Shown here piece after piece: positions 1-64,000 of a stretch of 64,000 nucleotides of DNA. This DNA comes from Candidatus Saccharimonadota bacterium (GTDB taxonomy: Bacteria; Patescibacteriota; Saccharimonadia; Saccharimonadales; Saccharimonadaceae): NCBI GenBank assembly GCA_030445245.1, contig JAUCSD010000001.1, forward strand, positions 812,671 to 876,670, read 5' to 3'. The position numbers and the translations under genes were made by a program. Under the pieces are notes generated by a model. It was given only the letters and a program-made list of their open reading frames with translations. It was not told the DNA's origin and searched no databases. Numbering within the stretch: the first letter of the stretch is position 1; every line of letters starts with the position of its first letter.

Positions 1-257
1 TCAAGCTTCGTATCGAGTGTCGTTTCACGATCCGCCAAACGACCTTCTGTTTTCTGCCACTCCTTACGGCGTTCATTCTCAAGATTAAGCGCTTCGTCTT
101 TTGCCTTTAGGACAATGTCACTAGCCTTAATCTTAGCGCTGGCAATCTCTTTTTCAGCCTTATTCTTGCCATCAAGTATTCGACGTTTTTCGTACACCAC
201 TGTACCGCCAACACCAAAAACTACCCCAATTATTGCGGCAATAATTCCCTCTATCAT
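1..257 (-). CDS. rny: Ribonuclease Y, N-terminal part (runs off window)
   Basis: Only the first 85 codons lie in the window. The start is an ATG at 257 with a good SD (GGAGAAAGG) upstream. The product begins with a single glycine-rich membrane segment (about residues 3-23), followed by a highly charged, Lys/Glu/Ala-rich helical stretch with heptad character, including EALNLENERRKEW. That layout of membrane anchor plus long coiled coil is the hallmark of the RNase Y N-terminus. The KH and HD domains expected from the family lie beyond the left edge. Known role of the family: membrane-associated endoribonuclease that starts mRNA decay. The call rests on the N-terminal pattern alone. Confidence 0.8.
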   Translation of the reverse strand, partial: MIEGIIAAIIGVVFGVGGTVVYEKRRILDGKNKAEKEIASAKIKASDIVLKAKDEALNLENERRKEWQKTEGRLADRETTLDTKL

Positions 258-417
258 AGTTGTTCCTTTCTCCAAGGACTCGTCTTTGCAATAATTTTAT
301 CGAGCGTGCATTGGTACTAAGCAAATATAAACGAGAGTTGGAAATTTTCAAAAAGTTTCATCAAAAGCCTGAATAGACTTTCTATATTGTAGCGCTTTTT
401 ACATAATAGGAGCAAGC

Positions 418-804
418 TTATTTACGAGGTTTTGTAATGTGAGCTTCACTGCCATAAAAAGGTAAGACGATCTCCTCGTCAGTACCGGCTGTCAACTTCT
501 CGATAACTTCAGTCTGCCAATTGTCACCCTTAGCTCCAACAATAGGGATGTTTTCGCTACTAGCAATAGTATTAAGGACTGTGAGGCCAATCCTCAGACC
601 AGTAAAGCTACCTGGACCCGCAAAAACACCTATGCCTTTAATGTCAGCAAACGTTTTATCGTTCTTTTGCAATTGTTCCTGTAGATATTTTAACAAGCCT
701 TTAGCTAACTGGCGATCAGCCTGCCACTCGTCATGATAACGTGAGTTCTCGTTAACTAATGTCAACTTACAGAGCGGCGTTGACGTATCAAGCAATAGAA
801 TCAT
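418..804 (-). CDS. tsaB: tRNA N6-threonylcarbamoyladenosine (t6A) protein TsaB, short form
   Basis: A 128-aa protein of the TsaB/YeaZ branch of the ASKHA fold. The N-terminus MILLLDTSTPLC carries the phosphate-1-like loop, and GPGSFTGLRIGL (about residues 64-75) is the diagnostic TsaB signature. TsaB scaffolds the TsaD-TsaE complex that makes t6A on ANN-decoding tRNAs. The start overlaps the tsaE stop by ATGA, so the two are translationally coupled. Typical TsaB proteins are around 200-230 aa; this one keeps the N-terminal half and loses most of the C-terminal subdomain. No frameshift is visible, so it is likely a naturally reduced form. Confidence 0.85.
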   Translation of the reverse strand: MILLLDTSTPLCKLTLVNENSRYHDEWQADRQLAKGLLKYLQEQLQKNDKTFADIKGIGVFAGPGSFTGLRIGLTVLNTIASSENIPIVGAKGDNWQTEVIEKLTAGTDEEIVLPFYGSEAHITKPRK

Positions 805-1256
805 ACAGATCCCTTCAGAAGCGTCTCGCTCTTTTCACCACCGGCGTTGCATTCGATTCGGCGAGTAGCCTCCGCAGGAGATGTAATGTGGATTGTTAAC
901 CGGTCGGTCGGTAGCACCCCGCTAACAACTTCGGCCCATTCGATAATTGTCACACCAAGAGGATCATTAACCGTTTCACTCAGTTCATCCGCCATAATAC
1001 CGGCATCATGCAAGCGATAAAAGTCATAGTGCGACAGACGGAGGCCAGATGGCGCGTCATACACGCGACTAATCGTAAAGCTTGGACTTTGAACATCCTC
1101 GTCGATATCAAGTCCGGCGGCAATACCTTTAGTGAGAGTCGTTTTGCCAGCACCTACGTCACCAACGAGTTCAATTACTTCGCCGCCTAGCAATAGACTG
1201 CCTAGCCGTGCGCCGAATGCTTTCATCTCCGTCTCGTTATGTACCTCTACGATCAT
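801..1256 (-). CDS. tsaE: t6A biosynthesis ATPase TsaE
   Basis: P-loop ATPase of the TsaE/YjeE family, 151 aa from the ATG at 1256. Walker A is GDVGAGKTT (about residues 32-40); FYRL and EWAE, typical of the family, follow. It binds the TsaB-TsaD dimer and drives the t6A cycle by ATP hydrolysis. A GTG two codons upstream is also open, but a TATAAT box at 1265-1270 leaves only 8 nt to the ATG, so the shorter start fits a nearly leaderless mRNA. It is first gene of a tsaE-tsaB operon with a 4-nt overlap. Confidence 0.9.
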   Translation of the reverse strand: MIVEVHNETEMKAFGARLGSLLLGGEVIELVGDVGAGKTTLTKGIAAGLDIDEDVQSPSFTISRVYDAPSGLRLSHYDFYRLHDAGIMADELSETVNDPLGVTIIEWAEVVSGVLPTDRLTIHITSPAEATRRIECNAGGEKSETLLKGSV

Positions 1257-1270
1257 TATCACGTATTATA
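1257..1270 (-). promoter_or_regulatory. -10 box and ultra-short leader of tsaE
   Basis: On the minus strand TATAAT (1265-1270) is followed by 8 nt and the tsaE ATG. No SD fits in this space, so the transcript is probably leaderless or nearly so. Confidence 0.6.
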
Positions 1271-1339
1271 CCACTACGCCACGGGGTGAGAAAGTGTAGC
1301 ACTTTCAGAGCATCTCACGTACAATAGAGCTTAAGCACT

Positions 1340-3121
1340 ATGCGTATTTCAGATGTTACGATTGAACAACTGCTCGAAGGCGCTGGCGTAGCGACGAAGG
1401 AGCAGATTGACGTCTTAAAAGAGGAGGCGGTTCGTTCAAGACGACCCCTGCAAGCGCTTGTCATTCAAAATGAACTTATCACCGAGAAAGACCTCGTTAA
1501 AGCATACGCTGAGTATGCGCAAATTCCTTTCGTTGAAATAGAACCAAAAGACATAATCGAAGATGTTCTTAATAAAATACCCGAACGTATTGCCCGGCAG
1601 TACAACGCAGTACTCTTTAAGATCAGCGATGACGGCGTCATGCATCTTGCCATGGACGACCCCGATGATGTCCAGGCAGTTAATTTCATCCAAAAACAAA
1701 TTGGTGAAAATATCAAATTATATATTGCGACACGTAGCAATATCTTAAACTGTCTTGAGAATTATCGTGGCGACGTTAACCAAGAGCTTAACCAGGTTAT
1801 CGATGTCCAACGTGAAGATAATGGTGAAGCACAAGTTATAAGTGAAACGGATGTCTCTGAAGACTCCCCAATCGCCCAAACCGTTAATCTCTTACTCGAG
1901 TATGCAATCCGCTCAAGTGCCAGCGATGTTCACATTGAACCACGGGAAGACTATGTGCAAGTGCGCTATCGTATCGATGGTGTACTCAAAGAAGTAAACC
2001 GCTTACCTCGCAATGTTATTAATGCATTAATTAGTCGCATTAAAATTCTCTCGAACCTCAAAATTGACGAGAGGCGCGTTCCACAAGATGGTCGTTTTAA
2101 AATCAAGGTTGCCGGTAAGCAATACGCGCTCCGTGTCAGCACATTGCCAGTCATTGACGGCGAAAAAGTCGTTATGCGTATTCTCGATGAATCGAATCAG
2201 GCCGTGACCCTCAAAGACCTGGGATATTGGGGCCACTCACTCGATGTCATATCTGAGGCCCTCACTGAGCCTAACGGCATGGTTCTCATTACTGGTCCGA
2301 CAGGTTCGGGTAAGTCGACTAGCCTCTTCAGCATCCTCACTATGCTCAACTCACCAGATGTTAATATCTCTACCGTCGAAGATCCAGTCGAATATAAGAT
2401 ACCAGGTGTCAACCAGACTCAAACTAATGCTAAAGCGGGTATGACTTTTGCAACTGGTCTACGTGCACTCTTGCGTCAAGATCCAAACATCATCATGGTT
2501 GGAGAGATTCGCGACTCCGAAACTGCCAACCTGGGCGTTCAAGCAGCCCTGACGGGTCACCTTGTCTTCAGTACCCTCCACACGAATAACGCCGCCACTA
2601 CCCTACCTCGTTTACTCGACATGGATATCGAACCGTTTTTGATTGCCAGCACGGTAAAGGCAGTCGTTGGTCAACGACTAGTGCGTCGTCTCTGTATGAT
2701 ATGTCGTCAGAATTTTGTTCCCCAAGAGGAAGAGATCGCTGCCATTATTCGGCTCTTTAACCTACGCCAAGATCAAAAATTTGGATATGTTCATCTGCTC
2801 GAACAACAAGCCTTCGCACAGAATATTGGCGTTGACACGCCGTTTGGCACCAACGAGACAACAATCACTTCACTCTGGAAAGCATCCCCTGATGGCTGTG
2901 AAGAGTGTAACCACACGGGCTACAAAGGCCGTATTGGTATCTACGAGGTGCTCGGAAGCACCATTCCGATTCAGAAACTTATTATCAGCAACGCCACAAG
3001 CAACCAAATTCAGGATCAAGCAATAAGTGAAGGTATGGTCACCATGCAGACTGACGGTCTCATTAAAGCACTTCGAGGCAACACAACTGTCGAAGAAGTC
3101 CTCCGAGTAACCAAGGAATAA
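1340..3121 (+). CDS. pilB: Type IV pilus assembly ATPase PilB (GspE family)
   Basis: 593-aa secretion ATPase that powers pilus extension from the cytoplasmic face. An N-terminal MshEN/GspE-N region (about 1-150) precedes the ATPase core. Walker A GPTGSGKS starts at residue 319, Walker B lies in IIMVGEIRD (about 384-392), and the His box STLHTN is near 411. A four-Cys zinc site is split between CMIC (about 452) and CEEC (about 520), as in PilB/GspE. A TACAAT box (1320-1325) stands 14 nt before the ATG. It heads the pilus operon; pilC begins 1 nt after its stop. Confidence 0.93.
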   Translation: MRISDVTIEQLLEGAGVATKEQIDVLKEEAVRSRRPLQALVIQNELITEKDLVKAYAEYAQIPFVEIEPKDIIEDVLNKIPERIARQYNAVLFKISDDGVMHLAMDDPDDVQAVNFIQKQIGENIKLYIATRSNILNCLENYRGDVNQELNQVIDVQREDNGEAQVISETDVSEDSPIAQTVNLLLEYAIRSSASDVHIEPREDYVQVRYRIDGVLKEVNRLPRNVINALISRIKILSNLKIDERRVPQDGRFKIKVAGKQYALRVSTLPVIDGEKVVMRILDESNQAVTLKDLGYWGHSLDVISEALTEPNGMVLITGPTGSGKSTSLFSILTMLNSPDVNISTVEDPVEYKIPGVNQTQTNAKAGMTFATGLRALLRQDPNIIMVGEIRDSETANLGVQAALTGHLVFSTLHTNNAATTLPRLLDMDIEPFLIASTVKAVVGQRLVRRLCMICRQNFVPQEEEIAAIIRLFNLRQDQKFGYVHLLEQQAFAQNIGVDTPFGTNETTITSLWKASPDGCEECNHTGYKGRIGIYEVLGSTIPIQKLIISNATSNQIQDQAISEGMVTMQTDGLIKALRGNTTVEEVLRVTKE

Positions 3122-3122
3122 T

Positions 3123-4352
3123 ATGGCACAATTTAGCTATATCGCTACTAACGCACAAAATAAAACGATCACTGGTTCGCTTGAAGCCACTGACAAATCC
3201 GCTGTCATCAGTACGCTCAGAAAACAAGATCTCCATCCCATTAGCGTCAAAGAGATACTAACGAGTCAGGGTAAATTTAGCTTAGGAGATTTTTTTGGAT
3301 CTGGAAAGGTAAAGAGTGACGATTTAGTAATGTTCACTCGTCAGCTAAGCGCCATGGTAAGCGCTGGCGTTCCTTTGCTTCGTGCGCTCAATTCGCTCGA
3401 AGACCACACTGAGAGTGAAGCACTTAAAAAACTCTTACTCGTGATCATTAAAGATGTTCAAGACGGTGCACCGCTTGCCGATACCCTAGGCAAATTTCCT
3501 AACACATTTAGCGACGTGTACGTCAACATGGTACGCGCAGGTGAAGCCGCCGGTATCCTCGACGAGATCCTCAAGCGCCTTGCCAAGCAACAGGAGAAGA
3601 ATGCGACAATCCGTAAAAAAGTAAAAAGCGCCATGACCTATCCAATGGTTCTTGTCGGTATCACCGTCATCGCCTTCTTTGGTCTCATGCTATTCGTCAT
3701 TCCACAGATCGGCAAAATTTTGACCGACCTTGGTGGACCCGATGCTCAGCTTCCAGCTTTGACTAAGGCGATGCTTGCGATAAGTGGGTTTATTACAGGC
3801 TATTGGTTTATCGTGTTCCCATGCCTTATAGGTGGCGTTGTATTACTACAGCGTTACGTCAAGACGCCTGCCGGCAAATCACAGCTTCACCATTTTGTGC
3901 TAAAAGTACCCGGTATTAAAACAATCATCATAAAAATAGCCGTTGCCCGATTTGCACGTACATTCTCAGCACTCATGGGTGCAGGTGTCGCCGTCCTTGA
4001 GGCGCTTGATGTTACGGCACGAGCCGTAGGTAACGTCGTGTATGAGAAGGCCCTCACCGATGCAGCTGAGGCTGTCAAAAATGGCGCAACCCTTTCGTCA
4101 ATTATCGAAAAGAACCCGTTATTTCCAGCGATCGTCGCCCAGATGCTCGCTGTTGGAGAAGAGACCGGCCAAACTGACATTGTCCTGGTTAAGGTAGCTG
4201 ACTTTTACGAGGAAGAGGTCGATGTCGCTATTGATGGCATTAGCGCAATTATTGAGCCAGTCATGATTGTTGTCATGGGTGGCATGGTTGGACTCATCGC
4301 AGCAAGTGTCATGTTGCCAATCGCCGGTCTCTCGCAAAGTATCAAAGGCTAA
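3123..4352 (+). CDS. pilC: Type IV pilus inner-membrane platform protein PilC (GspF family)
   Basis: 409 aa, the usual length of PilC/GspF. It has an N-terminal cytoplasmic segment, then two repeated T2SSF domains (about 65-190 and 270-395). The conserved stretch FTRQLSAMVSAGVPLLRAL opens the first, and FARTFSALMGAGVAVLEAL repeats it in the second. Three hydrophobic segments (about 165-190, 215-240, 375-400) anchor it. PilC couples PilB to the growing pilus in the cytoplasmic membrane. It directly follows pilB and ends in a short gap holding a possible promoter for pilM. Confidence 0.93.
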   Translation: MAQFSYIATNAQNKTITGSLEATDKSAVISTLRKQDLHPISVKEILTSQGKFSLGDFFGSGKVKSDDLVMFTRQLSAMVSAGVPLLRALNSLEDHTESEALKKLLLVIIKDVQDGAPLADTLGKFPNTFSDVYVNMVRAGEAAGILDEILKRLAKQQEKNATIRKKVKSAMTYPMVLVGITVIAFFGLMLFVIPQIGKILTDLGGPDAQLPALTKAMLAISGFITGYWFIVFPCLIGGVVLLQRYVKTPAGKSQLHHFVLKVPGIKTIIIKIAVARFARTFSALMGAGVAVLEALDVTARAVGNVVYEKALTDAAEAVKNGATLSSIIEKNPLFPAIVAQMLAVGEETGQTDIVLVKVADFYEEEVDVAIDGISAIIEPVMIVVMGGMVGLIAASVMLPIAGLSQSIKG

Positions 4353-4411
4353 ACCCTTATAAAATAAACCGCTCATGGTATACTGATAATAAAGAATTTG
4401 GTGGGCACATA

Positions 4412-5467
4412 GTGGGAAGATTATTTTATAAAGACAAGCCAATCATCGGACTTGATATCAGTCAAACTGGTATCAAGGTGATGGCTGTCGACCCCAAAAA
4501 ATGGCTCGTTCTTGGCTACGGGTCTGTTGATCTTGACCCTTCTAAAGTTCAAAAGTCACTTGAAAGCGACGATGGATATCTGGCTGAGAATATCAAATCT
4601 CTTATGACCGATAAGCTTGTCGGTCAATTGCCGAGTAATCATGTCATCGTTGGCGTCCCTACGAGTCGTACTTTTTCGCGCACATTCACGGTCCCTGCTA
4701 AAGCCGAAGCCACCTTAGCTGATGCGGTAGAAATTGAGGTTGATCAGTATATTCCTATCCCTATGTCAGCTCTCTACGTCGACTACGCCATCATTGAACG
4801 CACGAAAGACCAGCTAACGATAATCATGTCGGCAGTACCACGAGTTCTCGTTGACAGCTGTCTTGTTGCTGTTAAATCTGCTGGGTTAACTCCGATTATG
4901 ATCGAACCTGGCATCAACTCTGTTGCGCGAGTTCTCGAATCCACTGAAGAGGGCCACTTGCCGACACTTATCGTTGACATTGGACCTGCAAGCACCGATA
5001 TCGCCGTATTTGACGGCGGCGCAATTCGTGTGAGTGGTGGTCTAGGTATTGGAGGCAACACATTCACGCTTGATATCGCTAAAAAACTTGGCGTCGCACT
5101 TGAAAACGCGCACCAGCTTAAAGTACTCAACGGACTGAGCGCCGGACCTCGTCAAACCAAAATAACGACTGCCTTGCAGCCAAGTCTACAACGTATCCTG
5201 ACTGAAGTTCGTAAGGTTATTCGCTATTACAACGAACGTCTCAACGACGATCGCAAGCTCGAACAGGTCATCGTCGTGGGTGGCGGTAGCAATGTTCCTG
5301 GTATCGGCGACTACTTTACTAATGAGCTCGTCATGCCAGCACGTGTCGCAAGTCCATGGCAGAAGCTCGACTTCGGCACACTCCCCCAGCCAAGTAAGCA
5401 GTTTCGTCCTCGATATATCACAGTAGCAGGCCTTGCAAGCATCGATCAGAAGGAGTTGTGGAAGTGA
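4412..5467 (+). CDS. pilM: Type IV pilus actin-like protein PilM
   Basis: 351-aa ASKHA-fold protein with a GTG start. GLDISQTGIKV (residues 11-21) is the phosphate-1 loop, and IVVGGGSNVPGIG near the C-terminus is the adenosine motif. PilM forms the cytoplasmic ring that binds the N-terminus of PilN. The order pilM-pilN-pilO immediately confirms the assignment. A TATACT box lies at 4379-4384 in the 59-bp gap after pilC, so this half of the operon may have its own promoter. Confidence 0.9.
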   Translation: MGRLFYKDKPIIGLDISQTGIKVMAVDPKKWLVLGYGSVDLDPSKVQKSLESDDGYLAENIKSLMTDKLVGQLPSNHVIVGVPTSRTFSRTFTVPAKAEATLADAVEIEVDQYIPIPMSALYVDYAIIERTKDQLTIIMSAVPRVLVDSCLVAVKSAGLTPIMIEPGINSVARVLESTEEGHLPTLIVDIGPASTDIAVFDGGAIRVSGGLGIGGNTFTLDIAKKLGVALENAHQLKVLNGLSAGPRQTKITTALQPSLQRILTEVRKVIRYYNERLNDDRKLEQVIVVGGGSNVPGIGDYFTNELVMPARVASPWQKLDFGTLPQPSKQFRPRYITVAGLASIDQKELWK

Positions 5468-6024
5468 TAAACCTTCTACCACATGAGGAGCAACGTCAAC
5501 TCCGTGCGGCCCGCACGAACGTACTGCTTCTGCGCTACAACGTATTATTACTTGGGGCAGTCATATTTATCGTCATTGCTGTCAGTATTACCTACCTCCA
5601 ACTCACTAACACAAAGCTGCTTGCCCAGACAGCTATTACCGACAACAATACTAAGTCGAGTAGTTTTATTCCTATAAAGAACCAGGCAGATCAATTTCGT
5701 ACAAATCTTGCGACCGCGAAGCAAATCCTTGATCGCGAAGTTACCTACACTAAAGTCGTTCTTGCAATTGCAAAGGTACTACCCAGCGGTGTCGTCCTCG
5801 AGAATCTCACTCTAGACTCCCAAACATTCGGCACCTCCACAACTTTAGTAGCTCACGCTAAGGATTCTTCAAGAGCACTTGCGCTCAAGGAGTCATTCCA
5901 GACCTCGAACTTATTTTCTGACGTACACTTTGACAGTATTGCTAATGGCGACAGCACCTCTAACGCAGATTACCCTGTGACGATTAACTTAAACGTTACG
6001 ATTACAAAGGATGCGGCAAAATAA
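5464..6024 (+). CDS. pilN: Type IV pilus alignment protein PilN
   Basis: 186-aa bitopic protein starting MINLLPHEE, the classic PilN N-terminus that docks into PilM. One membrane helix (about residues 20-43) is followed by a periplasm-type coiled coil and a ferredoxin-like C-terminal domain. The start matters: GTG at 5458 is also in frame, but the SD AGGAG (5451-5455) stands only 2 nt from it and 8 nt from the GTG at 5464. The latter also gives a GTGA overlap with the pilM stop, so 5464 is preferred. Confidence 0.88.
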   Translation: MINLLPHEEQRQLRAARTNVLLLRYNVLLLGAVIFIVIAVSITYLQLTNTKLLAQTAITDNNTKSSSFIPIKNQADQFRTNLATAKQILDREVTYTKVVLAIAKVLPSGVVLENLTLDSQTFGTSTTLVAHAKDSSRALALKESFQTSNLFSDVHFDSIANGDSTSNADYPVTINLNVTITKDAAK

Positions 6025-6614
6025 TGAAATTAGGAGCACTCACCGCCACGCGACTACGCATCATTCTTGCAGTCTCACTGCTGCTCATCGAAGTACTCGG
6101 TTCATTGTTTGTCACTAATGCCGATCGGATACTTAAGTCCTACGCGGCCGAAGTAAGTCAAGTAAGAGCAGACGCCAATGCAAGTCAGAATAACGTGCAA
6201 ACACTTCGGAAGATCCAACAAGAATTACTTGCAAATAAAGATGCGATCGCACGTACTAACGGCATTGTTGCGGATAGTCAAAGCTACCAATACCAAGACC
6301 AGATCATAACCGATCTAAACGACTACGCAAAACGTGCTAATATAACCCTGACGAATCTTGATTTCCTAGCAACAGCCCCATCGGGCACTACTACTCCCGC
6401 ACCTACCGGTGGCACCACAGCAGTAGCCGGTGTTAAAACAACATCTGTGTCGGTGACTATTAAAAATCCAGTAGAGTATGATAGGTTACTCCGTTTCATC
6501 AAGTCTATCGAAGAGAACCTGACCAAGATGCAAATTTCAAGCATAGGCCTCGCAAAAGATTCCGGCGGTGGCGTGACAAGTCAAGTATTAACCATAGAGG
6601 TCTATATACGATAG
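6024..6614 (+). CDS. pilO: Type IV pilus alignment protein PilO
   Basis: 196-aa partner of PilN with the same architecture: one membrane helix (about 12-32), a coiled coil rich in Gln/Asn/Lys (about 40-90), a Thr/Pro/Gly-rich loop (about 115-135), and a ferredoxin-like end. Its ATG shares one base with the pilN stop (TAATG). PilN and PilO form the heterodimer that joins the platform to the extracytoplasmic part. No PilQ secretin is seen nearby, which fits a cell without a classical outer membrane. Confidence 0.82.
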   Translation: MKLGALTATRLRIILAVSLLLIEVLGSLFVTNADRILKSYAAEVSQVRADANASQNNVQTLRKIQQELLANKDAIARTNGIVADSQSYQYQDQIITDLNDYAKRANITLTNLDFLATAPSGTTTPAPTGGTTAVAGVKTTSVSVTIKNPVEYDRLLRFIKSIEENLTKMQISSIGLAKDSGGGVTSQVLTIEVYIR

Positions 6615-6625
6615 GAAGCAATCTT

Positions 6626-6916
6626 ATGAATTTAACCATTTCCCTTACCTCAATCAAAAAACTAATCGTTGCCTTTCTGCATCGTTTTCACATAATGATT
6701 TTCGTTGTTGTCGTACTTCTCGGTATGGCGTTTATCATTTATTTGCTCTATACCATCGTTATCTCGTCAACTGATACCGGCAACATTCCACAGACTACCA
6801 CTAATACTTCATTCGATAAAGATACGATAAAACGAATCAACGATCTTAAGACTCGAGAGGAATCGGGTAACGATCTCGATCTTTCGCAAGGTAGAACTAA
6901 TCCTTTTGTTGAGTAG
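6626..6916 (+). CDS. Small pilus-operon membrane protein (possible PilP-like)
   Basis: 96 aa with an SD (AGGAAG, about 6615) suitably placed before the ATG. One strong membrane helix occupies about residues 20-46; a short hydrophilic tail follows. The C-terminus GRTNPFVE resembles the 'R-x-PF' box of PilP linkers, but there is no lipobox and the protein is much smaller than PilP. Its position directly after pilO suggests a pilus role. The PilP link is inference from a four-residue motif and gene order. Confidence 0.6.
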   Translation: MNLTISLTSIKKLIVAFLHRFHIMIFVVVVLLGMAFIIYLLYTIVISSTDTGNIPQTTTNTSFDKDTIKRINDLKTREESGNDLDLSQGRTNPFVE

Positions 6917-6931
6917 CTGACTGAAAACGTT

Positions 6932-6943
6932 TATACTATAGAC
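6932..6943 (+). promoter_or_regulatory. -10 box with 6-nt spacing to start
   Basis: TATACT (6932-6937), 6 nt, then the ATG of the PRC-barrel gene. No SD is present, so the mRNA should be leaderless. Confidence 0.65.
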
Positions 6944-7522
6944 ATGTTAATCATTGGATCCCGCCTGATAGATGCGCCTGTTATGGGTTTACAGACGGGC
7001 GGCGAACTTGCCCGCACGAGTAAAGCCATCATTGACCCCCGTACTCTCAAAATAGTCGCCTACGAACTCACCGGGTCATTGCTCGATACTCATCCTTCGG
7101 TTATCCGCGTTATGGATGTACGCGAGTTTAGTGATATCGGATTAATTGTTGATTCAAGCGACGAATTCGTTTCACCACGCGATATTATTAAGCTAAATGA
7201 TGTCTACGAACTTCACTTTACGCTTATCGGCATGGCTGTCATAGACGAAAAGGGCCGCAAACTCGGCAAGGTTGACGGCTACACTATTGAAACGAGTGGT
7301 TTTCTTATTCAGCAGCTAAGTGTCAAGCGACCACTCTTTAGGAGTCTCAATGATACCCAGCTCCTCATTCACCGAACACAGATCAGTGAAATCAATAATA
7401 CCTCTATCATCGTCAATTCCGAAGTTAAAGTTCAACCCATGCTTCAAAATGTTCAGAATAGTTATCACAACCCATTCCGCAAAAACCCTGGCACGCAACC
7501 TGAACATATTGACCAAGACTAG
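6944..7522 (+). CDS. PRC-barrel domain protein
   Basis: 192 aa. Two PRC-barrel-like units are visible: one in the first 80 residues (GLQTGGELARTSKAIIDPRT) and one at about 95-140 (GMAVIDEKGRKLGKVDGY). PRC barrels act as small adaptor folds, for example in RimM and photosynthetic reaction centres; no catalytic role is implied. The hydrophilic C-terminal tail is predicted disordered. It sits after the pilus operon but has its own leaderless promoter and converges on recX with a 4-bp overlap of coding ends. Substrate and partner are unknown. Confidence 0.7.
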   Translation: MLIIGSRLIDAPVMGLQTGGELARTSKAIIDPRTLKIVAYELTGSLLDTHPSVIRVMDVREFSDIGLIVDSSDEFVSPRDIIKLNDVYELHFTLIGMAVIDEKGRKLGKVDGYTIETSGFLIQQLSVKRPLFRSLNDTQLLIHRTQISEINNTSIIVNSEVKVQPMLQNVQNSYHNPFRKNPGTQPEHIDQD

Positions 7523-8154
7523 TCCTCACGTGCAAGCGCTTGCTTTATATCATCAAAACTAAACCCCTGACGGGCTAGATATTGCATTAGTTTTTGGTCA
7601 TCGGGATAGCGAGCTCTTTTTTTAGTAATAATCTTGATAATCTCGTCGTCATCCGAACGAGAAGATTCGACAAGAAAGTGGTCAATAGTAGATTGGTCCA
7701 CCCCCTTCGATCGTAACTCGGCTGTCAGTTTTCGCCTACTTGCGCCTTTGGTCAGGTTACGGTTCTCTACCCAGTAACGAGTAAACTTCTCGTCATCTAT
7801 ATAGCCTTTTTCGACGAGTCGCTCAAATACGCGTGTGGTAATTTCAGGCGCAATGCCCTTTTTCATTTCACCCGTCTTCGTACGAGCATCTCGTGTTTTG
7901 CGGTAAAGATAGTCACGCATCTCCTTGGCGGAGTGAGGCCGCATCAAACAATACTCGAGTGCCCTAGCATAGGCCTTTCCGAATTGGCTCTCGGTTTCAA
8001 GTTCCGTTAGTTCTTCGTCGGTGTAGTCTTTGCCGATTTTTATACCTAAATCAGCATACTGAAAAATATCGAGACTAAACCGATATTTGCCATCAACCAT
8101 GATATTAACGCGGTTCTTATCCTTTTGCTGGGCAGTGACGGCGGTAATTTTCAT
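7519..8154 (-). CDS. recX: Regulatory protein RecX
   Basis: 211 aa of the RecX family, three-helix repeats with the conserved motif AKEMRDYLYRK near the middle and VEKGYIDDEKFTRYWVENR after it. RecX binds RecA filaments and limits their extension. It lies 33 nt downstream of recA on the same strand, the classic recA-recX arrangement. Length is within the family range, and the C-terminal module (LARQGFSFDDIKQAL) is intact. Confidence 0.9.
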   Translation of the reverse strand: MKITAVTAQQKDKNRVNIMVDGKYRFSLDIFQYADLGIKIGKDYTDEELTELETESQFGKAYARALEYCLMRPHSAKEMRDYLYRKTRDARTKTGEMKKGIAPEITTRVFERLVEKGYIDDEKFTRYWVENRNLTKGASRRKLTAELRSKGVDQSTIDHFLVESSRSDDDEIIKIITKKRARYPDDQKLMQYLARQGFSFDDIKQALARED

Positions 8155-8187
8155 GATTGATAGACTTTCTTACAAGTAATCGACGAG

Positions 8188-9225
8188 CTATGCGCTTAGT
8201 TCGGCTACTTTTTCACGAACCTTGGTTTCAATTTCAGTTAAAACTTCAGGATGTTCTTTCAGATAAACCTTCGTCGCTTCACGACCTTGTCCGATCTTAG
8301 CGTCGTTGTAGTCAAACCAGGCACCAGCCTTACCGACGATACCGTGCTGCACTGCGAGATCAAGTACGTCACCTGTGTTTGAGATACCTTCGTTATACAT
8401 GATATCGAATTCGGCAATCCTAAATGGCGGCGCGATCTTGTTCTTAACAATCTTTACCTTCGTTCGGTTACCGACTATATCCTCACCCACTTTGATCTGT
8501 CCGGTACGACGTATATCGATACGGACTGAGGCATAAAACTTAAGAGCATTACCACCGGTCGTTGTCTCGGGGTTGCCGAACATCACACCAATCTTCATAC
8601 GGATTTGGTTAATGAAGATGACGGTTGTCTTACTCTTGCTAATAATACCCGTTAATTTACGTAATGCCTGACTCATGAGACGTGCTTGCAAGCCCATGTG
8701 GCTGTCGCCCATATCGCCATCAATTTCAGCCTGTGGCACAAGTGCCGCAACTGAGTCGACTACCACGAGATCGACCGCATTTGAGCGAACTAATGTTTCA
8801 GCAATCTCAAGAGCCTGCTCGCCGTTGTCTGGCTGTGAGACAAGAAGATTATCCGTATCAACACCAAGTCTTTTGGCGTACGCTGGATCGAGTGCGTGCT
8901 CCGCGTCGATAAAGGCGGCTGTGCCTCCATTCTTCTGCACCTGCGCAATTGCGTGCAGACTCAATGTCGTCTTACCGCTTGATTCCGGTCCGTAAATCTC
9001 AATGATGCGACCTTTAGGGTAACCACCACCGAGCGCTAAGTCGATACTAAGTGCGCCTGATGGAATTAATTCCACATCTACTTTGTGTGCATCACCAAGC
9101 TTCATGATTGAGCCATCACCAAATTGCTTCGTAATTTGGTCCATCGCAAGGCCAAGCGCTTTGAGCTTACCCTCGTTATTTGTCGCCTTTTCAGCCATTT
9201 CTGCCTTTTCAGCTTTTTTCGCCAT
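8188..9225 (-). CDS. recA: Recombinase RecA
   Basis: 345 aa, normal for RecA. Walker [10 protein letters not shown] lies at residues 79-87, Walker B in [12 protein letters not shown], and loop L2 contains [22 protein letters not shown] in part. The N-terminus is extended and Lys/Ala/Glu-rich. RecA drives strand exchange and recombinational repair. Unlike many neighbours it has a leader with an SD (GAGGGAA) about 5 nt before the ATG. The divergent pilin gene starts 58 bp away, and the two promoters overlap. Confidence 0.97.
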
Positions 9226-9269
9226 AAAAATTCCCTCTCTTTATCTCCTTTTATTATAACATTATTTGC

Positions 9270-9282
9270 TATAATAGAGGTA
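9270..9282 (+). promoter_or_regulatory. -10 box and 7-nt leader of pilin gene
   Basis: TATAAT (9270-9275), 7 nt, then the pilin ATG at 9283. It sits back to back with the recA promoter, whose own TATAAT is at 9253-9258 on the other strand. Confidence 0.6.
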
Positions 9283-9669
9283 ATGAAGCGCTCTCACGGA
9301 TTTACCGTTATCGAAATTATTGTCGTCATCCTATTTTTAAGTGTTGCGACTGTTCTGCTCCTCGTTCAGAAAAATAACTTATCAGCGGCTCAGCGTGATG
9401 GTCAGCGCAAAACAGCCGTTAACGCCATGTACTATAATCTCGAAGAAGTCTTCTTTGAAAAGAATGGTTACTACCCAGCCAAGATCGACAGTAAAACACT
9501 TCGTGCTATGGACCCTGCCTTATTTACCGATCCTAGCGGCATTAAAATAAACGAACAAGACTCCGACTATCGCTATACCGGCAATAACTGTAATAATGAC
9601 CAATGTAAGGGTTACGTCTTAGAAGCTCAGCTTGAAAAAGAAGCTACGTACACTAAGAAAAATCGTTAA
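9283..9669 (+). CDS. Type IV pilin-like protein (prepilin)
   Basis: 128 aa from the ATG at 9283. The class III signal is complete: short basic leader MKRSHG, cleavage expected before FTVIE, Glu at mature position +5, then a hydrophobic helix to about residue 30. A globular C-terminal domain of about 95 residues follows, including GYYPAKIDS and a Cys pair (NNCNNDQC). It is a likely substrate of the pilus machine at 1.3-6.9 kb. Longer upstream readings overlap recA and ignore the promoter, so they were rejected. Confidence 0.85.
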   Translation: MKRSHGFTVIEIIVVILFLSVATVLLLVQKNNLSAAQRDGQRKTAVNAMYYNLEEVFFEKNGYYPAKIDSKTLRAMDPALFTDPSGIKINEQDSDYRYTGNNCNNDQCKGYVLEAQLEKEATYTKKNR

Positions 9670-9675
9670 GTCGTA

Positions 9676-10431
9676 TTAGTCGTTTATAACTGGACGACCA
9701 TTTTTGAATGATTCAACCGCATTATTAAGGGTAGCAATCTGTTGCTTCGGGTTAGCAACATAGCTAAAACGATAAGTTGTTTCATCACCCTCAGTGCTGA
9801 GACGAATGGCACCATAATTAAACATCGCCTGGAAAATTCCTTGTTGCACGTAGCTCGCATCCTCAATGTTCACCAGACTCACCGTCTGCTCGTAATGTGA
9901 GAAAAGACCGGTTTGAATTTCTTGGATCACACTTTCATTCGTAAGGAAAAATCGATTGCTATTGTATATCCATACTGCGATATAGCCACCAATAAGGAAC
10001 AAAAGAATCATCAAGATACCCCCGAGGAAGACGGCCATCGGATTAGGAGGGGTAATGAGAGCAAACGAATCGATAATAAGTGAGAAATTAATCATTAGTG
10101 ACGCGGTAAGGGCCACGAGAAATATCGTCACCGTGACAGGCAAAACAAGTCCGATTGGATGACGTCGTACCGCACTGATGACATACTCACCTTCACTAAG
10201 ATTGAGTCCTGGAAAATCTTTTAGCGATTGGTCGTGGCGAGCTTTCACCTCAGATGATACCGGCTGCTTAACCGGCTCGACAGCACGGCTAAGATGAACG
10301 TATTGCGGTGCAGTCCGAGGGCTGGTGCTCATTTGGGTTGGTGGAGCAGCATAGAGCGGACGACCCTGACTGTCGTAGGCAACGGGCTGAGGGTCACTGG
10401 GCGATTGTTCGGGCGAAGGCTGATTATCCAT
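9676..10431 (-). CDS. Membrane protein with bacterial PH-like (bPH2/DUF304) domain
   Basis: 251 aa. The first 65 residues are Pro/Gln/Ser-rich and probably disordered. Two membrane helices follow (about 94-118 and 128-153), then a compact domain beginning NSNRFFLTNESVIQEIQTG, the typical start of the YdbS/YdbT-type bPH domain. Family members are membrane proteins of unknown exact role. It starts 6 nt after a TATAAT box and lies between a convergent pilin and ruvB. Confidence 0.72.
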   Translation of the reverse strand: MDNQPSPEQSPSDPQPVAYDSQGRPLYAAPPTQMSTSPRTAPQYVHLSRAVEPVKQPVSSEVKARHDQSLKDFPGLNLSEGEYVISAVRRHPIGLVLPVTVTIFLVALTASLMINFSLIIDSFALITPPNPMAVFLGGILMILLFLIGGYIAVWIYNSNRFFLTNESVIQEIQTGLFSHYEQTVSLVNIEDASYVQQGIFQAMFNYGAIRLSTEGDETTYRFSYVANPKQQIATLNNAVESFKNGRPVIND

Positions 10432-10443
10432 CTTTTTATTATA
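10432..10443 (-). promoter_or_regulatory. -10 box with 6-nt spacing to start
   Basis: Minus-strand TATAAT (10438-10443), then 6 nt (AAAAAG) and the ATG of the bPH gene. This is the canonical leaderless layout of the window. Confidence 0.65.
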
Positions 10444-10454
10444 CCAATCTTTGG

Positions 10455-11468
10455 CTAACTTTCAGGCATCTTGCGACCAAGATGCGTATACGCTTTCTGA
10501 GTCACGCGACGACCTCTAGGAGTACGCTCGATAAATCCAAGTTGTAACAAGTACGGTTCGTAGAAATCTTCGATCGTCGTTGCCTCATCACCCGTTAAGG
10601 CGGCAATCGTATTGAGCCCTACCGGATTATCTCCGTAGTTATCGATTATGCTAACCAGTAAATGACGGTCCGCTGGATCAAGGCCAAGTTCATCCACTTC
10701 AAGCAGCTCCAAGGCTCGCGTCGTCGTAACGGTATCAATAATACCGTCACCATTCACGTCAGCGTAATCACGCACGCGTTTGAGCAGTCGGTTGGCAATA
10801 CGCGGTGTAAGACGAGCCCGGGTAGAAAGTAGTTGAGCCGAGGCCGGATGGATATTGCTTTCGAGTATCGAAGCAGCTCGGACAATAATCTGTCCAATTT
10901 CATCTGGCGTATAGAATTCAAGACGATAGATATGGCCAAAACGGTCGCGTAGCGGTGCTGCAAGCGCTCCAGTGCGTGTCGTTGCACCGATGAGCGTAAA
11001 CTTAGGTAAATCGAGTCGGACGCTCCGTGCGGCCGGTCCCTTGCCGATTACGATGTCGAGCTTGAAATCTTCCATAGCACTATAGAGCACTTCTTCGACT
11101 GCCCGACTGAGTCGGTGAATCTCATCGATGAAAAGAATGTCACCTTCACCAAGGTTTGTGAGAATACTAGCGAGGTCTCCCGCGCGCTCAATTGCAGGAC
11201 CTGCCGTAACGCGGATATTCTTACCCATTTCGTTAGCGATTACCGTTGCCATGGTCGTCTTGCCAACTCCTGGGGGGCCATACAAAAGAACATGATCAAT
11301 CGGTTCGCTACGCTTCTTCGCCGCATCAATGGCCAGTTTCAAGTTTTTCTTAAGCCGTGCTTGTCCAATATAATCGGCAAAGTTTTGCGGACGTAAAGTT
11401 ACTTCGATCTGTTGTTCATCAAAATCTTCTTCATGGTCGCTTGTATCGACAATGCGTTCTACTACCAT
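10455..11468 (-). CDS. ruvB: Holliday junction branch migration helicase RuvB
   Basis: 337-aa AAA+ ATPase. Walker [10 protein letters not shown] begins at residue 64, Walker B is [13 protein letters not shown] (about 110-122), sensor 1 lies in LIGATTRTG, and a winged-helix C-terminal domain ends [13 protein letters not shown]. RuvB hexamers drive branch migration with RuvA. ruvA and ruvC lie on the same strand but 2.3 and 6.3 kb away, so the usual operon is dispersed. A TATACT box lies about 25 nt before the ATG; no strong SD is visible. Confidence 0.96.
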
Positions 11469-11559
11469 ATATAGGACCTACTCATTATTTCTAGTATAGC
11501 AGTTACGCTAATACATTGGAGAAGATTGTTTATCTTTAAGCAAGTATATGAAAAACTTA

Positions 11560-12129
11560 CTATTCTTTGCCTTTGATCTCGCGTTGTACAAGTTCACGAA
11601 GAATCTCTGCTTTTGTCTTGCCTGTCTTGAGTGCTGACCAACGCAGATAATTGTAGATTGGACGATCAATAAAGAAGTTGAAACGCATATCTTTAGTAGC
11701 GATATCATTTTCCCTCAAAAACTTCACGAGAATTTCCTTGACTGTTTCAGGCGTATATTTATTATATTCGATACCTGTTTCAATACCACTAGCAAAGAAA
11801 GATTTCTCGACACCCTCTCGGTTCAATACGAGTGTAGGTTTTTTCATGTTCACAGCGAGAGCTACTTGGTAACCGACGCTAAAGCTTGCAGTGCTTGTTT
11901 CAGCGATAATAACATCAGCTCGGTTGATAGCCTCAACACTTTCACGATATAAGAGAGACCAGTCCATCTCGCTAAATTCTTTACGCTCTTTATGCTGGCT
12001 ATCATACTCTGGCTTAACCCAGTCATGTACTAAAGAATGCCCTTCTTCCGTAATAATATCAACAAGTTGGCTAAGAGCATCTACGTTTTTTGCTATTTCG
12101 TATCGTGAGCCTACTAGGTGTACAAGCAT
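11560..12129 (-). CDS. Nucleoside 2-deoxyribosyltransferase-like protein with C-terminal ribbon-helix-helix
   Basis: 189 aa from the ATG at 12129, preceded by an SD (AAGGAA). Residues 1-145 have the Rossmann-like pattern of the NDT/DUF4406 group: a MLVHLVGS strand-loop start, then ADVIIAETSTASFSVGYQ, where the Glu followed by a Ser-x-Gly stretch corresponds to the catalytic region of that group. The last 40 residues (RFNFFIDRPIYNYLRW, then TKAEILRELVQREI) look like a ribbon-helix-helix DNA-binding motif. An enzyme-like domain joined to a DNA-binding domain suggests a nucleotide-sensing regulator or a toxin-antitoxin-like element. Both assignments are inferred from pattern only. Confidence 0.5.
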   Translation of the reverse strand: MLVHLVGSRYEIAKNVDALSQLVDIITEEGHSLVHDWVKPEYDSQHKERKEFSEMDWSLLYRESVEAINRADVIIAETSTASFSVGYQVALAVNMKKPTLVLNREGVEKSFFASGIETGIEYNKYTPETVKEILVKFLRENDIATKDMRFNFFIDRPIYNYLRWSALKTGKTKAEILRELVQREIKGKE

Positions 12130-12247
12130 TATATTTTCCTTAGTACTAGTTATTTTTCTATTATTAGTATACCACATATTTGTCAAGCTATATGAAATAG
12201 TATAATTTTATTATATAATACTAAACGAATATTAGAGATCTGCATAT

Positions 12248-13072
12248 ATGTTGCGTATACTTAAGGCAGATCAGTCTATACAAATATTAAATTCATCAAG
12301 CAAACCGGAGAAACAATTGAGTTCACCATCCACACCTCATAACAACTTCATGTATGGATATAAAGATGACAGTAGCGGGTCTACCAAGTCTACTGACTAC
12401 AGTCTGTTAGATAGAAGTCCTTCTGAAACACTTTTATACGTTATGGACGAACTAGATACCTTACCTACCGAGTCACGTGTGCTCGATCTTGGTTGCGGCG
12501 ATGGCACACTAGAGCATCACGCCGGTTCGAATCGAAATTATAGCTTTACATCAATTGATCTTGAACCTGCTGCAATAGATAAACTACAAGAAACATTCCT
12601 AGAGCAAGAGAACGGAAAAGACATTGCTCTTGTTGGAGATATAACGAAACTAGATCAAATGACTGATATTAAGGATGAAAAATACGACGTAGTTGTTTCA
12701 TGGCGCGTTCTTCATGGCATCGCCCCGGAATATTATCGTGACATCTTTAAAAATATTCACGATCTACTCAAGCCGAATGCAAAAGTATTCATTACCGTTG
12801 CTTCAAGCGCCGACTGGAAGGCGGTAGCCCTAGGAGACACCTATAGTCCTCAGGGTATCAATGATTGTTCTGGCATTATGTTTCGCAACTACGGTATTGA
12901 GCGACACACTCCGTTTCCCGTACACTTCTTTTCAAAGGAAGAACTACAAACCATTGGCGAAGAGAACGGTTTTACGCTAAAAGCCGTCAGTACATTCGAA
13001 GAACCGTCTGGCTATGCCCACCTCCAAGATAGACTCAACACGTACATATTTGCCGAATTCACTCTCAACTAG
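12248..13072 (+). CDS. Class I SAM-dependent methyltransferase
   Basis: 274 aa. The SAM-binding motif I VLDLGCGDGT lies near residues 78-87, an acidic motif II ends ITSIDLEP-like (FTSIDLEPAA), and motif III/IV VVVSWRVLHGI follows. The substrate cannot be told. The N-terminal 50 residues are hydrophilic and weakly conserved-looking; an internal ATG at 12350 is an alternative start, as neither has a strong SD. It is in the accessory stretch between ruvB and ruvA, divergent from the deoxyribosyltransferase-like gene. Confidence 0.75.
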   Translation: MLRILKADQSIQILNSSSKPEKQLSSPSTPHNNFMYGYKDDSSGSTKSTDYSLLDRSPSETLLYVMDELDTLPTESRVLDLGCGDGTLEHHAGSNRNYSFTSIDLEPAAIDKLQETFLEQENGKDIALVGDITKLDQMTDIKDEKYDVVVSWRVLHGIAPEYYRDIFKNIHDLLKPNAKVFITVASSADWKAVALGDTYSPQGINDCSGIMFRNYGIERHTPFPVHFFSKEELQTIGEENGFTLKAVSTFEEPSGYAHLQDRLNTYIFAEFTLN

Positions 13073-13158
13073 ACACCGAGATGATACAAGGCTTCAATAG
13101 CAGGGATCGATTATCTCTACTATTAGACTACAATTTGCATAATTAGATGAAATATGTG

Positions 13159-13177
13159 TATAATATAAGTATACTTA
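13159..13177 (+). promoter_or_regulatory. -10 box abutting a 12-bp palindrome
   Basis: TATAAT (13159-13164) is followed at once by the perfect palindrome TAAGTATACTTA (13166-13177), just before the SD GGGAG of the next gene. The palindrome would cover the start point of transcription and may be an operator. Confidence 0.45.
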
Positions 13178-13192
13178 AATGGGAGTAGCGAT

Positions 13193-13768
13193 ATGAACGT
13201 AGTCACCCAAATCAGCGGCAACACTCTTCCCAGCAACACACCTCTTCGTGCGTTAAAATCCATGTTAGCACTTATCGGTATCCATGTGGCTCACTCTTCT
13301 CGAGATGAGTCACTTTTTTATGAGGCCGATTCGCATGCTGCCTGGCGACGATATGACAACGAGCTAGCCTTCTATAGCTCAATCGCCCATTCACCCTTTC
13401 ATATTATTTATAACGATGGCCTCATTGACAAAGAGATTGCTCTTCAGATTACCTACGCTATGTTAAAAGATCGTCCCATTCTCATAACAGGTCCAGCTGA
13501 CCTATCGGAAAAAGTTAGCCCGTTTATCCGCGGCGTCATCGCAAGACATGTTCACAGCCTTCATTCCGCCAGTCTGTCCGAGCTCGAACTAACCGAATTA
13601 AGTCTCCTGCTTAACAAGCTAAAGCCGACGGACTACAGTTTATCGAAAAACGAAAAGGTGCTCATCAACGCACAGGTTAAGACTCATTTCCGAGGCCTTC
13701 TTGAAGAAGCTAAGCAGTTACGACTCACAAGAAGTCAGGTTTCTCTCCAGCCTGTCGAAGAAAACTAG
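13193..13768 (+). CDS. Uncharacterised protein
   Basis: 191 aa, preceded by SD GGGAG at 13181-13185. I do not recognise the family. It has no signal peptide or membrane helix. A segment at about 40-100 (FHIIYNDGLIDKEIALQ, then YAMLKDRPILITG) loosely recalls the alternating strand-helix pattern of deoxyribosyltransferase-like folds, which is notable given the gene at 11.6-12.1 kb, but this is weak. The C-terminal half is helical and charged. It overlaps the convergent ruvA end by 4 bp. Confidence 0.6.
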   Translation: MNVVTQISGNTLPSNTPLRALKSMLALIGIHVAHSSRDESLFYEADSHAAWRRYDNELAFYSSIAHSPFHIIYNDGLIDKEIALQITYAMLKDRPILITGPADLSEKVSPFIRGVIARHVHSLHSASLSELELTELSLLLNKLKPTDYSLSKNEKVLINAQVKTHFRGLLEEAKQLRLTRSQVSLQPVEEN

Positions 13769-14340
13769 CCTCTTAAGGCCTGCGTAACACGATCGGCTGT
13801 CGAGAGATCCATTGGCACGCCTTCAAGTGCTCGTGTCGCATCATTCAAACTATAGCCAAGTGCCATTAACGCCTCGAGTGCCTCATCGCTATGAGCAATC
13901 TCACGAGATACTCCACTAGGGCCTACGTCTGTACGTAGCGCCAAACCCACCTTGTCAGTAAGATCAACGACAACGCGTTCAGCAATACGTTTACCGACGC
14001 CACTCGCTTTCGTAATAAAGACACTGTCTCCGCTGGCAATTGCGTTTCGAACCGTCTCACTATCGCTAAGACTTAAGATAGATAAGGCAGCTTTAGGCCC
14101 AACACCCTGTACGGTGATGAGCATTTCAAATAACTTCTTCGCCGCAAGGCTTGTAAACCCAAATAATTCCTGTGACTGTTCCCGGATATGATGATGGGTA
14201 TAGAAGGTAATCGGCTCGTTCAAAAGAGCGTGCTCGTAGTCGCCAAGCGCAACCGATACTTCATAGCCAATACCGTGAACGTCAACAATAATCGATGAAT
14301 TGAATTTTTCAGCAACAATACCAGATACGTGTGCAATCAT
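13765..14340 (-). CDS. ruvA: Holliday junction DNA helicase subunit RuvA
   Basis: 191 aa, normal for RuvA. An N-terminal OB fold (MIAHVSGIVAEKF) is followed by two helix-hairpin-helix motifs: VQGVGPKAALSILS and ASGVGKRIAERVV. The C-terminal UBA-like domain ends with ALMALGYSLNDATRAL. RuvA tetramers bind four-way junctions and load RuvB. The start is 7 nt after a CATAAT box. It is separated from ruvB by about 2.3 kb of accessory genes. Confidence 0.95.
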   Translation of the reverse strand: MIAHVSGIVAEKFNSSIIVDVHGIGYEVSVALGDYEHALLNEPITFYTHHHIREQSQELFGFTSLAAKKLFEMLITVQGVGPKAALSILSLSDSETVRNAIASGDSVFITKASGVGKRIAERVVVDLTDKVGLALRTDVGPSGVSREIAHSDEALEALMALGYSLNDATRALEGVPMDLSTADRVTQALRG

Positions 14341-14353
14341 GTCTCTTATTATG
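14341..14353 (-). promoter_or_regulatory. -10 box and 7-nt leader of ruvA
   Basis: Minus-strand CATAAT (14348-14353), 7 nt, then the ruvA ATG. No SD. Confidence 0.55.
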
Positions 14354-14358
14354 ACACA

Positions 14359-16575
14359 CTATGGCTTAATAATAGGTGGAACGACTGGAGTCGTAGGCGT
14401 GCTATCACCACTACTGGGTGTGGTTGTGCCGTCTGAACTAGGTGTTGTCGTGCCGTCGCCGGATCCGGATGAGGTACTGTCTTTAGGTGTCGTATCGACT
14501 GGAGTCGGTGTTTCTTTTGGCTTATCTTCAACTTTCTTCTCAGGTGTCGGAGAACAGGTGGTGGTAGGAAGGGCAGAGGCGAGGAAAAATTCAGTATAGG
14601 TACCAGTACCACTTCCACTGGCTAACCCGCCGTTGCTATAGCAAATAGGCTTTTGAATGACTCCTGAGGGTTGAGTGAAAGGAGTGTTAGGTGTGCCGTC
14701 GAGCGCCTGACGCATAGTATTTACCCAGATTGGTCCGGCCATGCCCGAGCCACCATTGAGCATGGTCGTATTATCGTTATTGCCTACCCATACCCCGACT
14801 GCTAGTTGTGGCGTATACCCGATCGTCCAGGCGTCACGCTCTTCGTCTGTCGTTCCTGTCTTTACTGCTGCCGTGCGGCCAGGAACGGTAAGTGATGAAC
14901 CAAAGATTGGTGCGCGCGCATTGTTATCTGAGAGAATACTCGAGATAAGGAATGCTCCTTCAGGACTAAGTACCTGTTTACTTTTTTCAGCTGTTTTAAA
15001 AATCGTATTGTCGTATTTGTTATTAACCTGCTGAATCATTGTCGTGGAGTATTGCTGACCCTGATTGGCAAAAGCCGCATACGCATTAGTCATTTGAAGA
15101 AGTGGAGCCTCTGCCGCACCAAGCGCTAGAGATAGCCCGTACGTTTTATTGCTATCAATCGCCGTTATACCCATGCGTTGAGCTGCTTTAACGGCATTCT
15201 CAATACCTTCTTTCTGCATAACCTTCACAGATGGAATGTTAAGTGAGCGGGAAAGGGCATTACGAACTGAAACGTTCCCGCTGTATGTGCGGCTCGCATT
15301 TTGAGGCTTGTACCCGTCAAAGTCCGTCGCCACATCAGCCAGAATGGTCGCCGGGGTAATGATACCTTGGGCCAGTGCATCACTGTAGTATACCGGCTTA
15401 AAACTTGAGCCTGGCTGACGGGCCGTCGTCACCATATTCACCTTGCCCCAATCTGGATTCTTCCAATCGGCACTACCAACGAGTGCTCGCACCTCACCTG
15501 AAGTAGGATCAATCGCTACGCCACTCGCATTCGAACCTCCATTACGCTGAATGTAGCTAATATGACTATTGATATTGGCCGTGAGTTTACGCTGCAATCC
15601 AAGATCGAGTGTCGTTCGTACCTGATAGCCAGAACGAAGTACATTTTCCTCACCATACTGGGAGTAAAGCTGATTCAACACCATCTCAGCAAAGTGTGGC
15701 GCTTCACTGTCATTTACCTCTTTAGTCGGTGCATAGGTCAATACTACAGCGAGCGCCTCTTGCTTCTGCTGCTCGGTAATATATTTGTTAGTAACCATAC
15801 GCGTGAGTACAGTTGTCTGGCGCTCTTTGGCATAGGTTGGATTACCGAGAGTCGGTGAATAAACGTTTGGTGCAGGCAGAATACCGACGAGCATTGCACT
15901 CTCTGCAAGCGTTAAGTCCTTCGGGGATTTATTAAAGTAATTCTGCGAGGCGTCTTCGATGCCGAAGGTAGTGCCCCCAAAGAAGACGGAGTTAAGATAC
16001 ATATCAAGAATCTGATCCTTGCTGTAGCGCTGCTCAATAGCGATCGACACCGCCAGCTCCTGATACTTACGGAAGAATGTCTGGTTCTCGCTCAGCAAAG
16101 TATTCTTAGCTAATTGCTGAGTGATGGTTGAGCCTCCACCGGTTATCTGACGTGATATGATATTGTCATAAAATGCCCGTAGGATACCCGTTACAGAGAA
16201 GCCACTATGTTGATAGAAATCTTTATCCTCTGATGCAACCAGTGCGTTTTTGAGATTGGGCGATATATCCTCAATTGGAATAAGTTTTCGATGCTCGGCG
16301 CGACCGGTACTATAGATCGTCTCGCCGTTCTTATCGGTCAATACAATACCGGTATTATTCCGATTCATCAGGTGCTCTTGGTCAGCGATATCATTGAAGT
16401 AATAGGCGTAAGTGAGTAGGGGAGTTAACACTAAAAATGCCAGGATAGGCGCACTGATGAGCATCACCTTCTTTGGCTTGGATAGACTTTTAAACCAGCG
16501 CCATTTGCGCCGAGTGGCACGTTTGGTACGGGTTAGAAGTGAGACTTTTTTTGTATATTTTCCTTGACGGACCAT
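14359..16575 (-). CDS. Bifunctional penicillin-binding protein 1A-type
   Basis: 738-aa class A PBP that polymerises and crosslinks peptidoglycan outside the membrane. A basic cytoplasmic N-terminus precedes one membrane helix (about 37-58). The GT51 glycosyltransferase domain has its catalytic Glu at E116 in SEDKDFYQHSG. The transpeptidase has SxxK with Ser390 (PGSSFKPV), SxN near 440 and KTGT with Lys572. The last 70 residues are a Thr/Ser/Pro/Asp-rich low-complexity tail, likely a wall-spanning linker. It starts 6 nt after a TATACT box. Confidence 0.93.
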   Translation of the reverse strand: MVRQGKYTKKVSLLTRTKRATRRKWRWFKSLSKPKKVMLISAPILAFLVLTPLLTYAYYFNDIADQEHLMNRNNTGIVLTDKNGETIYSTGRAEHRKLIPIEDISPNLKNALVASEDKDFYQHSGFSVTGILRAFYDNIISRQITGGGSTITQQLAKNTLLSENQTFFRKYQELAVSIAIEQRYSKDQILDMYLNSVFFGGTTFGIEDASQNYFNKSPKDLTLAESAMLVGILPAPNVYSPTLGNPTYAKERQTTVLTRMVTNKYITEQQKQEALAVVLTYAPTKEVNDSEAPHFAEMVLNQLYSQYGEENVLRSGYQVRTTLDLGLQRKLTANINSHISYIQRNGGSNASGVAIDPTSGEVRALVGSADWKNPDWGKVNMVTTARQPGSSFKPVYYSDALAQGIITPATILADVATDFDGYKPQNASRTYSGNVSVRNALSRSLNIPSVKVMQKEGIENAVKAAQRMGITAIDSNKTYGLSLALGAAEAPLLQMTNAYAAFANQGQQYSTTMIQQVNNKYDNTIFKTAEKSKQVLSPEGAFLISSILSDNNARAPIFGSSLTVPGRTAAVKTGTTDEERDAWTIGYTPQLAVGVWVGNNDNTTMLNGGSGMAGPIWVNTMRQALDGTPNTPFTQPSGVIQKPICYSNGGLASGSGTGTYTEFFLASALPTTTCSPTPEKKVEDKPKETPTPVDTTPKDSTSSGSGDGTTTPSSDGTTTPSSGDSTPTTPVVPPIIKP

Positions 16576-16587
16576 GCTATTAGTATA
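16576..16587 (-). promoter_or_regulatory. -10 box with 6-nt spacing to PBP1A start
   Basis: Minus-strand TATACT (16582-16587), 6 nt, ATG. A leaderless pattern with no SD. Confidence 0.65.
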
Positions 16588-16722
16588 CTACGCTGCCCTC
16601 ATTAAAACGTATATATCCTCCTCTTGATTCACTGTTCCTGTCGATAGGATTATATGATTGATTCTTTAAAATGAGCTGTATCGTCTTTTCATTGAGGTTT
16701 ATACCCTATAATAAAATACGTT

Positions 16723-17718
16723 ATGAATTCAAAAGTACCTCCTCTTCACCTACTCGACACAAAAACATACCTTAAAGACCTCATAGAAAGCATTAGCAAA
16801 GCAAAAACACGAATCAATCTTATTAGTCTCGTCCTTGCAGACGATTCAGACACTCATGAGTTGATCGAAGCGCTTATTAAGACGGCTCGTCGTGGAGTCA
16901 CGGTAACCATTGCCGCTGATGTCTTTACGTATGGTGAATTCGGCGGCTACTTTTCACCACTTCAGCGCAGGACACGTGAGTCACGTTCGGTGACAGCTCT
17001 GGCTCATCGCTTGCAGGAGGCAGGAGCAACGTTCACATGGCTCGGCAGCAACTTTAAGCTTAACCCGTTCGGCGGCGTGACTCATTTAAAATGGGTGATC
17101 GTGGATGATATCACATACTGCTTCGGCGGAGTTAATTTATACGGAGAGGGGATAGAGAGCACCGATTTTATGTTCAAGGCTTCCCTCCCCGCCCTTGCTG
17201 AGGAGATGAGCGAGCAACACCAAGCAATTATAAACAGCAGGTTGTCTCACAGGCCATATCCAGGATATACATCAGAGTGCGCATATGGCACAATCTATAT
17301 CGATAACGGCAAACCGTACGAATCGACAATCTACGACCGCCTATTGGATCTTGCGGCCAAAGCTGAACATGTCCTTGTGGTTACACAGTATTGCCCGAGT
17401 GGAGGGCTAGCGAGTCTTCTTCGTCACAAATCAGACGTCTACTACAATCAACCAAGCGAGATGCCCTTCCCTGCCAGACTGCTTGTTGAATACGGCGAAG
17501 TTCGCACCGGGCTTCGTTCGCAATATACTCGCGCACCCTACCTCCATGCGAAATTCATGATCTTCACAATGCCGGGTGGTGAAAAGATAGCACTCACCGG
17601 CTCTCACAACTTTAGCTACAGTGGCGTCATGTTTGGCACACGCGAGGTAGCACTTGAGACGACCGACCCGCACATCATCGGACAGCTAGAACAATTCCAT
17701 AAAACACACGTCGCCTAG
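16723..17718 (+). CDS. Phospholipase D-like protein
   Basis: 331 aa with two PLD half-domains. The first HKD motif is intact: His121, Lys123, Asp128 in HLKWVIVD. The second keeps His275 and Lys277 (HAKFMIF) and the trailing GSHNFS, but Thr282 stands where Asp is expected. The family includes cardiolipin synthases, phospholipases and nucleases. No membrane helix or signal is seen, and the usual second membrane-synthase features are absent, so the substrate is open. A TATAAT box (16707-16712) lies 10 nt before the ATG. Confidence 0.8.
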   Translation: MNSKVPPLHLLDTKTYLKDLIESISKAKTRINLISLVLADDSDTHELIEALIKTARRGVTVTIAADVFTYGEFGGYFSPLQRRTRESRSVTALAHRLQEAGATFTWLGSNFKLNPFGGVTHLKWVIVDDITYCFGGVNLYGEGIESTDFMFKASLPALAEEMSEQHQAIINSRLSHRPYPGYTSECAYGTIYIDNGKPYESTIYDRLLDLAAKAEHVLVVTQYCPSGGLASLLRHKSDVYYNQPSEMPFPARLLVEYGEVRTGLRSQYTRAPYLHAKFMIFTMPGGEKIALTGSHNFSYSGVMFGTREVALETTDPHIIGQLEQFHKTHVA

Positions 17719-17759
17719 ACGACATATAACTCAATCTAATCAATCATTTCTAGCTTAGA

Positions 17760-18239
17760 TCAAGATGATTGCCGGCTCATCAGTGCGTAGGTAATTGCCG
17801 CCGCTAACGCATCGGCACAGTCATCTGGTTTTGGAACAACTTTCAGGCCCAGCTGAAGTCGAACCATTTCTTGCACTTGTTTCTTGTCAGCCTTACCATA
17901 CCCAGTAAGGGTCTGCTTGATCTGTTGCGGCGTATATTCAAAGATTGGTAATTTCGCCTTGCGACCAGTTAGCATGGCGACACCGCGGGCATGAGACACA
18001 CTCATGGCGGTCGTTACATTTTGGGCGAAAAAAAGTTTTTCTATCGACATACACTCGGGCTTTGTCTCGGCAATGATATCCGTAAGGCCATCGAAGATCT
18101 CTTCTAGTCGCTGGTCGAGCGGCGTATGCGCAGGAGTTGTGATAACTCCAGCTGTCACCATCTTAGCTTTGCCAGCAACAAAATCAATGACACCGAAGCC
18201 TAAGATGCCCGTTCCCGGGTCGATACCGATAATTCTCAT
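17760..18239 (-). CDS. ruvC: Crossover junction endodeoxyribonuclease RuvC
   Basis: 159 aa, usual length. All four acidic catalytic residues are visible: Asp7 in IGIDPGTG, Glu67 in SIEKLFF, Asp140 and Asp143 in PDDCADALA. RuvC resolves Holliday junctions made available by RuvAB. It follows yebC by 23 nt on the same strand but has its own TATACT box exactly 6 nt before its ATG, so it can be transcribed alone. Confidence 0.96.
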   Translation of the reverse strand: MRIIGIDPGTGILGFGVIDFVAGKAKMVTAGVITTPAHTPLDQRLEEIFDGLTDIIAETKPECMSIEKLFFAQNVTTAMSVSHARGVAMLTGRKAKLPIFEYTPQQIKQTLTGYGKADKKQVQEMVRLQLGLKVVPKPDDCADALAAAITYALMSRQSS

Positions 18240-18251
18240 ACCTTAAGTATA
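18240..18251 (-). promoter_or_regulatory. -10 box with 6-nt spacing to ruvC start
   Basis: Minus-strand TATACT (18246-18251), 6 nt, ATG. It fills the yebC-ruvC gap. Confidence 0.65.
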
Positions 18252-18262
18252 CTTTATGAAGT

Positions 18263-18988
18263 CTATTCGTTAGGCTCAACGGTAATGTCGGCATTGGTAT
18301 GAACGCTCATGACATCATCATGGTCGTCGAGCGCATCAAGTAGTTTCAAGGCTTTACGAGCAATTTCAGGATCGCTAATCTCTACCTGTGCATTTGGAAT
18401 ATACTGCAATTCGGCGCCTTTTACTTCAAGGCCAGCTTCAATGAGAGCCGTGCGCACTTTAGCAAGCTCTTTGAGCTCGGTATAGACAACGATCTCACCT
18501 TCTTCTTCCACGGCATCTTCTGCGCCAGCATCAAGGATAGTCAGGAGTGCATCCTCACCAGTTGCAGCTACGTTAATAACTCCCTTGCGAGTAAACTGAA
18601 AAGCAACACTGCCAGGTTCGGCCATACTGCCACCATTTTTCGTGAAAGCAGCCTTAACTTCTGGGTAGGTACGATTCTTGTTGTCGGTAGCCGTCTCGAT
18701 AATAATACCGATGCCACCTGGCCCGTAACCTTCGTACGTCGCCTCTTCCATAACAGCTGCGTTCTTATCGCTAACTCGATCGATAGCTCGCTGAATGTTA
18801 TTGTTTGGCATGTTTGCTTGCTTCGCCTTTTCGATGGCAAGAGCAAGTGCAGAGTTCATCGTAGGGTCCGTACCACTACGAGCCGCGATAGCAATCAAGT
18901 TACCGATTTTCGTAAAGACAGCGCCACGCTTAGCGTCTTTAGCACCTTTTTCGCGTTTGATTGTTGACCATTTACTGTGTCCCGACAT
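18263..18988 (-). CDS. yebC: YebC/PmpR family protein (TACO1)
   Basis: 241 aa with the unmistakable start MSGHSKWSTIKREKGAKDAK and the middle YEGYGPGGIGIIIE, both family hallmarks. The family was described as transcription regulators and more recently as factors that help ribosomes through difficult stretches; which role holds here cannot be told. An SD (GGAGA) stands 6 nt before the ATG, with a TATACT box further up, so this gene is leadered. yebC next to ruvC is a widely conserved order. Confidence 0.95.
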   Translation of the reverse strand: MSGHSKWSTIKREKGAKDAKRGAVFTKIGNLIAIAARSGTDPTMNSALALAIEKAKQANMPNNNIQRAIDRVSDKNAAVMEEATYEGYGPGGIGIIIETATDNKNRTYPEVKAAFTKNGGSMAEPGSVAFQFTRKGVINVAATGEDALLTILDAGAEDAVEEEGEIVVYTELKELAKVRTALIEAGLEVKGAELQYIPNAQVEISDPEIARKALKLLDALDDHDDVMSVHTNADITVEPNE

Positions 18989-19140
18989 AAGAAATCTCCG
19001 TGGTTAATCGGTATATATTTCCTTTAGTATAACAGATACAGACAACTTAATCCACGGTGCGGACTAACCTTCTTCAAAGCTCATAAAATCTCGATGTCCT
19101 TCAGTTAGAGGACCGGCATGAAGCTTCATGGGGACTAAAA

Positions 19141-19890
19141 TTAGGACTTCTTAGCCACGAATACTACGAATTGCGGAAATCTACTAAACCTCTCGAAGTA
19201 ATATTCATCCACCTGCTTAGTTTCTTCAACTGCTTTCGTTTCAACAAAATCCGTTACTACAAAGCCAGCTTGTCGCAGAAGCCCAAAGTGCATGCTTGGT
19301 GGTCCAACCCAAAATCGTAAGGTCTCACCGCTTGAAAACGTTTCATCGTATACTTGAAAGCCGGAATAGTTGCCGTATAGGCGCGGAGGCCTGTCACCTT
19401 CTGTATAACCCATGACTTTTGTCGGCACCTCATTAATCATAATTCTTTCAGAAGCCCAGCGCATAGGGTGAGCAACTGTGAACTGGAACACTCCGCCTGG
19501 CTTGAGAACACGCATTACTTCTTTATAAACCTCGATAGGTGTCGAGGAGTAATGTATGGTTAGGCTGCTATATACAAAATCGAATGTACTGTCATCAAAC
19601 GGTAGTTTATGCATATCAGCCACTCTGAATTCATGCTTCGGATAAGATTCATTGGCAAGCCTTACAGATTCCTTTGATAAGTCTATGCCCACCATTGGAC
19701 CAGCTCCAAATTCTTCAAGGAGCATAGATTCTTCACCCGTCCCCGAGCCTAGTAGTAATATTTTCTTATCTTTCAAGTTAGGCAAGAGCTTTCGCATAGC
19801 TGGCTTCTCGACAAAACGATGAGGAAGTTTTTCGCCTTTTTTCAATTCTTTTTGTCTCTGAGCGGCGTATTGGTCGTAGTCATTTACCAT
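19141..19890 (-). CDS. Class I SAM-dependent methyltransferase (UbiE/Methyltransf_11 type)
   Basis: 249 aa from the ATG at 19890. Motif I is ILLLGSGTGEE, motif II ends GIDLSKES, followed by DSTFDFVYSSLTIHY and LKPGGVFQFTVAHP, all typical of small-molecule methyltransferases. The substrate is unknown. A reading 22 codons longer exists, but TATGAT at 19897-19902 stands exactly 6 nt before the ATG at 19890, matching the leaderless layout of its neighbours. It lies directly downstream of tRNA-Lys. Confidence 0.8.
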   Translation of the reverse strand: MVNDYDQYAAQRQKELKKGEKLPHRFVEKPAMRKLLPNLKDKKILLLGSGTGEESMLLEEFGAGPMVGIDLSKESVRLANESYPKHEFRVADMHKLPFDDSTFDFVYSSLTIHYSSTPIEVYKEVMRVLKPGGVFQFTVAHPMRWASERIMINEVPTKVMGYTEGDRPPRLYGNYSGFQVYDETFSSGETLRFWVGPPSMHFGLLRQAGFVVTDFVETKAVEETKQVDEYYFERFSRFPQFVVFVAKKS

Positions 19891-19902
19891 TCTTTTATCA
19901 TA
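19891..19902 (-). promoter_or_regulatory. -10 box with 6-nt spacing to methyltransferase start
   Basis: Minus-strand TATGAT (19897-19902), 6 nt, ATG at 19890. It decides the start codon. Confidence 0.55.
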
Positions 19903-19930
19903 GCAAACAAAAAGACAAGGTGAGTTTTGT

Positions 19931-19983
19931 CCTCCATAGAAAAAAGTCCTAGCCATAATGGACAGGACTTTTTTCTATGGAGG
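19931..19983 (-). repeat. 20-bp perfect inverted repeat overlapping the tRNA-Lys 3' end
   Basis: Arms 19931-19950 and 19964-19983 are perfectly complementary over 20 bp, with a 13-nt loop (19951-19963). The tRNA-proximal arm begins at tRNA nucleotide 71 and contains the discriminator and the encoded CCA. The arms also hold A6/T6 tracts, so the hairpin may act as a bidirectional terminator, but no U-run follows the stem. Confidence 0.85.
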
Positions 19984-20054
19984 GCCCAGTGGGACTTGAA
20001 CCCACGACACCCTGCTTAAAAGGCAGGTGCTCTAACCAGCTGAGCTATGGGCCC
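19978..20054 (-). tRNA. tRNA-Lys (anticodon UUU), CCA encoded
   Basis: A full cloverleaf on the minus strand, 77 nt including CCA. The acceptor stem is GGGCCCA/TGGGCCC, the D arm GCTC/GAGC, the anticodon stem CCTGC/GCAGG around loop CTTTTAA, and the T arm GTGGG/CCCAC with TTCAAGT. The loop gives anticodon TTT, hence lysine. The discriminator is T followed by genomic CCA. Confidence 0.97.
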
Positions 20055-20073
20055 ATAGCATTGCTTCTTAGCA

Positions 20074-20103
20074 AAGATATCATTTTAAGGGGTAGTTTGT
20101 CAA
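20074..20103 (-). promoter_or_regulatory. Promoter of tRNA-Lys
   Basis: Minus-strand TTGACA (20098-20103), 18-bp spacer, TATCTT (20074-20079), about 20 nt before the mature tRNA 5' end. Confidence 0.55.
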
Positions 20104-20114
20104 TGTTTGAGGAT

Positions 20115-20600
20115 TTATTCTTTGTGATCTTTGTGGTGTGCTTTAGGTGATTTTGTCATAAGAAGATCGAAGATTGCTAGGATAAGACAGACCGTGATAA
20201 TAATGACATGATTACGTACGAAGAAATCGTACACTGGCTGGCCAACGCCGTCTATCACTAGTGCTGACCCGAGCGGCTCAAGTAAAAGTGCCGCAGCCAG
20301 CACGGCAAACGCTCCGGCACCAATAAATCGTTGAGTTTGCGCCTTGTAACTAGGACCACTCGAAAGAAGGAGTAGCGCTGGTAGCAAAATTAATGCAGCC
20401 AAAACCACACTTTCAAGCGGTGGCTTCACGAGAACGATACCAGCTTGGGCGATGAGCGGCGTTAAGTTACCTACCCATAAATTGCCGAGCATAGCACCGG
20501 CGGCGAGAGCGAGTCCAAGGACGCCAAAACGGCGCTTCGTGATGTAGGCTGTCGCAAAAAGCAAACCGATAATGATAAGAAATAGTATAAGAAAACTCAT
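20115..20600 (-). CDS. Uncharacterised polytopic membrane protein
   Basis: 161 aa with about five hydrophobic helices (about 2-18, 27-45, 62-82, 92-110, 128-147) and a His/Lys-rich cytoplasmic-type tail KAHHKDHKE. No known motif is visible. Its start overlaps the stop of the DUF192 gene by 4 nt, so the two are likely co-translated. I do not recognise the family. Confidence 0.65.
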   Translation of the reverse strand: MSFLILFLIIIGLLFATAYITKRRFGVLGLALAAGAMLGNLWVGNLTPLIAQAGIVLVKPPLESVVLAALILLPALLLLSSGPSYKAQTQRFIGAGAFAVLAAALLLEPLGSALVIDGVGQPVYDFFVRNHVIIITVCLILAIFDLLMTKSPKAHHKDHKE

Positions 20601-21082
20601 AGTCCGAATCCTTCGAGTGTGTTCTCGTCAAACATCGCTGTTAGTCCTATTGTAATCGATTTTTGGCCTACCGAGCCAGCCGGTAGCTCAAGAACATAAC
20701 GAGCATCTTGCTTCGGTATAAAGGTTTCATAAGGATAGCTTTCAGGCGGTGCATTTTTGACAATGTAGACTACCTTTTTATCTTTATCGAGCCATACGAT
20801 ATCAATTGGATAGTTCATATCCTTCATCCAAATTGCCTGTTTGTCATCCGTATCGTAGACGAATAGCATCGCCTGATCTTGACGCAGATTATCGGTACCC
20901 GATAGACCTTTCGCTCGATCAGCTGGTGTGTTTACCACCTTAGCAGCGAATACCCCATCGCCAATCCGTACCGTGGTGTGTGGCTGGAGCTGGGGCCAAA
21001 GAATATAGACGGCAGCCGCGGCAACCAATAGAAGCACGAGCACAATTAAGCCCCACGAAAATATATCTTTTCGCCGACTCAT
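20597..21082 (-). CDS. DUF192 family protein, membrane-anchored
   Basis: 161 aa: a short basic N-terminus, one membrane helix (about 11-30), then a DUF192 domain outside the membrane. Diagnostic features are RAKGLSGTDNLRQDQAMLF, IWMKDMNYPIDIVWLD and VLELPAGSV. DUF192 proteins are small beta-rich exported proteins of unknown function. A TATAAT box sits about 30 nt upstream of the ATG; no SD is clear. It is first of a two-gene unit. Confidence 0.85.
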   Translation of the reverse strand: MSRRKDIFSWGLIVLVLLLVAAAAVYILWPQLQPHTTVRIGDGVFAAKVVNTPADRAKGLSGTDNLRQDQAMLFVYDTDDKQAIWMKDMNYPIDIVWLDKDKKVVYIVKNAPPESYPYETFIPKQDARYVLELPAGSVGQKSITIGLTAMFDENTLEGFGL

Positions 21083-21142
21083 ACTCGGAGCGCCTGTTTT
21101 ACCATAAACTTTATTATATCAGGGAAAGAGGGAAAGTAGTTC

Positions 21143-22054
21143 TTAGGCGCCAATTTTATCTTTTTTGTTACTGCGCTTAGCGTTCATCTCAACATATTCG
21201 ATAATAGCACTGGCAACATCACGGCCCGTTACTTTCTCTACGCCAAAGCCAGGGCTCGCATTAACTTCAAGCACTAACGGACCTCGCTCACTGCGCATCA
21301 TATCAACACCAGCAATGTTAAGTCCCATGGCTTTAGCAGCTTTTACTGCCATTTTTCGCTCTTCTTCAGTAAGTTTAATGGGGGTACCCTCGCCACCTTT
21401 GTGAAGGTTGGAGCGAAAATCATCATCAAGGCTTTGACGTTTCATGCTGGCAATAACGCGGCTACCGACAACAAACGCACGAATATCCGTACCGGCAGAT
21501 TCTTTAATGAACTCCTGCAAGAGGATGTTCGTACCGTCGTCATTTGTAAGATAGAACGCCTGAAGTACTGATTTAGCAGCTTTCTTCGTTTCAGCAAGCA
21601 CAACGCCATTACCATGTGTACCACTCGCGAGCTTAATGATGACTGGCGTTCCACCGACTCGATCCAGAAGATCATCAATATCTGTCGTGTTACGTGAGAA
21701 CACCGTTTTAGGAATACCGACGCCAGCACGAGCAAGTACCTGTGAGCTACGGAGCTTGTCACGAGAACGATTGATAGCAATCGAGCTAGATACGCTGTAC
21801 ATTCCCTGCATCTCAAGCTGACGGACGATAGCGGTACCGTACCGTGTCATATGACTGGCTATACGAGGAATAATAGCATCGAATCGCATAAGATCCTTGC
21901 CTCGATAACTAACAGTTGGATTGTTCTGTTCAATCGAAGCATAACAGTCACGATATTTTATTACCTTTACCGTATGGCCACGTTTAAGAGCCTCTTCTTT
22001 GAGGCGTTTCGTGGAATAGTTACCGGGACCATTTGAGAGAATAGCGATGTTCAT
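21143..22054 (-). CDS. RimK-type ATP-grasp ligase
   Basis: 303 aa. N-terminal preATP-grasp region (MNIAILSNGPGNYSTKRL) and an ATP-grasp core with a Lys in VIIKLASGTHGNGV, LLQEFIKES as the hinge, and the metal-binding end VDMMRSERGPLVLEVNASPGF. The family adds glutamate or other amino acids to protein or peptide C-termini (RimK on S6, MptN, CofE-like). An SD GGAGGA precedes the ATG. It lies 9 nt after the retropepsin-like protease gene, a pairing typical of the RimK/zinc-protease family. The true substrate is unknown. Confidence 0.85.
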   Translation of the reverse strand: MNIAILSNGPGNYSTKRLKEEALKRGHTVKVIKYRDCYASIEQNNPTVSYRGKDLMRFDAIIPRIASHMTRYGTAIVRQLEMQGMYSVSSSIAINRSRDKLRSSQVLARAGVGIPKTVFSRNTTDIDDLLDRVGGTPVIIKLASGTHGNGVVLAETKKAAKSVLQAFYLTNDDGTNILLQEFIKESAGTDIRAFVVGSRVIASMKRQSLDDDFRSNLHKGGEGTPIKLTEEERKMAVKAAKAMGLNIAGVDMMRSERGPLVLEVNASPGFGVEKVTGRDVASAIIEYVEMNAKRSNKKDKIGA

Positions 22055-22063
22055 GTGTCCTCC

Positions 22064-22582
22064 TTACTGTATATCTTTACCATAATATTTTCTATAAAAC
22101 TCATATGGATCTTTGGTTAGCTCCCTATTAAGCAATCCATTTTCCATTTCAAAGACCTTACCCGACTCCCTATAGCGTGCCTTTGAAACATCAACGATAA
22201 ACTTACCACTTAAAGAGCGTCTTCCGATAAGCACCGGAAACTTATTGCGAGATCGATCCGATAGGTTGAAAACCGCACGAATCCTTCGCCCTTCTACGCG
22301 CATCGTGAACTCGACACGATACCGTATCTGCTCATGACCTGAGGCGCTACGAACCATGGCAACATTATAATGCGGTCGTTCAATCACTTCACCCGTATAC
22401 CACTTAGAACCCTCGTCAAAAAGAGTAAACCTCAGTACGCCATGTTCATCCACTCGGATATTGGTCGCCCATACAGATGAACTGTCGGCACCGGTATCAA
22501 CCTTGGCCGGGACATGCTTAGCATGACCGACAAAGTCGACTGATGCGTTGCGTCCTGTGATTGTCAGTTCTTTTTTGTTCAT
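22064..22582 (-). CDS. RimK-associated retropepsin-like protease (Zn_protease/DUF785 family)
   Basis: 172 aa with one retropepsin-like fold. The catalytic motif is Asp29-Thr-Gly in AKVDTGADSSS, and VLIGRRSL near the C-terminus is the paired hydrophobic flap region typical of the family once called ATP-dependent zinc proteases. These genes recur beside rimK. Inference: the protease and ligase may remove and add C-terminal residues of the same protein. The ATG is 6 nt after a TATAAT box, and it heads a two-gene operon. Confidence 0.82.
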   Translation of the reverse strand: MNKKELTITGRNASVDFVGHAKHVPAKVDTGADSSSVWATNIRVDEHGVLRFTLFDEGSKWYTGEVIERPHYNVAMVRSASGHEQIRYRVEFTMRVEGRRIRAVFNLSDRSRNKFPVLIGRRSLSGKFIVDVSKARYRESGKVFEMENGLLNRELTKDPYEFYRKYYGKDIQ

Positions 22583-22594
22583 TATCGTATTATA
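22583..22594 (-). promoter_or_regulatory. -10 box with 6-nt spacing to protease start
   Basis: Minus-strand TATAAT (22589-22594), 6 nt, ATG at 22582. No SD. Confidence 0.65.
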
Positions 22595-22681
22595 AATGAG
22601 TTATGATAAACTCGTAAATTTCTTGATGAATTATAACATGTATTTGTCTAATTTGCAATAGTGCGCTTACTCAGTCTCTGC

Positions 22682-22717
22682 TTGACTTTAACCCCTGAAT
22701 CCCTAATACTACGGGAC
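22682..22717 (+). promoter_or_regulatory. Promoter that sets the start of an ATP-grasp gene
   Basis: TTGACT (22682-22687), 17-bp spacer, AATACT (22705-22710), then 7 nt to a GTG at 22718. It lies inside an apparent 19-codon N-terminal extension, so the extension is probably not translated. Confidence 0.55.
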
Positions 22718-23947
22718 GTGAAACGTTTCATCTATCTTGTCGGTAAATCGGATCCACATTCAGAGTCAATCCAAGCAATTCGACGTCTTGGGTATAACGT
22801 GGGTATTTTTCAAGATAGCAATCTGACACTTAAACACCCTGAGTCATACGACACTATTATCCCGATCGATTTTAGCCAGCTTGATGACGAGATGGCGCGC
22901 TTAAAGACAAGCGAACTTGCCATTGACGGTCTCGTCTGTACCTACGAAAATTATGTCATCGCTAAATGCAAGCTAGCTCAGTACCTAGGTCTGCCTTCTT
23001 CAAGCGTTGCGTCAGCCGAAATGGCAACTGACAAGCACCTTATGCGTCAGGCATTCTTACGTGAGGATAGTACAATCACTCCTCGTTTCGCTACCATATC
23101 TTCAAAAGAGGAGCTCTTGGCGTTTGCCGACACGACGGTATACCCGCTAATCATTAAGCCAACTAATCTCGTCAAAAGCCTCCTCGTTCTGCGCTGTGAT
23201 AATCAAGAAGAGCTGCTTGAGAACTTTGCCTACGCAGAAGCGACCATTGATGAACTCTACCAAAAATATAATATCTACGACCGTGAGCCTCAACTTATTG
23301 TCGAGGAGTTTATTACTGGCAAAAGTTGTTCTGTCGCGGCATTCGTCGACCACGAAGGGGTGCCTCATTTTTGCGAAGGTATCGTCTCACTTACGACAGC
23401 ACATGAACATGGTATGGCGGATACGTATCTCTATAGCCGACAGTTGCCTTCTGAAGTAGGCGACGCACTGTCTCAGAAGATATTCACCGTCTCCGAAAAA
23501 GGAGTTAAGGCGCTTGACATGCGCTCGACACCCGCTCATATCGAACTCATGTACGACGGTGAGGACGTAAAAATCATTGAAATTGGCGCTCGAATTGGTG
23601 GATACCGACCCCGCATGTATGAATACAGCTACGGAATGAACCTTATTGATCAAGAAGTAAAATTAGCCATCAAGCAACTTCCTAATCTCAGCGGTTCTTT
23701 TCAGGCATATTCGTCAGTTTTTGAACTGTTTCCAGAAACTGAAGGGTCATTCGTTAAGATCAACACAGCGCTAGCCACGACTGATGCCTTCAAATACTTT
23801 CATATCCGACCGAAAGAAGGTCAGCTTATTGGTCCCGCTAAAAATGGCCACAAAGCGACCGCGACGATTATTATTGTCAATGAAGATAAAGCCACATTCG
23901 ACACGTTATGCCATCAGGTTGACCGTATGCGAGTGGAGGTAGCCTAG
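22718..23947 (+). CDS. ATP-grasp ligase (carboxylate-amine ligase type)
   Basis: 409 aa from the GTG at 22718. It opens with a Rossmann-like preATP-grasp domain (VKRFIYLVGKSDPHSESI), then a lid and ATP-grasp core. TVYPLIIKPTNLVKS carries the ATP-binding Lys, and LIVEEFITGKSCSVAAF the hinge. IKIIEIGARIGGYRP holds the metal-binding Glu and Asn-equivalent segment. This resembles the BacD/L-amino-acid ligase and biotin-carboxylase-like ATP-grasp group. The glycosyltransferase gene begins 3 nt after its stop, so they form an operon. The substrate is unknown. Confidence 0.8.
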   Translation: MKRFIYLVGKSDPHSESIQAIRRLGYNVGIFQDSNLTLKHPESYDTIIPIDFSQLDDEMARLKTSELAIDGLVCTYENYVIAKCKLAQYLGLPSSSVASAEMATDKHLMRQAFLREDSTITPRFATISSKEELLAFADTTVYPLIIKPTNLVKSLLVLRCDNQEELLENFAYAEATIDELYQKYNIYDREPQLIVEEFITGKSCSVAAFVDHEGVPHFCEGIVSLTTAHEHGMADTYLYSRQLPSEVGDALSQKIFTVSEKGVKALDMRSTPAHIELMYDGEDVKIIEIGARIGGYRPRMYEYSYGMNLIDQEVKLAIKQLPNLSGSFQAYSSVFELFPETEGSFVKINTALATTDAFKYFHIRPKEGQLIGPAKNGHKATATIIIVNEDKATFDTLCHQVDRMRVEVA

Positions 23948-23950
23948 AGT

Positions 23951-24982
23951 ATGAATATCGCCCATCTGCTTCCTTATACAGCTCAGTTCCCGCTCGTTAA
24001 ACATAATGGACGTTACGAATGGGCACTGCGTCTCGCTCGTATCCAGGCTCAACAAGGTCATACAGTATCGGTCTACGCCGCTCCTGGCTCTCACGACGAG
24101 TCGCCTATCGTTTGGCGTTCAATTGAAGCTCCCTTTAAAGATAAGACGACGAATAATATCGCGCTTATTAAAGAAGCATTTCAGAATCGAGAGCATGATA
24201 TATACCATAGTCATCTCGATTACATGCACTATTTTCTCGCTGACATGACAACAAAGCCAGTCGTTGCTACGCAGCATTGGTTTCCCGATACATTAACCGC
24301 AGCGGCCGCAACCTTCAATACGACCGCAAACGTTACCGCCGTGCCCGTGACAAATTACATGCTCCAAGAGGACGTGAAACTTGGAATTAAGACAGGAGAG
24401 CTAATTTATCATGGCATCGATCTGTCACTTTTTCACCCCTCACCACTAGCAATACGTGAACGCTTTATATTTGTCGGGAGGATCACCGAGCGTAAGGGTG
24501 TACGTGAGGCCGTTAAATACGCCACACTTGCGGGCGTTGGACTTGATATTATCGGTAAGATTAATGACGTCGATCAGCCGTATTGGCAAAGCATTCTTCC
24601 CTACGTTGATGGAGTGAAAATCAAGTACCTCGGACCACAATCACAAACAGCGGTAGCTGGACTAGTCGCTCAAGCAAAAGGTTTTTTATTCCCCACCCAA
24701 AGCCAAGAACCTTTCGGTCAGGTTACTATTGAGGCACAGGCAGCTGGTACACCGGTTATTATTGGCGACATCGGAGCCTCAAACGAACTCGTACAGCATG
24801 GAAAAACAGGCTTCGTATGTAGTAGTGAGCAAGACTATATTGATGCGCTTCACAACATCAACGACATACGACGCACAGATTGTCGGGAATTCGCCGAACG
24901 CTTCGACCTGAAAACGATGATCAATAACTACGACACATTGTACCGCCTCTTGACCGACACCTCCTCAGTCGTCAATCGGTGA
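23951..24982 (+). CDS. Glycosyltransferase family 4
   Basis: 343-aa GT-B enzyme. The N-terminal domain has DIYHSHLDYMHYF and the acceptor-side Gly-rich start; the C-terminal Glycos_transf_1 domain carries FVGRITERKGVREAV and the donor-binding motif SQEPFGQVTIEAQAAGTPV with the conserved E-x7-E. An SD GGAGG stands 11 nt upstream, inside the end of the ATP-grasp gene. It likely transfers a sugar from a nucleotide donor; acceptor unknown. Confidence 0.88.
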   Translation: MNIAHLLPYTAQFPLVKHNGRYEWALRLARIQAQQGHTVSVYAAPGSHDESPIVWRSIEAPFKDKTTNNIALIKEAFQNREHDIYHSHLDYMHYFLADMTTKPVVATQHWFPDTLTAAAATFNTTANVTAVPVTNYMLQEDVKLGIKTGELIYHGIDLSLFHPSPLAIRERFIFVGRITERKGVREAVKYATLAGVGLDIIGKINDVDQPYWQSILPYVDGVKIKYLGPQSQTAVAGLVAQAKGFLFPTQSQEPFGQVTIEAQAAGTPVIIGDIGASNELVQHGKTGFVCSSEQDYIDALHNINDIRRTDCREFAERFDLKTMINNYDTLYRLLTDTSSVVNR

Positions 24983-25108
24983 TTTGCTTTTTTCTTATTT
25001 ATTTTGTATAATATACATATAACTTACTCGCCTTTTTAACTGTTGTTCTTGTCTTTCGATACTACCCAGAATGTCATCATTATTCAGGTCTAAACTGAAA
25101 GGTATACC

Positions 25109-26080
25109 ATGAACAACACTTCTCTACGTGATCAACTTCAAATATCAACACGCATTATATACGACGAACTGATCCGACGAGATATAGCCGTAGACATCCT
25201 TGATATAGGATCAAGTCTCCTCGAATATACCGACTCCCATGACGTACGACATTTCATCTTCAGTACCTGCAGCGACAAATCGTCAGCTACTGGCCTCATT
25301 ATCGCCAATAGCAAAGCCCGGACAGCAGCTATCGCGATTCGCTTAGGTATTCCTGTTCCGGCACAAATTATTTCGCGAGATATACGTAAAGTACGTAAGC
25401 TCCTATCGGTACACAAACAGATCGTCATTAAGCCCGTATTAGGGAGTGGTGGCAAAGGCGTCAGTACTAATATCACCTCGAATGTTGAGCTTAAGGACGC
25501 ATACATGTACGCAAAAAAGTACAACCATGATATCGTAGCTCAGCAATATATTAATGGAGACGATGTACGACTCCTCGTTATCGATGGAGTGTTCTGTTCT
25601 GCGGTAACTCGTAAACCAGCCCACGTTATTGGCGACGGTATCTCAACTATCCGAGAACTAATCATCGTAGCCAACGGAACAGTAGCACGGAACGATGATT
25701 CGCGCTCGTCTCTTATGCATATCAATCAAAACGCGGCGGCGAGGTTCTTGGGTGATAGTATTGATCATGTTGTCGTAAAGAGCGGCGAAGAAGTCCGCGT
25801 CGTCGGTCCAGCAAACGTCAGTCTTGGCGGCAGCCTCCATGAAGCTACTCACCTAGTCAGCTCTGCGATGATCGCAGACGCAGAAGCAATAACAAAGAAG
25901 CTAGGTCTTGGTATATGCGGCGTTGATATGATGTGGGACCAGACAACGAACAAGCATTACCTCATCGAAGTGAACGCTACTCCCGGTATTGATATTCATA
26001 ATGATCCATTCAGCGGCACATCAAGTGACTGCGTGTCTCGCTACGTCGACTGGCTCATTTCCAGTCCATTACATGCATAA
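25109..26080 (+). CDS. ATP-grasp ligase related to RimK/cyanophycin synthetase
   Basis: 323 aa. After an N-terminal helical part come IVIKPVLGSGGKGVSTNI (ATP-binding Lys and glycine loop), IVAQQYINGDDVRLLVIDG, and the metal site CGVDMMWDQTTNKHYLIEVN. VARNDDSRSSLMHINQNAA resembles the linker in cyanophycin synthetase (CphA) and GshAB-type enzymes. It probably forms a peptide or isopeptide bond. A TATAAT box near 25006 and a leader of about 90 nt with SD GAAAGG precede it. It ends facing the DUF1704 gene. Confidence 0.8.
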   Translation: MNNTSLRDQLQISTRIIYDELIRRDIAVDILDIGSSLLEYTDSHDVRHFIFSTCSDKSSATGLIIANSKARTAAIAIRLGIPVPAQIISRDIRKVRKLLSVHKQIVIKPVLGSGGKGVSTNITSNVELKDAYMYAKKYNHDIVAQQYINGDDVRLLVIDGVFCSAVTRKPAHVIGDGISTIRELIIVANGTVARNDDSRSSLMHINQNAAARFLGDSIDHVVVKSGEEVRVVGPANVSLGGSLHEATHLVSSAMIADAEAITKKLGLGICGVDMMWDQTTNKHYLIEVNATPGIDIHNDPFSGTSSDCVSRYVDWLISSPLHA

Positions 26081-26090
26081 ATAAAGCCTG

Positions 26091-27431
26091 CTAGACTGTA
26101 GCTGTTTCGTATTGCACCCGTTGATGCTTGATATTAGAAGGATCACCCCTACCCATGAATACGAACATGAACTTCACATCGTCACCGATGATAGACTCTA
26201 AGAAGCGCCACATAGCAATTGATCCATTATAGTACGACAAGTCCTTAAACAAAGGTAATTCATCAGTTCCACGCATAATGCGCATCGTAGCCCCGTAAGC
26301 ATTATCCTGCTTTTCTTCAATGGTTTCGCTGGTTATGTCACCGTCTTCATTCACGCCCTCAAGTGCGGCGAGGCGCCAATTTATCTCATAAATCTCACGA
26401 AAATCTTTACTATCGTGATATGCGAGACCAGCCGTAATATAGTGACCTACACCGGCCTCCACGAATGTGCCGTTTAAGGCCTGCTCCATAATTTTGCCCA
26501 GACCCTCTTCAGCATCCGCAAAGCCGTTCAATCCATTTTTAAGTAGTTCAAGATCAGTTTCATCACCTATAATCGAACGAAGCATGTGTACGCCCAGCTC
26601 ATGTACGATCAGTTCTCGTACTGTTTTGCGGTCTATATTGCCACGATCATCGGGTATAACGACTCGTTTTTTGTCTACCTTTACATTAATCGATTTCGCT
26701 GGTTCAATAGTAACCGTCCAACTATCGGCAGATTCCTCGAACTCTTCCTTAATAATGGCTTCAAAGATTTCTTGAACCTCTCTCTCAGTGAAAGATTCTC
26801 CATCAGGCACATGCGAAAGCATACCAGAATACATAGTCTCGGCTACACCGTGCATCCATTCCACCGTCTCATCAGAAGGCTTGAAACGCTCAATCGCCTC
26901 AACTGAATCGTCTATTTGTACCCTTTCAAATAACTCATTCCGTAGCTCAAGAGCTCTACCTGTGAGTTCTTTCCCAGCGATAGCCTGTAGCTTATCTTGA
27001 AGAAGTGATCGGTATATACCTTCATCTGGTTCACCAAATAATTCAATGTTGAGCCGCATATACTCACGTCTTATCTCATCACGTTCAATCGGATCAAAGG
27101 CCGCATTATATTCCCGGGCAAGCTGCATTAATCGATTATTTTTCTGGTAGCGATCTATAAACTGCTCGTACTCAGTCTTAAATTTCGGGTTCAGCAAAGG
27201 GTTGGTGAGTATCACCTCTCCTGCCACCTGAATAGCTTCAGCTGTCTCGTCGTAGTCTCTATTGTCGAGCTTCGAATAGTCGTGATCAGGATTGACTATT
27301 TGACCCTTTAAAAATGCCCGCTTCTGTTCTTTAGCGTCTGAGGGTACAAAGCTTGTAACGATACTTTTGTTAAGCTCTTCGAGAGTCTTAAATTGAGAGG
27401 AGACGGTATCCTCTAATGTAAGTTGTTCCAT
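26091..27431 (-). CDS. DUF1704/MATCAP-like metallopeptidase
   Basis: 446 aa, no signal peptide. The zinc motif HELGVH (residues 277-282) and a downstream EEGLG (about 307-311) match the HExxxH plus EEGLA-type pattern of the DUF1704 family (KIAA0895/MATCAP tyrosine carboxypeptidases and bacterial 'QEGLA motif' proteins). Family members known in eukaryotes trim a C-terminal tyrosine; bacterial function is largely unknown. It faces an ATP-grasp ligase that could add C-terminal residues, a suggestive but unproven pairing. It starts 7 nt after a TAATAT box set in a palindrome. Confidence 0.72.
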   Translation of the reverse strand: MEQLTLEDTVSSQFKTLEELNKSIVTSFVPSDAKEQKRAFLKGQIVNPDHDYSKLDNRDYDETAEAIQVAGEVILTNPLLNPKFKTEYEQFIDRYQKNNRLMQLAREYNAAFDPIERDEIRREYMRLNIELFGEPDEGIYRSLLQDKLQAIAGKELTGRALELRNELFERVQIDDSVEAIERFKPSDETVEWMHGVAETMYSGMLSHVPDGESFTEREVQEIFEAIIKEEFEESADSWTVTIEPAKSINVKVDKKRVVIPDDRGNIDRKTVRELIVHELGVHMLRSIIGDETDLELLKNGLNGFADAEEGLGKIMEQALNGTFVEAGVGHYITAGLAYHDSKDFREIYEINWRLAALEGVNEDGDITSETIEEKQDNAYGATMRIMRGTDELPLFKDLSYYNGSIAMWRFLESIIGDDVKFMFVFMGRGDPSNIKHQRVQYETATV

Positions 27432-27438
27432 ACTCTTG

Positions 27439-27459
27439 ATATTAACATATTTATGTTAA
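27439..27459 (-). promoter_or_regulatory. -10 box inside an 18-bp palindrome
   Basis: TTAACATA-tt-TATGTTAA-type perfect palindrome at 27442-27459 overlaps the minus-strand -10 TAATAT (27439-27444), 7 nt before the ATG. A near copy precedes the gene starting at 48574. It looks like an operator shared by two genes. Confidence 0.5.
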
Positions 27460-27503
27460 TATGTCAATTACAAGGATGCTGCTAACAGAGGCGGCGTACG
27501 TCA

Positions 27504-28607
27504 TTAAAATATGCCACGTTTTTTAACAGTATGAAATTGCTCAAGCAATTCTTTCTGTTTCTTAGACAGCTTCGTAGGAGTATCGACAATGATACTGACG
27601 ATGTGCGCTCCCCGAGCGCTACTGCGCATATGGGGGACACCGTGGCTCGAGAGCTTGAAGTCAGTCCCACTTTGGGTACCGGCCGGAATCTTCATGCGTA
27701 CGTTACCGTCAACGGTTGCTACGTTTATTTCCGTTCCAAGAGCCGCATCGATCATACTGATGTGCTCTTCGCTCAGGATGATGTCGCCTTCTCGTGTAAA
27801 TTTCTTATGAGCTCGTACGCGGATGTGTACATACAAATCACCGCGAGCACCACCACCAATGGCCTCACCACGCTCCTTGAGTCGGATTGTCGAACCATCG
27901 TCAATACCGGCAGGCACTTTAAGCGTCATCGTCTGCTTGCGACGTTCGGTGCCTTTACCTCGACAAACCGTACAGACCTTTTCAGGGATCGAACCACGAC
28001 CTTTACAGGTTTCACAAGTAACTGCTTGCTGGATCTGACCAAAGATCGTATTCATTACCCGAGCTTGCTGACCAGCACCCTTACAAGTCGGACATGTTTT
28101 CATGCTATAGCCAGGTTCAACGGTTGTACCGTGACAGTGCGAGCACTCATCATCCATATCAAGTTCAATTTCCTCTTCAACACCGAAAATTGCCTGCTCA
28201 AATGATAAGCTTAGTGTCGTTTCGACGTCACGTCCACGAGCAGGACCGCGTTGTTGTTGCTGACCACCGCCAAAGAACTGACCGAAGATATCGCCCAATC
28301 CGCCATCACCGAAATCAAAGTGGACATTCTGGTTGCCACCGAAGCCCTCAAACGGATTGCCACTTGCCCCACCGCCACCGCCAGCATTCCCACCAACGCC
28401 CGCATGACCAAACTGATCATAACGCTGACGTTTTTGTTGATCCTTAAGTACCTCATAGGCCTCGTTGATCTCTTTAAATTTAGCCTCGTCACCACCCTCT
28501 TTGTCAGGGTGATGCTTTACGGCAGCCTTACGAAACGCCTTTTTAATCTCGTCGGCGCTAGCATCTTTCGGCACTCCTAGAACTTCATAATAATCACGTT
28601 TGCTCAT
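27504..28607 (-). CDS. dnaJ: Chaperone DnaJ
   Basis: 367-aa full-length DnaJ. The J domain has HPD at residues 33-35, then a Gly/Phe-rich linker (about 73-125), a zinc domain with four CxxCxGxG-type repeats ([31 protein letters not shown]), and two beta-barrel C-terminal domains. It stimulates DnaK ATPase and binds unfolded clients. It stands alone with its own CIRCE and a TACAAT box 8 nt before the ATG. Confidence 0.97.
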
Positions 28608-28615
28608 CTGTATTT

Positions 28616-28653
28616 ATTGTACCGAATTAGCACTTGAGTGTCTAGAGTGCTAG
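28616..28653 (-). promoter_or_regulatory. CIRCE operator and promoter of dnaJ
   Basis: TTAGCACTT (28627-28635), 9-nt spacer, GAGTGCTAG (28645-28653): a CIRCE with one changed base per arm. The minus-strand -35 TAGACA (28639-28644) lies in the spacer and TACAAT (28616-28621) is 17 bp on, 8 nt before the dnaJ ATG. HrcA binding would mask the -35. Confidence 0.8.
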
Positions 28654-28707
28654 TATATGTTGACTATTCTACTACATAAATATTTATTGTGCTTAAGCTT
28701 AGAAAGG

Positions 28708-28758
28708 AATATTATTAATATTAAGAACTGTGGAGTTCTTGGAGAGAATTAATATCAT
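28708..28758 (+). promoter_or_regulatory. Hairpin in the 5' leader
   Basis: AAGAACT-gtgg-AGTTCTT with outer ATTAAT arms forms a hairpin with an internal loop, just before the SD of the Asn-rich protein gene. It could modulate translation; no riboswitch class is recognised. Confidence 0.35.
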
Positions 28759-28782
28759 AAATTTATGCGAGGAGCGTTAGCT

Positions 28783-29499
28783 ATGCAAACTTCAGTTTAC
28801 CAGGCAAATCGTCAACAACTTTTAATGATGGGATCGACTATATTCGTGTCTGTAACCGCAGCCGTTATTGTCTCGACACTTCTTATCATGTCACTCATGC
28901 GCGGAGAAATCGCGAATGCACTCACGTCAAACGTTCAGAACTCAACACCAACTTCTCAAGTGACATCAACCTGCGCCGTTCCTACAAGTGAACAAGATAC
29001 CTCAACACCAACAGATCAAGCAACACCTTCTGTCATGTCCGAAGAAGATACAGCGAGTGAACCACTCATGACAACGAGCTTTCATCCCATGCACGCACCG
29101 GCTGCTCCATCAATAAATGATTCCTTCAACAGTACGAACATTAGTAATGTTACGACAACGAATAACATCACCAACACAGAACTCCATAAAACAACCGTCA
29201 TCAAAGACAGCTTTAATAAAGATAGCTACAACGACAATAGTAAGGACAGTAACAATACAGTCGTCGTTAAAGACAACGAGGTTACCATCGATTCTAACAA
29301 CACAAAAAATGTTAACTCAAACAACACCGTCGACATCGACAAGAAGACAACTAATAATGTAACAAACAATGTGACGACTACTGACAACTCTCACTCTAAC
29401 AACGTCATCGTTAAAGACAACGACGTCGACATTCTAAGTGACAACAAAGTTGTCGTCCCAGTTCTTCCAGTTGCCCCACTTCCTATTCCAGCCGTATAG
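28783..29499 (+). CDS. Membrane-anchored Asn/Asp/Thr-rich repeat protein
   Basis: 238 aa from the ATG at 28783, chosen because SD GAGGAG (28768-28773) fits it and overlaps the alternative ATG at 28765. One membrane helix (about 17-42) is followed by an extracellular low-complexity region: a Thr/Ser/Gln part, then about 130 residues rich in Asn, Asp, Val and Thr with alternating short motifs such as VVVKDNEV, VIVKDNDV and NNTVDIDK, ending in PVLPVAPLPIPAV. The alternation suggests a beta-solenoid or an extended surface stalk. No enzyme motif is seen. A strong terminator follows. Confidence 0.7.
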   Translation: MQTSVYQANRQQLLMMGSTIFVSVTAAVIVSTLLIMSLMRGEIANALTSNVQNSTPTSQVTSTCAVPTSEQDTSTPTDQATPSVMSEEDTASEPLMTTSFHPMHAPAAPSINDSFNSTNISNVTTTNNITNTELHKTTVIKDSFNKDSYNDNSKDSNNTVVVKDNEVTIDSNNTKNVNSNNTVDIDKKTTNNVTNNVTTTDNSHSNNVIVKDNDVDILSDNKVVVPVLPVAPLPIPAV

Positions 29500-29516
29500 G
29501 ATTCGCAACTATTACA

Positions 29517-29551
29517 ATATAACCCCAGGAATCCTGGGGTTATATTTTTAT
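29517..29551 (+). terminator. Rho-independent terminator
   Basis: Arms 29517-29529 and 29533-29545 form a 13-bp perfect stem with a 3-nt loop, followed by a T-rich run. It closes the Asn-rich protein gene and shields the convergent oxidoreductase gene. Confidence 0.9.
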
Positions 29552-29568
29552 TGTGCCGTATGCGAGTT

Positions 29569-31218
29569 CTAGAATGATTCGCGAATGTGACTAAAACTAA
29601 AATCCCATGTCGCATCGGTTTTTTTGTGTGGATTGAAGATATTCTCTGGGTCGTAGAGGTGCTTCATTTCACGCATGTATCCTAAGACTGCTGGGCTATA
29701 CATCTGCTCGAGCCATGGACCACGGACCATGCCGTCGTTGTGCTCGCCGGAGACTGATCCGCCATAGCTAATGACAAGATCGTTCACTTCTTTCATGGCA
29801 GGTTTGAGTTTAGCACGCTCTTTAGGATCCTCAATTTTCATAAGAGGAATAACATGGAAGTTACCATCACCTAAGTGACCGGCAATCGTTGCGAGCAACT
29901 TATACTTTTTTATGATCTCACGGAGTTGAGGTAGGAATTCAGTCAATCGCGCTGGTGGGACAACGAAATCGTCAATAAATGGAGCGGTGTGTTTGTCCTT
30001 CACTTTGCTGCGCAAAAGGTTAAAGCTTTCACGACGCATCATCCAGAATTTACGTGACTTAGCTTCGGTTTCGTCTTCTTCCATATACGTGAAGCTTGAG
30101 AATCGCTTCAGGTCGGTCTTCGTTTCGTGAATCTTGCGCTTCACTTCTTCGACTGACTCACCATTGAATTCAATGAGAAGAATGAGCTGAGGCACACCCT
30201 TAATGATCATAAGACCATCAGGAATCAGCTGAAGGGCGAGTTTAATCCATGTCCATAGACCAAGTCGGGTTAAAAAGGCAAAGAAGAACTTAAAACTAAG
30301 CCATAAGGTATTATCATCAAAACATTCGAAGGTCGCTGGCTTATGTGAGAGTACCGCCGGAATCACTTCGCCAAGTTCATTGATGGTGTGCATATAGCAA
30401 ACCAACGTACCGGAAAATTTTGGTTTTGTAACAAGTCTGAACTTAATATCCGTGACAATGCCAAGCGTTCCCTGCGCACCAACGAATAATTTTGTCAGAT
30501 CAAATATACCCGTATCACGGTTCCAAATATTCCACAGGTGGTAACCCGTTGAGTCTTTACTTACCTTGGGAGCCGCAGCATGAATTTCATCGTAATGTTT
30601 ATCGACCAATTCGAATGTTTGACGGTATAGATTACCCTCAAAATCGTCTTGACCCATTTTGGCATTCAACTCATCTCGTGTGAGTGGACCGACCGTATAT
30701 TCATTACCATCAACAAGCACTACTTTAAGTTCAGTAACAAAGTTATCCGTCTTACCAAACTCCAGTGACTTTTCACCACCCGCGTTGGTAGAGACCATAC
30801 CGCCAAGACCAGCTAACTCACGGCTAGCTGGATAGCTAGGCATGATACTGCCATACTTAAGTGTTTCAACTTCAAAGTTCTTGTACGTCATACCTGGCTG
30901 CACGTGAGCACTCGTTGCCGTTGCTTCGTATAGCGTTGTCATGTGCTTGCTGACATCTACGATAATTGACTCACCGATCGCACCGCCCGACATATCGGTA
31001 CCACGAGTACGAGGTGTAATATTCAGTTCGGGATGGGCGGCCTTATTCTTGGTCACAAATGATACAACCGACTTAACGTCGTTTGTATCTTTAGGAAAGG
31101 TGACTGCTTTTGGTACCAGTTCAAACAAGCTGGCGTCATGACTGTAAAATTCGAGCGTTTCAGGCGTTGTGTCAATCTCACCTTTAAAAATCTTTGAAAG
31201 TTCTGCTTGGATATCCAT
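29569..31218 (-). CDS. FAD-binding oxidoreductase (GlcD/D-lactate dehydrogenase type)
   Basis: 549 aa with an N-terminal FAD_binding_4 domain: NITPRTRGTDMSGGAIG and the GGMVSTNAGGEKS loop that holds the pyrophosphate. The C-terminal FAD-oxidase_C domain has AGHLGDGNFHVIP, the conserved His motif of 2-hydroxyacid dehydrogenases, and SGEHNDGMVRG. It probably oxidises a 2-hydroxyacid such as lactate or glycolate. A short hydrophobic stretch in the middle may contact the membrane. It has no SD, and it stands alone. Confidence 0.85.
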   Translation of the reverse strand: MDIQAELSKIFKGEIDTTPETLEFYSHDASLFELVPKAVTFPKDTNDVKSVVSFVTKNKAAHPELNITPRTRGTDMSGGAIGESIIVDVSKHMTTLYEATATSAHVQPGMTYKNFEVETLKYGSIMPSYPASRELAGLGGMVSTNAGGEKSLEFGKTDNFVTELKVVLVDGNEYTVGPLTRDELNAKMGQDDFEGNLYRQTFELVDKHYDEIHAAAPKVSKDSTGYHLWNIWNRDTGIFDLTKLFVGAQGTLGIVTDIKFRLVTKPKFSGTLVCYMHTINELGEVIPAVLSHKPATFECFDDNTLWLSFKFFFAFLTRLGLWTWIKLALQLIPDGLMIIKGVPQLILLIEFNGESVEEVKRKIHETKTDLKRFSSFTYMEEDETEAKSRKFWMMRRESFNLLRSKVKDKHTAPFIDDFVVPPARLTEFLPQLREIIKKYKLLATIAGHLGDGNFHVIPLMKIEDPKERAKLKPAMKEVNDLVISYGGSVSGEHNDGMVRGPWLEQMYSPAVLGYMREMKHLYDPENIFNPHKKTDATWDFSFSHIRESF

Positions 31219-31349
31219 AATACATACTGTATCACCTCTTAACAGCTAAGCACAAGCAAAATATATAGCGTGTCTAGACATTGCAGCTAGTAACTAAACA
31301 GTTGAGCAATATAAATGACTCCTCCGAGAATGAGTATGCTCATAGCGTA

Positions 31350-31670
31350 TTATCGTGTTGAGTCGGTATCTACTACGACACGTGGGTCGTTCTTCGTGAT
31401 GGTGTAATTGTCCTGCAAATAGATGAGATCTGATACGATATCCTCAAGCTTCGCTCGAATAGAATACGCCTCCGTATCACTTGATAGCCCATCGAGAACT
31501 GTGGCGAGCGTCACGAAATAATCACCAGACCGCACTTGGACATCTACGCTGTTCCTGCTCAAGATACTATGATTGAAATTCCAGTCACGAAGCAACAGTG
31601 CCTCTGAAGTATCATGGCTCATAAGACCCGTGAAGGTTGGTAACTGGTAACTGAGAAGTCCACTATTCAT
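31350..31670 (-). CDS. Uncharacterised small protein after radC
   Basis: 106 aa. Its ATG lies 1 nt after the radC stop, with SD AAAGGAA inside the radC end, so it is translated from the radC transcript. The sequence is soluble, with alternating polar/hydrophobic strands in the first half (LLSYQLPTFTGLMSHDTS) and a helix with acidic residues in the second. I do not recognise the family; the radC link is positional only. Confidence 0.7.
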   Translation of the reverse strand: MNSGLLSYQLPTFTGLMSHDTSEALLLRDWNFNHSILSRNSVDVQVRSGDYFVTLATVLDGLSSDTEAYSIRAKLEDIVSDLIYLQDNYTITKNDPRVVVDTDSTR

Positions 31671-31671
31671 A

Positions 31672-32418
31672 TCAATTCCTTTCTACGATACTTATAAATG
31701 CGTCTTTTGTAATAACGAGGTGATCGAGCAATTCAATACCAAGCACCTTGCCCGCAGCAACGAGCTGTTGTGTAGCCTCAATATCACCCTCGGAAGGCTC
31801 AAGCGTACCCGATGGATGGTTATGGGCGATAATAACAGCTACGGCATTGTACTCAAGTGCCGGTTGGAATACTTCACGAGGATGAACAATGTTTGCTGTC
31901 AGGCTGCCGATTGAGATAATCTCTTCATGGATCACCTGGTATCGACTATTGACGTACAGACCTCGCAATTGCTCTTTCTGCAGATTACCCATACTCCGTA
32001 AATGTTCGAAAGCTTGAGTGGCGTTTCGTACGAATAACGGCTTACCTGCTCGGTCTTGATACGAACGACGTCCCAACTCAAAGCAGGCAACTATCTGGCA
32101 TGCTTTTGCGAGTGGAATGTCGAGCGATTCGGCTAAGCGCTGCGGATTTCTTTCATTCATAATTGCACGCTCGCCATATTCGCGCAGAATCCGGCTTGCC
32201 ATGGTCATCACTTCCTCTTTGCGCGTCCCGACACCAAGCAGTACAGCCATCAACTCGACGTGAGTTAGATTACTTGGACCGGTAGACAATAATTTCTCCC
32301 TTGGCTTATCCTCAAGTGGCAGATCTCTGACGCGGAGAACATACCGGGCTCCCCCTTCACCCATAATAAGATCCGTATCGGTGAGTAGATATGATTGAGG
32401 CCTTGCAAGCGTATTCAT
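31672..32418 (-). CDS. radC: RadC family JAB/MPN metalloprotein
   Basis: 248 aa. An N-terminal helix-hairpin-helix-like part precedes the MPN+/JAMM domain with HNHPSGTLEPSEGD near residue 195, where His, His, Ser and Asp bind zinc. RadC is a widespread family whose proposed DNA repair role is disputed. A TATAGT box stands 9 nt before the ATG. It heads a two-gene unit. Confidence 0.9.
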   Translation of the reverse strand: MNTLARPQSYLLTDTDLIMGEGGARYVLRVRDLPLEDKPREKLLSTGPSNLTHVELMAVLLGVGTRKEEVMTMASRILREYGERAIMNERNPQRLAESLDIPLAKACQIVACFELGRRSYQDRAGKPLFVRNATQAFEHLRSMGNLQKEQLRGLYVNSRYQVIHEEIISIGSLTANIVHPREVFQPALEYNAVAVIIAHNHPSGTLEPSEGDIEATQQLVAAGKVLGIELLDHLVITKDAFISIVERN

Positions 32419-32561
32419 AATACACTCACTATACTAGTATTTCAAAAGCTTTTGAAGTCTTTTCGCAATAATAGTAAAAATTCATATACGCATAATCTGA
32501 GTATACAATATGCTTGGCCTTATAACGCCGGCTCTCTTCTTCTGAGGAACCATAGGCGCAT

Positions 32562-32601
32562 GGGGACACGCAGCATCCGGCAACAGGTGCTGCGTGTCCC
32601 C
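32562..32601. repeat. 14-bp GC-rich inverted repeat between radC and dnaK
   Basis: Arms 32562-32575 and 32588-32601 match perfectly over 14 bp with a 12-nt loop. There is no U-run on either side. It sits in the radC-dnaK gap, upstream of the radC promoter and distal to the dnaK terminator; its role is unknown. Confidence 0.7.
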
Positions 32602-32629
32602 TGCACAATTTCATTTTTACGAGATCATT

Positions 32630-32659
32630 AAAAATGGATCCGATAATGGATCCATTTTT
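32630..32659 (-). terminator. Terminator of dnaK
   Basis: A 12-bp perfect stem (32630-32641 with 32648-32659) and 6-nt loop, beginning with A5 and ending with T5 on both strands. It lies 18 nt past the dnaK stop. Confidence 0.85.
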
Positions 32660-32677
32660 CGTAGTAATTTACTCGTA

Positions 32678-34573
32678 CTATTTTTTGTCTTTGTCGTCGA
32701 CGACTTCGCCTTCTACGGGTTCGTCGGCCTTTTTCTCAGCGTCTGCATCAGAGGCAGGTGCGTCCTCCTTGCTTGCAGCTTCATACATCTTAGCGCCAAT
32801 TGGCATGATTGCATCATTCAATGCTTTAGCAGCTGATTCAAGCTCTTCTTTATCTGTTGAGTCTTTGTGCTTTTTAGATTCTTCGACAGCATCAGTGATA
32901 ACTTTCTTGTCCTCATCACTAATCTTATCTTTGAACTCATCAGGCATCTTTTCAGCTTGGTAGATAGCATTTTCAAGAGTGTTGCGAGCATCAACTGCTT
33001 CACGTTTTTTCTTATCTTCATCAGCGTGGGCTTCAGCTTCTTTCTGAGCCTTTTCGATGTCTTCCTTGCTCATGTTGCCGCTATCTTGGATCGTGACACT
33101 GTTTTCTTTGCCAGTAGCCTTATCTTTAGCGGTCACATTCAAGATACCGTTAGCGTCGAGGCTGAAGGTTACTTCGATCTGTGGCACGCCACGACGAGCT
33201 GGGGCAATACCATCAAGTGTAAAGCGACCAAGTGACTTGTTGTCATTCGCCATTTCACGTTCACCTTGAAGGACATGAATTTCAACCTGTGGCTGATTAT
33301 CAGCGGCTGTACTGAATGTTTCAGACTTACTGGTTGGAACGGTACTGTTACGCTCAATCAACTTAGTAGTCACGCCACCCATGGTTTCAATACCAAGGGA
33401 GAGTGGTGTTACGTCAAGAAGTAGTACGTCTTTTACATCACCAGCAAGGACACCACCTTGGATAGCAGCACCAACGGCAACTACTTCATCAGGGTTTACA
33501 CCCTTAAGTGGGTCTTTACCAAAGATAGATTTTACCTTTTCAACGACAGCTGGCATACGAGTCATACCACCAACAAGGACAATCTCATCGATATCCTTAG
33601 CGGTAAGGCTAGCGTCCTTGAGCGCCTTTTCTACAGGATCAGCCAGACGATCAATCAGATCTTTAACAAGATCTTCAAGCTTAGAACGAGTCAGTTTGTA
33701 CTCGAAGTGCTTTGGACCATCGGCATCAGCTGTAATAAATGGCAGGTTAATTTCATATTCAGGAGTAGAAGATAGTTCCTTCTTAGCCTTTTCAGCTTCG
33801 TCTTTAAGGCGTTGCATAGCTGCCTTGTCATTCTTCAGATCGATACCATCAGTTGACTTGAATACGTCAAGGAAGTGGTTAACGATACGGTTGTCGAAGT
33901 CTTCACCACCAAGGTGTGTGTCACCGTGAGTTGAACGAACTTCAAAGACGCCGTCACCAAGCTCAAGAACTGACACGTCAAATGTACCACCACCGAGGTC
34001 GAAGACAACAATCTTCTCTTCTTTTTTCTGATCAAGACCATAGGCAAGTGCCGCAGCGGTTGGCTCGTTGATAATACGCTTAACCTCAAGGCCAGCAATC
34101 TTACCTGCATCTTTAGTCGCTTGACGCTGTGAGTCATCAAAGTAGGCAGGAACCGTAATAACTGCCTCGGTTACTGATTCGCCGAGGAAGGCCTCAGCAT
34201 CAGCCTTGATCTTTGAGAGGATCATAGCACTTACTTCTTCTGGAGTGTAGTCTTTATCTCCCATCTTTACCGCAACACCATCGCCTTTTTTAACGATTTC
34301 GTATGGCATAATATCAAGATCTTTTTGTACTTCGGCGTCACTAAACTTACGACCAATCAGACGCTTTACACCATAGATAGTGTTCTTAGCATTCGTTACG
34401 CGCTGACGTTGAGCCACTTGGCCAACAAGACGTTCACCGTTTTTATTAATAGCAACCACGCTTGGAGTCGTTCGGTTACCTTCAGCGTTAGCAATAACTT
34501 CTGGCTTGCCAGCTACCATGTACGCGAATGCGCTGTTGGTAGTACCAAGGTCAATTCCGATAATTTTACCCAT
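32678..34573 (-). CDS. dnaK: Chaperone DnaK (Hsp70)
   Basis: 631 aa from the ATG at 34573: SD AGGAGG stands 9 nt upstream, while the in-frame TTG two codons earlier is too close. The nucleotide-binding domain shows [28 protein letters not shown] and [10 protein letters not shown]; a substrate-binding domain and a helical lid follow, ending in an acidic tail of Asp/Glu/Lys. It refolds proteins with DnaJ and GrpE. The long leader carries a CIRCE. Confidence 0.98.
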
Positions 34574-34655
34574 AAACAAATTCCTCCTGTAGGATTATTT
34601 TACTGTCTGTATGTCTATATTTTAGCACTCTACTATATAGATTGCCAATACACCC

Positions 34656-34694
34656 ATTGTAATAAAATTAGCACTCTCATGTCAAGAGTGCTAA
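34656..34694 (-). promoter_or_regulatory. CIRCE operator and promoter of dnaK
   Basis: A perfect CIRCE: TTAGCACTC (34668-34676), 9-nt spacer, GAGTGCTAA (34686-34694). The minus-strand -35 TTGACA (34680-34685) lies in the spacer; TACAAT (34656-34661) follows after 18 bp. A lone half site TTAGCACTC recurs at 34622-34630. Confidence 0.93.
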
Positions 34695-34715
34695 TTTTAT
34701 TCTGTATCTTTTATA

Positions 34716-35006
34716 CTAAGGCGCCTTCATCGCATATTTCACTGCATCAGCTCCAAGACATAGAGCACGTTCCCTGAGCATCATCCCCCACTCAACCCAT
34801 ATAGCATTGTCGGGGTCGGGTTCCCCGTATTCAATCACGCCATCAAGTTCATACACTACGACGGGTCCGTTGGAGCCTATGAAAGTGACCGCATTGGTTG
34901 AGTGTCCAAGTTCTTCAGCTCTTTTCTTTTTCTTCTTTTTTTCTATTTCATTGTCATCAAATTCAGAACCAAAATTAACATCAAAATCGCGAACCGTTTC
35001 AGTCAT
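34716..35006 (-). CDS. Uncharacterised small acidic protein between grpE and dnaK
   Basis: 96 aa. The first 35 residues are charged with a run of Lys (EIEKKKKKKRAEE); the rest is compact, with VTFIGSNGPVVVYELDG and a possible C-terminal helix. No family is recognised. It starts 6 nt after a TATATT box, so it is transcribed separately although it splits the grpE-dnaK order. Note that this promoter carries no CIRCE. Confidence 0.7.
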   Translation of the reverse strand: MTETVRDFDVNFGSEFDDNEIEKKKKKKRAEELGHSTNAVTFIGSNGPVVVYELDGVIEYGEPDPDNAIWVEWGMMLRERALCLGADAVKYAMKAP

Positions 35007-35018
35007 ATTTCAAATATA
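35007..35018 (-). promoter_or_regulatory. -10 box with 6-nt spacing to start
   Basis: Minus-strand TATATT (35013-35018), 6 nt, ATG at 35006. Leaderless layout. Confidence 0.55.
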
Positions 35019-35071
35019 TCACACGATATTCATCGTCTGATATACAGTTTTATAGTGATCTATAGAGTCAG

Positions 35072-35542
35072 CTACTTACGAGTAACTTTTACCATGCTGT
35101 GTCGGATAGGGCGAGCGTGCAAGGTGTAGCCCGCCTGAAGTTCTTCTTCAATCACTTCCTTCTCACCAGTCGCATCTTCGTCGAATTGGATTGCCTCGTG
35201 GAGCTCAGGATTAAATTCAACGCCGACCTGAGCGTCGATTCGCTTCAGGTTAAGTCCATCGAGTGCCTTCTCAAGGTTTTTAGCTAGATTAACAATACCT
35301 TGAGCCCATTTGTCTTCTTTGAGTGCGTCAGGAACGTGGTTAGTAGCACGTTCGATTGTGTCGATGACTGGTAATAATTTCAAGATAGTGGCGGCTTGAC
35401 CCGCTTCACGAGCGGCCGTTTTCTCCTGCTCGACACGTTTGCGATAATTTTCAAAATCAGCGCGCGTACGCTGTAAATCCTGTGTTAACTCTTCTACCTG
35501 TTGCTCGAGTTCTTCTTGTTTCTTGCTTTTTGGCATCATCAT
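35072..35542 (-). CDS. grpE: Nucleotide exchange factor GrpE
   Basis: 156 aa. A long N-terminal coiled coil (KKQEELEQQVEELTQDLQR in part) leads to the beta-domain with NPELHEAIQF and AGYTLHARPIRHSMVKV, the classical GrpE signature. It dimerises and opens DnaK for ADP release. It follows hrcA by 8 nt with an SD-like GAGG at the end of the spacer, forming the hrcA-grpE operon. Confidence 0.96.
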   Translation of the reverse strand: MMMPKSKKQEELEQQVEELTQDLQRTRADFENYRKRVEQEKTAAREAGQAATILKLLPVIDTIERATNHVPDALKEDKWAQGIVNLAKNLEKALDGLNLKRIDAQVGVEFNPELHEAIQFDEDATGEKEVIEEELQAGYTLHARPIRHSMVKVTRK

Positions 35543-35550
35543 TCTCCTCT

Positions 35551-36258
35551 TTATAGTACTTCTTCAAGCATAGCCCCGGCATGACGCACGAGACGCATTA
35601 CCTTGCCGTAGCTTTGACGGGTTGGACCAAGCACGCCAATATAGCTTCGATCTGAATATGGTGAGCGGAATCGGCTGATGATCAAGCTGGCACCGCTGGT
35701 TTTACCAATGGGATTTTCAGCGCCGATATAGACATTCAATGGCTCATTAGGTGCCGCTTCGCGTAACCATGGCTCAAGATTATCAAGTAGCCGAGCGACC
35801 GCTTGAGTATGATTACCTTGTAAAAACTCCGGCTGACTAAACAGATTGCCAATACCGCTAATATAGAGCTGATCACCAATAGTTGCCAGACCTAAGTTTT
35901 GAGTCAGATCGACCAAGCTGTCGACCGCGCTACGAATCGCACGCGTCGTTGAATCGCCGTGAGTTCCAATTCTTGCCTCAATCGCTCTCGCACTGCGATC
36001 AAAGGTTGGTAACTCACTCATCTGAGCTTCGGTAATACTGTTAACATACAGCCGATAACCCTGGTCTGTTGGAATTCGACCGGCACTGGTGTGAGGCTGC
36101 ATAATCAGTCCCATCTCTTCAAGTCGTGCCATCTCACTACGAATTGTCGCGCTCGATACGCCGAATAACTTAGCTAACGTAACACTCCCTACAGGAACGG
36201 CTACTTCAGCGTATTGTTCGATAATAGCGGCGAGAATGGCGATTTGTCGGTCGGTCAT
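35551..36258 (-). CDS. hrcA: Heat-inducible repressor HrcA, short form
   Basis: 235 aa, shorter than the roughly 340 aa usual for the family. The winged-helix N-terminus is intact (VSSATIRSEMARLEEMGLI), and it ends with the family signature GVLGPTRQSYGKVMRLV. The loss is in the central insert and dimerisation part. HrcA binds CIRCE elements; three are present in the window at its own gene, dnaK and dnaJ, so autoregulation is expected. The ATG is 6 nt after TAAAAT. Confidence 0.93.
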   Translation of the reverse strand: MTDRQIAILAAIIEQYAEVAVPVGSVTLAKLFGVSSATIRSEMARLEEMGLIMQPHTSAGRIPTDQGYRLYVNSITEAQMSELPTFDRSARAIEARIGTHGDSTTRAIRSAVDSLVDLTQNLGLATIGDQLYISGIGNLFSQPEFLQGNHTQAVARLLDNLEPWLREAAPNEPLNVYIGAENPIGKTSGASLIISRFRSPYSDRSYIGVLGPTRQSYGKVMRLVRHAGAMLEEVL

Positions 36259-36304
36259 ACCTCTATTTTAGCACGATCTGGCACTCATTCAACTAGAGTG
36301 CCAG
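36259..36304 (-). promoter_or_regulatory. CIRCE operator and leaderless promoter of hrcA-grpE
   Basis: CTGGCACTC (36278-36286), 9-nt spacer, GAGTGCCAG (36296-36304): a fully symmetrical CIRCE variant. The minus-strand -35 TTGAAT (36287-36292) is in the spacer, TAAAAT (36265-36270) follows after 16 bp, then 6 nt to the hrcA ATG. Confidence 0.85.
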
Positions 36305-36317
36305 GGATTTGACAGAT

Positions 36318-36351
36318 TTGACTAATGAAGGGCATCCTATATACTGTACTC
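36318..36351 (+). promoter_or_regulatory. Complete leaderless promoter
   Basis: TTGACT (36318-36323), 16-bp spacer, TATACT (36340-36345), 6 nt, ATG at 36352. It sits 13 bp from the hrcA CIRCE on the divergent side and fixes the start of the kinase-like gene. Confidence 0.7.
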
Positions 36352-36990
36352 ATGACAGACACCTTGCTCTCACCCGAACATCTTGCGCATATTAAATCAT
36401 GGCTAAAAACCGGATCAATTAATATCTTTGGCCTGCCATTCGCTGGCAAAGATACACACGGCAGTACCTTAGCTGAACTGTTCGACGCTCCCCTTATCGG
36501 TGGCGGCGAAATACTGCGTAGCGGCGCCTTGCCTCAAGAGTTAAAAAAGGATTTCGATGCCGGTATCCTGACACCTCAAGATGAATATCTTCGCATCGTA
36601 ACACCGTATCTTAGTAAAGAAGAGTTCGAGGGCAAGCCACTGATTCTTAGCTCAGTTGGCCGATGGATCGGCGAAGAAGAAGGCATCCTTAAAGCCACCG
36701 AAATGAGTGGACATCCCACTAAAGCGGTCATCTACCTTCACCTGGCTGAAGAAGTCGTCCATAAGCGTTGGGCGAAGTCTCAGCAAAAGGGTGATCGCGG
36801 AGATCGCGCTGATGACGCTGAACACGTGCTCGATACCCGCATTCAAGAATTCCAGCAGAAGACACTTCCAGTGATCGAAGAATACCGTAAAAAAGATATG
36901 CTCATTGAGATTAATAGTGATGCTGAGAAACATCAAGTTATCGAATGTATCCTTGCCCGACTTTTAGTACTTGCTAGTAAAGACGACTAG
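36352..36990 (+). CDS. Adenylate-kinase-like nucleotide kinase
   Basis: 212 aa from the ATG at 36352; an earlier ATG lies upstream of the -10 box and is rejected. The P-loop is GLPFAGKDT, with Asp where adenylate kinases have Gly (GxxGxGKGT). The LID/CORE end is family-like: RADDAEHVLDTRIQEFQ followed by a helix and strand (EEYRKKDMLIEINSD). It could phosphorylate AMP or another NMP. CPR genomes often carry several Adk paralogues, so this may be the specialised one. Confidence 0.72.
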   Translation: MTDTLLSPEHLAHIKSWLKTGSINIFGLPFAGKDTHGSTLAELFDAPLIGGGEILRSGALPQELKKDFDAGILTPQDEYLRIVTPYLSKEEFEGKPLILSSVGRWIGEEEGILKATEMSGHPTKAVIYLHLAEEVVHKRWAKSQQKGDRGDRADDAEHVLDTRIQEFQQKTLPVIEEYRKKDMLIEINSDAEKHQVIECILARLLVLASKDD

Positions 36991-38783
36991 TCACGCTTAA
37001 GCATCACCGTAAATGCTTCGGATGGTATTTCGACCTTACCAAAGCGTTTCATACGCTTCTTGCCTTTAGCCTGCTTAGCAAGGACTTTCTTCTTACGAGA
37101 CACGTCACCACCATAAAGACCTGTGGTCACATCTTTTCGATAGGCGGAGAGATCGGCACGGGCAATAAATTTGCCGCCGATAGCTGCCTGCAACGCTACC
37201 TGGAAATTCTGGCGAGGGATAACATCCTTTAACTTATCGACAACTTCTCGGCCGATGCGCATTGATTCACTGCGGTGCATCATAATACTCAGGGCATCGA
37301 CAATGTTACCAGCAACATAGAAATCAACCTTTACGAGATCTTCCACACGGTAGGTATCAAGTTCGTAGTTAAAGCTACCGTACCCGCTGGTGACCGATTT
37401 GAGCTGATCATAAAAATCGGTAAGAAGGTTAGCAAGCGGCGCTTCAAAACTAATAAGCGCTCGCTCATCAATATAACTGAGGTTATTTTGAAGGCCACGT
37501 TTGGAGACGATAAGCTGAATGACGCCACCGATATATTCCTGTGGCACGATAATCTCACCCTTAATCCACGGCTCTTTAATTTCGGCGATCTTACTTGGAT
37601 CAGGGAGATCACTCGCTGATTTAATGTCGAGCTCCTCGCCATTGCTAAGACGTACCTGGTAATCGGTTGAAGGATTCGTAACCACTAGGTCAATGTTATA
37701 CTCGCGCTCTAAGCGTTCTCGTACAATGTCCATGTGGAGCAGACCAAGAAAACCAATGCGCACACCGAACCCGAGTACCGGTGAGTTTTCTGGTTCGAAC
37801 TGCAATGCTGAATCACTCAGGCTCAGCTTTTCAACGGCTTCTTTGAGCTCATTGTAATCCTCATTGGACAAAGGGAAGAAACCGGCATACACAAATGGCC
37901 TCACTTCTTTATAACCAGGAAGCTGCTCGACATTATCATACGCCGTACTACCGTGTACGCCGACAAGACTGACCGTATCGCCAACTTTTGCATCACGGGT
38001 TGTCTTAAGGTTGGTCACGATGTAGCCAATCTCACCGGTCTTCAATGAGTCGAAGGGGATCATGCCGGGAGTTAGCGCACCAACTTCAAGTGCAATACCT
38101 TTGGCGCTTGTGGCAAGCATCTTTATGTGTGAGCCTTTTTTTATTTCACCATCAACCACACGAACATACAGAATAACGCCGCGGTAATCGTCATAATAAC
38201 TATCAAAAATAAGTGCCCGAGTCGGCTGCTGGGCTTCACCCTGCGGAGCAACGATTCGTTCCACGACTGCATCGAGTACGCCAGTCACACCCTCACCCGT
38301 CTTGGCGCTGATCTTTAAGATATCGTCTTCCGTACATCCAAGCAGGTTAATGATTTCAGCTGAAACTCTCGGAACATCCGCTGCTGGAAGATCAATCTTA
38401 TTAAGTACAGGGATAATTGTGAGATCGGCGGCAAGAGCCAGATAGACGTTAGCGAGTGTCTGCGCTTGAATTCCCTGACTTGCATCAACGACAAGTACCG
38501 CTCCTTCACAGGCGGCAAGACTTCGCGATACTTCGTAGCTGAAGTCAACGTGACCCGGGGTATCGATCAGGTTCAGGTCATAGCCCTTATAGTGCATACG
38601 AACTGGCGCCAACTTGATCGTAATTCCCTTTTCGCGTTCAAGATCCATACTATCGAGCAATTGTGATTTCATATCACGTTTTTGTACCGTACCGGTCAGC
38701 TCAAGCATACGGTCGGCAAGCGTCGACTTTCCGTGGTCGATATGAGCAATGATACAAAAGTTTCGAATAGTTGTTTGGTTCAT
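36987..38783 (-). CDS. lepA: Elongation factor 4 (LepA)
   Basis: 598-aa translational GTPase, standard length. G1 is AHIDHGKST (13-21), G3 DTPGHVDFSYEV, G4 NKIDLPAAD. The LepA-specific C-terminal domain has RVEDLVKVDFYVAGN and RKDVTTGLYGGDVSRKKK. LepA back-translocates ribosomes and helps subunit biogenesis. A TATAAT box lies 15 nt before the ATG. Its end overlaps the convergent kinase gene by 4 bp. Confidence 0.97.
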   Translation of the reverse strand: MNQTTIRNFCIIAHIDHGKSTLADRMLELTGTVQKRDMKSQLLDSMDLEREKGITIKLAPVRMHYKGYDLNLIDTPGHVDFSYEVSRSLAACEGAVLVVDASQGIQAQTLANVYLALAADLTIIPVLNKIDLPAADVPRVSAEIINLLGCTEDDILKISAKTGEGVTGVLDAVVERIVAPQGEAQQPTRALIFDSYYDDYRGVILYVRVVDGEIKKGSHIKMLATSAKGIALEVGALTPGMIPFDSLKTGEIGYIVTNLKTTRDAKVGDTVSLVGVHGSTAYDNVEQLPGYKEVRPFVYAGFFPLSNEDYNELKEAVEKLSLSDSALQFEPENSPVLGFGVRIGFLGLLHMDIVRERLEREYNIDLVVTNPSTDYQVRLSNGEELDIKSASDLPDPSKIAEIKEPWIKGEIIVPQEYIGGVIQLIVSKRGLQNNLSYIDERALISFEAPLANLLTDFYDQLKSVTSGYGSFNYELDTYRVEDLVKVDFYVAGNIVDALSIMMHRSESMRIGREVVDKLKDVIPRQNFQVALQAAIGGKFIARADLSAYRKDVTTGLYGGDVSRKKKVLAKQAKGKKRMKRFGKVEIPSEAFTVMLKRD

Positions 38784-38804
38784 AGGTAGTTACGCCTGAT
38801 TATA

Positions 38805-40433
38805 TCAGTTTGAATGAGCACGCCCAAACAGCAGCGATTTGACACGATCGACAATCGGGCCGGACTCACGGAGCTTAAGCATCCGACTGAACCACACATA
38901 GGACACGCAGCTAACCACGACGATGGTTGCAAACTTAGGGAATGTCGCGAGGAAGCTTTGATCTGAGGCACCGAGCTGAAACAGCTGAACCATGATATAA
39001 CTCACGATTCCCATAAAAGCGGTGGCACTCGCCATGCGCGAAATGGCATGGAGAAAGTCGAGATTGAATAGTCCCTTAATACGTCGGGACATGACGTAGA
39101 ATAATGTCAGGACCTCGAGACAAGCGACGATCGACTGCGCCCAGGCGAGTCCGTAGGCTCCCATGTTGAGGATTAACGTAAACCAGATCGCGAGGCCAAT
39201 GTTTAAGCTAATGGCAACGATTGAGATGTAGAGGGGTGTTTTTGTATCTTGCTGGGCATAAAAACTTCGTGCCGCAATGTGATAGATCGAACGGAACAAA
39301 ATAGCCACGACGAGTGCGCCCAGAAGTCCTGCCATGAGCGTATCTCCACCATTCTTAATGAAGTTAACCAGGTAGCCACGAGTGAAGTATGTAATGGTTG
39401 CAACGGGTAGCGCAAGCCATATGATCACTCGCAGAATAGATTGTAACTCACTCCTAAATAAATCGGGGCGACCTTCGGCAAGGCGTTCGCTCATCTTTGG
39501 AAACGCTGCGGTGCTGATAGCTACCCCGATAAGGTTAATCGGTAGCATATGAAGCGTGGATGCTTGCTGATAGGCACGAACTGTTCCGGCTACCATACGC
39601 GAGGCAATGTTAATTTCAACAATACTGTTTAAATAATCGGCACCCTGGTCAAGTGAACGAGGAGGCAAGAGGCGTAGTACTTCACGAAAGCCCTTATTTT
39701 TCCAATAAATCTTAAACCGATAATCAAAACCAAGACCCATAAGTCCTATCGAGCTTACGAGCAGCTGGAGAATCGAGCCAAGGACGACACCAAGTGCCAC
39801 GCCCATAATACCGCCTTCAAATATTTGCCAGCCAAAAATATTAATACCGCCAGTAAAGAAGACGGTTCCAATAATAATACCGATGTTATAGATCGTCGGC
39901 GCCAGAGCGTAAAACGTAAACCTTCCGACCGCCTGTTGCATGCTCGCAATAACCGTTGCGACCGCGAACAAGAATGGATTCACGGCAATAACGCGCATCA
40001 TGCTAATAGCCAGACTTCGACCCGACTCATCAAGTCCCGGCCCTACGACATATCGGACTAACGGCTCGGCAAAAATAATAATGAGTATGCTCGCAACGAG
40101 CGTAACCAGCGCCATGAAGTTGACCATGCTGGTTGAAAGTTCCCAAGCGGATTTTTTGTTGCCACTTGCCAGACGCTGATTAAAAACGGGTATGAACGTG
40201 ACACTCAGCGCACCCGAGACAAGGATGAAGAACATGAAGTCAGGGATAGTAAACGCAACCGTATACGCGTCAATACCGAGGGGATACGTGTCAAAGTAGT
40301 ATCCGTTTAAAAGGCGGTCACGAAAGAACCCAAGTCCACTCGACATAAGAGTCGACCCAGCAAGCAGCGCGGCTGCCAGCTGAATCGTTAACTTCATATT
40401 TGCTCTTGCAACAGCGCTTCTTACTCGACCCAT
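38805..40433 (-). CDS. murJ: Lipid II flippase MurJ (MviN family)
   Basis: 542 aa with about 14 hydrophobic helices throughout. Family features include LSVTFIPVFNQRLASG near residue 85, FFLTNES-free cytoplasmic loops, and SFYAQQDTKTPLYIS around residue 395. It exports lipid II for wall synthesis, fitting the PBP1A gene in this window. The stop of ftsH is 23 nt upstream, so it is likely co-transcribed with ftsH. Confidence 0.9.
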   Translation of the reverse strand: MGRVRSAVARANMKLTIQLAAALLAGSTLMSSGLGFFRDRLLNGYYFDTYPLGIDAYTVAFTIPDFMFFILVSGALSVTFIPVFNQRLASGNKKSAWELSTSMVNFMALVTLVASILIIIFAEPLVRYVVGPGLDESGRSLAISMMRVIAVNPFLFAVATVIASMQQAVGRFTFYALAPTIYNIGIIIGTVFFTGGINIFGWQIFEGGIMGVALGVVLGSILQLLVSSIGLMGLGFDYRFKIYWKNKGFREVLRLLPPRSLDQGADYLNSIVEINIASRMVAGTVRAYQQASTLHMLPINLIGVAISTAAFPKMSERLAEGRPDLFRSELQSILRVIIWLALPVATITYFTRGYLVNFIKNGGDTLMAGLLGALVVAILFRSIYHIAARSFYAQQDTKTPLYISIVAISLNIGLAIWFTLILNMGAYGLAWAQSIVACLEVLTLFYVMSRRIKGLFNLDFLHAISRMASATAFMGIVSYIMVQLFQLGASDQSFLATFPKFATIVVVSCVSYVWFSRMLKLRESGPIVDRVKSLLFGRAHSN

Positions 40434-40456
40434 ATGGCTCTTTGCCTAAAGCTTTG

Positions 40457-42313
40457 TTAGTAAAGCTTGGCCTCCGCAGGGAGCGTAGCATCTTTTAGAA
40501 GCTCCTTTACCGTGCCTTCTTCAACCGTTTCATCTTCAAGTAATGCATTAGCTAGCTTATCAAGACTTGCTCGGTTATGCGTAATGACCGTCTCGGCACG
40601 CTTCGCTGCTTCACGCATAAGTACTTCGACTTCTTTGTCGATCTCTCGCGCCGTGTCGTCACTGTATGGACGTTCGTGAGTCATACGGTCGAACATCATT
40701 CCACCATTGTCTTCATGGAAGACCTGGTCACGAAGTTTCGTGCCCATACCTTGTTCGATAATCATATCGCGGGCAATTTCAGTTGCTTTGCGAAGATCCG
40801 AACCGGCACCTGTCGTAATACCATCAGGACCATACATGATTTTCTCAGCGACACGACCACCAAGGGCACGCGCAAGGATATCCTTGAACTCATAGACGTT
40901 TGTGTAGCTACGGTCTTCTGGTGGCAAGAACCATGTTACGCCGCCAGTACCGCCACGAGGGATGATCGTTACCTTGTGAACAGGGTCGCTATCAGGCAGG
41001 ATATGTCCGACAAGCGCGTGACCAGCTTCATGGTAAGCAGTCATCTTCTTCTCTTTTTCGTTCATAACTTTTGTTTTGCGCTCTGGACCAATCGCAACTT
41101 TTTCAAATGCTTCGGTCAAATCAGCGTTACTAATCTTTTTAGCATTTCGACGGGCAGCTACGATAGCAGCCTCATTAGCCATGTTGGCGAGATCAGCACC
41201 ACTCGAACCGGCCGTTTTCGCCGCAAGCGCATCAAGGTTAACAGATTCATCAGTTGGCTTGTTCTTAAAGTGAACCTTCAAGATTGATTCACGATCACGA
41301 CGTTCAGGCAGCATAATGTTCGTACGACGGTCGAAACGACCTGGTCGCAAAAGTGCAGGGTCAAGTACGTCAGCACGGTTAGTTGCAGCTAGAACAATAA
41401 CGTTTGTTCCAGTTTCAAAACCATCCATCTCAACCAAAATCTGGTTCAGCGTTTGCTCACGTTCGTCGTGACCGCCGCCCATACCTGAGCCACGCTTACG
41501 ACCAACAGCATCAATTTCGTCAATGAAGATGATGGCTGGTGCATTCTTCTTTGCCTTAGCAAAGAGGTCACGTACACGTGAGGCACCAACACCGACAAAC
41601 ATTTCTACGAATTCAGAACCTGAGATCGAGAAGAAAGGAACGTTTGCCTCACCAGCCACGGCACGTGCGAGCATCGTTTTACCAGTGCCTGGGTTACCGA
41701 CAAGAAGGACACCTTTTGGAATCTTAGCTCCAAGTGTTTCATACTTCTTAGGATGCTTGAGGAAATCAACGACTTCTTCAAGGTCCTGCTTAGCAGAGTC
41801 ATTACCCGCAATGTCAGCGAACACGACTTTTTCTTTATCAATACCGTAAAGTTTAGCCTTCGACTTACCAAAGCCCATCGCTTGGTTGTTTTGACCCTGG
41901 GCCTGGCGCATCATAAACATGAAGAAGCCAGCGATTAATAGAACAGGAACGATAATGATCGCCAAATTCCAAACCGTGTTTCCCATCTCTGAAGGCGCTG
42001 CAACAGCTACTTCAGTTTTGTTTTGCTCAAGACCTTGTTCGTAAATACTACTGCTGCCTTCTTTGACAGACTTTTCAGTCGGCTTCTCTTGACCCTTTGG
42101 AGTTACCTTGACGTCATTACCTTGGATCTCTAGCTTGGAAATTTTACCAGCATTAGCTCGTGAGATTACATCAGATATTGATACGTCTTTGAGGCTGCTC
42201 TGGGGTGAAAGTACGGCAATGATTGCCAATACTACGAATACGAGGATCGCCCAAAAAAGACTGATTCGAATCAGATTGCTCATCTTCTTTTTCGGTGGTT
42301 GTTTTGTTGCCAT
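40457..42313 (-). CDS. ftsH: ATP-dependent zinc metalloprotease FtsH
   Basis: 618 aa. Two membrane helices (about 15-35 and 112-134) flank a short extracytoplasmic domain. The AAA module has Walker A GNPGTGKT (about 205-212), Walker [12 protein letters not shown] and the SRH region. The zinc motif is HEAGH (about 427-431). FtsH degrades misfolded membrane and short-lived proteins. A weak SD (AAAGG) lies about 14 nt before the ATG. It leads to murJ downstream. Confidence 0.97.
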
Positions 42314-42384
42314 AAAAAATCGGTTGTACCTTTCTGGTCACAGTTCATGTAAGAAATTTTTGCTCTAACTAATAATAACATTTT

Positions 42385-43230
42385 TCAAGGTGTTTCGACA
42401 ATAAAAGTACGCGTTGTAAACTGAAGACTTACTTGTTCACCAACTTCGTATCGCGTATTGGGCCGAGCTGTCTTAATAGCGATAAGGGCTCGTTCCGCTT
42501 GTGGACGCGTTGGGCTCGTTCCGCCGGCAGCCTGCAAGGCCGCACGCAAAAGTTCACAGGCCAGTTTCGGCTCAAGCTGCGTGAACAGATAGCGTGAATA
42601 CTCGCCCTCACTTTGGATAAACGCATCGATCTCTTTACTGATGGCGGTTTTTAGCGCGATCTGTTTTTGTCGTAATGCACGTATCGTCCGCTTATCACCG
42701 GATGATATTTTTTCAGTTATCACCCGGCGGAGGCGATTTCGTAAGTAGCGGTTACTCACATTAGTACTGTCCTCTACCCACTCAAGGCGGTTAGCTAGTG
42801 CGTAGTCACGGATCCCTTGCTTCGTATGACGAAGCAAGGGACGGGAGACGTCAGAGGCATTGAGCACTGCGAGACCTCGCCAACCAGTACCACGCATCGT
42901 ATTGATGGCAATCGTCTCAACAATATCATCCCCGTGGTGAGCGGTGACAATCGTCGCCTCATGATCATGAGCGGCCTTGCGAAGAAATGCATAGCGACGA
43001 TTGCGAGCCACTTCCTCACTCGCCGAGGTGCCCAATTCTTCTCGAGTCGCTACGAAGGGAAGTCCGTACTTCTTAGCAAGCCCTTCGACGAATCGACTGT
43101 CCGCCGCAGAATCTTCTCTGATACCGTGATCAAAATGAGCCACGATAAGTTCATGGCCGCCCGCCTGTACAAGCATATCGAGCAAGACAACTGAATCAAT
43201 ACCCCCACTAACAGCAATGATACATCGCAT
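42385..43230 (-). CDS. tilS: tRNA(Ile)-lysidine synthase TilS
   Basis: 281-aa N-type ATP pyrophosphatase. The PP-loop is SGGIDS (residues 8-13), followed by FDHGIREDSAADSRFVE and HHGDDIVETIAI, both TilS signatures. It modifies C34 of tRNA-Ile(CAU) so it reads AUA. The C-terminal TilS-C part is abbreviated, common in small genomes. It follows a 57-codon gene by 6 nt and ends in front of ftsH. Confidence 0.93.
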   Translation of the reverse strand: MRCIIAVSGGIDSVVLLDMLVQAGGHELIVAHFDHGIREDSAADSRFVEGLAKKYGLPFVATREELGTSASEEVARNRRYAFLRKAAHDHEATIVTAHHGDDIVETIAINTMRGTGWRGLAVLNASDVSRPLLRHTKQGIRDYALANRLEWVEDSTNVSNRYLRNRLRRVITEKISSGDKRTIRALRQKQIALKTAISKEIDAFIQSEGEYSRYLFTQLEPKLACELLRAALQAAGGTSPTRPQAERALIAIKTARPNTRYEVGEQVSLQFTTRTFIVETP

Positions 43231-43236
43231 AACTGG

Positions 43237-43410
43237 CTAGCCCCATCTTTTAGAAACGTAAACACCGAGCCAAATACCAAAGAAGCCACCAAGGAGACCG
43301 CCTAAGAGACCCCAGCCATCAAGGAGCTCCTTGTCACCAAACAACATGGGTACATAACCCCCAAGGATTCCAAAGACTGTCGCGAAAAATAAGATTACAC
43401 GTTTACTCAT
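43237..43410 (-). CDS. Small two-helix membrane protein
   Basis: 57 aa, easily overlooked. Two hydrophobic Gly-rich helices (about 5-24 and 32-52), separated by DKELLDG and ending SKRWG, form a hairpin. It starts exactly 6 nt after TATACT (43417-43422) and precedes tilS by 6 nt, so it probably opens the tilS transcript. Function is unknown; small glycine-zipper proteins of this kind are common and diverse. Confidence 0.7.
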   Translation of the reverse strand: MSKRVILFFATVFGILGGYVPMLFGDKELLDGWGLLGGLLGGFFGIWLGVYVSKRWG

Positions 43411-43422
43411 ATAGATAGTATA
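43411..43422 (-). promoter_or_regulatory. -10 box with 6-nt spacing to small membrane protein
   Basis: Minus-strand TATACT (43417-43422), 6 nt, ATG at 43410. Leaderless promoter for the small gene and tilS. Confidence 0.65.
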
Positions 43423-43445
43423 TGGATGAATAGTCGCCGAGGCAA

Positions 43446-44078
43446 CTAGGCTCCCGTTGGAGGTGTCTCGTTACAAAGTGCTGAGGTTATGTTTGAAACA
43501 GTATACGACCGCTTGTAATAATCGATGTTTATATCATAAGTACCACTAGCACCGCCGATAGCCGTGTGGTTACATATATAAAACTCTAGAGATGAGTGCG
43601 ACACATCTGTCTCTCTAAACCCAAGTCGACGATACATCGTATCCGTCTGAGGGCTGTCGAGCATATTCCAGCCAGAGAGTACGTAACTCGTTCCATCGCT
43701 TACATACATATAGCATCCCGGGAAGCTATTAACTCCTCGAGATGTTGGGCTACTCTGAGGTAATGTCGTGCTCAAGCTCGGTACCCAGTCTGCCGTATGC
43801 GTACCAAATGAACAGTTAGCGTCCGTTCTGGCTGTCGCGGTACCCCAGTCTGGGTTCAAACTTGCAGCAGTAACCGGATACGTGCCATTGCGTGCTTTGT
43901 ACGCTTCAACTGATCTTTGAACAGCGGTGATATCGCTTTTCACCTTAGTTAGGCGTGAACGAACCTGAATGCCATTATAGATTACTGCGGTTATGGCGGT
44001 CAGGATCGAGATTATAACAATAACAACGATCAGCTCGATAATCGTAAAACCTTTACCGTTTGACCGCGCCTTTTGCAT
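43446..44078 (-). CDS. Type IV pilin-like protein (prepilin)
   Basis: 210 aa. The class III signal is clear: leader MQKARSNGKG, cleavage before FTIIE with Glu at +5, and a hydrophobic helix up to about residue 38. The C-terminal globular domain has four cysteines (for example NCSFGTH and FPGCYMY) and probably two disulphides, and is longer than the 128-aa pilin at 9.3 kb. It is a likely pilus subunit or adhesive minor pilin. A CATAAG box stands 6 nt before the ATG. Confidence 0.85.
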   Translation of the reverse strand: MQKARSNGKGFTIIELIVVIVIISILTAITAVIYNGIQVRSRLTKVKSDITAVQRSVEAYKARNGTYPVTAASLNPDWGTATARTDANCSFGTHTADWVPSLSTTLPQSSPTSRGVNSFPGCYMYVSDGTSYVLSGWNMLDSPQTDTMYRRLGFRETDVSHSSLEFYICNHTAIGGASGTYDINIDYYKRSYTVSNITSALCNETPPTGA

Positions 44079-44118
44079 ATACTACTTATGCTATCACCTT
44101 GCGGTAATACGCACAACG

Positions 44119-45351
44119 TTAGAGATACCGCGTACTTCCAAATGGAATTTTTTGCTTTACATGGGTACCTGTTCCAAGCGTATCGGCAGCATGAATAGTC
44201 CGATCACCAAATCGCTTATTGATACTATCAATCACTTCCGTGACTTGTTGTTCGCGCGCCAGACTATCGCCAAATAGACTAAGCTGATCATCGACTCCAT
44301 CATTGAGCTCATAGCAGCTGATCCCAATTTCGTAAATGCCAGCCGGCACACCCGCAAATAACATTGAAGCCTGAGCGTAGATGGCACCATTGCTAAAAAA
44401 CGGCAGCTCACACATGTGCCGAGCATGCCAGTAGCCGCGTTCGGTGGTTTTGGCATATACCAGCACCCCACGAGCCTGTTTGCCTTGGGAGCGTAACTTA
44501 GCCCCAACCGATTCGCATAAATGATGCAGCCGCTGGAGTATCAGGGCATGCGGTAAGTTTTTCGCCTCCAACACATACTGCCGACCAACTGTCTTTAGGT
44601 CGTGCGTTACGTCGTCGACCTCATGGCCGCGTAGCCGTTGGTGCCACTGCTCACCGAGGATGCTTTTAAACACCATCGTATGCAATGTATGAGCATCTGT
44701 ATCTAGAAAATCGATAGGTGTATAAATACCCACAGCATTAAGACGATGTTCATTATGTTTAGCTATACCCGTTAAGTCGGTTAGTTTGAGACCAGTCAGT
44801 ACTTGACGCAAATTAGTATGATCAATGATATCAAGGCCATCGGGTTTATGAAGACTAGCTGCCGTTTTGGCGAGGAACCGATTGGTACTAATGCCCACAT
44901 TGCAACGCATTGCCCGTCCGATTTCTTGTCTTAGACGCAATTTCATTTCATGACCAACGTCGACCAAGTCACGATCACGAATAATGTCGGTTGTGACATG
45001 GAAATCAATTACCCCCTCGTCAATGCTTTTCATCGTAATGTGCGGCGAGTAACGCTTCATAATGCTCATCATCTTATGGTACACATACCGATATTTTGCC
45101 GGATCGCTTTCAAGCGTGACGAGACCAGGAACCAGTCTCTTTGCATCCTTTACTCGCATGCCCACCTTCACGCCGAATGCTTTTGCCTCATAGCTTGCCG
45201 TTACGATTGACGTACTCTCCGTTCGGCGATTCACAATCGCTACCGGCCTATCGCGTAACATCGGCCTTGCCTGCTGTTCTACTGTTGCAAAACAAGAGTT
45301 GAGGTCAATATGCATGATCAGAGGCCGTTCTGCATTATAGTACTCAATCAT
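44119..45351 (-). CDS. Y-family DNA polymerase (DinB/UmuC-like)
   Basis: 410 aa from the ATG at 45351. The palm has MHIDLNSCFATVEQ, with the metal-binding Asp, and SIDEGVIDF with the second acidic pair. A helix-hairpin-helix thumb (KLTDLTGIAKHNEHRL) and a C-terminal little-finger domain follow. These polymerases copy damaged DNA. Its start overlaps the stop of the 88-codon gene upstream by 8 nt, so the two are co-translated. SOS control cannot be judged; no LexA box was recognised. Confidence 0.88.
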   Translation of the reverse strand: MIEYYNAERPLIMHIDLNSCFATVEQQARPMLRDRPVAIVNRRTESTSIVTASYEAKAFGVKVGMRVKDAKRLVPGLVTLESDPAKYRYVYHKMMSIMKRYSPHITMKSIDEGVIDFHVTTDIIRDRDLVDVGHEMKLRLRQEIGRAMRCNVGISTNRFLAKTAASLHKPDGLDIIDHTNLRQVLTGLKLTDLTGIAKHNEHRLNAVGIYTPIDFLDTDAHTLHTMVFKSILGEQWHQRLRGHEVDDVTHDLKTVGRQYVLEAKNLPHALILQRLHHLCESVGAKLRSQGKQARGVLVYAKTTERGYWHARHMCELPFFSNGAIYAQASMLFAGVPAGIYEIGISCYELNDGVDDQLSLFGDSLAREQQVTEVIDSINKRFGDRTIHAADTLGTGTHVKQKIPFGSTRYL

Positions 45352-45610
45352 AATGGTCCGCCTCACGAGTCAGGTGCCATGTCAGTCGTTCGGTGTCAAA
45401 TTCCAAACGATAGTCTGCCCCACCATCAGTTACGTCAAATACGTGGATTGTCCGCATTCCCTTAGTGCTGGGGTGACGCAAGCCTATCTCGCTCACACTC
45501 ACTTCTCTTCCGCTTGCTCGGCGAAAACACAGTGGCTTACAGGGGTTTAGTCCTTCGCCAAAACTCGCTAATACCTCTACTCGCTCGTTCAAAAAAGTTT
45601 CATCATTCAT
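45344..45610 (-). CDS. Small protein coupled to Y-family polymerase
   Basis: 88 aa from the ATG at 45610, with a GAGGA SD about 11 nt upstream. It is beta-rich, with CFRRASGREVSVSEIGLRH, HVFDVTDGGADYRLEFD and a final LTWHLTREAD, a pattern that resembles DUF6504-type small proteins seen beside translesion polymerases. The 8-nt overlap with the polymerase start argues for a shared complex. The family match is from memory of the pattern and needs a profile search. Confidence 0.6.
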   Translation of the reverse strand: MNDETFLNERVEVLASFGEGLNPCKPLCFRRASGREVSVSEIGLRHPSTKGMRTIHVFDVTDGGADYRLEFDTERLTWHLTREADHYD

Positions 45611-45616
45611 CGTCAA

Positions 45617-45890
45617 AAATCCTCAAAAAATAATTAGTTGAGAAACGATCTTTTAGTTGTATCGCCCGTTTTCCTTGCCCGTTTCTAGCATGGAATCCGA
45701 AGACGATGAATGATCCAGTTGCGAGGGACGCTTTGCTTTATAAAAAGCTAGTGTGTATCGCTTGGAAGTACTTACTATTATACGCTGTAGAATACACACC
45801 TGGCAAATCACTTCAACTTTCACTCTTATCATGGGAGTTCATCAGCATAGCGAAGTAGCTATGGAGTCGAATACGGAAGAGGAGCCAGGC
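45617..45890. other. Non-coding gap before the GC-rich genes
   Basis: No open frame with a start signal and no recognisable RNA family was seen in the roughly 310 bases between the polymerase unit and the first GC-rich gene, apart from the hairpin at its right end. It probably contains the promoter of the polymerase unit. Confidence 0.4.
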
Positions 45891-45922
45891 AGGTGACGGC
45901 GGGACTTCCCGCCGTCACCTGC
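45891..45922 (-). repeat. 15-bp GC-rich hairpin after a GC-rich gene
   Basis: Arms 45891-45905 and 45908-45922 match perfectly (15 bp) around a 2-nt centre. It lies 7 nt past the stop of the next gene. No U-run follows, so it is a terminator-like or mRNA-protecting hairpin rather than a classical terminator. Confidence 0.75.
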
Positions 45923-45928
45923 TGGAAC

Positions 45929-46366
45929 TCAGGACGTCTTCTTGAAGTGCTGGTGAGCCATGAGGCCGGCTTCACGAAGCGCCTTTAGGACATCTGGCCG
46001 TAGGCGCTCCCTCCGCAAACTCTTCTCCCAGGCTCTCTGGGCAGCCGTCGCCTTGCGGCTCGGGTCATGCCGCTTCGCTTCAGCCTCTGCCTGGACCTCT
46101 TTGAGTCTGCGAACGAGATCATCGACGTGACGGCCTAATGGCGGCTGTCCATCATGAAACAAGACCAGCGCCGCGTTGCCGAGCGCTCTTGCCAGGAGAG
46201 GAACCATGCCGCTCCGCTGCGTATTGGTAATCCAAGATTTCACCAGCGGCTCGGCAAGACCTCGTACATCTCCTTCCCCCAGTTGGCTAAGATACCCCAC
46301 GAGATAGTCGATGTGCTGACCTGGGGTGTTCTCGGGATTGACCTTGATCGGCGGCAAGTTAGCCAC
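45929..46366 (-). CDS. Uncharacterised GC-rich gene product 1
   Basis: 145 aa from the GTG at 46366, chosen because AGAGGGG lies 8 nt upstream; an ATG at 46396 would give ten more residues but has no SD. The protein is Arg/Ala/Leu-rich, helical and basic, with RRLKEVQAEAEAKRHDP and AWEKSLRRERLRPDVLKAL. There is no signal or membrane helix. GC is about 67% in a 60-base sample (46021-46080), far above most of the window. No family is recognised. Confidence 0.6.
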   Translation of the reverse strand: MANLPPIKVNPENTPGQHIDYLVGYLSQLGEGDVRGLAEPLVKSWITNTQRSGMVPLLARALGNAALVLFHDGQPPLGRHVDDLVRRLKEVQAEAEAKRHDPSRKATAAQRAWEKSLRRERLRPDVLKALREAGLMAHQHFKKTS

Positions 46367-46515
46367 TGCAATTCCCCTCTTCCGTGAAGTCCTCATTGGC
46401 GAGAACCGTAATCACTTTAGCATATTCCCCGCAAGGTCTAATAGTCACTACCTTCAACCTCGAACCTTCTATTCAAGCCCACAGGTGGTGCACCAGCATT
46501 TAACCGTAGCTGGCA

Positions 46516-46532
46516 TGGATGAACTTCATCCA
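46516..46532 (-). repeat. Hairpin after GC-rich gene 2
   Basis: TGGATGA-act-TCATCCA, a 7-bp perfect stem within a longer imperfect one (flanked by CGTA and TACG), 14 nt past the stop of the next gene. There is no U-run. Confidence 0.5.
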
Positions 46533-46546
46533 CGGTGGTACGTATG

Positions 46547-46924
46547 TCATCTCCTCCTTGAAGCCGACAATGGTGGGTTAAGACCGTTCAACCAGTCCAT
46601 GAGCAAGGCGCACATGTCCGTGTTCAGGCCTTTTGTCTCAGCGAAGAAACGGGAGCTTCCCCTCATCATACGGAGTTGTGCGCCGTACGTCTGGAGCGAG
46701 TTGCGCGTCACGACGAGCTTGTTCGTCTCGTCGAATGATCCGAACGAGCTCCTTCTTACACGCCTCCCTCTTTCGTCTCTGACCTGCAGGATTCTGGTTC
46801 GAGTTGCACCGCCTGGACGGGTCACGAGATGCATCCAGAGAGCCCTGAGGTCTTCATGGTGCAGTCGCAGGCCCAGGTCGGAGTACCTGGTCAGGCTGTC
46901 GAATCCCAGTATATCTGATGACAT
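46547..46924 (-). CDS. Uncharacterised GC-rich gene product 2
   Basis: 125 aa from the ATG at 46924: SD AAGGAG stands 5 nt upstream, whereas the GTG two codons earlier overlaps the SD. The protein is Arg/Leu-rich with LGLRLHHEDLRALWMHLV and MCALLMDWLNGLNPP, helical and soluble. A consensus promoter TTGACT-N17-TATAAA precedes it with a leader near 30 nt. GC-rich and Arg-codon-rich relative to neighbours. No family is recognised. Confidence 0.62.
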   Translation of the reverse strand: MSSDILGFDSLTRYSDLGLRLHHEDLRALWMHLVTRPGGATRTRILQVRDERGRRVRRSSFGSFDETNKLVVTRNSLQTYGAQLRMMRGSSRFFAETKGLNTDMCALLMDWLNGLNPPLSASRRR

Positions 46925-46959
46925 GATCACTCCTTAAACAGTGCCGACGGACCATCTCT

Positions 46960-46988
46960 TTTATATCCTATAAACCACGGGTAGTCAA
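46960..46988 (-). promoter_or_regulatory. Consensus promoter of GC-rich gene 2
   Basis: Minus-strand TTGACT (46983-46988), 17-bp spacer, TATAAA (46960-46965). With the SD this gives a classical leadered mRNA, unlike the leaderless neighbours. Confidence 0.7.
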
Positions 46989-46999
46989 AAAAGCCTTTG

Positions 47000-47632
47000 T
47001 TACTTAACGATAAGACCGAGCTCATGGGCTAAATAGGGCGCGGCCGTTACAAGCTGCAGATCGTCGATAATCGCGCCTTTGAGCGAGCGCCATCCGATAA
47101 GTTCGTTTAGCTGTGATCCACGTAGATCCACCTGCTTGCACTTTGCTTGTTCGAACACGGTCCGCTCAAGCGTACAGGATTGAAACGTAACGTCGTAAAG
47201 AGTTGCGCCTAGAAGATCGGTTTCGGTCAGGGTGCAATCAATGAATGCCACCCGGCGCAGATCGGCAAATCGGAAGTTGGCCACATCAAGTTTGCAACTC
47301 GTGAAAGTTACGTCATGCAGATCTGTCTTATTAAAATCAACACCTGTCATCCGACAACCGGTAAACGTCGCTCGATTTATTGCTCCTCTCGCCATTAAAG
47401 CGGCTGAGAAATCACACTGCTTAGCAGCCAAGTCACGGACACTAATCCGTTCAAAGTGCGCGGCGGTAAAGGTTACCTTGTCTAGCATCACACTGCTGAC
47501 TTCAAGTGATGTCACTGGCTGATTAGTTGCATCAATATCCGTAAGTCGAATGTCCTCTAAGTCACCCGAGAGTAAATCATCGAGTGAACCATCTTCAAGA
47601 ACTGTTGCGATTCGCGGAGCACTTATCTTCAT
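47000..47632 (-). CDS. Pentapeptide-repeat protein
   Basis: 210 aa from the ATG at 47632. Repeats of the A(D/N)LxX type run from about residue 60 to 190: for example CDFSAALMARGAINRATF, ANFRFADLRRVAF and TDLLGATLYDVTF. They build a right-handed quadrilateral beta-helix, as in Qnr/MfpA DNA mimics and many other proteins; the function here is unknown. The start is decided by TATACT exactly 6 nt upstream; a 16-codon extension is rejected. Its promoter overlaps that of the divergent tRNA-Met. Confidence 0.85.
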   Translation of the reverse strand: MKISAPRIATVLEDGSLDDLLSGDLEDIRLTDIDATNQPVTSLEVSSVMLDKVTFTAAHFERISVRDLAAKQCDFSAALMARGAINRATFTGCRMTGVDFNKTDLHDVTFTSCKLDVANFRFADLRRVAFIDCTLTETDLLGATLYDVTFQSCTLERTVFEQAKCKQVDLRGSQLNELIGWRSLKGAIIDDLQLVTAAPYLAHELGLIVK

Positions 47633-47644
47633 TTCACCAGTATA
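47633..47644 (-). promoter_or_regulatory. -10 box with 6-nt spacing to pentapeptide gene
   Basis: Minus-strand TATACT (47639-47644), 6 nt, ATG at 47632. The divergent tRNA promoter TACAAT is at 47672-47677. Confidence 0.65.
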
Positions 47645-47691
47645 CCACTGGAAAAACATCCCCATCTTTGGTACAATCAACCAAGGTAAAT

Positions 47692-47768
47692 GGCAGCATA
47701 GCTCAGTTGGTTAGAGCGTAGGACTCATAAGCCTAAGGTCACAGGTTCGAACCCTGTTGCTGCTACCA
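47692..47768 (+). tRNA. tRNA with anticodon CAU (elongator Met or Ile2), CCA encoded
   Basis: 77 nt. The acceptor stem is GGCAGCA/TGCTGCT (G1 pairs U72), the D stem GCTC/GAGC, anticodon arm TAGGA-CTCATAA-GCCTA with an A31/G39 mismatch, T arm ACAGG/CCTGT with TTCGAAC. The anticodon is CAT. It lacks the three G-C pairs and the C1/A72 mismatch of initiator tRNA, so it is the elongator or the TilS substrate tRNA-Ile2; tilS is in this window. TACAAT lies 14 nt upstream. Confidence 0.93.
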
Positions 47769-47810
47769 TGAAAATCCCCTCATCGAAAGATGGGGGTATT
47801 TTCATGGTAG
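47763..47810 (+). repeat. 22-bp hairpin overlapping the tRNA 3' end
   Basis: Arms 47763-47784 and 47789-47810 pair over 22 positions with one mismatch and one G-U pair, closed by a GAAA tetraloop. The left arm starts at tRNA nucleotide 71 and includes the discriminator and CCA, the same layout as at tRNA-Lys. No U-run follows. Confidence 0.88.
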
Positions 47811-47860
47811 AAAAGGATGACGCTCAACTTTAACAAATATATGACAAGTTACAGAAATGT

Positions 47861-48574
47861 CTACTTATCAGAATTGCGACGTGCGATTTCATCTCCATAT
47901 GCCTGGTCTTGAAGAGCAGAGTGTTTCAGAGCGCTCATGAACAAGCCTTTTTTTACTTGAGCAGATACGTCTTTTGCGCCGTTCTCGATGTCGTACGCTT
48001 CTCGCTCTGCCTTCAGATATTGACGTTCCGCTTCCTTGTGAATGTCATCCAACCCATAGTACTTATCATTTAAGCGGACGGGGACATTCGGTTCCGAATC
48101 TTCATCTGGAACATGAAAGTCTAAAACACGACCAAACTTTGCAACGAGTGGGCGCATAGCTTCAGGTACTGCGCTCTCTTCAGAATCCGTTAAATCATAG
48201 ATAGAGATCAGCGGATTGTGGTCTCTCCACATTAACCTTTTTGATTTCAACTCAGGAGGAATCACAACATCGCTCTGCTCGCCATTCATTAAAAACCTGT
48301 AAGCAGTTGACGGCACGTCATGATCTGTCTTAGCAGCGATCATCACCACTTCTCCGCTCTCATTTATATACGATGACGTCTTTCCGTAGCCTTCTTCTTT
48401 CCATAGTGCTTCGGTACTCTTATTTGCATCTTCAAGCTCATCAAGACCTTGCGGTAGTTCGCCACGCATAATACGTCCAGTCAAATCGGCAAGCATGCGA
48501 AGGTGCTCTTTGTCCTCAAGCTCTTCTCTGTCATTATCAAGTTCTTCATTGTTTGTTTCTGTAACGTTTTCCAT
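47861..48574 (-). CDS. Uncharacterised acidic protein
   Basis: 237 aa, strongly acidic N-terminus (NNEELDNDREELEDKEH), soluble, mixed helix/strand, with DVVIPPELKSKRLMWRDH and a C-terminal helical region of Lys/Glu/Ala. No family is recognised. It starts 6 nt after TAATAT, inside an imperfect palindrome that nearly repeats the one before the DUF1704 peptidase gene, which suggests a common regulator. Confidence 0.68.
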   Translation of the reverse strand: MENVTETNNEELDNDREELEDKEHLRMLADLTGRIMRGELPQGLDELEDANKSTEALWKEEGYGKTSSYINESGEVVMIAAKTDHDVPSTAYRFLMNGEQSDVVIPPELKSKRLMWRDHNPLISIYDLTDSEESAVPEAMRPLVAKFGRVLDFHVPDEDSEPNVPVRLNDKYYGLDDIHKEAERQYLKAEREAYDIENGAKDVSAQVKKGLFMSALKHSALQDQAYGDEIARRNSDK

Positions 48575-48604
48575 TTGCTTATATTAACATACTTATGCTT
48601 TAAA
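48575..48604 (-). promoter_or_regulatory. -10 box within an operator-like palindrome
   Basis: Minus-strand TAATAT (48581-48586) 6 nt before the ATG. The 17-nt string CATAAGTATGTTAATAT differs by one base from the one at the DUF1704 promoter, and TTAA/CATA half-sites again flank the centre. Confidence 0.5.
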
Positions 48605-48826
48605 CGCAAGTATGGCACAGCACTATACGCTCGAACCCTACCCCTGAACTCCTACTTATTGCGAGTTTTTAGAATGTTCCACTATGTCACTTATTACAAT
48701 CAGTTCGTGAAGGATTAAGCCCCACTTCGAATCGGTCACTCTTACCAAGGAAAATATTTCTGCCCCTAGCGGAATATCTTTAGACTTATTTCATGACGTA
48801 TAAAGGATAGATCGCAACGTGTTTCT

Positions 48827-49930
48827 ATGTTAAATTTATTAAAAAGGACTGGCAAAATAAATATGACATCTCAAAAAATAAAACAGCCTCAAAAACGATC
48901 ATCTAAGAAACAATCCGGTTTTTGGAATAGGCATCGACGGCTTTGTAAATGGCTCCTGGGTATATTTGGTACTACCCTTTTACTTATCCTGGCAGTCTAC
49001 ATTGCTTTCCAGATAAGCCCTTGGCCTAACGCACTTCTCATTCGTCAGGGATTCGACAAAGGAAGCCTCAAGACTTCTCAGGCGCTTGAAAAATATACTC
49101 CGAATACTGTTACTCAAATAGAGAATCAACAGTATCGAGCGAACGATAAAGATGCTCGTATTGATGTTTTCTACCCAGATAAGACCACAGTTCCGCTGCC
49201 TACGATCGTATGGGTACACGGCGGAGCGTGGGTATCTGGTGATAAGGATGACGTCGATAATTACATGAAGATTCTCGCATCCCATGGGTTTACAACCGTC
49301 AGCGTGAACTATACCATTGCGCCCGAAAAACAATACCCAACACCAATTACACAGCTCAATGACGCTTTGGGCTACTTACAACGAAACGCTAAACGACTCA
49401 ATGTTGACGACTCACGTTTCATGCTAGGGGGTGACTCAGCAGGTTCGCAAATTGTAGCCCAAATGGCGAACATCATAACGAGTCAGGCCTATGCTAAAGA
49501 AATAGATATTCATCCGCAGCTGACAGCAGACAAACTCAAAGGATTACTTCTAAACTGTGGCGCATACGATCTTGCGCTGCCTGATTACAACGGAGAATTC
49601 GGCAAACTTCTCCATACGGTACTATGGGCGTATTCTGGAGATAAAGATTTTCTTAATGATCCAAAACTCAAAACTGCATCCGTCGTTAACTACCTTACGC
49701 CTGCCTTTCCTCCTTCCTTTATTACGGCCGGTAACGTTGATCCATTATTAGCACAATCGACAGAACTTGCACAAAAGCTAGAAGCACTCAGAGTGCCTAC
49801 ATCAACTCTCTTCTATCCAGCTAATCACCGGCCAGAACTCAATCACGAGTATCAATTCAATCTTGACACAAGCGACGGACAACAGGCACTGAAGCAAATG
49901 GTAGACTTTGCCAAACAGCACACTCAGTAA
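48827..49930 (+). CDS. Alpha/beta hydrolase (esterase/lipase), membrane-anchored
   Basis: 367 aa. A basic N-terminus with Lys/Gln repeats and one membrane helix (about 46-66) precede the hydrolase domain. WVHGGAWVSGDKDDV has the HGG oxyanion loop, GGDSAGSQ the nucleophile Ser, NVDPLLAQ the Asp and NHRPELNHEY the His. This is the hormone-sensitive-lipase/BD-FAE type, exposed outside the membrane. An internal ATG at 48863 could be the start; neither has a good SD. Confidence 0.82.
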   Translation: MLNLLKRTGKINMTSQKIKQPQKRSSKKQSGFWNRHRRLCKWLLGIFGTTLLLILAVYIAFQISPWPNALLIRQGFDKGSLKTSQALEKYTPNTVTQIENQQYRANDKDARIDVFYPDKTTVPLPTIVWVHGGAWVSGDKDDVDNYMKILASHGFTTVSVNYTIAPEKQYPTPITQLNDALGYLQRNAKRLNVDDSRFMLGGDSAGSQIVAQMANIITSQAYAKEIDIHPQLTADKLKGLLLNCGAYDLALPDYNGEFGKLLHTVLWAYSGDKDFLNDPKLKTASVVNYLTPAFPPSFITAGNVDPLLAQSTELAQKLEALRVPTSTLFYPANHRPELNHEYQFNLDTSDGQQALKQMVDFAKQHTQ

Positions 49931-50003
49931 AGTCTGTTCGTTTTCTAATCAATGGTTAGGCTCTAAAGATAAGATAGAAATCGAGTTGGTGGTAAAAGGA
50001 GAT

Positions 50004-50028
50004 CCCCGTGGCACAGCATGCCACGGGG
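50004..50028 (-). repeat. Hairpin after GC-rich gene 3
   Basis: Arms 50004-50013 and 50019-50028 (10 bp, GC-rich) with a 5-nt loop, 34 nt past the stop of the next gene. There is no U-run. Confidence 0.7.
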
Positions 50029-50061
50029 ACGATCCGTTGGTCAGACGAGCGCGGTGACAGG

Positions 50062-50385
50062 TTATTCCATCACCACCCAGAACCTCCTATCCTCGAAGTC
50101 CCCGCCGCCGTGGTTGAAGAGCATGTCGTTGCTGGTCAGGCGCTTCATGGAGACCAGCATCAGCCTGAACTGAGACGCGAGATCGGGTGAGAAGAGGGGA
50201 GGAATCTCAACCCCCAGCTTTTCCAGCTCAGCAGCAACACGCACGTAGACACACACGCCGTTGAGAGGCGCAGCCTCTCGGACAGCCTTCCCGCGGATGC
50301 GGGCCCTGGCGCCACGACGTGCGACTGCTCGCAGCGCCTCGAGCACCAGCATGTCCATTTCTTCGTCCGTCATGCGTTTGGGCAT
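50062..50385 (-). CDS. Uncharacterised GC-rich gene product 3
   Basis: 107 aa with an SD-like GGAAGG about 8 nt before the ATG. Features: DEEMDMLVLEALRAVARRG, an Arg-rich stretch (RGARARIRGKAVR), and a basic helix. It is soluble and small; a helix-turn-helix is possible but not shown. GC reaches 75% in 50281-50340. An AT-rich palindrome lies in its promoter region. No family is recognised. Confidence 0.6.
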   Translation of the reverse strand: MPKRMTDEEMDMLVLEALRAVARRGARARIRGKAVREAAPLNGVCVYVRVAAELEKLGVEIPPLFSPDLASQFRLMLVSMKRLTSNDMLFNHGGGDFEDRRFWVVME

Positions 50386-50428
50386 CTAACCGGCCTTCCG
50401 TTCGGAATGGTGTGCGGATCGTTATATA

Positions 50429-50455
50429 TTGTAATATATAATTTATACATTACAA
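50429..50455. promoter_or_regulatory. 27-bp AT-rich near-palindrome before GC-rich gene 3
   Basis: Arms TTGTAAT and ATTACAA with mirrored TATA inside, in the gap between the GC-rich gene and the kinase gene. Both orientations can serve as a promoter, so it may be an operator. Confidence 0.4.
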
Positions 50456-50501
50456 TACCCTCAAATGCATGTTCGACACAGGCTGAACCCATGGCTAGTT
50501 T

Positions 50502-51284
50502 CTATGTTACTCGCGTACCGATCTGGTTACCCTCCATGGCTTTTTTTAATGCCCCCTGTTCCATGCCTGAAATAAGATAGACGCTGTCGGCAAGTTCTGC
50601 CGCCTTACGAGCACTTTTAACCTTGCCTTCAATGCCACCCGTCACGTCTTTTGTGTCGCTTTGGTAGGTAAATACCAGCTGATCCTTTTCAAGTACCGGG
50701 ATGGTCTTACGATCCTCATCCCATACGCCATCAGAGTCCATACAGTAAATGACAATGATCTCTTCATAGAGTTCACGTAGGTCTTCGAGACATATTTGCA
50801 GTATCTTTTCGGTCGACATGATAGTGAGGCCGCGTACGGAATCGAGTGCTACATCGCCGTGCACCATAGGAATACAGCCGGAAGCTAGCAGCTGCCGTAG
50901 TGGCTGTAGAAACGAGGAAGTGACCGCTCCGTCGCTGGCCATCAAAAAAGCTGAAGGAGAGATAGAGAAGGCTGGGATGCCCCTCTCGGTAAGCTGATCG
51001 ACTACCATTTCATTGAGTTTCCGTACGTTGTTATGGATAACACACATACCGTAAAACTGCTCGGCTGGTTCGATGTTTTTCTTGAGCATATACCTGAGTG
51101 CTTGCATATGGCCAAACGAACCAGCTCCTGTGCCGATAATTAAATCAGCATCTGGAAGAGCCTGTTTGACTTCCTTCACCTGCTCCGCGCACCGTGCGAT
51201 TATGTCTGGTCTTGCCGTATCCTCTTTTTCTTTATCGCTAATAAGACTGCCGCCGAACTTAATCAAAACAAGTTGCTTCTTCAT
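50502..51284 (-). CDS. Isopentenyl phosphate kinase-like amino acid kinase
   Basis: 260 aa of the amino-acid-kinase fold. LIKFGGSLISDK is the N-terminal Gly/Lys loop, GAGSFGHM (53-60) has the catalytic His59 used by isopentenyl phosphate kinases and fosfomycin kinases, MVHGDVALD matches the IPK core, and DVTGGIEGKVKSA the ATP site. IPK makes IPP from isopentenyl phosphate. A TACTAT box lies 6 nt before the ATG. Alternative: another phosphate-acting member of the family, so confidence in the exact substrate is modest. Confidence 0.7.
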   Translation of the reverse strand: MKKQLVLIKFGGSLISDKEKEDTARPDIIARCAEQVKEVKQALPDADLIIGTGAGSFGHMQALRYMLKKNIEPAEQFYGMCVIHNNVRKLNEMVVDQLTERGIPAFSISPSAFLMASDGAVTSSFLQPLRQLLASGCIPMVHGDVALDSVRGLTIMSTEKILQICLEDLRELYEEIIVIYCMDSDGVWDEDRKTIPVLEKDQLVFTYQSDTKDVTGGIEGKVKSARKAAELADSVYLISGMEQGALKKAMEGNQIGTRVT

Positions 51285-51393
51285 CTCTTTATAGTAACAG
51301 CCTATGTATAAGCGATATCCGAACCTGAGTAATAGTGACTGGTTTTGTATAGGAAAATGTCCGACATCGTCTCTGTTGTTATGCGGCGGAGTA

Positions 51394-51422
51394 TTGACTT
51401 TTTAATATGATTATGTTATTAT
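51394..51422 (+). promoter_or_regulatory. Consensus promoter of GC-rich gene 4
   Basis: TTGACT (51394-51399), 17-bp spacer, TATTAT (51417-51422). Leader about 35 nt to the ATG with an SD. Confidence 0.7.
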
Positions 51423-51463
51423 TGCACCCGTACGCACTTTGGACAATTCGCGGAGGCATTGCC

Positions 51464-51868
51464 ATGTCGAGAATCATCAGGGCAGCCGTTATCGCCCTCT
51501 TCCCCGTCATCTACCTCACTCTCGTCTGGAGTATCTGCTCGGCACAAGCCGACGGCATCCAGGTCAGCTGGGGGTTCACCCGGGGATTCCTGCTGTTCGC
51601 AGGTGTGGTGTGCTTCGGCGCAACCATCCTGCTCACCTCGTTCCTCAACCTTCCCGCCTCGCTGCCCCTGATGGCCGAGGAGAAGGTGGAAGACAAGGCG
51701 ATCGTCACGCACGACCACCACGTCACCGTGGACATGCTTCCGGCCTACCCGCGCGAGCCGCTCCTGCAGCCCGACGAGCAGCGACTGCTCATCAAGGTCG
51801 CGGCCGTCACTGTGGTCGCCAGCCTGGTCGTGTTCCAGCTCTTCAAGCGCTGGAACAAGAAGGGGTAA
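51464..51868 (+). CDS. GC-rich gene product 4, membrane protein
   Basis: 134 aa from the ATG at 51464, with GGAGG (51452-51456) 7 nt upstream; the longer reading from 51407 starts before the promoter's expected start point. It has two or three hydrophobic segments: an N-terminal one (about 5-25), one at about 40-65 and one at the C-terminus (about 105-125), followed by FKRWNKKG. A hydrophilic loop has DKAIVTHDHHVTVDMLP with a His cluster. GC is 63% in 51661-51720. No family is recognised. Confidence 0.65.
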   Translation: MSRIIRAAVIALFPVIYLTLVWSICSAQADGIQVSWGFTRGFLLFAGVVCFGATILLTSFLNLPASLPLMAEEKVEDKAIVTHDHHVTVDMLPAYPREPLLQPDEQRLLIKVAAVTVVASLVVFQLFKRWNKKG

Positions 51869-52001
51869 CCCTTCGTTCAGGTGTTGTACGTCTCCCTCGA
51901 GGATTAAAAAACTTTACCGTCGCATTCAAAAGACGCAGACGTAAAGCCTCGGGGGAGAGATCTTCCCCTTTTTGTATATAGTCCTCACGAGGGCTTTTTT
52001 T
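51869..52001 (+). ncRNA. Possible structured RNA with terminator
   Basis: Right after GC-rich gene 4 lies a chain of pairings: CTCCC-TCGAGG against CCTCGGGGGAG across about 55 nt, an inner CTTTAC/GTAAAG stem, a GGGGA/TCCCC hairpin followed by TTTTT, and a second hairpin (51980-51995) followed by T7. Nested pairing plus two terminators looks like a folded 3' region or small RNA. Covariation is unknown. Confidence 0.4.
51980..52001 (+). terminator. Rho-independent terminator
   Basis: AGTCCT-CACG-AGGGCT stem (with one G-U pair) followed by seven T. Confidence 0.75.
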
Positions 52002-52278
52002 ATTTGCATTCACATAGTGATGCATTAATTACAATGTAACCAACCGAAGCCCTTCAGCACTAAGGAGATTCTTAGGTGGGTCGTGCGCGTCCTATTGTAC
52101 GAGAACGGGCTTACTTCAGCATTCTCTCATAATAGGTCGATACCATTAGGACTGCAGCTGAAGAATATGTCGAGAAGATAGACCTATAGCGCAGCGGCGT
52201 TTAAACCAAAGAAGGTGTACGACACGATTTGATAACACAGTTCGCACAATGTACGTAGTAAACAAAGGGAGCTTTATT
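52002..52278 (+). other. Leader region of secreted protein gene
   Basis: About 280 bases without a credible gene. A short CTAAG/CTTAG hairpin and scattered GC-rich words are present. A weak TTGATA (52229-52234) could be the -35 of the next gene, but no good -10 follows at 17 bp. No known RNA family is recognised. Confidence 0.35.
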
Positions 52279-52872
52279 ATGCTAACCAAAAAATCACTAC
52301 TAATCTCAGGTGCAGTTGCCACAATAGGAATCTCCGGAGTAGCCGGATTGAACACTGCATTTGCTTATCAGAACCCTAACAATAACGATCTCGTTAATAA
52401 AATTGCACAAAAATTTAACCTTACTCCGGAGCAGGTACAAGCCGTGTTCGATGAGTATAAATCGGACAAAGAGGAAGCTAAGGTAGGTCAATACCTGCAA
52501 AAGCTCGTTGACAGCAACAAGATCACGGTTGAACAAAAGGCCTTGATCGAAACCAAGCTAGCAACTGTCCGGGCTGACATGAAGGCTGAGAAAGACTCGC
52601 TGAATGTGTGGGCTCAGACGCAAGGTATTGATGTTTCATACCTGCATAACTACAATCTTCAAGATTTAGTTACGAGCGGAAAGATCACTGCTGAACAAAA
52701 GACAGCCATTGAAGCTAAGCGGGCTGAGTTGCAACAAAAGCATGAAGCGGCTCGAACCGAACTAACGCAATGGGCTAAGGATAATAATATTAATCCTGAG
52801 TACCTCATGATGCATAATGGCTATTTCAACAGCATGCATGACCACGGTTACAAAAAAGACGATACTAAATAA
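52279..52872 (+). CDS. Secreted helical repeat protein
   Basis: 197 aa from the ATG at 52279 (SD GGGAG). A signal peptide with a hydrophobic core and AFA cleavage-like site ends near residue 28. The rest is helical and charged, with a duplication: 'LVDSNKITVEQKALIE' and 'LVTSGKITAEQKTAIE' head two units, each closing with WA-x4-GI/NINP-x-YL. The tail is His/Asp/Lys-rich (MHDHGYKKDD). It might bind metal or scaffold cell-surface partners. A terminator follows; the uvrA-like gene is next. Confidence 0.78.
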   Translation: MLTKKSLLISGAVATIGISGVAGLNTAFAYQNPNNNDLVNKIAQKFNLTPEQVQAVFDEYKSDKEEAKVGQYLQKLVDSNKITVEQKALIETKLATVRADMKAEKDSLNVWAQTQGIDVSYLHNYNLQDLVTSGKITAEQKTAIEAKRAELQQKHEAARTELTQWAKDNNINPEYLMMHNGYFNSMHDHGYKKDDTK

Positions 52873-52886
52873 CGATTGTAGACATG

Positions 52887-52914
52887 AAGAGGCCGCCCGC
52901 GCGGCCTCTTTCGC
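52887..52914 (+). terminator. Terminator after secreted helical protein
   Basis: A 10-bp GC-rich stem (52887-52896 with 52901-52910), 4-nt loop, and a short T-rich end. Confidence 0.8.
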
Positions 52915-52955
52915 TATTTGGATACGCTCCCTATACGTGAGATAATGACAGAATC

Positions 52956-55187
52956 ATGCAAGAATATATTGAAATCCGTGGAGCACGCGAAAACAACCTC
53001 AAAGACGTCACCGTGCGTATTCCTAAACGCAAAATAACTATTTTTACCGGTGTCTCCGGTTCGGGTAAATCATCCCTCGTGTTTGATACCGTAGCCGCCG
53101 AAGCGCAGCGTCTGCTTAACGAAAACTTCAGTATGTTCGTGCAGAACTTCTTGCCTCATATTTCCCAGCCCCAGGCCGAAGAAATTAAGAATCTGAGTAT
53201 GGCGGTTATCGTTGACCAGAAAAAACTCGGCGGTGGCTCGCATTCGACGGTTGGAACCGTAACGGACATTTCTACTGCGCTGCGACTATTGTTCTCTCGC
53301 ATCGGCAAGCCATCGATTGGTTATGCTAACCTGTTCTCATTCAACGACCCTCAAGGCATGTGCCCAGAGTGTAACGGTATGGGTCGCAAGATGAGCATCG
53401 ACTATGAGGCAGCTTTTGATATGAACAAATCACTCAGCGGAGGAGCAATTGTCCTACCTGATTACGCAGCCGATGGTTGGTATCAGCGAATTGTCCTCGC
53501 TTCGGGTTTGTTTGATAATAACAAAAAGCTGAAAGACTTCACCAAGGCCGAACTTGAGACACTGTATCACTCCAAGCCCGTTAAAGTGGATCTTGGCGGT
53601 GGCATGAAGTTGAATTTCGAAGGCGTTGTCGATAAGTTTGATCGCAAGTATATCCTAAGAGATCTCAAAACGATGTCCGAGCGAACCCAAAAAGCCGTGG
53701 CTCCTTTTATTACACTTGGTCCCTGCCCGCTTTGTCATGGAGCACGCATTAGCCAACAGGCACTCGCCTGCAAAATAAGTGGCTACAATGTCGCTGAGCT
53801 TGCCGGCATCCAAGTCGATAAATTGATTGACGTGATTAAAGAAATCGATGATCCGGCGGCAAGCTCGCTTATTAAGCTCCTTAGCGAACGGCTATCTAAC
53901 TTAGTTGAGATTGGTCTTGGCTACTTGAGCCTTGATCGTGTTACCGATACACTTTCAGGTGGCGAGTCACAGCGCGTTAAAATGGTAAAGCATCTTAACG
54001 GTAGCCTCGTTGACGTGATGTATATCTTCGATGAACCAAGCGTCGGCCTGCATCCACGCGATGTCCACCGTCTCAACGAACTGCTCAAGAAGCTACGTGA
54101 TCGCGGTAATACGGTCATTGTCGTCGAACACGACCCAGATGTTATCAAGGCTGCTGACCATGTTATCGATATCGGCCCATTCGCTGGTACGCGTGGCGGT
54201 GAAGTGGTATTTGAGGGAAGTTACGAGGGACTCCTCAAAGCAGACACTCTTACGGGTAATCACTTAAAAGACCAGTTGCCTATTAAGAGCGAATTCCGTA
54301 AACCAACTGGCAAGCTTTCTATCGTTGATGCACATGTTAACAACCTCCAGCACGTCAATGTCGACATCCCAACCGGTATCTTTACAGTTATTACCGGCGT
54401 GGCCGGATCAGGCAAAAGCTCCCTCATCAACCAGGTATTCCTTCGTCAACACCCCGATGCGATTGTCGTTAATCAATCACCTGTTGGCACCTCTTCACGC
54501 TCAAACCCCGCTACCTATACCGGCATCATGGATGTTATTCGTAAGGCCTTTGCCACGGCTAATAAAGTTGATGCTGGTTTGTTTAGCTTCAACTCCAAGG
54601 GAGCATGCGAAAATTGTAAGGGCGCTGGCGTGCTCACGACCAATCTTGGTTTTTTAGACGATGCCAAAACAGTCTGTGACGTATGTGAAGGCCACCGTTT
54701 CAAAGAAGAAGTACTTGCCTACAAATATAATGGCAAGTCAATTTCAGAAGCACTGCAGCTGACCGTTGCTCAGGCAATTGAATTTTTTGATCTTAAAGAG
54801 ATTGCCCAGAAGCTCCAAGCAATGAGCGATGTCAGGCTCGATTATCTGAGTCTTGGCCAACCACTTAGTACATTATCGGGTGGTGAATGCCAGCGTATCA
54901 AACTCGCAAGTGAATTGCATAAAAAAGGCAGTGTCTACGTACTCGACGAACCGACGACCGGTCTTCACATGTCTGATATCACTCGCTTAAAGGAGCTGAT
55001 CGACCGTCTCGTCGAAGGCAACAACACAATCGTTACCATCGAGCACAACCTCGACATTATCCGCAGCGCCGATTGGATTATTGATCTTGGACCCGAGGGC
55101 GGCAACAAGGGTGGTCAGGTTATGTTCGAAGGGACGCCAGCCGAACTCCTCAAAGACACAAAAACGCTCATCGCTCAGTATCTATAA
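52956..55187 (+). CDS. UvrA-like ABC ATPase without UvrB-binding domain (UvrA2/DrrC-type)
   Basis: 743 aa, shorter than the roughly 940 aa of true UvrA. Two ABC cassettes are present: Walker A VSGSGKSS and AGSGKSS, signatures LSGGESQR and LSGGECQR, Walker B DEPSVGLHP and DEPTTGLH. Zinc clusters CPECNGMG, CPLCHG and CENCKG/CDVCEG are in place. The UvrB-binding insertion that normally follows the first Walker A is missing. Such proteins are proposed to protect against DNA-binding drugs or damage. A GATAAT box sits 9 nt before the ATG. Confidence 0.85.
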   Translation: MQEYIEIRGARENNLKDVTVRIPKRKITIFTGVSGSGKSSLVFDTVAAEAQRLLNENFSMFVQNFLPHISQPQAEEIKNLSMAVIVDQKKLGGGSHSTVGTVTDISTALRLLFSRIGKPSIGYANLFSFNDPQGMCPECNGMGRKMSIDYEAAFDMNKSLSGGAIVLPDYAADGWYQRIVLASGLFDNNKKLKDFTKAELETLYHSKPVKVDLGGGMKLNFEGVVDKFDRKYILRDLKTMSERTQKAVAPFITLGPCPLCHGARISQQALACKISGYNVAELAGIQVDKLIDVIKEIDDPAASSLIKLLSERLSNLVEIGLGYLSLDRVTDTLSGGESQRVKMVKHLNGSLVDVMYIFDEPSVGLHPRDVHRLNELLKKLRDRGNTVIVVEHDPDVIKAADHVIDIGPFAGTRGGEVVFEGSYEGLLKADTLTGNHLKDQLPIKSEFRKPTGKLSIVDAHVNNLQHVNVDIPTGIFTVITGVAGSGKSSLINQVFLRQHPDAIVVNQSPVGTSSRSNPATYTGIMDVIRKAFATANKVDAGLFSFNSKGACENCKGAGVLTTNLGFLDDAKTVCDVCEGHRFKEEVLAYKYNGKSISEALQLTVAQAIEFFDLKEIAQKLQAMSDVRLDYLSLGQPLSTLSGGECQRIKLASELHKKGSVYVLDEPTTGLHMSDITRLKELIDRLVEGNNTIVTIEHNLDIIRSADWIIDLGPEGGNKGGQVMFEGTPAELLKDTKTLIAQYL

Positions 55188-55305
55188 TTCATACGACTCA
55201 TTGCGCGAGGCGGTAGTGAAGGGAAGTGGGGGAGCAGGGAAGTGACACTCACTCCCCTAGCATAATTATCGACCCGATGAATGGTTTGTTACATCCGACA
55301 ACTGC

Positions 55306-55317
55306 TATACTGTGAGT
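55306..55317 (+). promoter_or_regulatory. -10 box with 6-nt spacing to start
   Basis: TATACT (55306-55311), 6 nt, ATG at 55318. It excludes the GTG at 55312 as the start. Confidence 0.65.
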
Positions 55318-55884
55318 ATGTTTACTTTCGTCCGTCGTTTAGCACAAAAAGAGCTCGCGCTCTCGTGTCTTGTTATTATGACGGCTATTCTTTCTTCATC
55401 CGTTGCCTATGCTTCGCCCTTCGGACAAGGGCTGTTTGGAGCCGATGTCCCCTTTGGATCGGGGACAAGCTTATCAATTAATCTTGGCGGTAACGTTGCG
55501 CTAACGCTCGCTCCCAGTGGCGGCAACTACAGTGGTACCGGTTCTCATATCGTGACTGTTACTTCAACGGACGTAGTTGGCTATATGCTGTACGCTCATA
55601 CGACAGGCAGTACAAATATGACAAGCTCGAGTTCAACGATTCCAGCCAGCAGCAATTCAACAGCCAATCCCCTAGCGGTTGGTTCATGGGGATATAACAC
55701 AACGGGCTCTCCTTCAAATTTCTTAGGCATGGCTGCGACCAATTCATTGCTAAAGGATGCAAGCGGACCATACAAAAGTGGTGATCCGACAACAGTGACG
55801 TATGGTGCACTCGTTAGCAAGACACAAGATGCTGGTTCTTATTCAGTAGCTGTCACCTACACCGCCGTTGCGAAAAACCAATAA
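55318..55884 (+). CDS. Secreted beta-rich surface protein (WxL-like)
   Basis: 188 aa from the ATG at 55318. A signal peptide with AYA cleavage near residue 32 is followed by a Ser/Thr/Gly/Asn-rich beta domain of about 155 residues, including LSINLGGNVALTLAPSGG and a final SYSVAVTYTAVAKNQ. It resembles the many secreted wall-associated proteins of Saccharibacteria. It has no anchor motif. It converges on the DUF916-like gene at 55.9 kb and may be its partner. Confidence 0.72.
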   Translation: MFTFVRRLAQKELALSCLVIMTAILSSSVAYASPFGQGLFGADVPFGSGTSLSINLGGNVALTLAPSGGNYSGTGSHIVTVTSTDVVGYMLYAHTTGSTNMTSSSSTIPASSNSTANPLAVGSWGYNTTGSPSNFLGMAATNSLLKDASGPYKSGDPTTVTYGALVSKTQDAGSYSVAVTYTAVAKNQ

Positions 55885-55888
55885 TACT

Positions 55889-56758
55889 CTAGATCTGTTT
55901 TGCTTTGGAGCGCTTTTTAAGCAGCACCCCGATCCAGGTGATACCAAGTGGAATCGCAAGCGACCATGGAGGTACATAGAGTACGTGCTTGGATCGACTG
56001 ATAGTCTGTCCATCGTCTGTTCGAAAACCATATGTCGCTGTGTAAATACCCGGCAGAATTGGCGCTTGGATCGTAGCGCCAATTAATCGAGGTGCTCCCG
56101 GAAGCAGTAAATGCGTGACTTCCTCGCCCTGTGGTTTTGCCGTCCAACCATGCAGCTGTCCGGATGCGTACGTAAAGAAGTGGGTATTGCCGGTGTTTTT
56201 TACGTCCATAGTAAATGTCATATCACCACCGAATGAAACCGGAGGGAAACTTTCTTTTAAGATCTCACTTGTCCGTCGCAACTTCCCCTCAACCGTCGCG
56301 TAGAGAACCGTCGCCGCACGGACATTGCTTACCGTGTCGCCACTATCCAAAGAAGTAGAGGCAAAAAGAGTAAAATAATGTCCACCTGGTGTGGCGTCTT
56401 TAGGAACCGCCACTGCGTATTGGACGGACCGACTTTTACCGGGCCCTAGCTCCAACTGCGTCGATTCTAATTTTACCCAGTCTTCTTTTGGAGCGGTAAA
56501 TATATAGTCGTAAGTGTAATCAGCGACAGAGAATTGCTCAACCGAGAGTGTCACCGTCACTGGTTTATCCGTAATATTAGCAACAGTAAGTGATTTGCGT
56601 TCCACCTTGCCAGCCGTCACATTGACATATTCACGAATCGGACTGATAGACAGTCCCCTATTACTTGACTGCACATCCGCGTAGCTCGTCGACGAATAGA
56701 TGGACACCAGCAACACAGCGATCAGTATGACGACAAACGATCGAGTGCGCTTCAGCAC
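55889..56758 (-). CDS. DUF916/WxL-partner-like membrane-anchored protein A
   Basis: 289 aa with a GTG start. A signal helix (about 7-27), then two Ig-like beta domains: SISPIREYVNVTAGKVERKS in part opens the first, and VKNTGNTHFFTYASG the second. A C-terminal membrane helix (about 260-280) and a Lys-rich end (KKRSKAKQ) finish it. This order recalls DUF916-DUF3324 WxL-interacting proteins. It starts 4 nt after the methyltransferase stop and is last in the large minus-strand block. Confidence 0.62.
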   Translation of the reverse strand: MLKRTRSFVVILIAVLLVSIYSSTSYADVQSSNRGLSISPIREYVNVTAGKVERKSLTVANITDKPVTVTLSVEQFSVADYTYDYIFTAPKEDWVKLESTQLELGPGKSRSVQYAVAVPKDATPGGHYFTLFASTSLDSGDTVSNVRAATVLYATVEGKLRRTSEILKESFPPVSFGGDMTFTMDVKNTGNTHFFTYASGQLHGWTAKPQGEEVTHLLLPGAPRLIGATIQAPILPGIYTATYGFRTDDGQTISRSKHVLYVPPWSLAIPLGITWIGVLLKKRSKAKQI

Positions 56759-56762
56759 ACGC

Positions 56763-57377
56763 TTAACCCTGTACTACAGGACGCTTGATAAGCTGCACTT
56801 GGATATCCGACACAACGTTCATGTAATGTTGGATTGCGAATGTCTGCGTTTCTTGATTGCGATTCTGCCACTCGGGCGTCAAGATATAAGCGTAACTAAA
56901 GTCAAAATTACATGAAATAGGATAGTGGTCAAGTTTGTTGTCGATGCGCCACTGCTCATTTAAATACAAAAAGCTTGCTTCAGAGATTGCTCGTTGGTGC
57001 GTTGGGTCCTGCCATGCACGCATACTTGAGTAGTAGGGACAGACAATACGTGCGAATCCTTTAATTGGTATGTTCGGATTTTCTGGATTAAATTCGGCAG
57101 GTTTGAGGATACGATGTATTTCATCAAAAAACTGGAAAAAAGGATCATCTCGACTATCACCGTGCGGAATATGTTCGACGAAATTTGAACATTCAATTTC
57201 GTCAACTGAATTATCTGCAAACTGCGTCCATGGAAATTCCATAAGGTTCTGCACGAAATCGGTTGAGTCGGTCTTAACGATATCAACGCCCATGAAACCT
57301 TCTGGCTTATTACCACCACAGGCGAGTGAAAGCTTCAAAGGTACTTCCTCCTGTTTCTTAGTCGTTTTAGTAGGCAT
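56763..57377 (-). CDS. SAM methyltransferase-like protein
   Basis: 204 aa. LKLSLACGGNKPEGFMGVDI is an Asn/Gly-rich version of SAM motif I with the acidic end of strand 2. VDEIECSNFVEHIPHG and FFDEIHRILKPAEFN follow as in COG4627-like methyltransferases common near glycan and phage genes. SD GGAGA precedes the ATG. It lies between a glycosyltransferase and a DUF916-like gene; a role in glycan modification is possible. Confidence 0.68.
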   Translation of the reverse strand: MPTKTTKKQEEVPLKLSLACGGNKPEGFMGVDIVKTDSTDFVQNLMEFPWTQFADNSVDEIECSNFVEHIPHGDSRDDPFFQFFDEIHRILKPAEFNPENPNIPIKGFARIVCPYYSSMRAWQDPTHQRAISEASFLYLNEQWRIDNKLDHYPISCNFDFSYAYILTPEWQNRNQETQTFAIQHYMNVVSDIQVQLIKRPVVQG

Positions 57378-57393
57378 AATTTATCAATCTCCT

Positions 57394-58122
57394 TTACCAC
57401 ATTATCTGATTAGCTACATCGTAATGGCCCACTCGCACACGGGAATCGCACGCAACCTTATAGCCAAGTTCGCGCGCTTTTTGGAAGAACCACAGGTCCT
57501 GAGTGAAGACCTGGACGCTGCCATCAGGATCTATTCCCTGCTTAGTCTTAAACCAGCTGCCATACTCAAACCGTTTGTCTTTGAGCATCTCCATTCGAAA
57601 GAGTGTAAAACCCATACCTAGCCCGTTGCAAGGAACAATGGCGCCGGGCTGAGGAATTTGGGGAATGAAGTTAACGGGCATAACACTAGGGTTGCCATAG
57701 CACATTGGCTGTCCGCCCTCGCCTTTTGTCCAATACAGGCCACCAACAACGTCATACTCATCAATTGCCTCGTAGAGCTTCATCAAGCCGTCGGCCGGAG
57801 GTGCGTTGTCTTCTTCAATTGTCAGCATAAATTTGAACTTACTTAGTTCAGGATTCTCGAGTATCATCTTAATGACCTGGTTGTAGGCTTCGCCAACTTC
57901 CATGCCTTCCATAAAGATCGGGCCAACTACTTTTTGGTTCATAGGTCGTATCATGCCCTGCCAACTCTGAACAATACGCGCTGGAATCATTCCACGAGTA
58001 GGGCAAACAATGATAGTCGACAAATCACGATAGGTTTTTTCTTTTTCAAGACGAGCTGTATAGTCGCTTGCATTATGAATACCTATGTTGTCTGGAATGA
58101 GGATAGAAGGTTTCGGCGGCAT
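57394..58122 (-). CDS. Glycosyltransferase-like GT-A protein
   Basis: 242 aa. An IIVCPTRGMIPARIVQSW strand-loop opens the fold, LTIEEDNAPPADGL gives the metal-site-like EEDN, and NGLGMGFTLFRMEML plus DLWFFQKARELGYKV resemble GT-A glycosyltransferases found in phage and surface loci. It is soluble. Downstream of fibre-like genes, it could glycosylate them. Family fit is moderate. Confidence 0.62.
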   Translation of the reverse strand: MPPKPSILIPDNIGIHNASDYTARLEKEKTYRDLSTIIVCPTRGMIPARIVQSWQGMIRPMNQKVVGPIFMEGMEVGEAYNQVIKMILENPELSKFKFMLTIEEDNAPPADGLMKLYEAIDEYDVVGGLYWTKGEGGQPMCYGNPSVMPVNFIPQIPQPGAIVPCNGLGMGFTLFRMEMLKDKRFEYGSWFKTKQGIDPDGSVQVFTQDLWFFQKARELGYKVACDSRVRVGHYDVANQIMW

Positions 58123-58146
58123 AGTTACCCTGATTATATACGCTCT

Positions 58147-59460
58147 CTACGCTATTAGCCAGGCAATCATGGCCACAGGCTGCGGAGTCGACGTGCTGAG
58201 GACCTCAACAGCCACTATATTATACTTTTGAGCACCCGGGGCAGACAGGCCGACGGTCTGTGTCCCAACGGCTCCAACGTTATTGTGATACGCCCCATAT
58301 GCCGTCCATCCACCGGCAAATGTAGCATAGGTCTTCTCCAGCCCATTGCCAATTGATGGAGTAACACCGTTAACGGTGCGCCAGATGCGACTCGACCCAT
58401 CAACAGCAAGCCAGTCACCGCTAAAAACAACCACCGCGCTATTTGCTTGGGTTGTCGTTAGACCAAGCGACGGTGCACCACTCGCTGATTGGGTCTTATT
58501 CGAAGCTCCAAACCCATCAGAGTTACGAAAAACTAAACAGGTAAAACCCCATTGTCGTGATGATGAGCCGTTGTTGCAAGTGAGTGTCCAGTTTGTGCCG
58601 CCCGTCGTATCGGTACCCGTCCATACATATGCTGAGCTAAATCCTGTCGTTGTGTCAGACTGTTGTAAGGTAAACGTAATACCATTACCAGCTAACCCAG
58701 ACAAAACCGCGATCTCATTTTCCCCGCCGCCATACACAACCAGCCTGTCGCCAACTTGCGTTGTCACAGAAACCGACTTTGTTGACCCTGTAGTAGTGTA
58801 GCTTGACGTGCTTTGAGACGTGACAAACGTTGGGGGCGTGAATGTCGCCGCGACGACGTTCAGGCCGATCATACCCCACCAGTCGCTATTTATCGCATAT
58901 GACATTGGCACGGAAGTCGCACCTGCGGCGGTAGACTGTGCGACATTGGCTGCCCCATACGTAGAACTGAAGTTATTCAACCAGCAATTTGTCTGCCCTG
59001 AACTTGTCACTCCGTTTCCACAAGCAACAGCATCGACAACCATATCACCAACATTACTTGGTACGGAGAGACTTGCCGAGACACCATTGCCAAAGTTAGT
59101 CGTCACACCTGAGACTGGCGCGCTTTGATTAACACCGACGAAACTCACTGAGCCACCGATAAGATCTCCCGATACATTACAAGATATTGCCACGGTATTA
59201 GCCCCAGTGGCCGGAGCAACGAGATAGAAGAGCTCGACGTATCCATCGGTCTGGTTATTGGCGTGCACTTTCCCGGCAGACACCATAGGGACGCTATTAT
59301 ACGTCGCGGTCGTTATGACACTACTATCAGAACCACCAAACCCTAATCCAACAACGAGTAAACGGTTGCTCCCACTACAGGTATGACTCCATGAAAGGCT
59401 CGTCGCGATGGCAGCCGTTCCAGCCGAACTAGGACCTACGGCGTCAAATACTACTGCCAT
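58147..59460 (-). CDS. Duplicated beta-domain protein (fibre- or spike-like)
   Basis: 437 aa, Ser/Thr/Gly/Val-rich, no signal peptide or membrane helix. Two related halves are visible: SVPSNVGDMVVDAVACG in the first and VTTQVGDRLVVYGGGE in the second, each followed by an SWSHTC/TLTCNN-type strand. Such repeats recur in phage tail and host-recognition proteins. SD GGAAGG is about 11 nt upstream of the ATG. The lack of a secretion signal is odd for a surface protein and fits a phage-type particle or another export route. Confidence 0.62.
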   Translation of the reverse strand: MAVVFDAVGPSSAGTAAIATSLSWSHTCSGSNRLLVVGLGFGGSDSSVITTATYNSVPMVSAGKVHANNQTDGYVELFYLVAPATGANTVAISCNVSGDLIGGSVSFVGVNQSAPVSGVTTNFGNGVSASLSVPSNVGDMVVDAVACGNGVTSSGQTNCWLNNFSSTYGAANVAQSTAAGATSVPMSYAINSDWWGMIGLNVVAATFTPPTFVTSQSTSSYTTTGSTKSVSVTTQVGDRLVVYGGGENEIAVLSGLAGNGITFTLQQSDTTTGFSSAYVWTGTDTTGGTNWTLTCNNGSSSRQWGFTCLVFRNSDGFGASNKTQSASGAPSLGLTTTQANSAVVVFSGDWLAVDGSSRIWRTVNGVTPSIGNGLEKTYATFAGGWTAYGAYHNNVGAVGTQTVGLSAPGAQKYNIVAVEVLSTSTPQPVAMIAWLIA

Positions 59461-59526
59461 GGCTAAGAGACCTTCCTATAAAACGTAACCTTTGTACCGC
59501 TCATTAGATTCCCTTGCAGAATGTGT

Positions 59527-61029
59527 TTAGTATGTCGCATTGTAGATAACATTATAAAAATTGGCGCGCTGCACGTTCGAAGCGCTCGTATTATTAATCT
59601 GCGATCCAACAATCGTCGTCGGTCCAGCGGATGTTAGAGCCGTATAGATTCCCTGGAAAAGCATGGCATCACGAGCGACGGTCGTGTTACCTCCGATAGG
59701 CGTCAGAACGGCATTCGTCGCGCCACTCGCCACCCGATCATTGCCGTATATCGTAAAGGCGGCACTTGTGTACGTTGTTGCACTTGAGAGGACTGCTCCA
59801 ACCCAGTATTCACCAGGTGTCATGTTAACGTTCATCGGAACGGTCATCTGACGCATTGACTGTACGGAACTGTTAGCCGTTGTACTCGCCGAATGGGACC
59901 ATTGGAACCCGTTATTGGCGCTACCGGATGATGCGAGGGAGAGCGTTGAGCCGTTTAGGGTATATATCCCCATCCATAGGGATATATTCGCTGATGCTAC
60001 AGTCGCCGATGTATTCGTCGCCGCAGAGAGTGATCCACCTATCTTCATAGCCGATCCAGACACGTTGAATGGCACATACATATGATTGAGCGAGAGTGAT
60101 CCCGCTACTACGGTGTTAAGTGACGTAAAGAGACCCTCCATATATTCAAATCGAGAGAGCGTACCACCGGCGCCACCGCCACCTGCGCCTGCAATTGTAA
60201 TCGTGTTACCACCGGCGCCAGTTGCCTGGCTTAAAGTGATATTGTTACCACCGGCAAAGACCACTTGATTTGACGCGGTACCACTTGTACCGCTCGTATT
60301 GCCGAGGTTGCTCATGCCAGCGGAAAAGGCAGGTGCACCAATACTAATCGTCGCTCCGTTGGACGAGATGCTCAGTGCGCCCGTCGCCGAGAGACTTGAA
60401 GTCTGAGGAACAGAAAGATTAAATGACTGGCCTGTCGTTGAAGCGATCGTTAACGCACCACTGGCGATAAGATTAACTGTTCCGCTTGATAATGTGGTTT
60501 GTGAGTTCGCAAGTGCAATACCACCGCCACCACCGCCTGCGCCCGCCGAGATCGTCACGGCATTACCATTCTGGCTAAGGGTTATGTTATTGCCACCCGC
60601 AAGCATCAACGTACCCGAGCTAATCTGTGCCATAACACCGCTTGTATTGCCAGCAAGAGACATGTTGTGGAGGTTCTGAGTTTGAACCGTTTGGTTAGCC
60701 GCTGAAATAGTCATCGTTCCAGATACACCATTAATCGATTGGTTCAACGTAATGTTGTTGCCACCGGCAAATGCATACCGAACAGCAGATCCGCTAACCA
60801 CACCACTTATACCAGCTGTATTGCCGAGGTTGCTCATGCCAAATGTCTGAGAGCCACCGCCTGCTGCAGCGCCGCTAATGGTGATCGCATTGCCGTTTTG
60901 GCTCAATGTGACGTTATTGCCACCCACAAGGGTCATTGTACCCGAGGACACCAAAGCACCAGCGCCGGCTGTGTTACCGCCGATAGTCGCATTGATGCGG
61001 CCGCCGTTCATTGGAGGAATATATGTCAT
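59527..61029 (-). CDS. Phage tail-fibre-like repeat protein
   Basis: 500 aa, Gly/Ser/Asn/Thr-rich. Four copies of a GGNN(V/I)TL-(S/N)Q unit sit in the N-terminal 300 residues, each next to an NLGNT/GNTSG turn and often followed by a glycine run. These are typical of tail-fibre shafts. The last 200 residues form a distinct beta domain (LNHMYVPFNVSGSAMKIGG, SAAFTIYGNDRVASG), likely the receptor-binding tip. There is no signal peptide. It follows the 233-aa gene by 7 nt. Confidence 0.7.
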   Translation of the reverse strand: MTYIPPMNGGRINATIGGNTAGAGALVSSGTMTLVGGNNVTLSQNGNAITISGAAAGGGSQTFGMSNLGNTAGISGVVSGSAVRYAFAGGNNITLNQSINGVSGTMTISAANQTVQTQNLHNMSLAGNTSGVMAQISSGTLMLAGGNNITLSQNGNAVTISAGAGGGGGGIALANSQTTLSSGTVNLIASGALTIASTTGQSFNLSVPQTSSLSATGALSISSNGATISIGAPAFSAGMSNLGNTSGTSGTASNQVVFAGGNNITLSQATGAGGNTITIAGAGGGGAGGTLSRFEYMEGLFTSLNTVVAGSLSLNHMYVPFNVSGSAMKIGGSLSAATNTSATVASANISLWMGIYTLNGSTLSLASSGSANNGFQWSHSASTTANSSVQSMRQMTVPMNVNMTPGEYWVGAVLSSATTYTSAAFTIYGNDRVASGATNAVLTPIGGNTTVARDAMLFQGIYTALTSAGPTTIVGSQINNTSASNVQRANFYNVIYNATY

Positions 61030-61036
61030 GTCTTGC

Positions 61037-61738
61037 TCATATTATATACCACGTGCTTCCATCAGAAACGACAGTGAGCGACGTGTACCGCAAATCGAGT
61101 GAAACGCTCGCCTGTCCATCAATCGTGTCTGCCCCGGAACCTGCTATCGCGCAGGTGTTAGCCGATCCATCAATACGCTTAACATAGAATCGATATCCTG
61201 CATTTGCTGAAGCTACCGGCAGGGTAATGGTGACGTTGCCGCTCGTCGCGTTAGCAAAAATAACGACATCAGTACCTGTGATCGTATAATTACTGGTTTT
61301 GGTACTCGTGGCGAACGTGACGTCGTCCCAGCTTGGCAGCCCACTGTTCACTTTCATCGTCTTGCCAGTTGCGCCGATGCCTAGACGGACGAAGTTGCCA
61401 GATGAATCACGGTAGTAGAGATCGCCTGTCGCTCCTGAGGCATCATCATAAAGAGCAACCTTCTTACGCACGGCTCCTGTGGTGATAGTGAAGTAGAGAC
61501 TATCTGTGTTGAATTCAACTGCTCCAGCCTCAGCTGTGCTGAGTAATGTACCCGAGGTAAGCTTCAACGGGGCCGTCCCTGCCGTTGCCGTTCCTGCGCG
61601 TATCGTTACTGCCTTGTGGCCACCGTTAACAGCATTGTCGGTGTCGTCATTGTAATGCTCCTTCATGAGGAATTGACGAATGATATCACCCCATAAACCA
61701 TCGTCACTATTTACAATCGGGAGTCTTTGTTGGACCAT
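61037..61738 (-). CDS. Tail-fibre-like protein, smaller
   Basis: 233 aa. Its first part (LPIVNSDDGLWGDIIRQFL) is helical and resembles structural proteins; next comes LTSGTLLSTAEAGAVEFNTD, a frequent tail-fibre segment. The C-terminal half has SNYTITGTDVVIFANAT and TITLPVASANAGYRFYVKR, a beta-helix-like pattern found in tail fibres. There is no signal peptide. It starts 3 nt after the 70-aa gene stop. Confidence 0.7.
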   Translation of the reverse strand: MVQQRLPIVNSDDGLWGDIIRQFLMKEHYNDDTDNAVNGGHKAVTIRAGTATAGTAPLKLTSGTLLSTAEAGAVEFNTDSLYFTITTGAVRKKVALYDDASGATGDLYYRDSSGNFVRLGIGATGKTMKVNSGLPSWDDVTFATSTKTSNYTITGTDVVIFANATSGNVTITLPVASANAGYRFYVKRIDGSANTCAIAGSGADTIDGQASVSLDLRYTSLTVVSDGSTWYII

Positions 61739-61741
61739 GAG

Positions 61742-61954
61742 CTATGCTCCAAACTTTCTTGAACCAAACCCATGAGAGTTATCGGGCTGAGATTCAGCCA
61801 CCTTTGGTGTTTCGGCTGTTTTTGCGAAGTGGGTGAGCAACGAGATCAAATTGCTAAAACCAAACAGTACGACAAGGGAACCTCCTAAGAATTGGAGAAA
61901 TTCCTTTCGGGTAATATCTTTTTGGGATATTTTTTTAATCAAATTGTCCCTCAC
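61742..61954 (-). CDS. Small membrane protein with Tat-like N-terminus
   Basis: 70 aa. DITRKEFLQFLGGSLVVLFG resembles a Tat-like hydrophobic helix (TRKEFL with a single Arg), and the end NSHGFGSRKFGA is distinctive. It forms one membrane helix with a short tail. Its stop is 3 nt from the fibre-like gene, so it is likely the membrane base of the fibre locus. No family is named; the tail may be an interaction or processing motif. Confidence 0.6.
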   Translation of the reverse strand: MRDNLIKKISQKDITRKEFLQFLGGSLVVLFGFSNLISLLTHFAKTAETPKVAESQPDNSHGFGSRKFGA

Positions 61955-62003
61955 GCAACACCCTCTCTTTATCTGTCAGTATAGCAACACACTAGGCACT
62001 ACA

Positions 62004-63053
62004 TCAAGATCGAAAATGCATATGCTTCTTTTTCATATGCAAGATGGATCGAATGAAGGTCCACAAACCAGCACCAACAAGGACCATAACCACTAACAAC
62101 CCCAGAAGAAGCTTCCAAGGAATCACCCAAAAGCTGACCTCACCGACAATCGGCACATCACGTTGGCCGTCGTTGTATATTGCAACGACCTTGGCCGTAT
62201 AGCGCCCAATGGGAATACGAGACAGGTTGTTCCAGTTCCACGAAAGCTCTTGTTTTGTTGTCCCATCGACAGCCATTACCGTATGCGCCACTTGGAACCC
62301 ATCACTCCATTCACTCTTAAGCGTTCGGGTGACGCCAGGCAAGATGTAGCCGTTCGCCTTATTCACGGGCAGGGTGCTTATCGGTGTCGCATCATTCGAG
62401 CCGCGTTGTATAAAGACATTACCTGACGGCTGAATGATCGTATTACCTGTATTTTTAAACTTTACATCAAACTTTACCGGCAAATATTCATAAATAGATT
62501 GATCGCTGGTGAACTGAGAAAGATCAAGTTTACGTACCGCACCAGGCCTGTCTATGTTAATAAGGGTAAAGAGCGCCACCGAGCCTTTAAGCTGTCTTCC
62601 TGAGCCAGTACTAGGAGCATTCTTCTGCCTGTTAATGACAAGAGCGAAAGAATAGCTGAATCCCGCATCTTTAGGTACGGCGAAGGTTACCTTCTCAGTC
62701 ATAACCTCGCCAGGAGCCACGGTAAATGTAGGCGATCCAAAAGTAATCCATTTTGCTTCTTCGGGCGTCTGGACGTCATCAAAGACGAGTGACTCTTTGT
62801 CGTCAATTTTGAAACTTCGTGGCGACACTTTAAGATCTTCTGTTTGCGAGCCAGTATTTCTAACCTTCAATTCGACACTTGTTGCCTGACCGGGCTTCAA
62901 TGTCAGGACAAGGGGGGATGGTGATATCTGTAAAGAAAAATCGCCTGTATTATCAGCCGCGGACACGCTCTTTGATATAGCTATAAGCCCAGCAATACTT
63001 GCCAGGCCTACAGTCGCTATAACAGCGAGAACACGTATTTTTCTGTTTACCAT
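62004..63053 (-). CDS. DUF916/WxL-partner-like membrane-anchored protein B
   Basis: 349 aa from the ATG at 63053, 10 nt after the stop of the upstream secreted-protein gene; an ORF 26 codons longer overlaps that gene and is rejected. A signal helix (about 7-33) precedes Ig-like domains: SPSPLVLTLKPGQATSVELK and FKNTGNTIIQPSGNV. A C-terminal membrane helix (about 315-340) and the basic tail MKKKHMHFRS follow. It has the same plan as protein A at 55.9 kb and probably pairs with the adjacent secreted protein. Confidence 0.63.
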   Translation of the reverse strand: MVNRKIRVLAVIATVGLASIAGLIAISKSVSAADNTGDFSLQISPSPLVLTLKPGQATSVELKVRNTGSQTEDLKVSPRSFKIDDKESLVFDDVQTPEEAKWITFGSPTFTVAPGEVMTEKVTFAVPKDAGFSYSFALVINRQKNAPSTGSGRQLKGSVALFTLINIDRPGAVRKLDLSQFTSDQSIYEYLPVKFDVKFKNTGNTIIQPSGNVFIQRGSNDATPISTLPVNKANGYILPGVTRTLKSEWSDGFQVAHTVMAVDGTTKQELSWNWNNLSRIPIGRYTAKVVAIYNDGQRDVPIVGEVSFWVIPWKLLLGLLVVMVLVGAGLWTFIRSILHMKKKHMHFRS

Positions 63054-63063
63054 GTGTGTCGTC

Positions 63064-64000
63064 TTAGAATAGTCCTGCACCAATGATCGTGAGCGTATCA
63101 GCGTAGTCACTTGCTGCAGCACTCGTGACACTAATTGCCACGTTGTTTTTTATGGTCATAACCGCAGTGTCAGCAGTACCATTTGAACTTGCGAGTGCAC
63201 GGAGTGACGTATCAAGGCCGCCACCTTGGCCAGTTGCCGTACCGACGAATGGCGCTGCAACGGTAATAGAACCTGAACCGCCTGCTTGAGTTGTCGTGAT
63301 ACCAGTGTTGTATCCTACAGTACCCGCGACGAGTGTACTGTTAGTGCCTGGTGTTGTCGAAGCGAGCGTACTCGACGCAGAGGTGGAGTTAAGACCCGTA
63401 TTGGCATCTTTCGCCCATACCATCCAACCGTTCTTAGCATTCGTACTGACCGTTGCCGTACGTGGCGTTGGACTGGTTACAACGCTACCTGTTGCGAGCG
63501 TTCCGAGTGCGTCAGTTGATGCGCTTAATGCAAAGGAGAATGTTGATGGAACTGTAGCAGATACTGCGATTTGATCGCTCGTCACACTTGCCGTACTGTA
63601 TGATGCTGTATCTATGTTTGCTGGTACTGATGTACGAGTAGTAATCGTACCCGTGTTGGAACTGCTTGCAGATGATTTTATTGAGACTGCAGCAGTGTTG
63701 GCCCAGTTGAAACAATACAACGTACCAACAGTAAGATCACCGCTTGGGAATGTTACCGTTTGAGAAGTAACGTTCGTAGCCGTGGCGATGCTCGGCCAGG
63801 CAGTACCTCCCGTAGGCCATGCAAGGTTGGTTGTGTTAACGGTGAAGTTAGCGGCTGTTCCAAGTGTATAACCTGTTGGAAATACTACCTGAACATCTGC
63901 TTCGGTAGCTACCGTCGCTGGTTTAGCACATATCGTACCGGTTGTCGCCGTACTCGTTTGCATCCGATCGAATCGAACAGACGATTGTGTTAAATCGGCG
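63064..64000 (-). CDS. Secreted WxL-like protein, C-terminal part (runs off window)
   Basis: The frame is open to the right edge, so the 5' end is missing; 311 codons plus stop are visible. Ala/Ser/Thr/Val-rich beta protein with TSSVRFDRM-like ADLTQSSVRFDRM at the visible start, a Cys pair (TICAKP and LYCFNW), and a module TVPSTFSFALS to NAKNGWMVWAKD that resembles the 55.3-kb protein. It ends ADTLTIIGAGLF. It is likely a wall-bound partner of protein B immediately downstream. Confidence 0.65.
   Translation of the reverse strand, partial: ADLTQSSVRFDRMQTSTATTGTICAKPATVATEADVQVVFPTGYTLGTAANFTVNTTNLAWPTGGTAWPSIATATNVTSQTVTFPSGDLTVGTLYCFNWANTAAVSIKSSASSSNTGTITTRTSVPANIDTASYSTASVTSDQIAVSATVPSTFSFALSASTDALGTLATGSVVTSPTPRTATVSTNAKNGWMVWAKDANTGLNSTSASSTLASTTPGTNSTLVAGTVGYNTGITTTQAGGSGSITVAAPFVGTATGQGGGLDTSLRALASSNGTADTAVMTIKNNVAISVTSAAASDYADTLTIIGAGLF

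Follow-up and report, generated by a model that had tools for sequence, protein, structure and literature searches.

The window analysed here is a stretch of 64,000 nucleotides from a Candidatus Saccharimonadota bacterium and contains only two tRNA genes, identified with ARAGORN as Lys(UUU) and CAU, each of which runs directly into a hairpin that takes in the end of the tRNA itself. The features of the two loci are as follows.

47692-47768, + strand: tRNA-CAU gene (Met type; ARAGORN; RF00005, 69.5 bits), with A73 at 47765 and CCA encoded at 47766-47768
47763-47784, + strand: 5′ arm of the hairpin, made up of C71-A76 of tRNA-CAU and 16 nt of 3′ flank (sequence, fold)
47785-47788, + strand: GAAA tetraloop of the tRNA-CAU hairpin (sequence)
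47789-47810, + strand: 3′ arm of the hairpin (sequence, terminator scan, fold)
47805-47808, + strand: UGGN (here UGGU), complementary to the tRNA-CAU tail A73-C74-C75-A76, an element enriched and covarying across Saccharibacteria
19978-20054, - strand: tRNA-Lys(UUU), CCA encoded (ARAGORN)
19931-19983, - strand: tRNA-Lys hairpin, C71-A76 paired with UGGAGG past the U-tract (sequence)

Behind tRNA-CAU, the 5′ arm reads C71 U72 A73 C74 C75 A76 UGAAAAUCCCCUCAUC, and the 3′ arm, GAUGGGGGUAUUUUCAUGGUAG (47789-47810), passes from the GAUGGGGG core through the U-rich tract UAUUUUCA (47797-47804) to UGGUAG (47805-47810), which is complementary to C71-A76 of the tRNA. Of the 22 stem positions, one is a C-T mismatch (47776/47797) and another a G-U pair (47780/47793), and the tRNA together with the hairpin is predicted to fold at -51.9 kcal/mol (z = -6.4), with six acceptor-stem pairs kept. 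Sequence and fold bear out the preliminary description of this stem, its single mismatch, its loop and its start at C71, and the hairpin behind tRNA-Lys likewise reaches C71, as had been noted. The GC-rich stem-loop of an intrinsic (Rho-independent) terminator is present in the fold and in a terminator-like core found by the terminator scan (47777-47796), and the U-rich tract expected over some 7–9 nt past such a core is present as an 8-nt tract. Judged by its letters, the hairpin is of intrinsic-terminator form and is placed flush with the CCA. The preliminary description had set these hairpins against chance terminators and had argued from both tRNAs for a recurring feature. The recurrence stands, as seen in the in-register enrichment and N73 covariation described below, but the opposition to terminators does not, since the hairpins look like terminators: a GC core is followed by 8 nt of U-rich sequence, and the base is flush.

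The genome of 1.16 Mb has 40 tRNA matches, and we read the 3′ flanks of 39 tRNA genes, 28 of which carry a terminator-like hairpin by the set criteria. The full NCCA is paired in only five of these 28, so that finding it at two of two tRNAs in the window was lucky. The stems of these five reach nt 69 (Arg-GCG), 71 (Lys-UUU and Met), 72 (Leu-UAG) and 73 (Gly-UCC); among the remaining terminators some are flush and pair A76 or CA alone, and many start 8–27 nt off. A shared register at nt 71, as originally claimed, is not upheld by this varying reach.

To place these hairpins in their lineage, we sampled 20 relatives in the order together with 80 loci around a Thr–Tyr–Thr cluster, many of them titled Candidatus Saccharibacteria, which yielded 556 distinct tRNAs, all 556 with an encoded CCA and 285 with a terminator. 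Among the distances that separate stem and CCA, zero is the commonest (59/190 and 38/95 terminators). A scan for repeats that include the CCA had been suggested as the check, and it finds the CCA paired in register in 36 of 190 terminators, compared with 0–5 in registers shifted by 1–3; for the full NCCA the counts are 26 and 0–2. CCA pairing is nonetheless a minority feature of tRNA terminators, seen in 48 of 285, or about 16–17% of all and roughly one in three of those that are flush. The proposed test for covariation between flank and acceptor end is also positive, as the base after UGG is complementary to N73 in 35 of the 48 cases with UGG (A73 with U in 27, U73 with A in six and G73 with C in two, including GCCA-UGGC and UCCA-UGGA), with a permutation p < 5e-5 that, like the other p-values, carries no phylogenetic correction; the counts take in related sequences, and the cases span many genera and tRNA types.

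Among 122 flush hairpins free of the insertion units described below, the paired counts are 101 for A76, 70 for C75, 60 for C74, 68 for N73, 33 for nt 72 and 29 for nt 71, with a background G of 23% for comparison. Given UGG, a small residual pairing excess is left at nt 72 (19/48, p = 0.015). Since pairing is near background at nt 72 and 71, the conserved edge is that of the unpaired NCCA tail, at nt 73 and not at nt 71, and it falls just where the acceptor stem ends. Intrinsic terminator stems are known to evolve by compensatory change (PMC5381666), and here stem columns +1 to +9 covary strongly (column +3 forms Watson-Crick pairs in 125/137 cases, with 43 expected), which indicates that the A/U arms, too, are kept paired. 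Among tRNA terminators 32% have a stem of 15 bp or more, compared with 6% of non-tRNA terminators. CCA pairing was absent from the 21 tRNA terminators of other Patescibacteria (107 CCA-encoding tRNAs with few terminators) and from ten terminators of a small E. coli sample, and it has been gained and lost among orthologous tRNA-Tyr genes within Saccharibacteria. On this comparative sequence evidence, the CCA-pairing hairpins of Saccharibacteria are real, tRNA-specific and far beyond chance.

The intrinsic terminators of E. coli tRNA genes such as leuX and proK resemble these hairpins in placing a GC-rich hairpin and a U-tract directly behind an encoded CCA. They differ in that stems in the E. 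coli sample start 2–9 nt or more past the CCA, and Saccharibacterial stems mostly start at zero, often including NCCA. Removal of the E. coli leuX terminator reportedly needs PNPase or RNase P (Mohanty & Kushner 2010, cited in PMC6181284). A second likeness is to the T-box riboswitch, in which the antiterminator UGGN pairs with the NCCA tail of a tRNA and stacks coaxially on a helix (PMC7583486). The Saccharibacterial UGGN is likewise complementary to NCCA with its N matching N73, but it pairs in cis with its own precursor, and there is no stem I, antiterminator or regulated gene. In place of a trans-binding leader upstream of an amino-acid-related gene, there is here a hairpin behind tRNA-CAU itself, with the following gene (47861-48574) on the opposite strand. 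Among open-licence papers we found no report of CCA-pairing terminators in Saccharibacteria.

It could be that the hairpin is merely a strong symmetric (bidirectional) terminator, in which the A-tract after the CCA pairs with the U-tract and the CCA is paired incidentally, through the length of the palindrome. As in such terminators, the A-tract and U-tract arms pair and, as noted, covary; the median distance from the GC core to the flush base, 8 nt, is the length of the U-tract, and equally long-stemmed non-tRNA terminators are likewise extended outwards, with a rate of about 0.46 for each step. Symmetric terminators do not, however, extend into a tRNA tail. The per-step rate of continuation through NCCA is 0.88/0.69/0.62/0.73 in tRNA terminators and drops to the level of the controls precisely at nt 72 (0.45), compared with a flat 0.42–0.48 in 1099 non-tRNA terminators from the same stretches, a control set from which 113 tRNA-end remnants had been removed. 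In addition, 36/110 flush tRNA terminators have UGG at 8–9 nt beyond the GC core, but only 7/84 non-flush tRNA terminators (8%) and 24/755 non-tRNA terminators (3%) do, and a G opposite both C75 and C74 is tRNA-specific. We judge this explanation somewhat unlikely. A purely mutational origin, in which the palindrome has no function and is perfected outward, as far as the tRNA end, through fold-back copying or template switching, would fit the varying length of the extension (3–8 nt), the turnover of UGGN between relatives and the inverted T-arm copies behind some hairpins, and it could also account for the longer inverted tRNA copies found within the insertion units. We give it a low probability, as there is far less of such extension in non-tRNA terminators, loci free of units are at background past nt 73, and the edge at N73/72 is a boundary that copying at the DNA level need not respect.

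Very improbable, in our view, is that the hairpin marks a site or remnant of recombination or insertion, although the 3′ ends of Saccharibacterial tRNAs do appear to be targeted by small tRNA-derived units that duplicate the end and its hairpin. The last 12 nt of a tRNA recur downstream on the same strand in 33 cases, compared with two in all other orientations; the units have a flush hairpin of the same kind, with UGG and an inverted T-arm, and the CCA is paired in 8/15 unit-bearing and 37/127 unit-free flush hairpins. Yet most CCA-paired hairpins have neither a unit nor relic complementarity past nt 73, and no unit lies near any tRNA of this genome, so units do not explain the hairpin in the window. 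No direct repeat of the tRNA 3′ end of the att type lies within 450 nt of either tRNA in the window, and all tRNAs of the genome gave one weak match at chance level; an integration remnant is not needed to explain the tRNA-CAU site. A promoter reading, with UGGUAUAAU-like extended -10 boxes past the U-tract, was ruled out by the way N tracks N73 (UGGC after GCCA, UGGA after UCCA), and a generic pause signal of a U-tract followed by GG was ruled out by its being mostly missing from non-tRNA and non-flush terminators. Convergent tRNA pairs with a common terminator were likewise set aside, with two convergent pairs near terminators in the whole sample.

The hairpins bear on how the 3′ ends of tRNAs mature in a minimal epibiont, for which no CCA-adding enzyme, RNase Z or RNase PH could be detected. 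PF01743 (CCA-adding enzyme/poly(A) polymerase) has no match in 13 Saccharibacteria genomes, including the window's, compared with 10/10 bacterial controls; it is also absent from the three Saccharibacteria of a second set and is present in 30/39 genomes overall. In the same 13 genomes there is no RNase Z over the cut-off and no separate RNase PH, each genome having PF01138 solely in a single two-domain protein the size of PNPase. RNB gives two weak partial matches in 2/13 genomes and the RNase D-type domain weak matches alone in 3/13, RNase III is found in 13/13, and PNPase is the main exonuclease found.

The explanation that we favour, with a confidence somewhat below even, is an intrinsic terminator placed flush with the tRNA end and extended by UGGN in about a third of flush cases, making NCCA double-stranded, probably for its protection or maturation. 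It starts from the statistics of flush placement, compensatory pairing along the whole stem including the usually bare U-tract, in-register UGG, covariation with N73 and an edge at the acceptor stem. In this proposal, the precursor would fold as a coaxial stack of the acceptor stem and a hairpin of ∼20 bp, which would hide the encoded CCA from 3′-to-5′ trimming, with PNPase the main candidate, up to the point where the helix is opened by an endonuclease, for example RNase III or RNase P, and the tail is released. Such cover would matter because these bacteria, with neither a CCA-adding enzyme nor RNase Z detected in them, appear unable to restore a CCA once it is lost. Against a role in CCA protection, the pairing is confined to a minority of terminators (5/28 here, 48/285 overall) and turns over among tRNA-Tyr orthologues; three other Patescibacteria without a PF01743 match (G021, G028 and G048) encode CCA and, in small samples, manage without such hairpins; and UGGN sits 9–12 nt beyond the GC core, where intrinsic termination usually lets go of the RNA or slightly farther on, so that many transcripts may not include it. 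Cis pairing over exactly NCCA nevertheless offers a testable answer to the question of 3′-end maturation and a distinctive signature of the lineage, and it suggests that terminators may also do RNA-processing work.

A wider reading, which we hold to be unlikely as a whole, would join these hairpins and the insertion units in one lineage-specific 3′-end system: a T-box-like UGGN:NCCA latch in cis would guard an irreparable CCA, and a new class of structured elements of ∼165–190 bp would land on these same hairpins, each with ends copied from the local tRNA (inverted T-arm, direct copy split in the T-loop, CCA and new hairpin). The units do suggest that tRNA ends in Saccharibacteria are recombinationally active, and they lead to what is apparently an unrecognised family of tRNA-associated elements. 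The 33 recurring tRNA ends have a period of mostly 165–190 bp, and a typical unit consists of a flush hairpin, often with UGG, an inverted local T-arm, a structured core and the local tRNA 3′ end with CCA, usually followed by another hairpin. The second copy of the tRNA end is identical to the local tRNA over 11–29 nt, with an insert in the T-loop.

Units of ∼165–190 bp lie directly behind tRNAs of other Saccharibacteria at L055:1400-1980, L064 near 7670 (- strand) and L066:1060-1290, and further unit-bearing loci are L077, L097, L101, L110, L111, L125, L128, L136 and L142. Many Saccharibacterial tRNAs are followed by such a unit, and there are several units per genome, with cores that are alike and ends that match the local tRNA. 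At least three types of core can be told apart by eye, one of which has the motif CGCRCAG-hairpin-CCGAGCA (L043, L060, L101, L110, L111, L125 and L139); six of the nine matches to this motif in 2.8 Mb sit 61–121 bp behind a tRNA. An Rfam scan of eight unit loci matched no family except tRNA. Longer, island-like stretches of 0.7–4.8 kb also occur between tRNA 3′-end repeats, in L064 (1.7 and 3.4 kb), L066 (1.1 kb), L076 (0.7 kb), L077 (1.3 kb), L088 (4.8 kb) and L101 (1.1 kb). Short tRNA 3′-end repeats (43–81 bp) are found in L065, L109, L116 and L140, several of them with GGAACUUCGUAAAC before the second copy.
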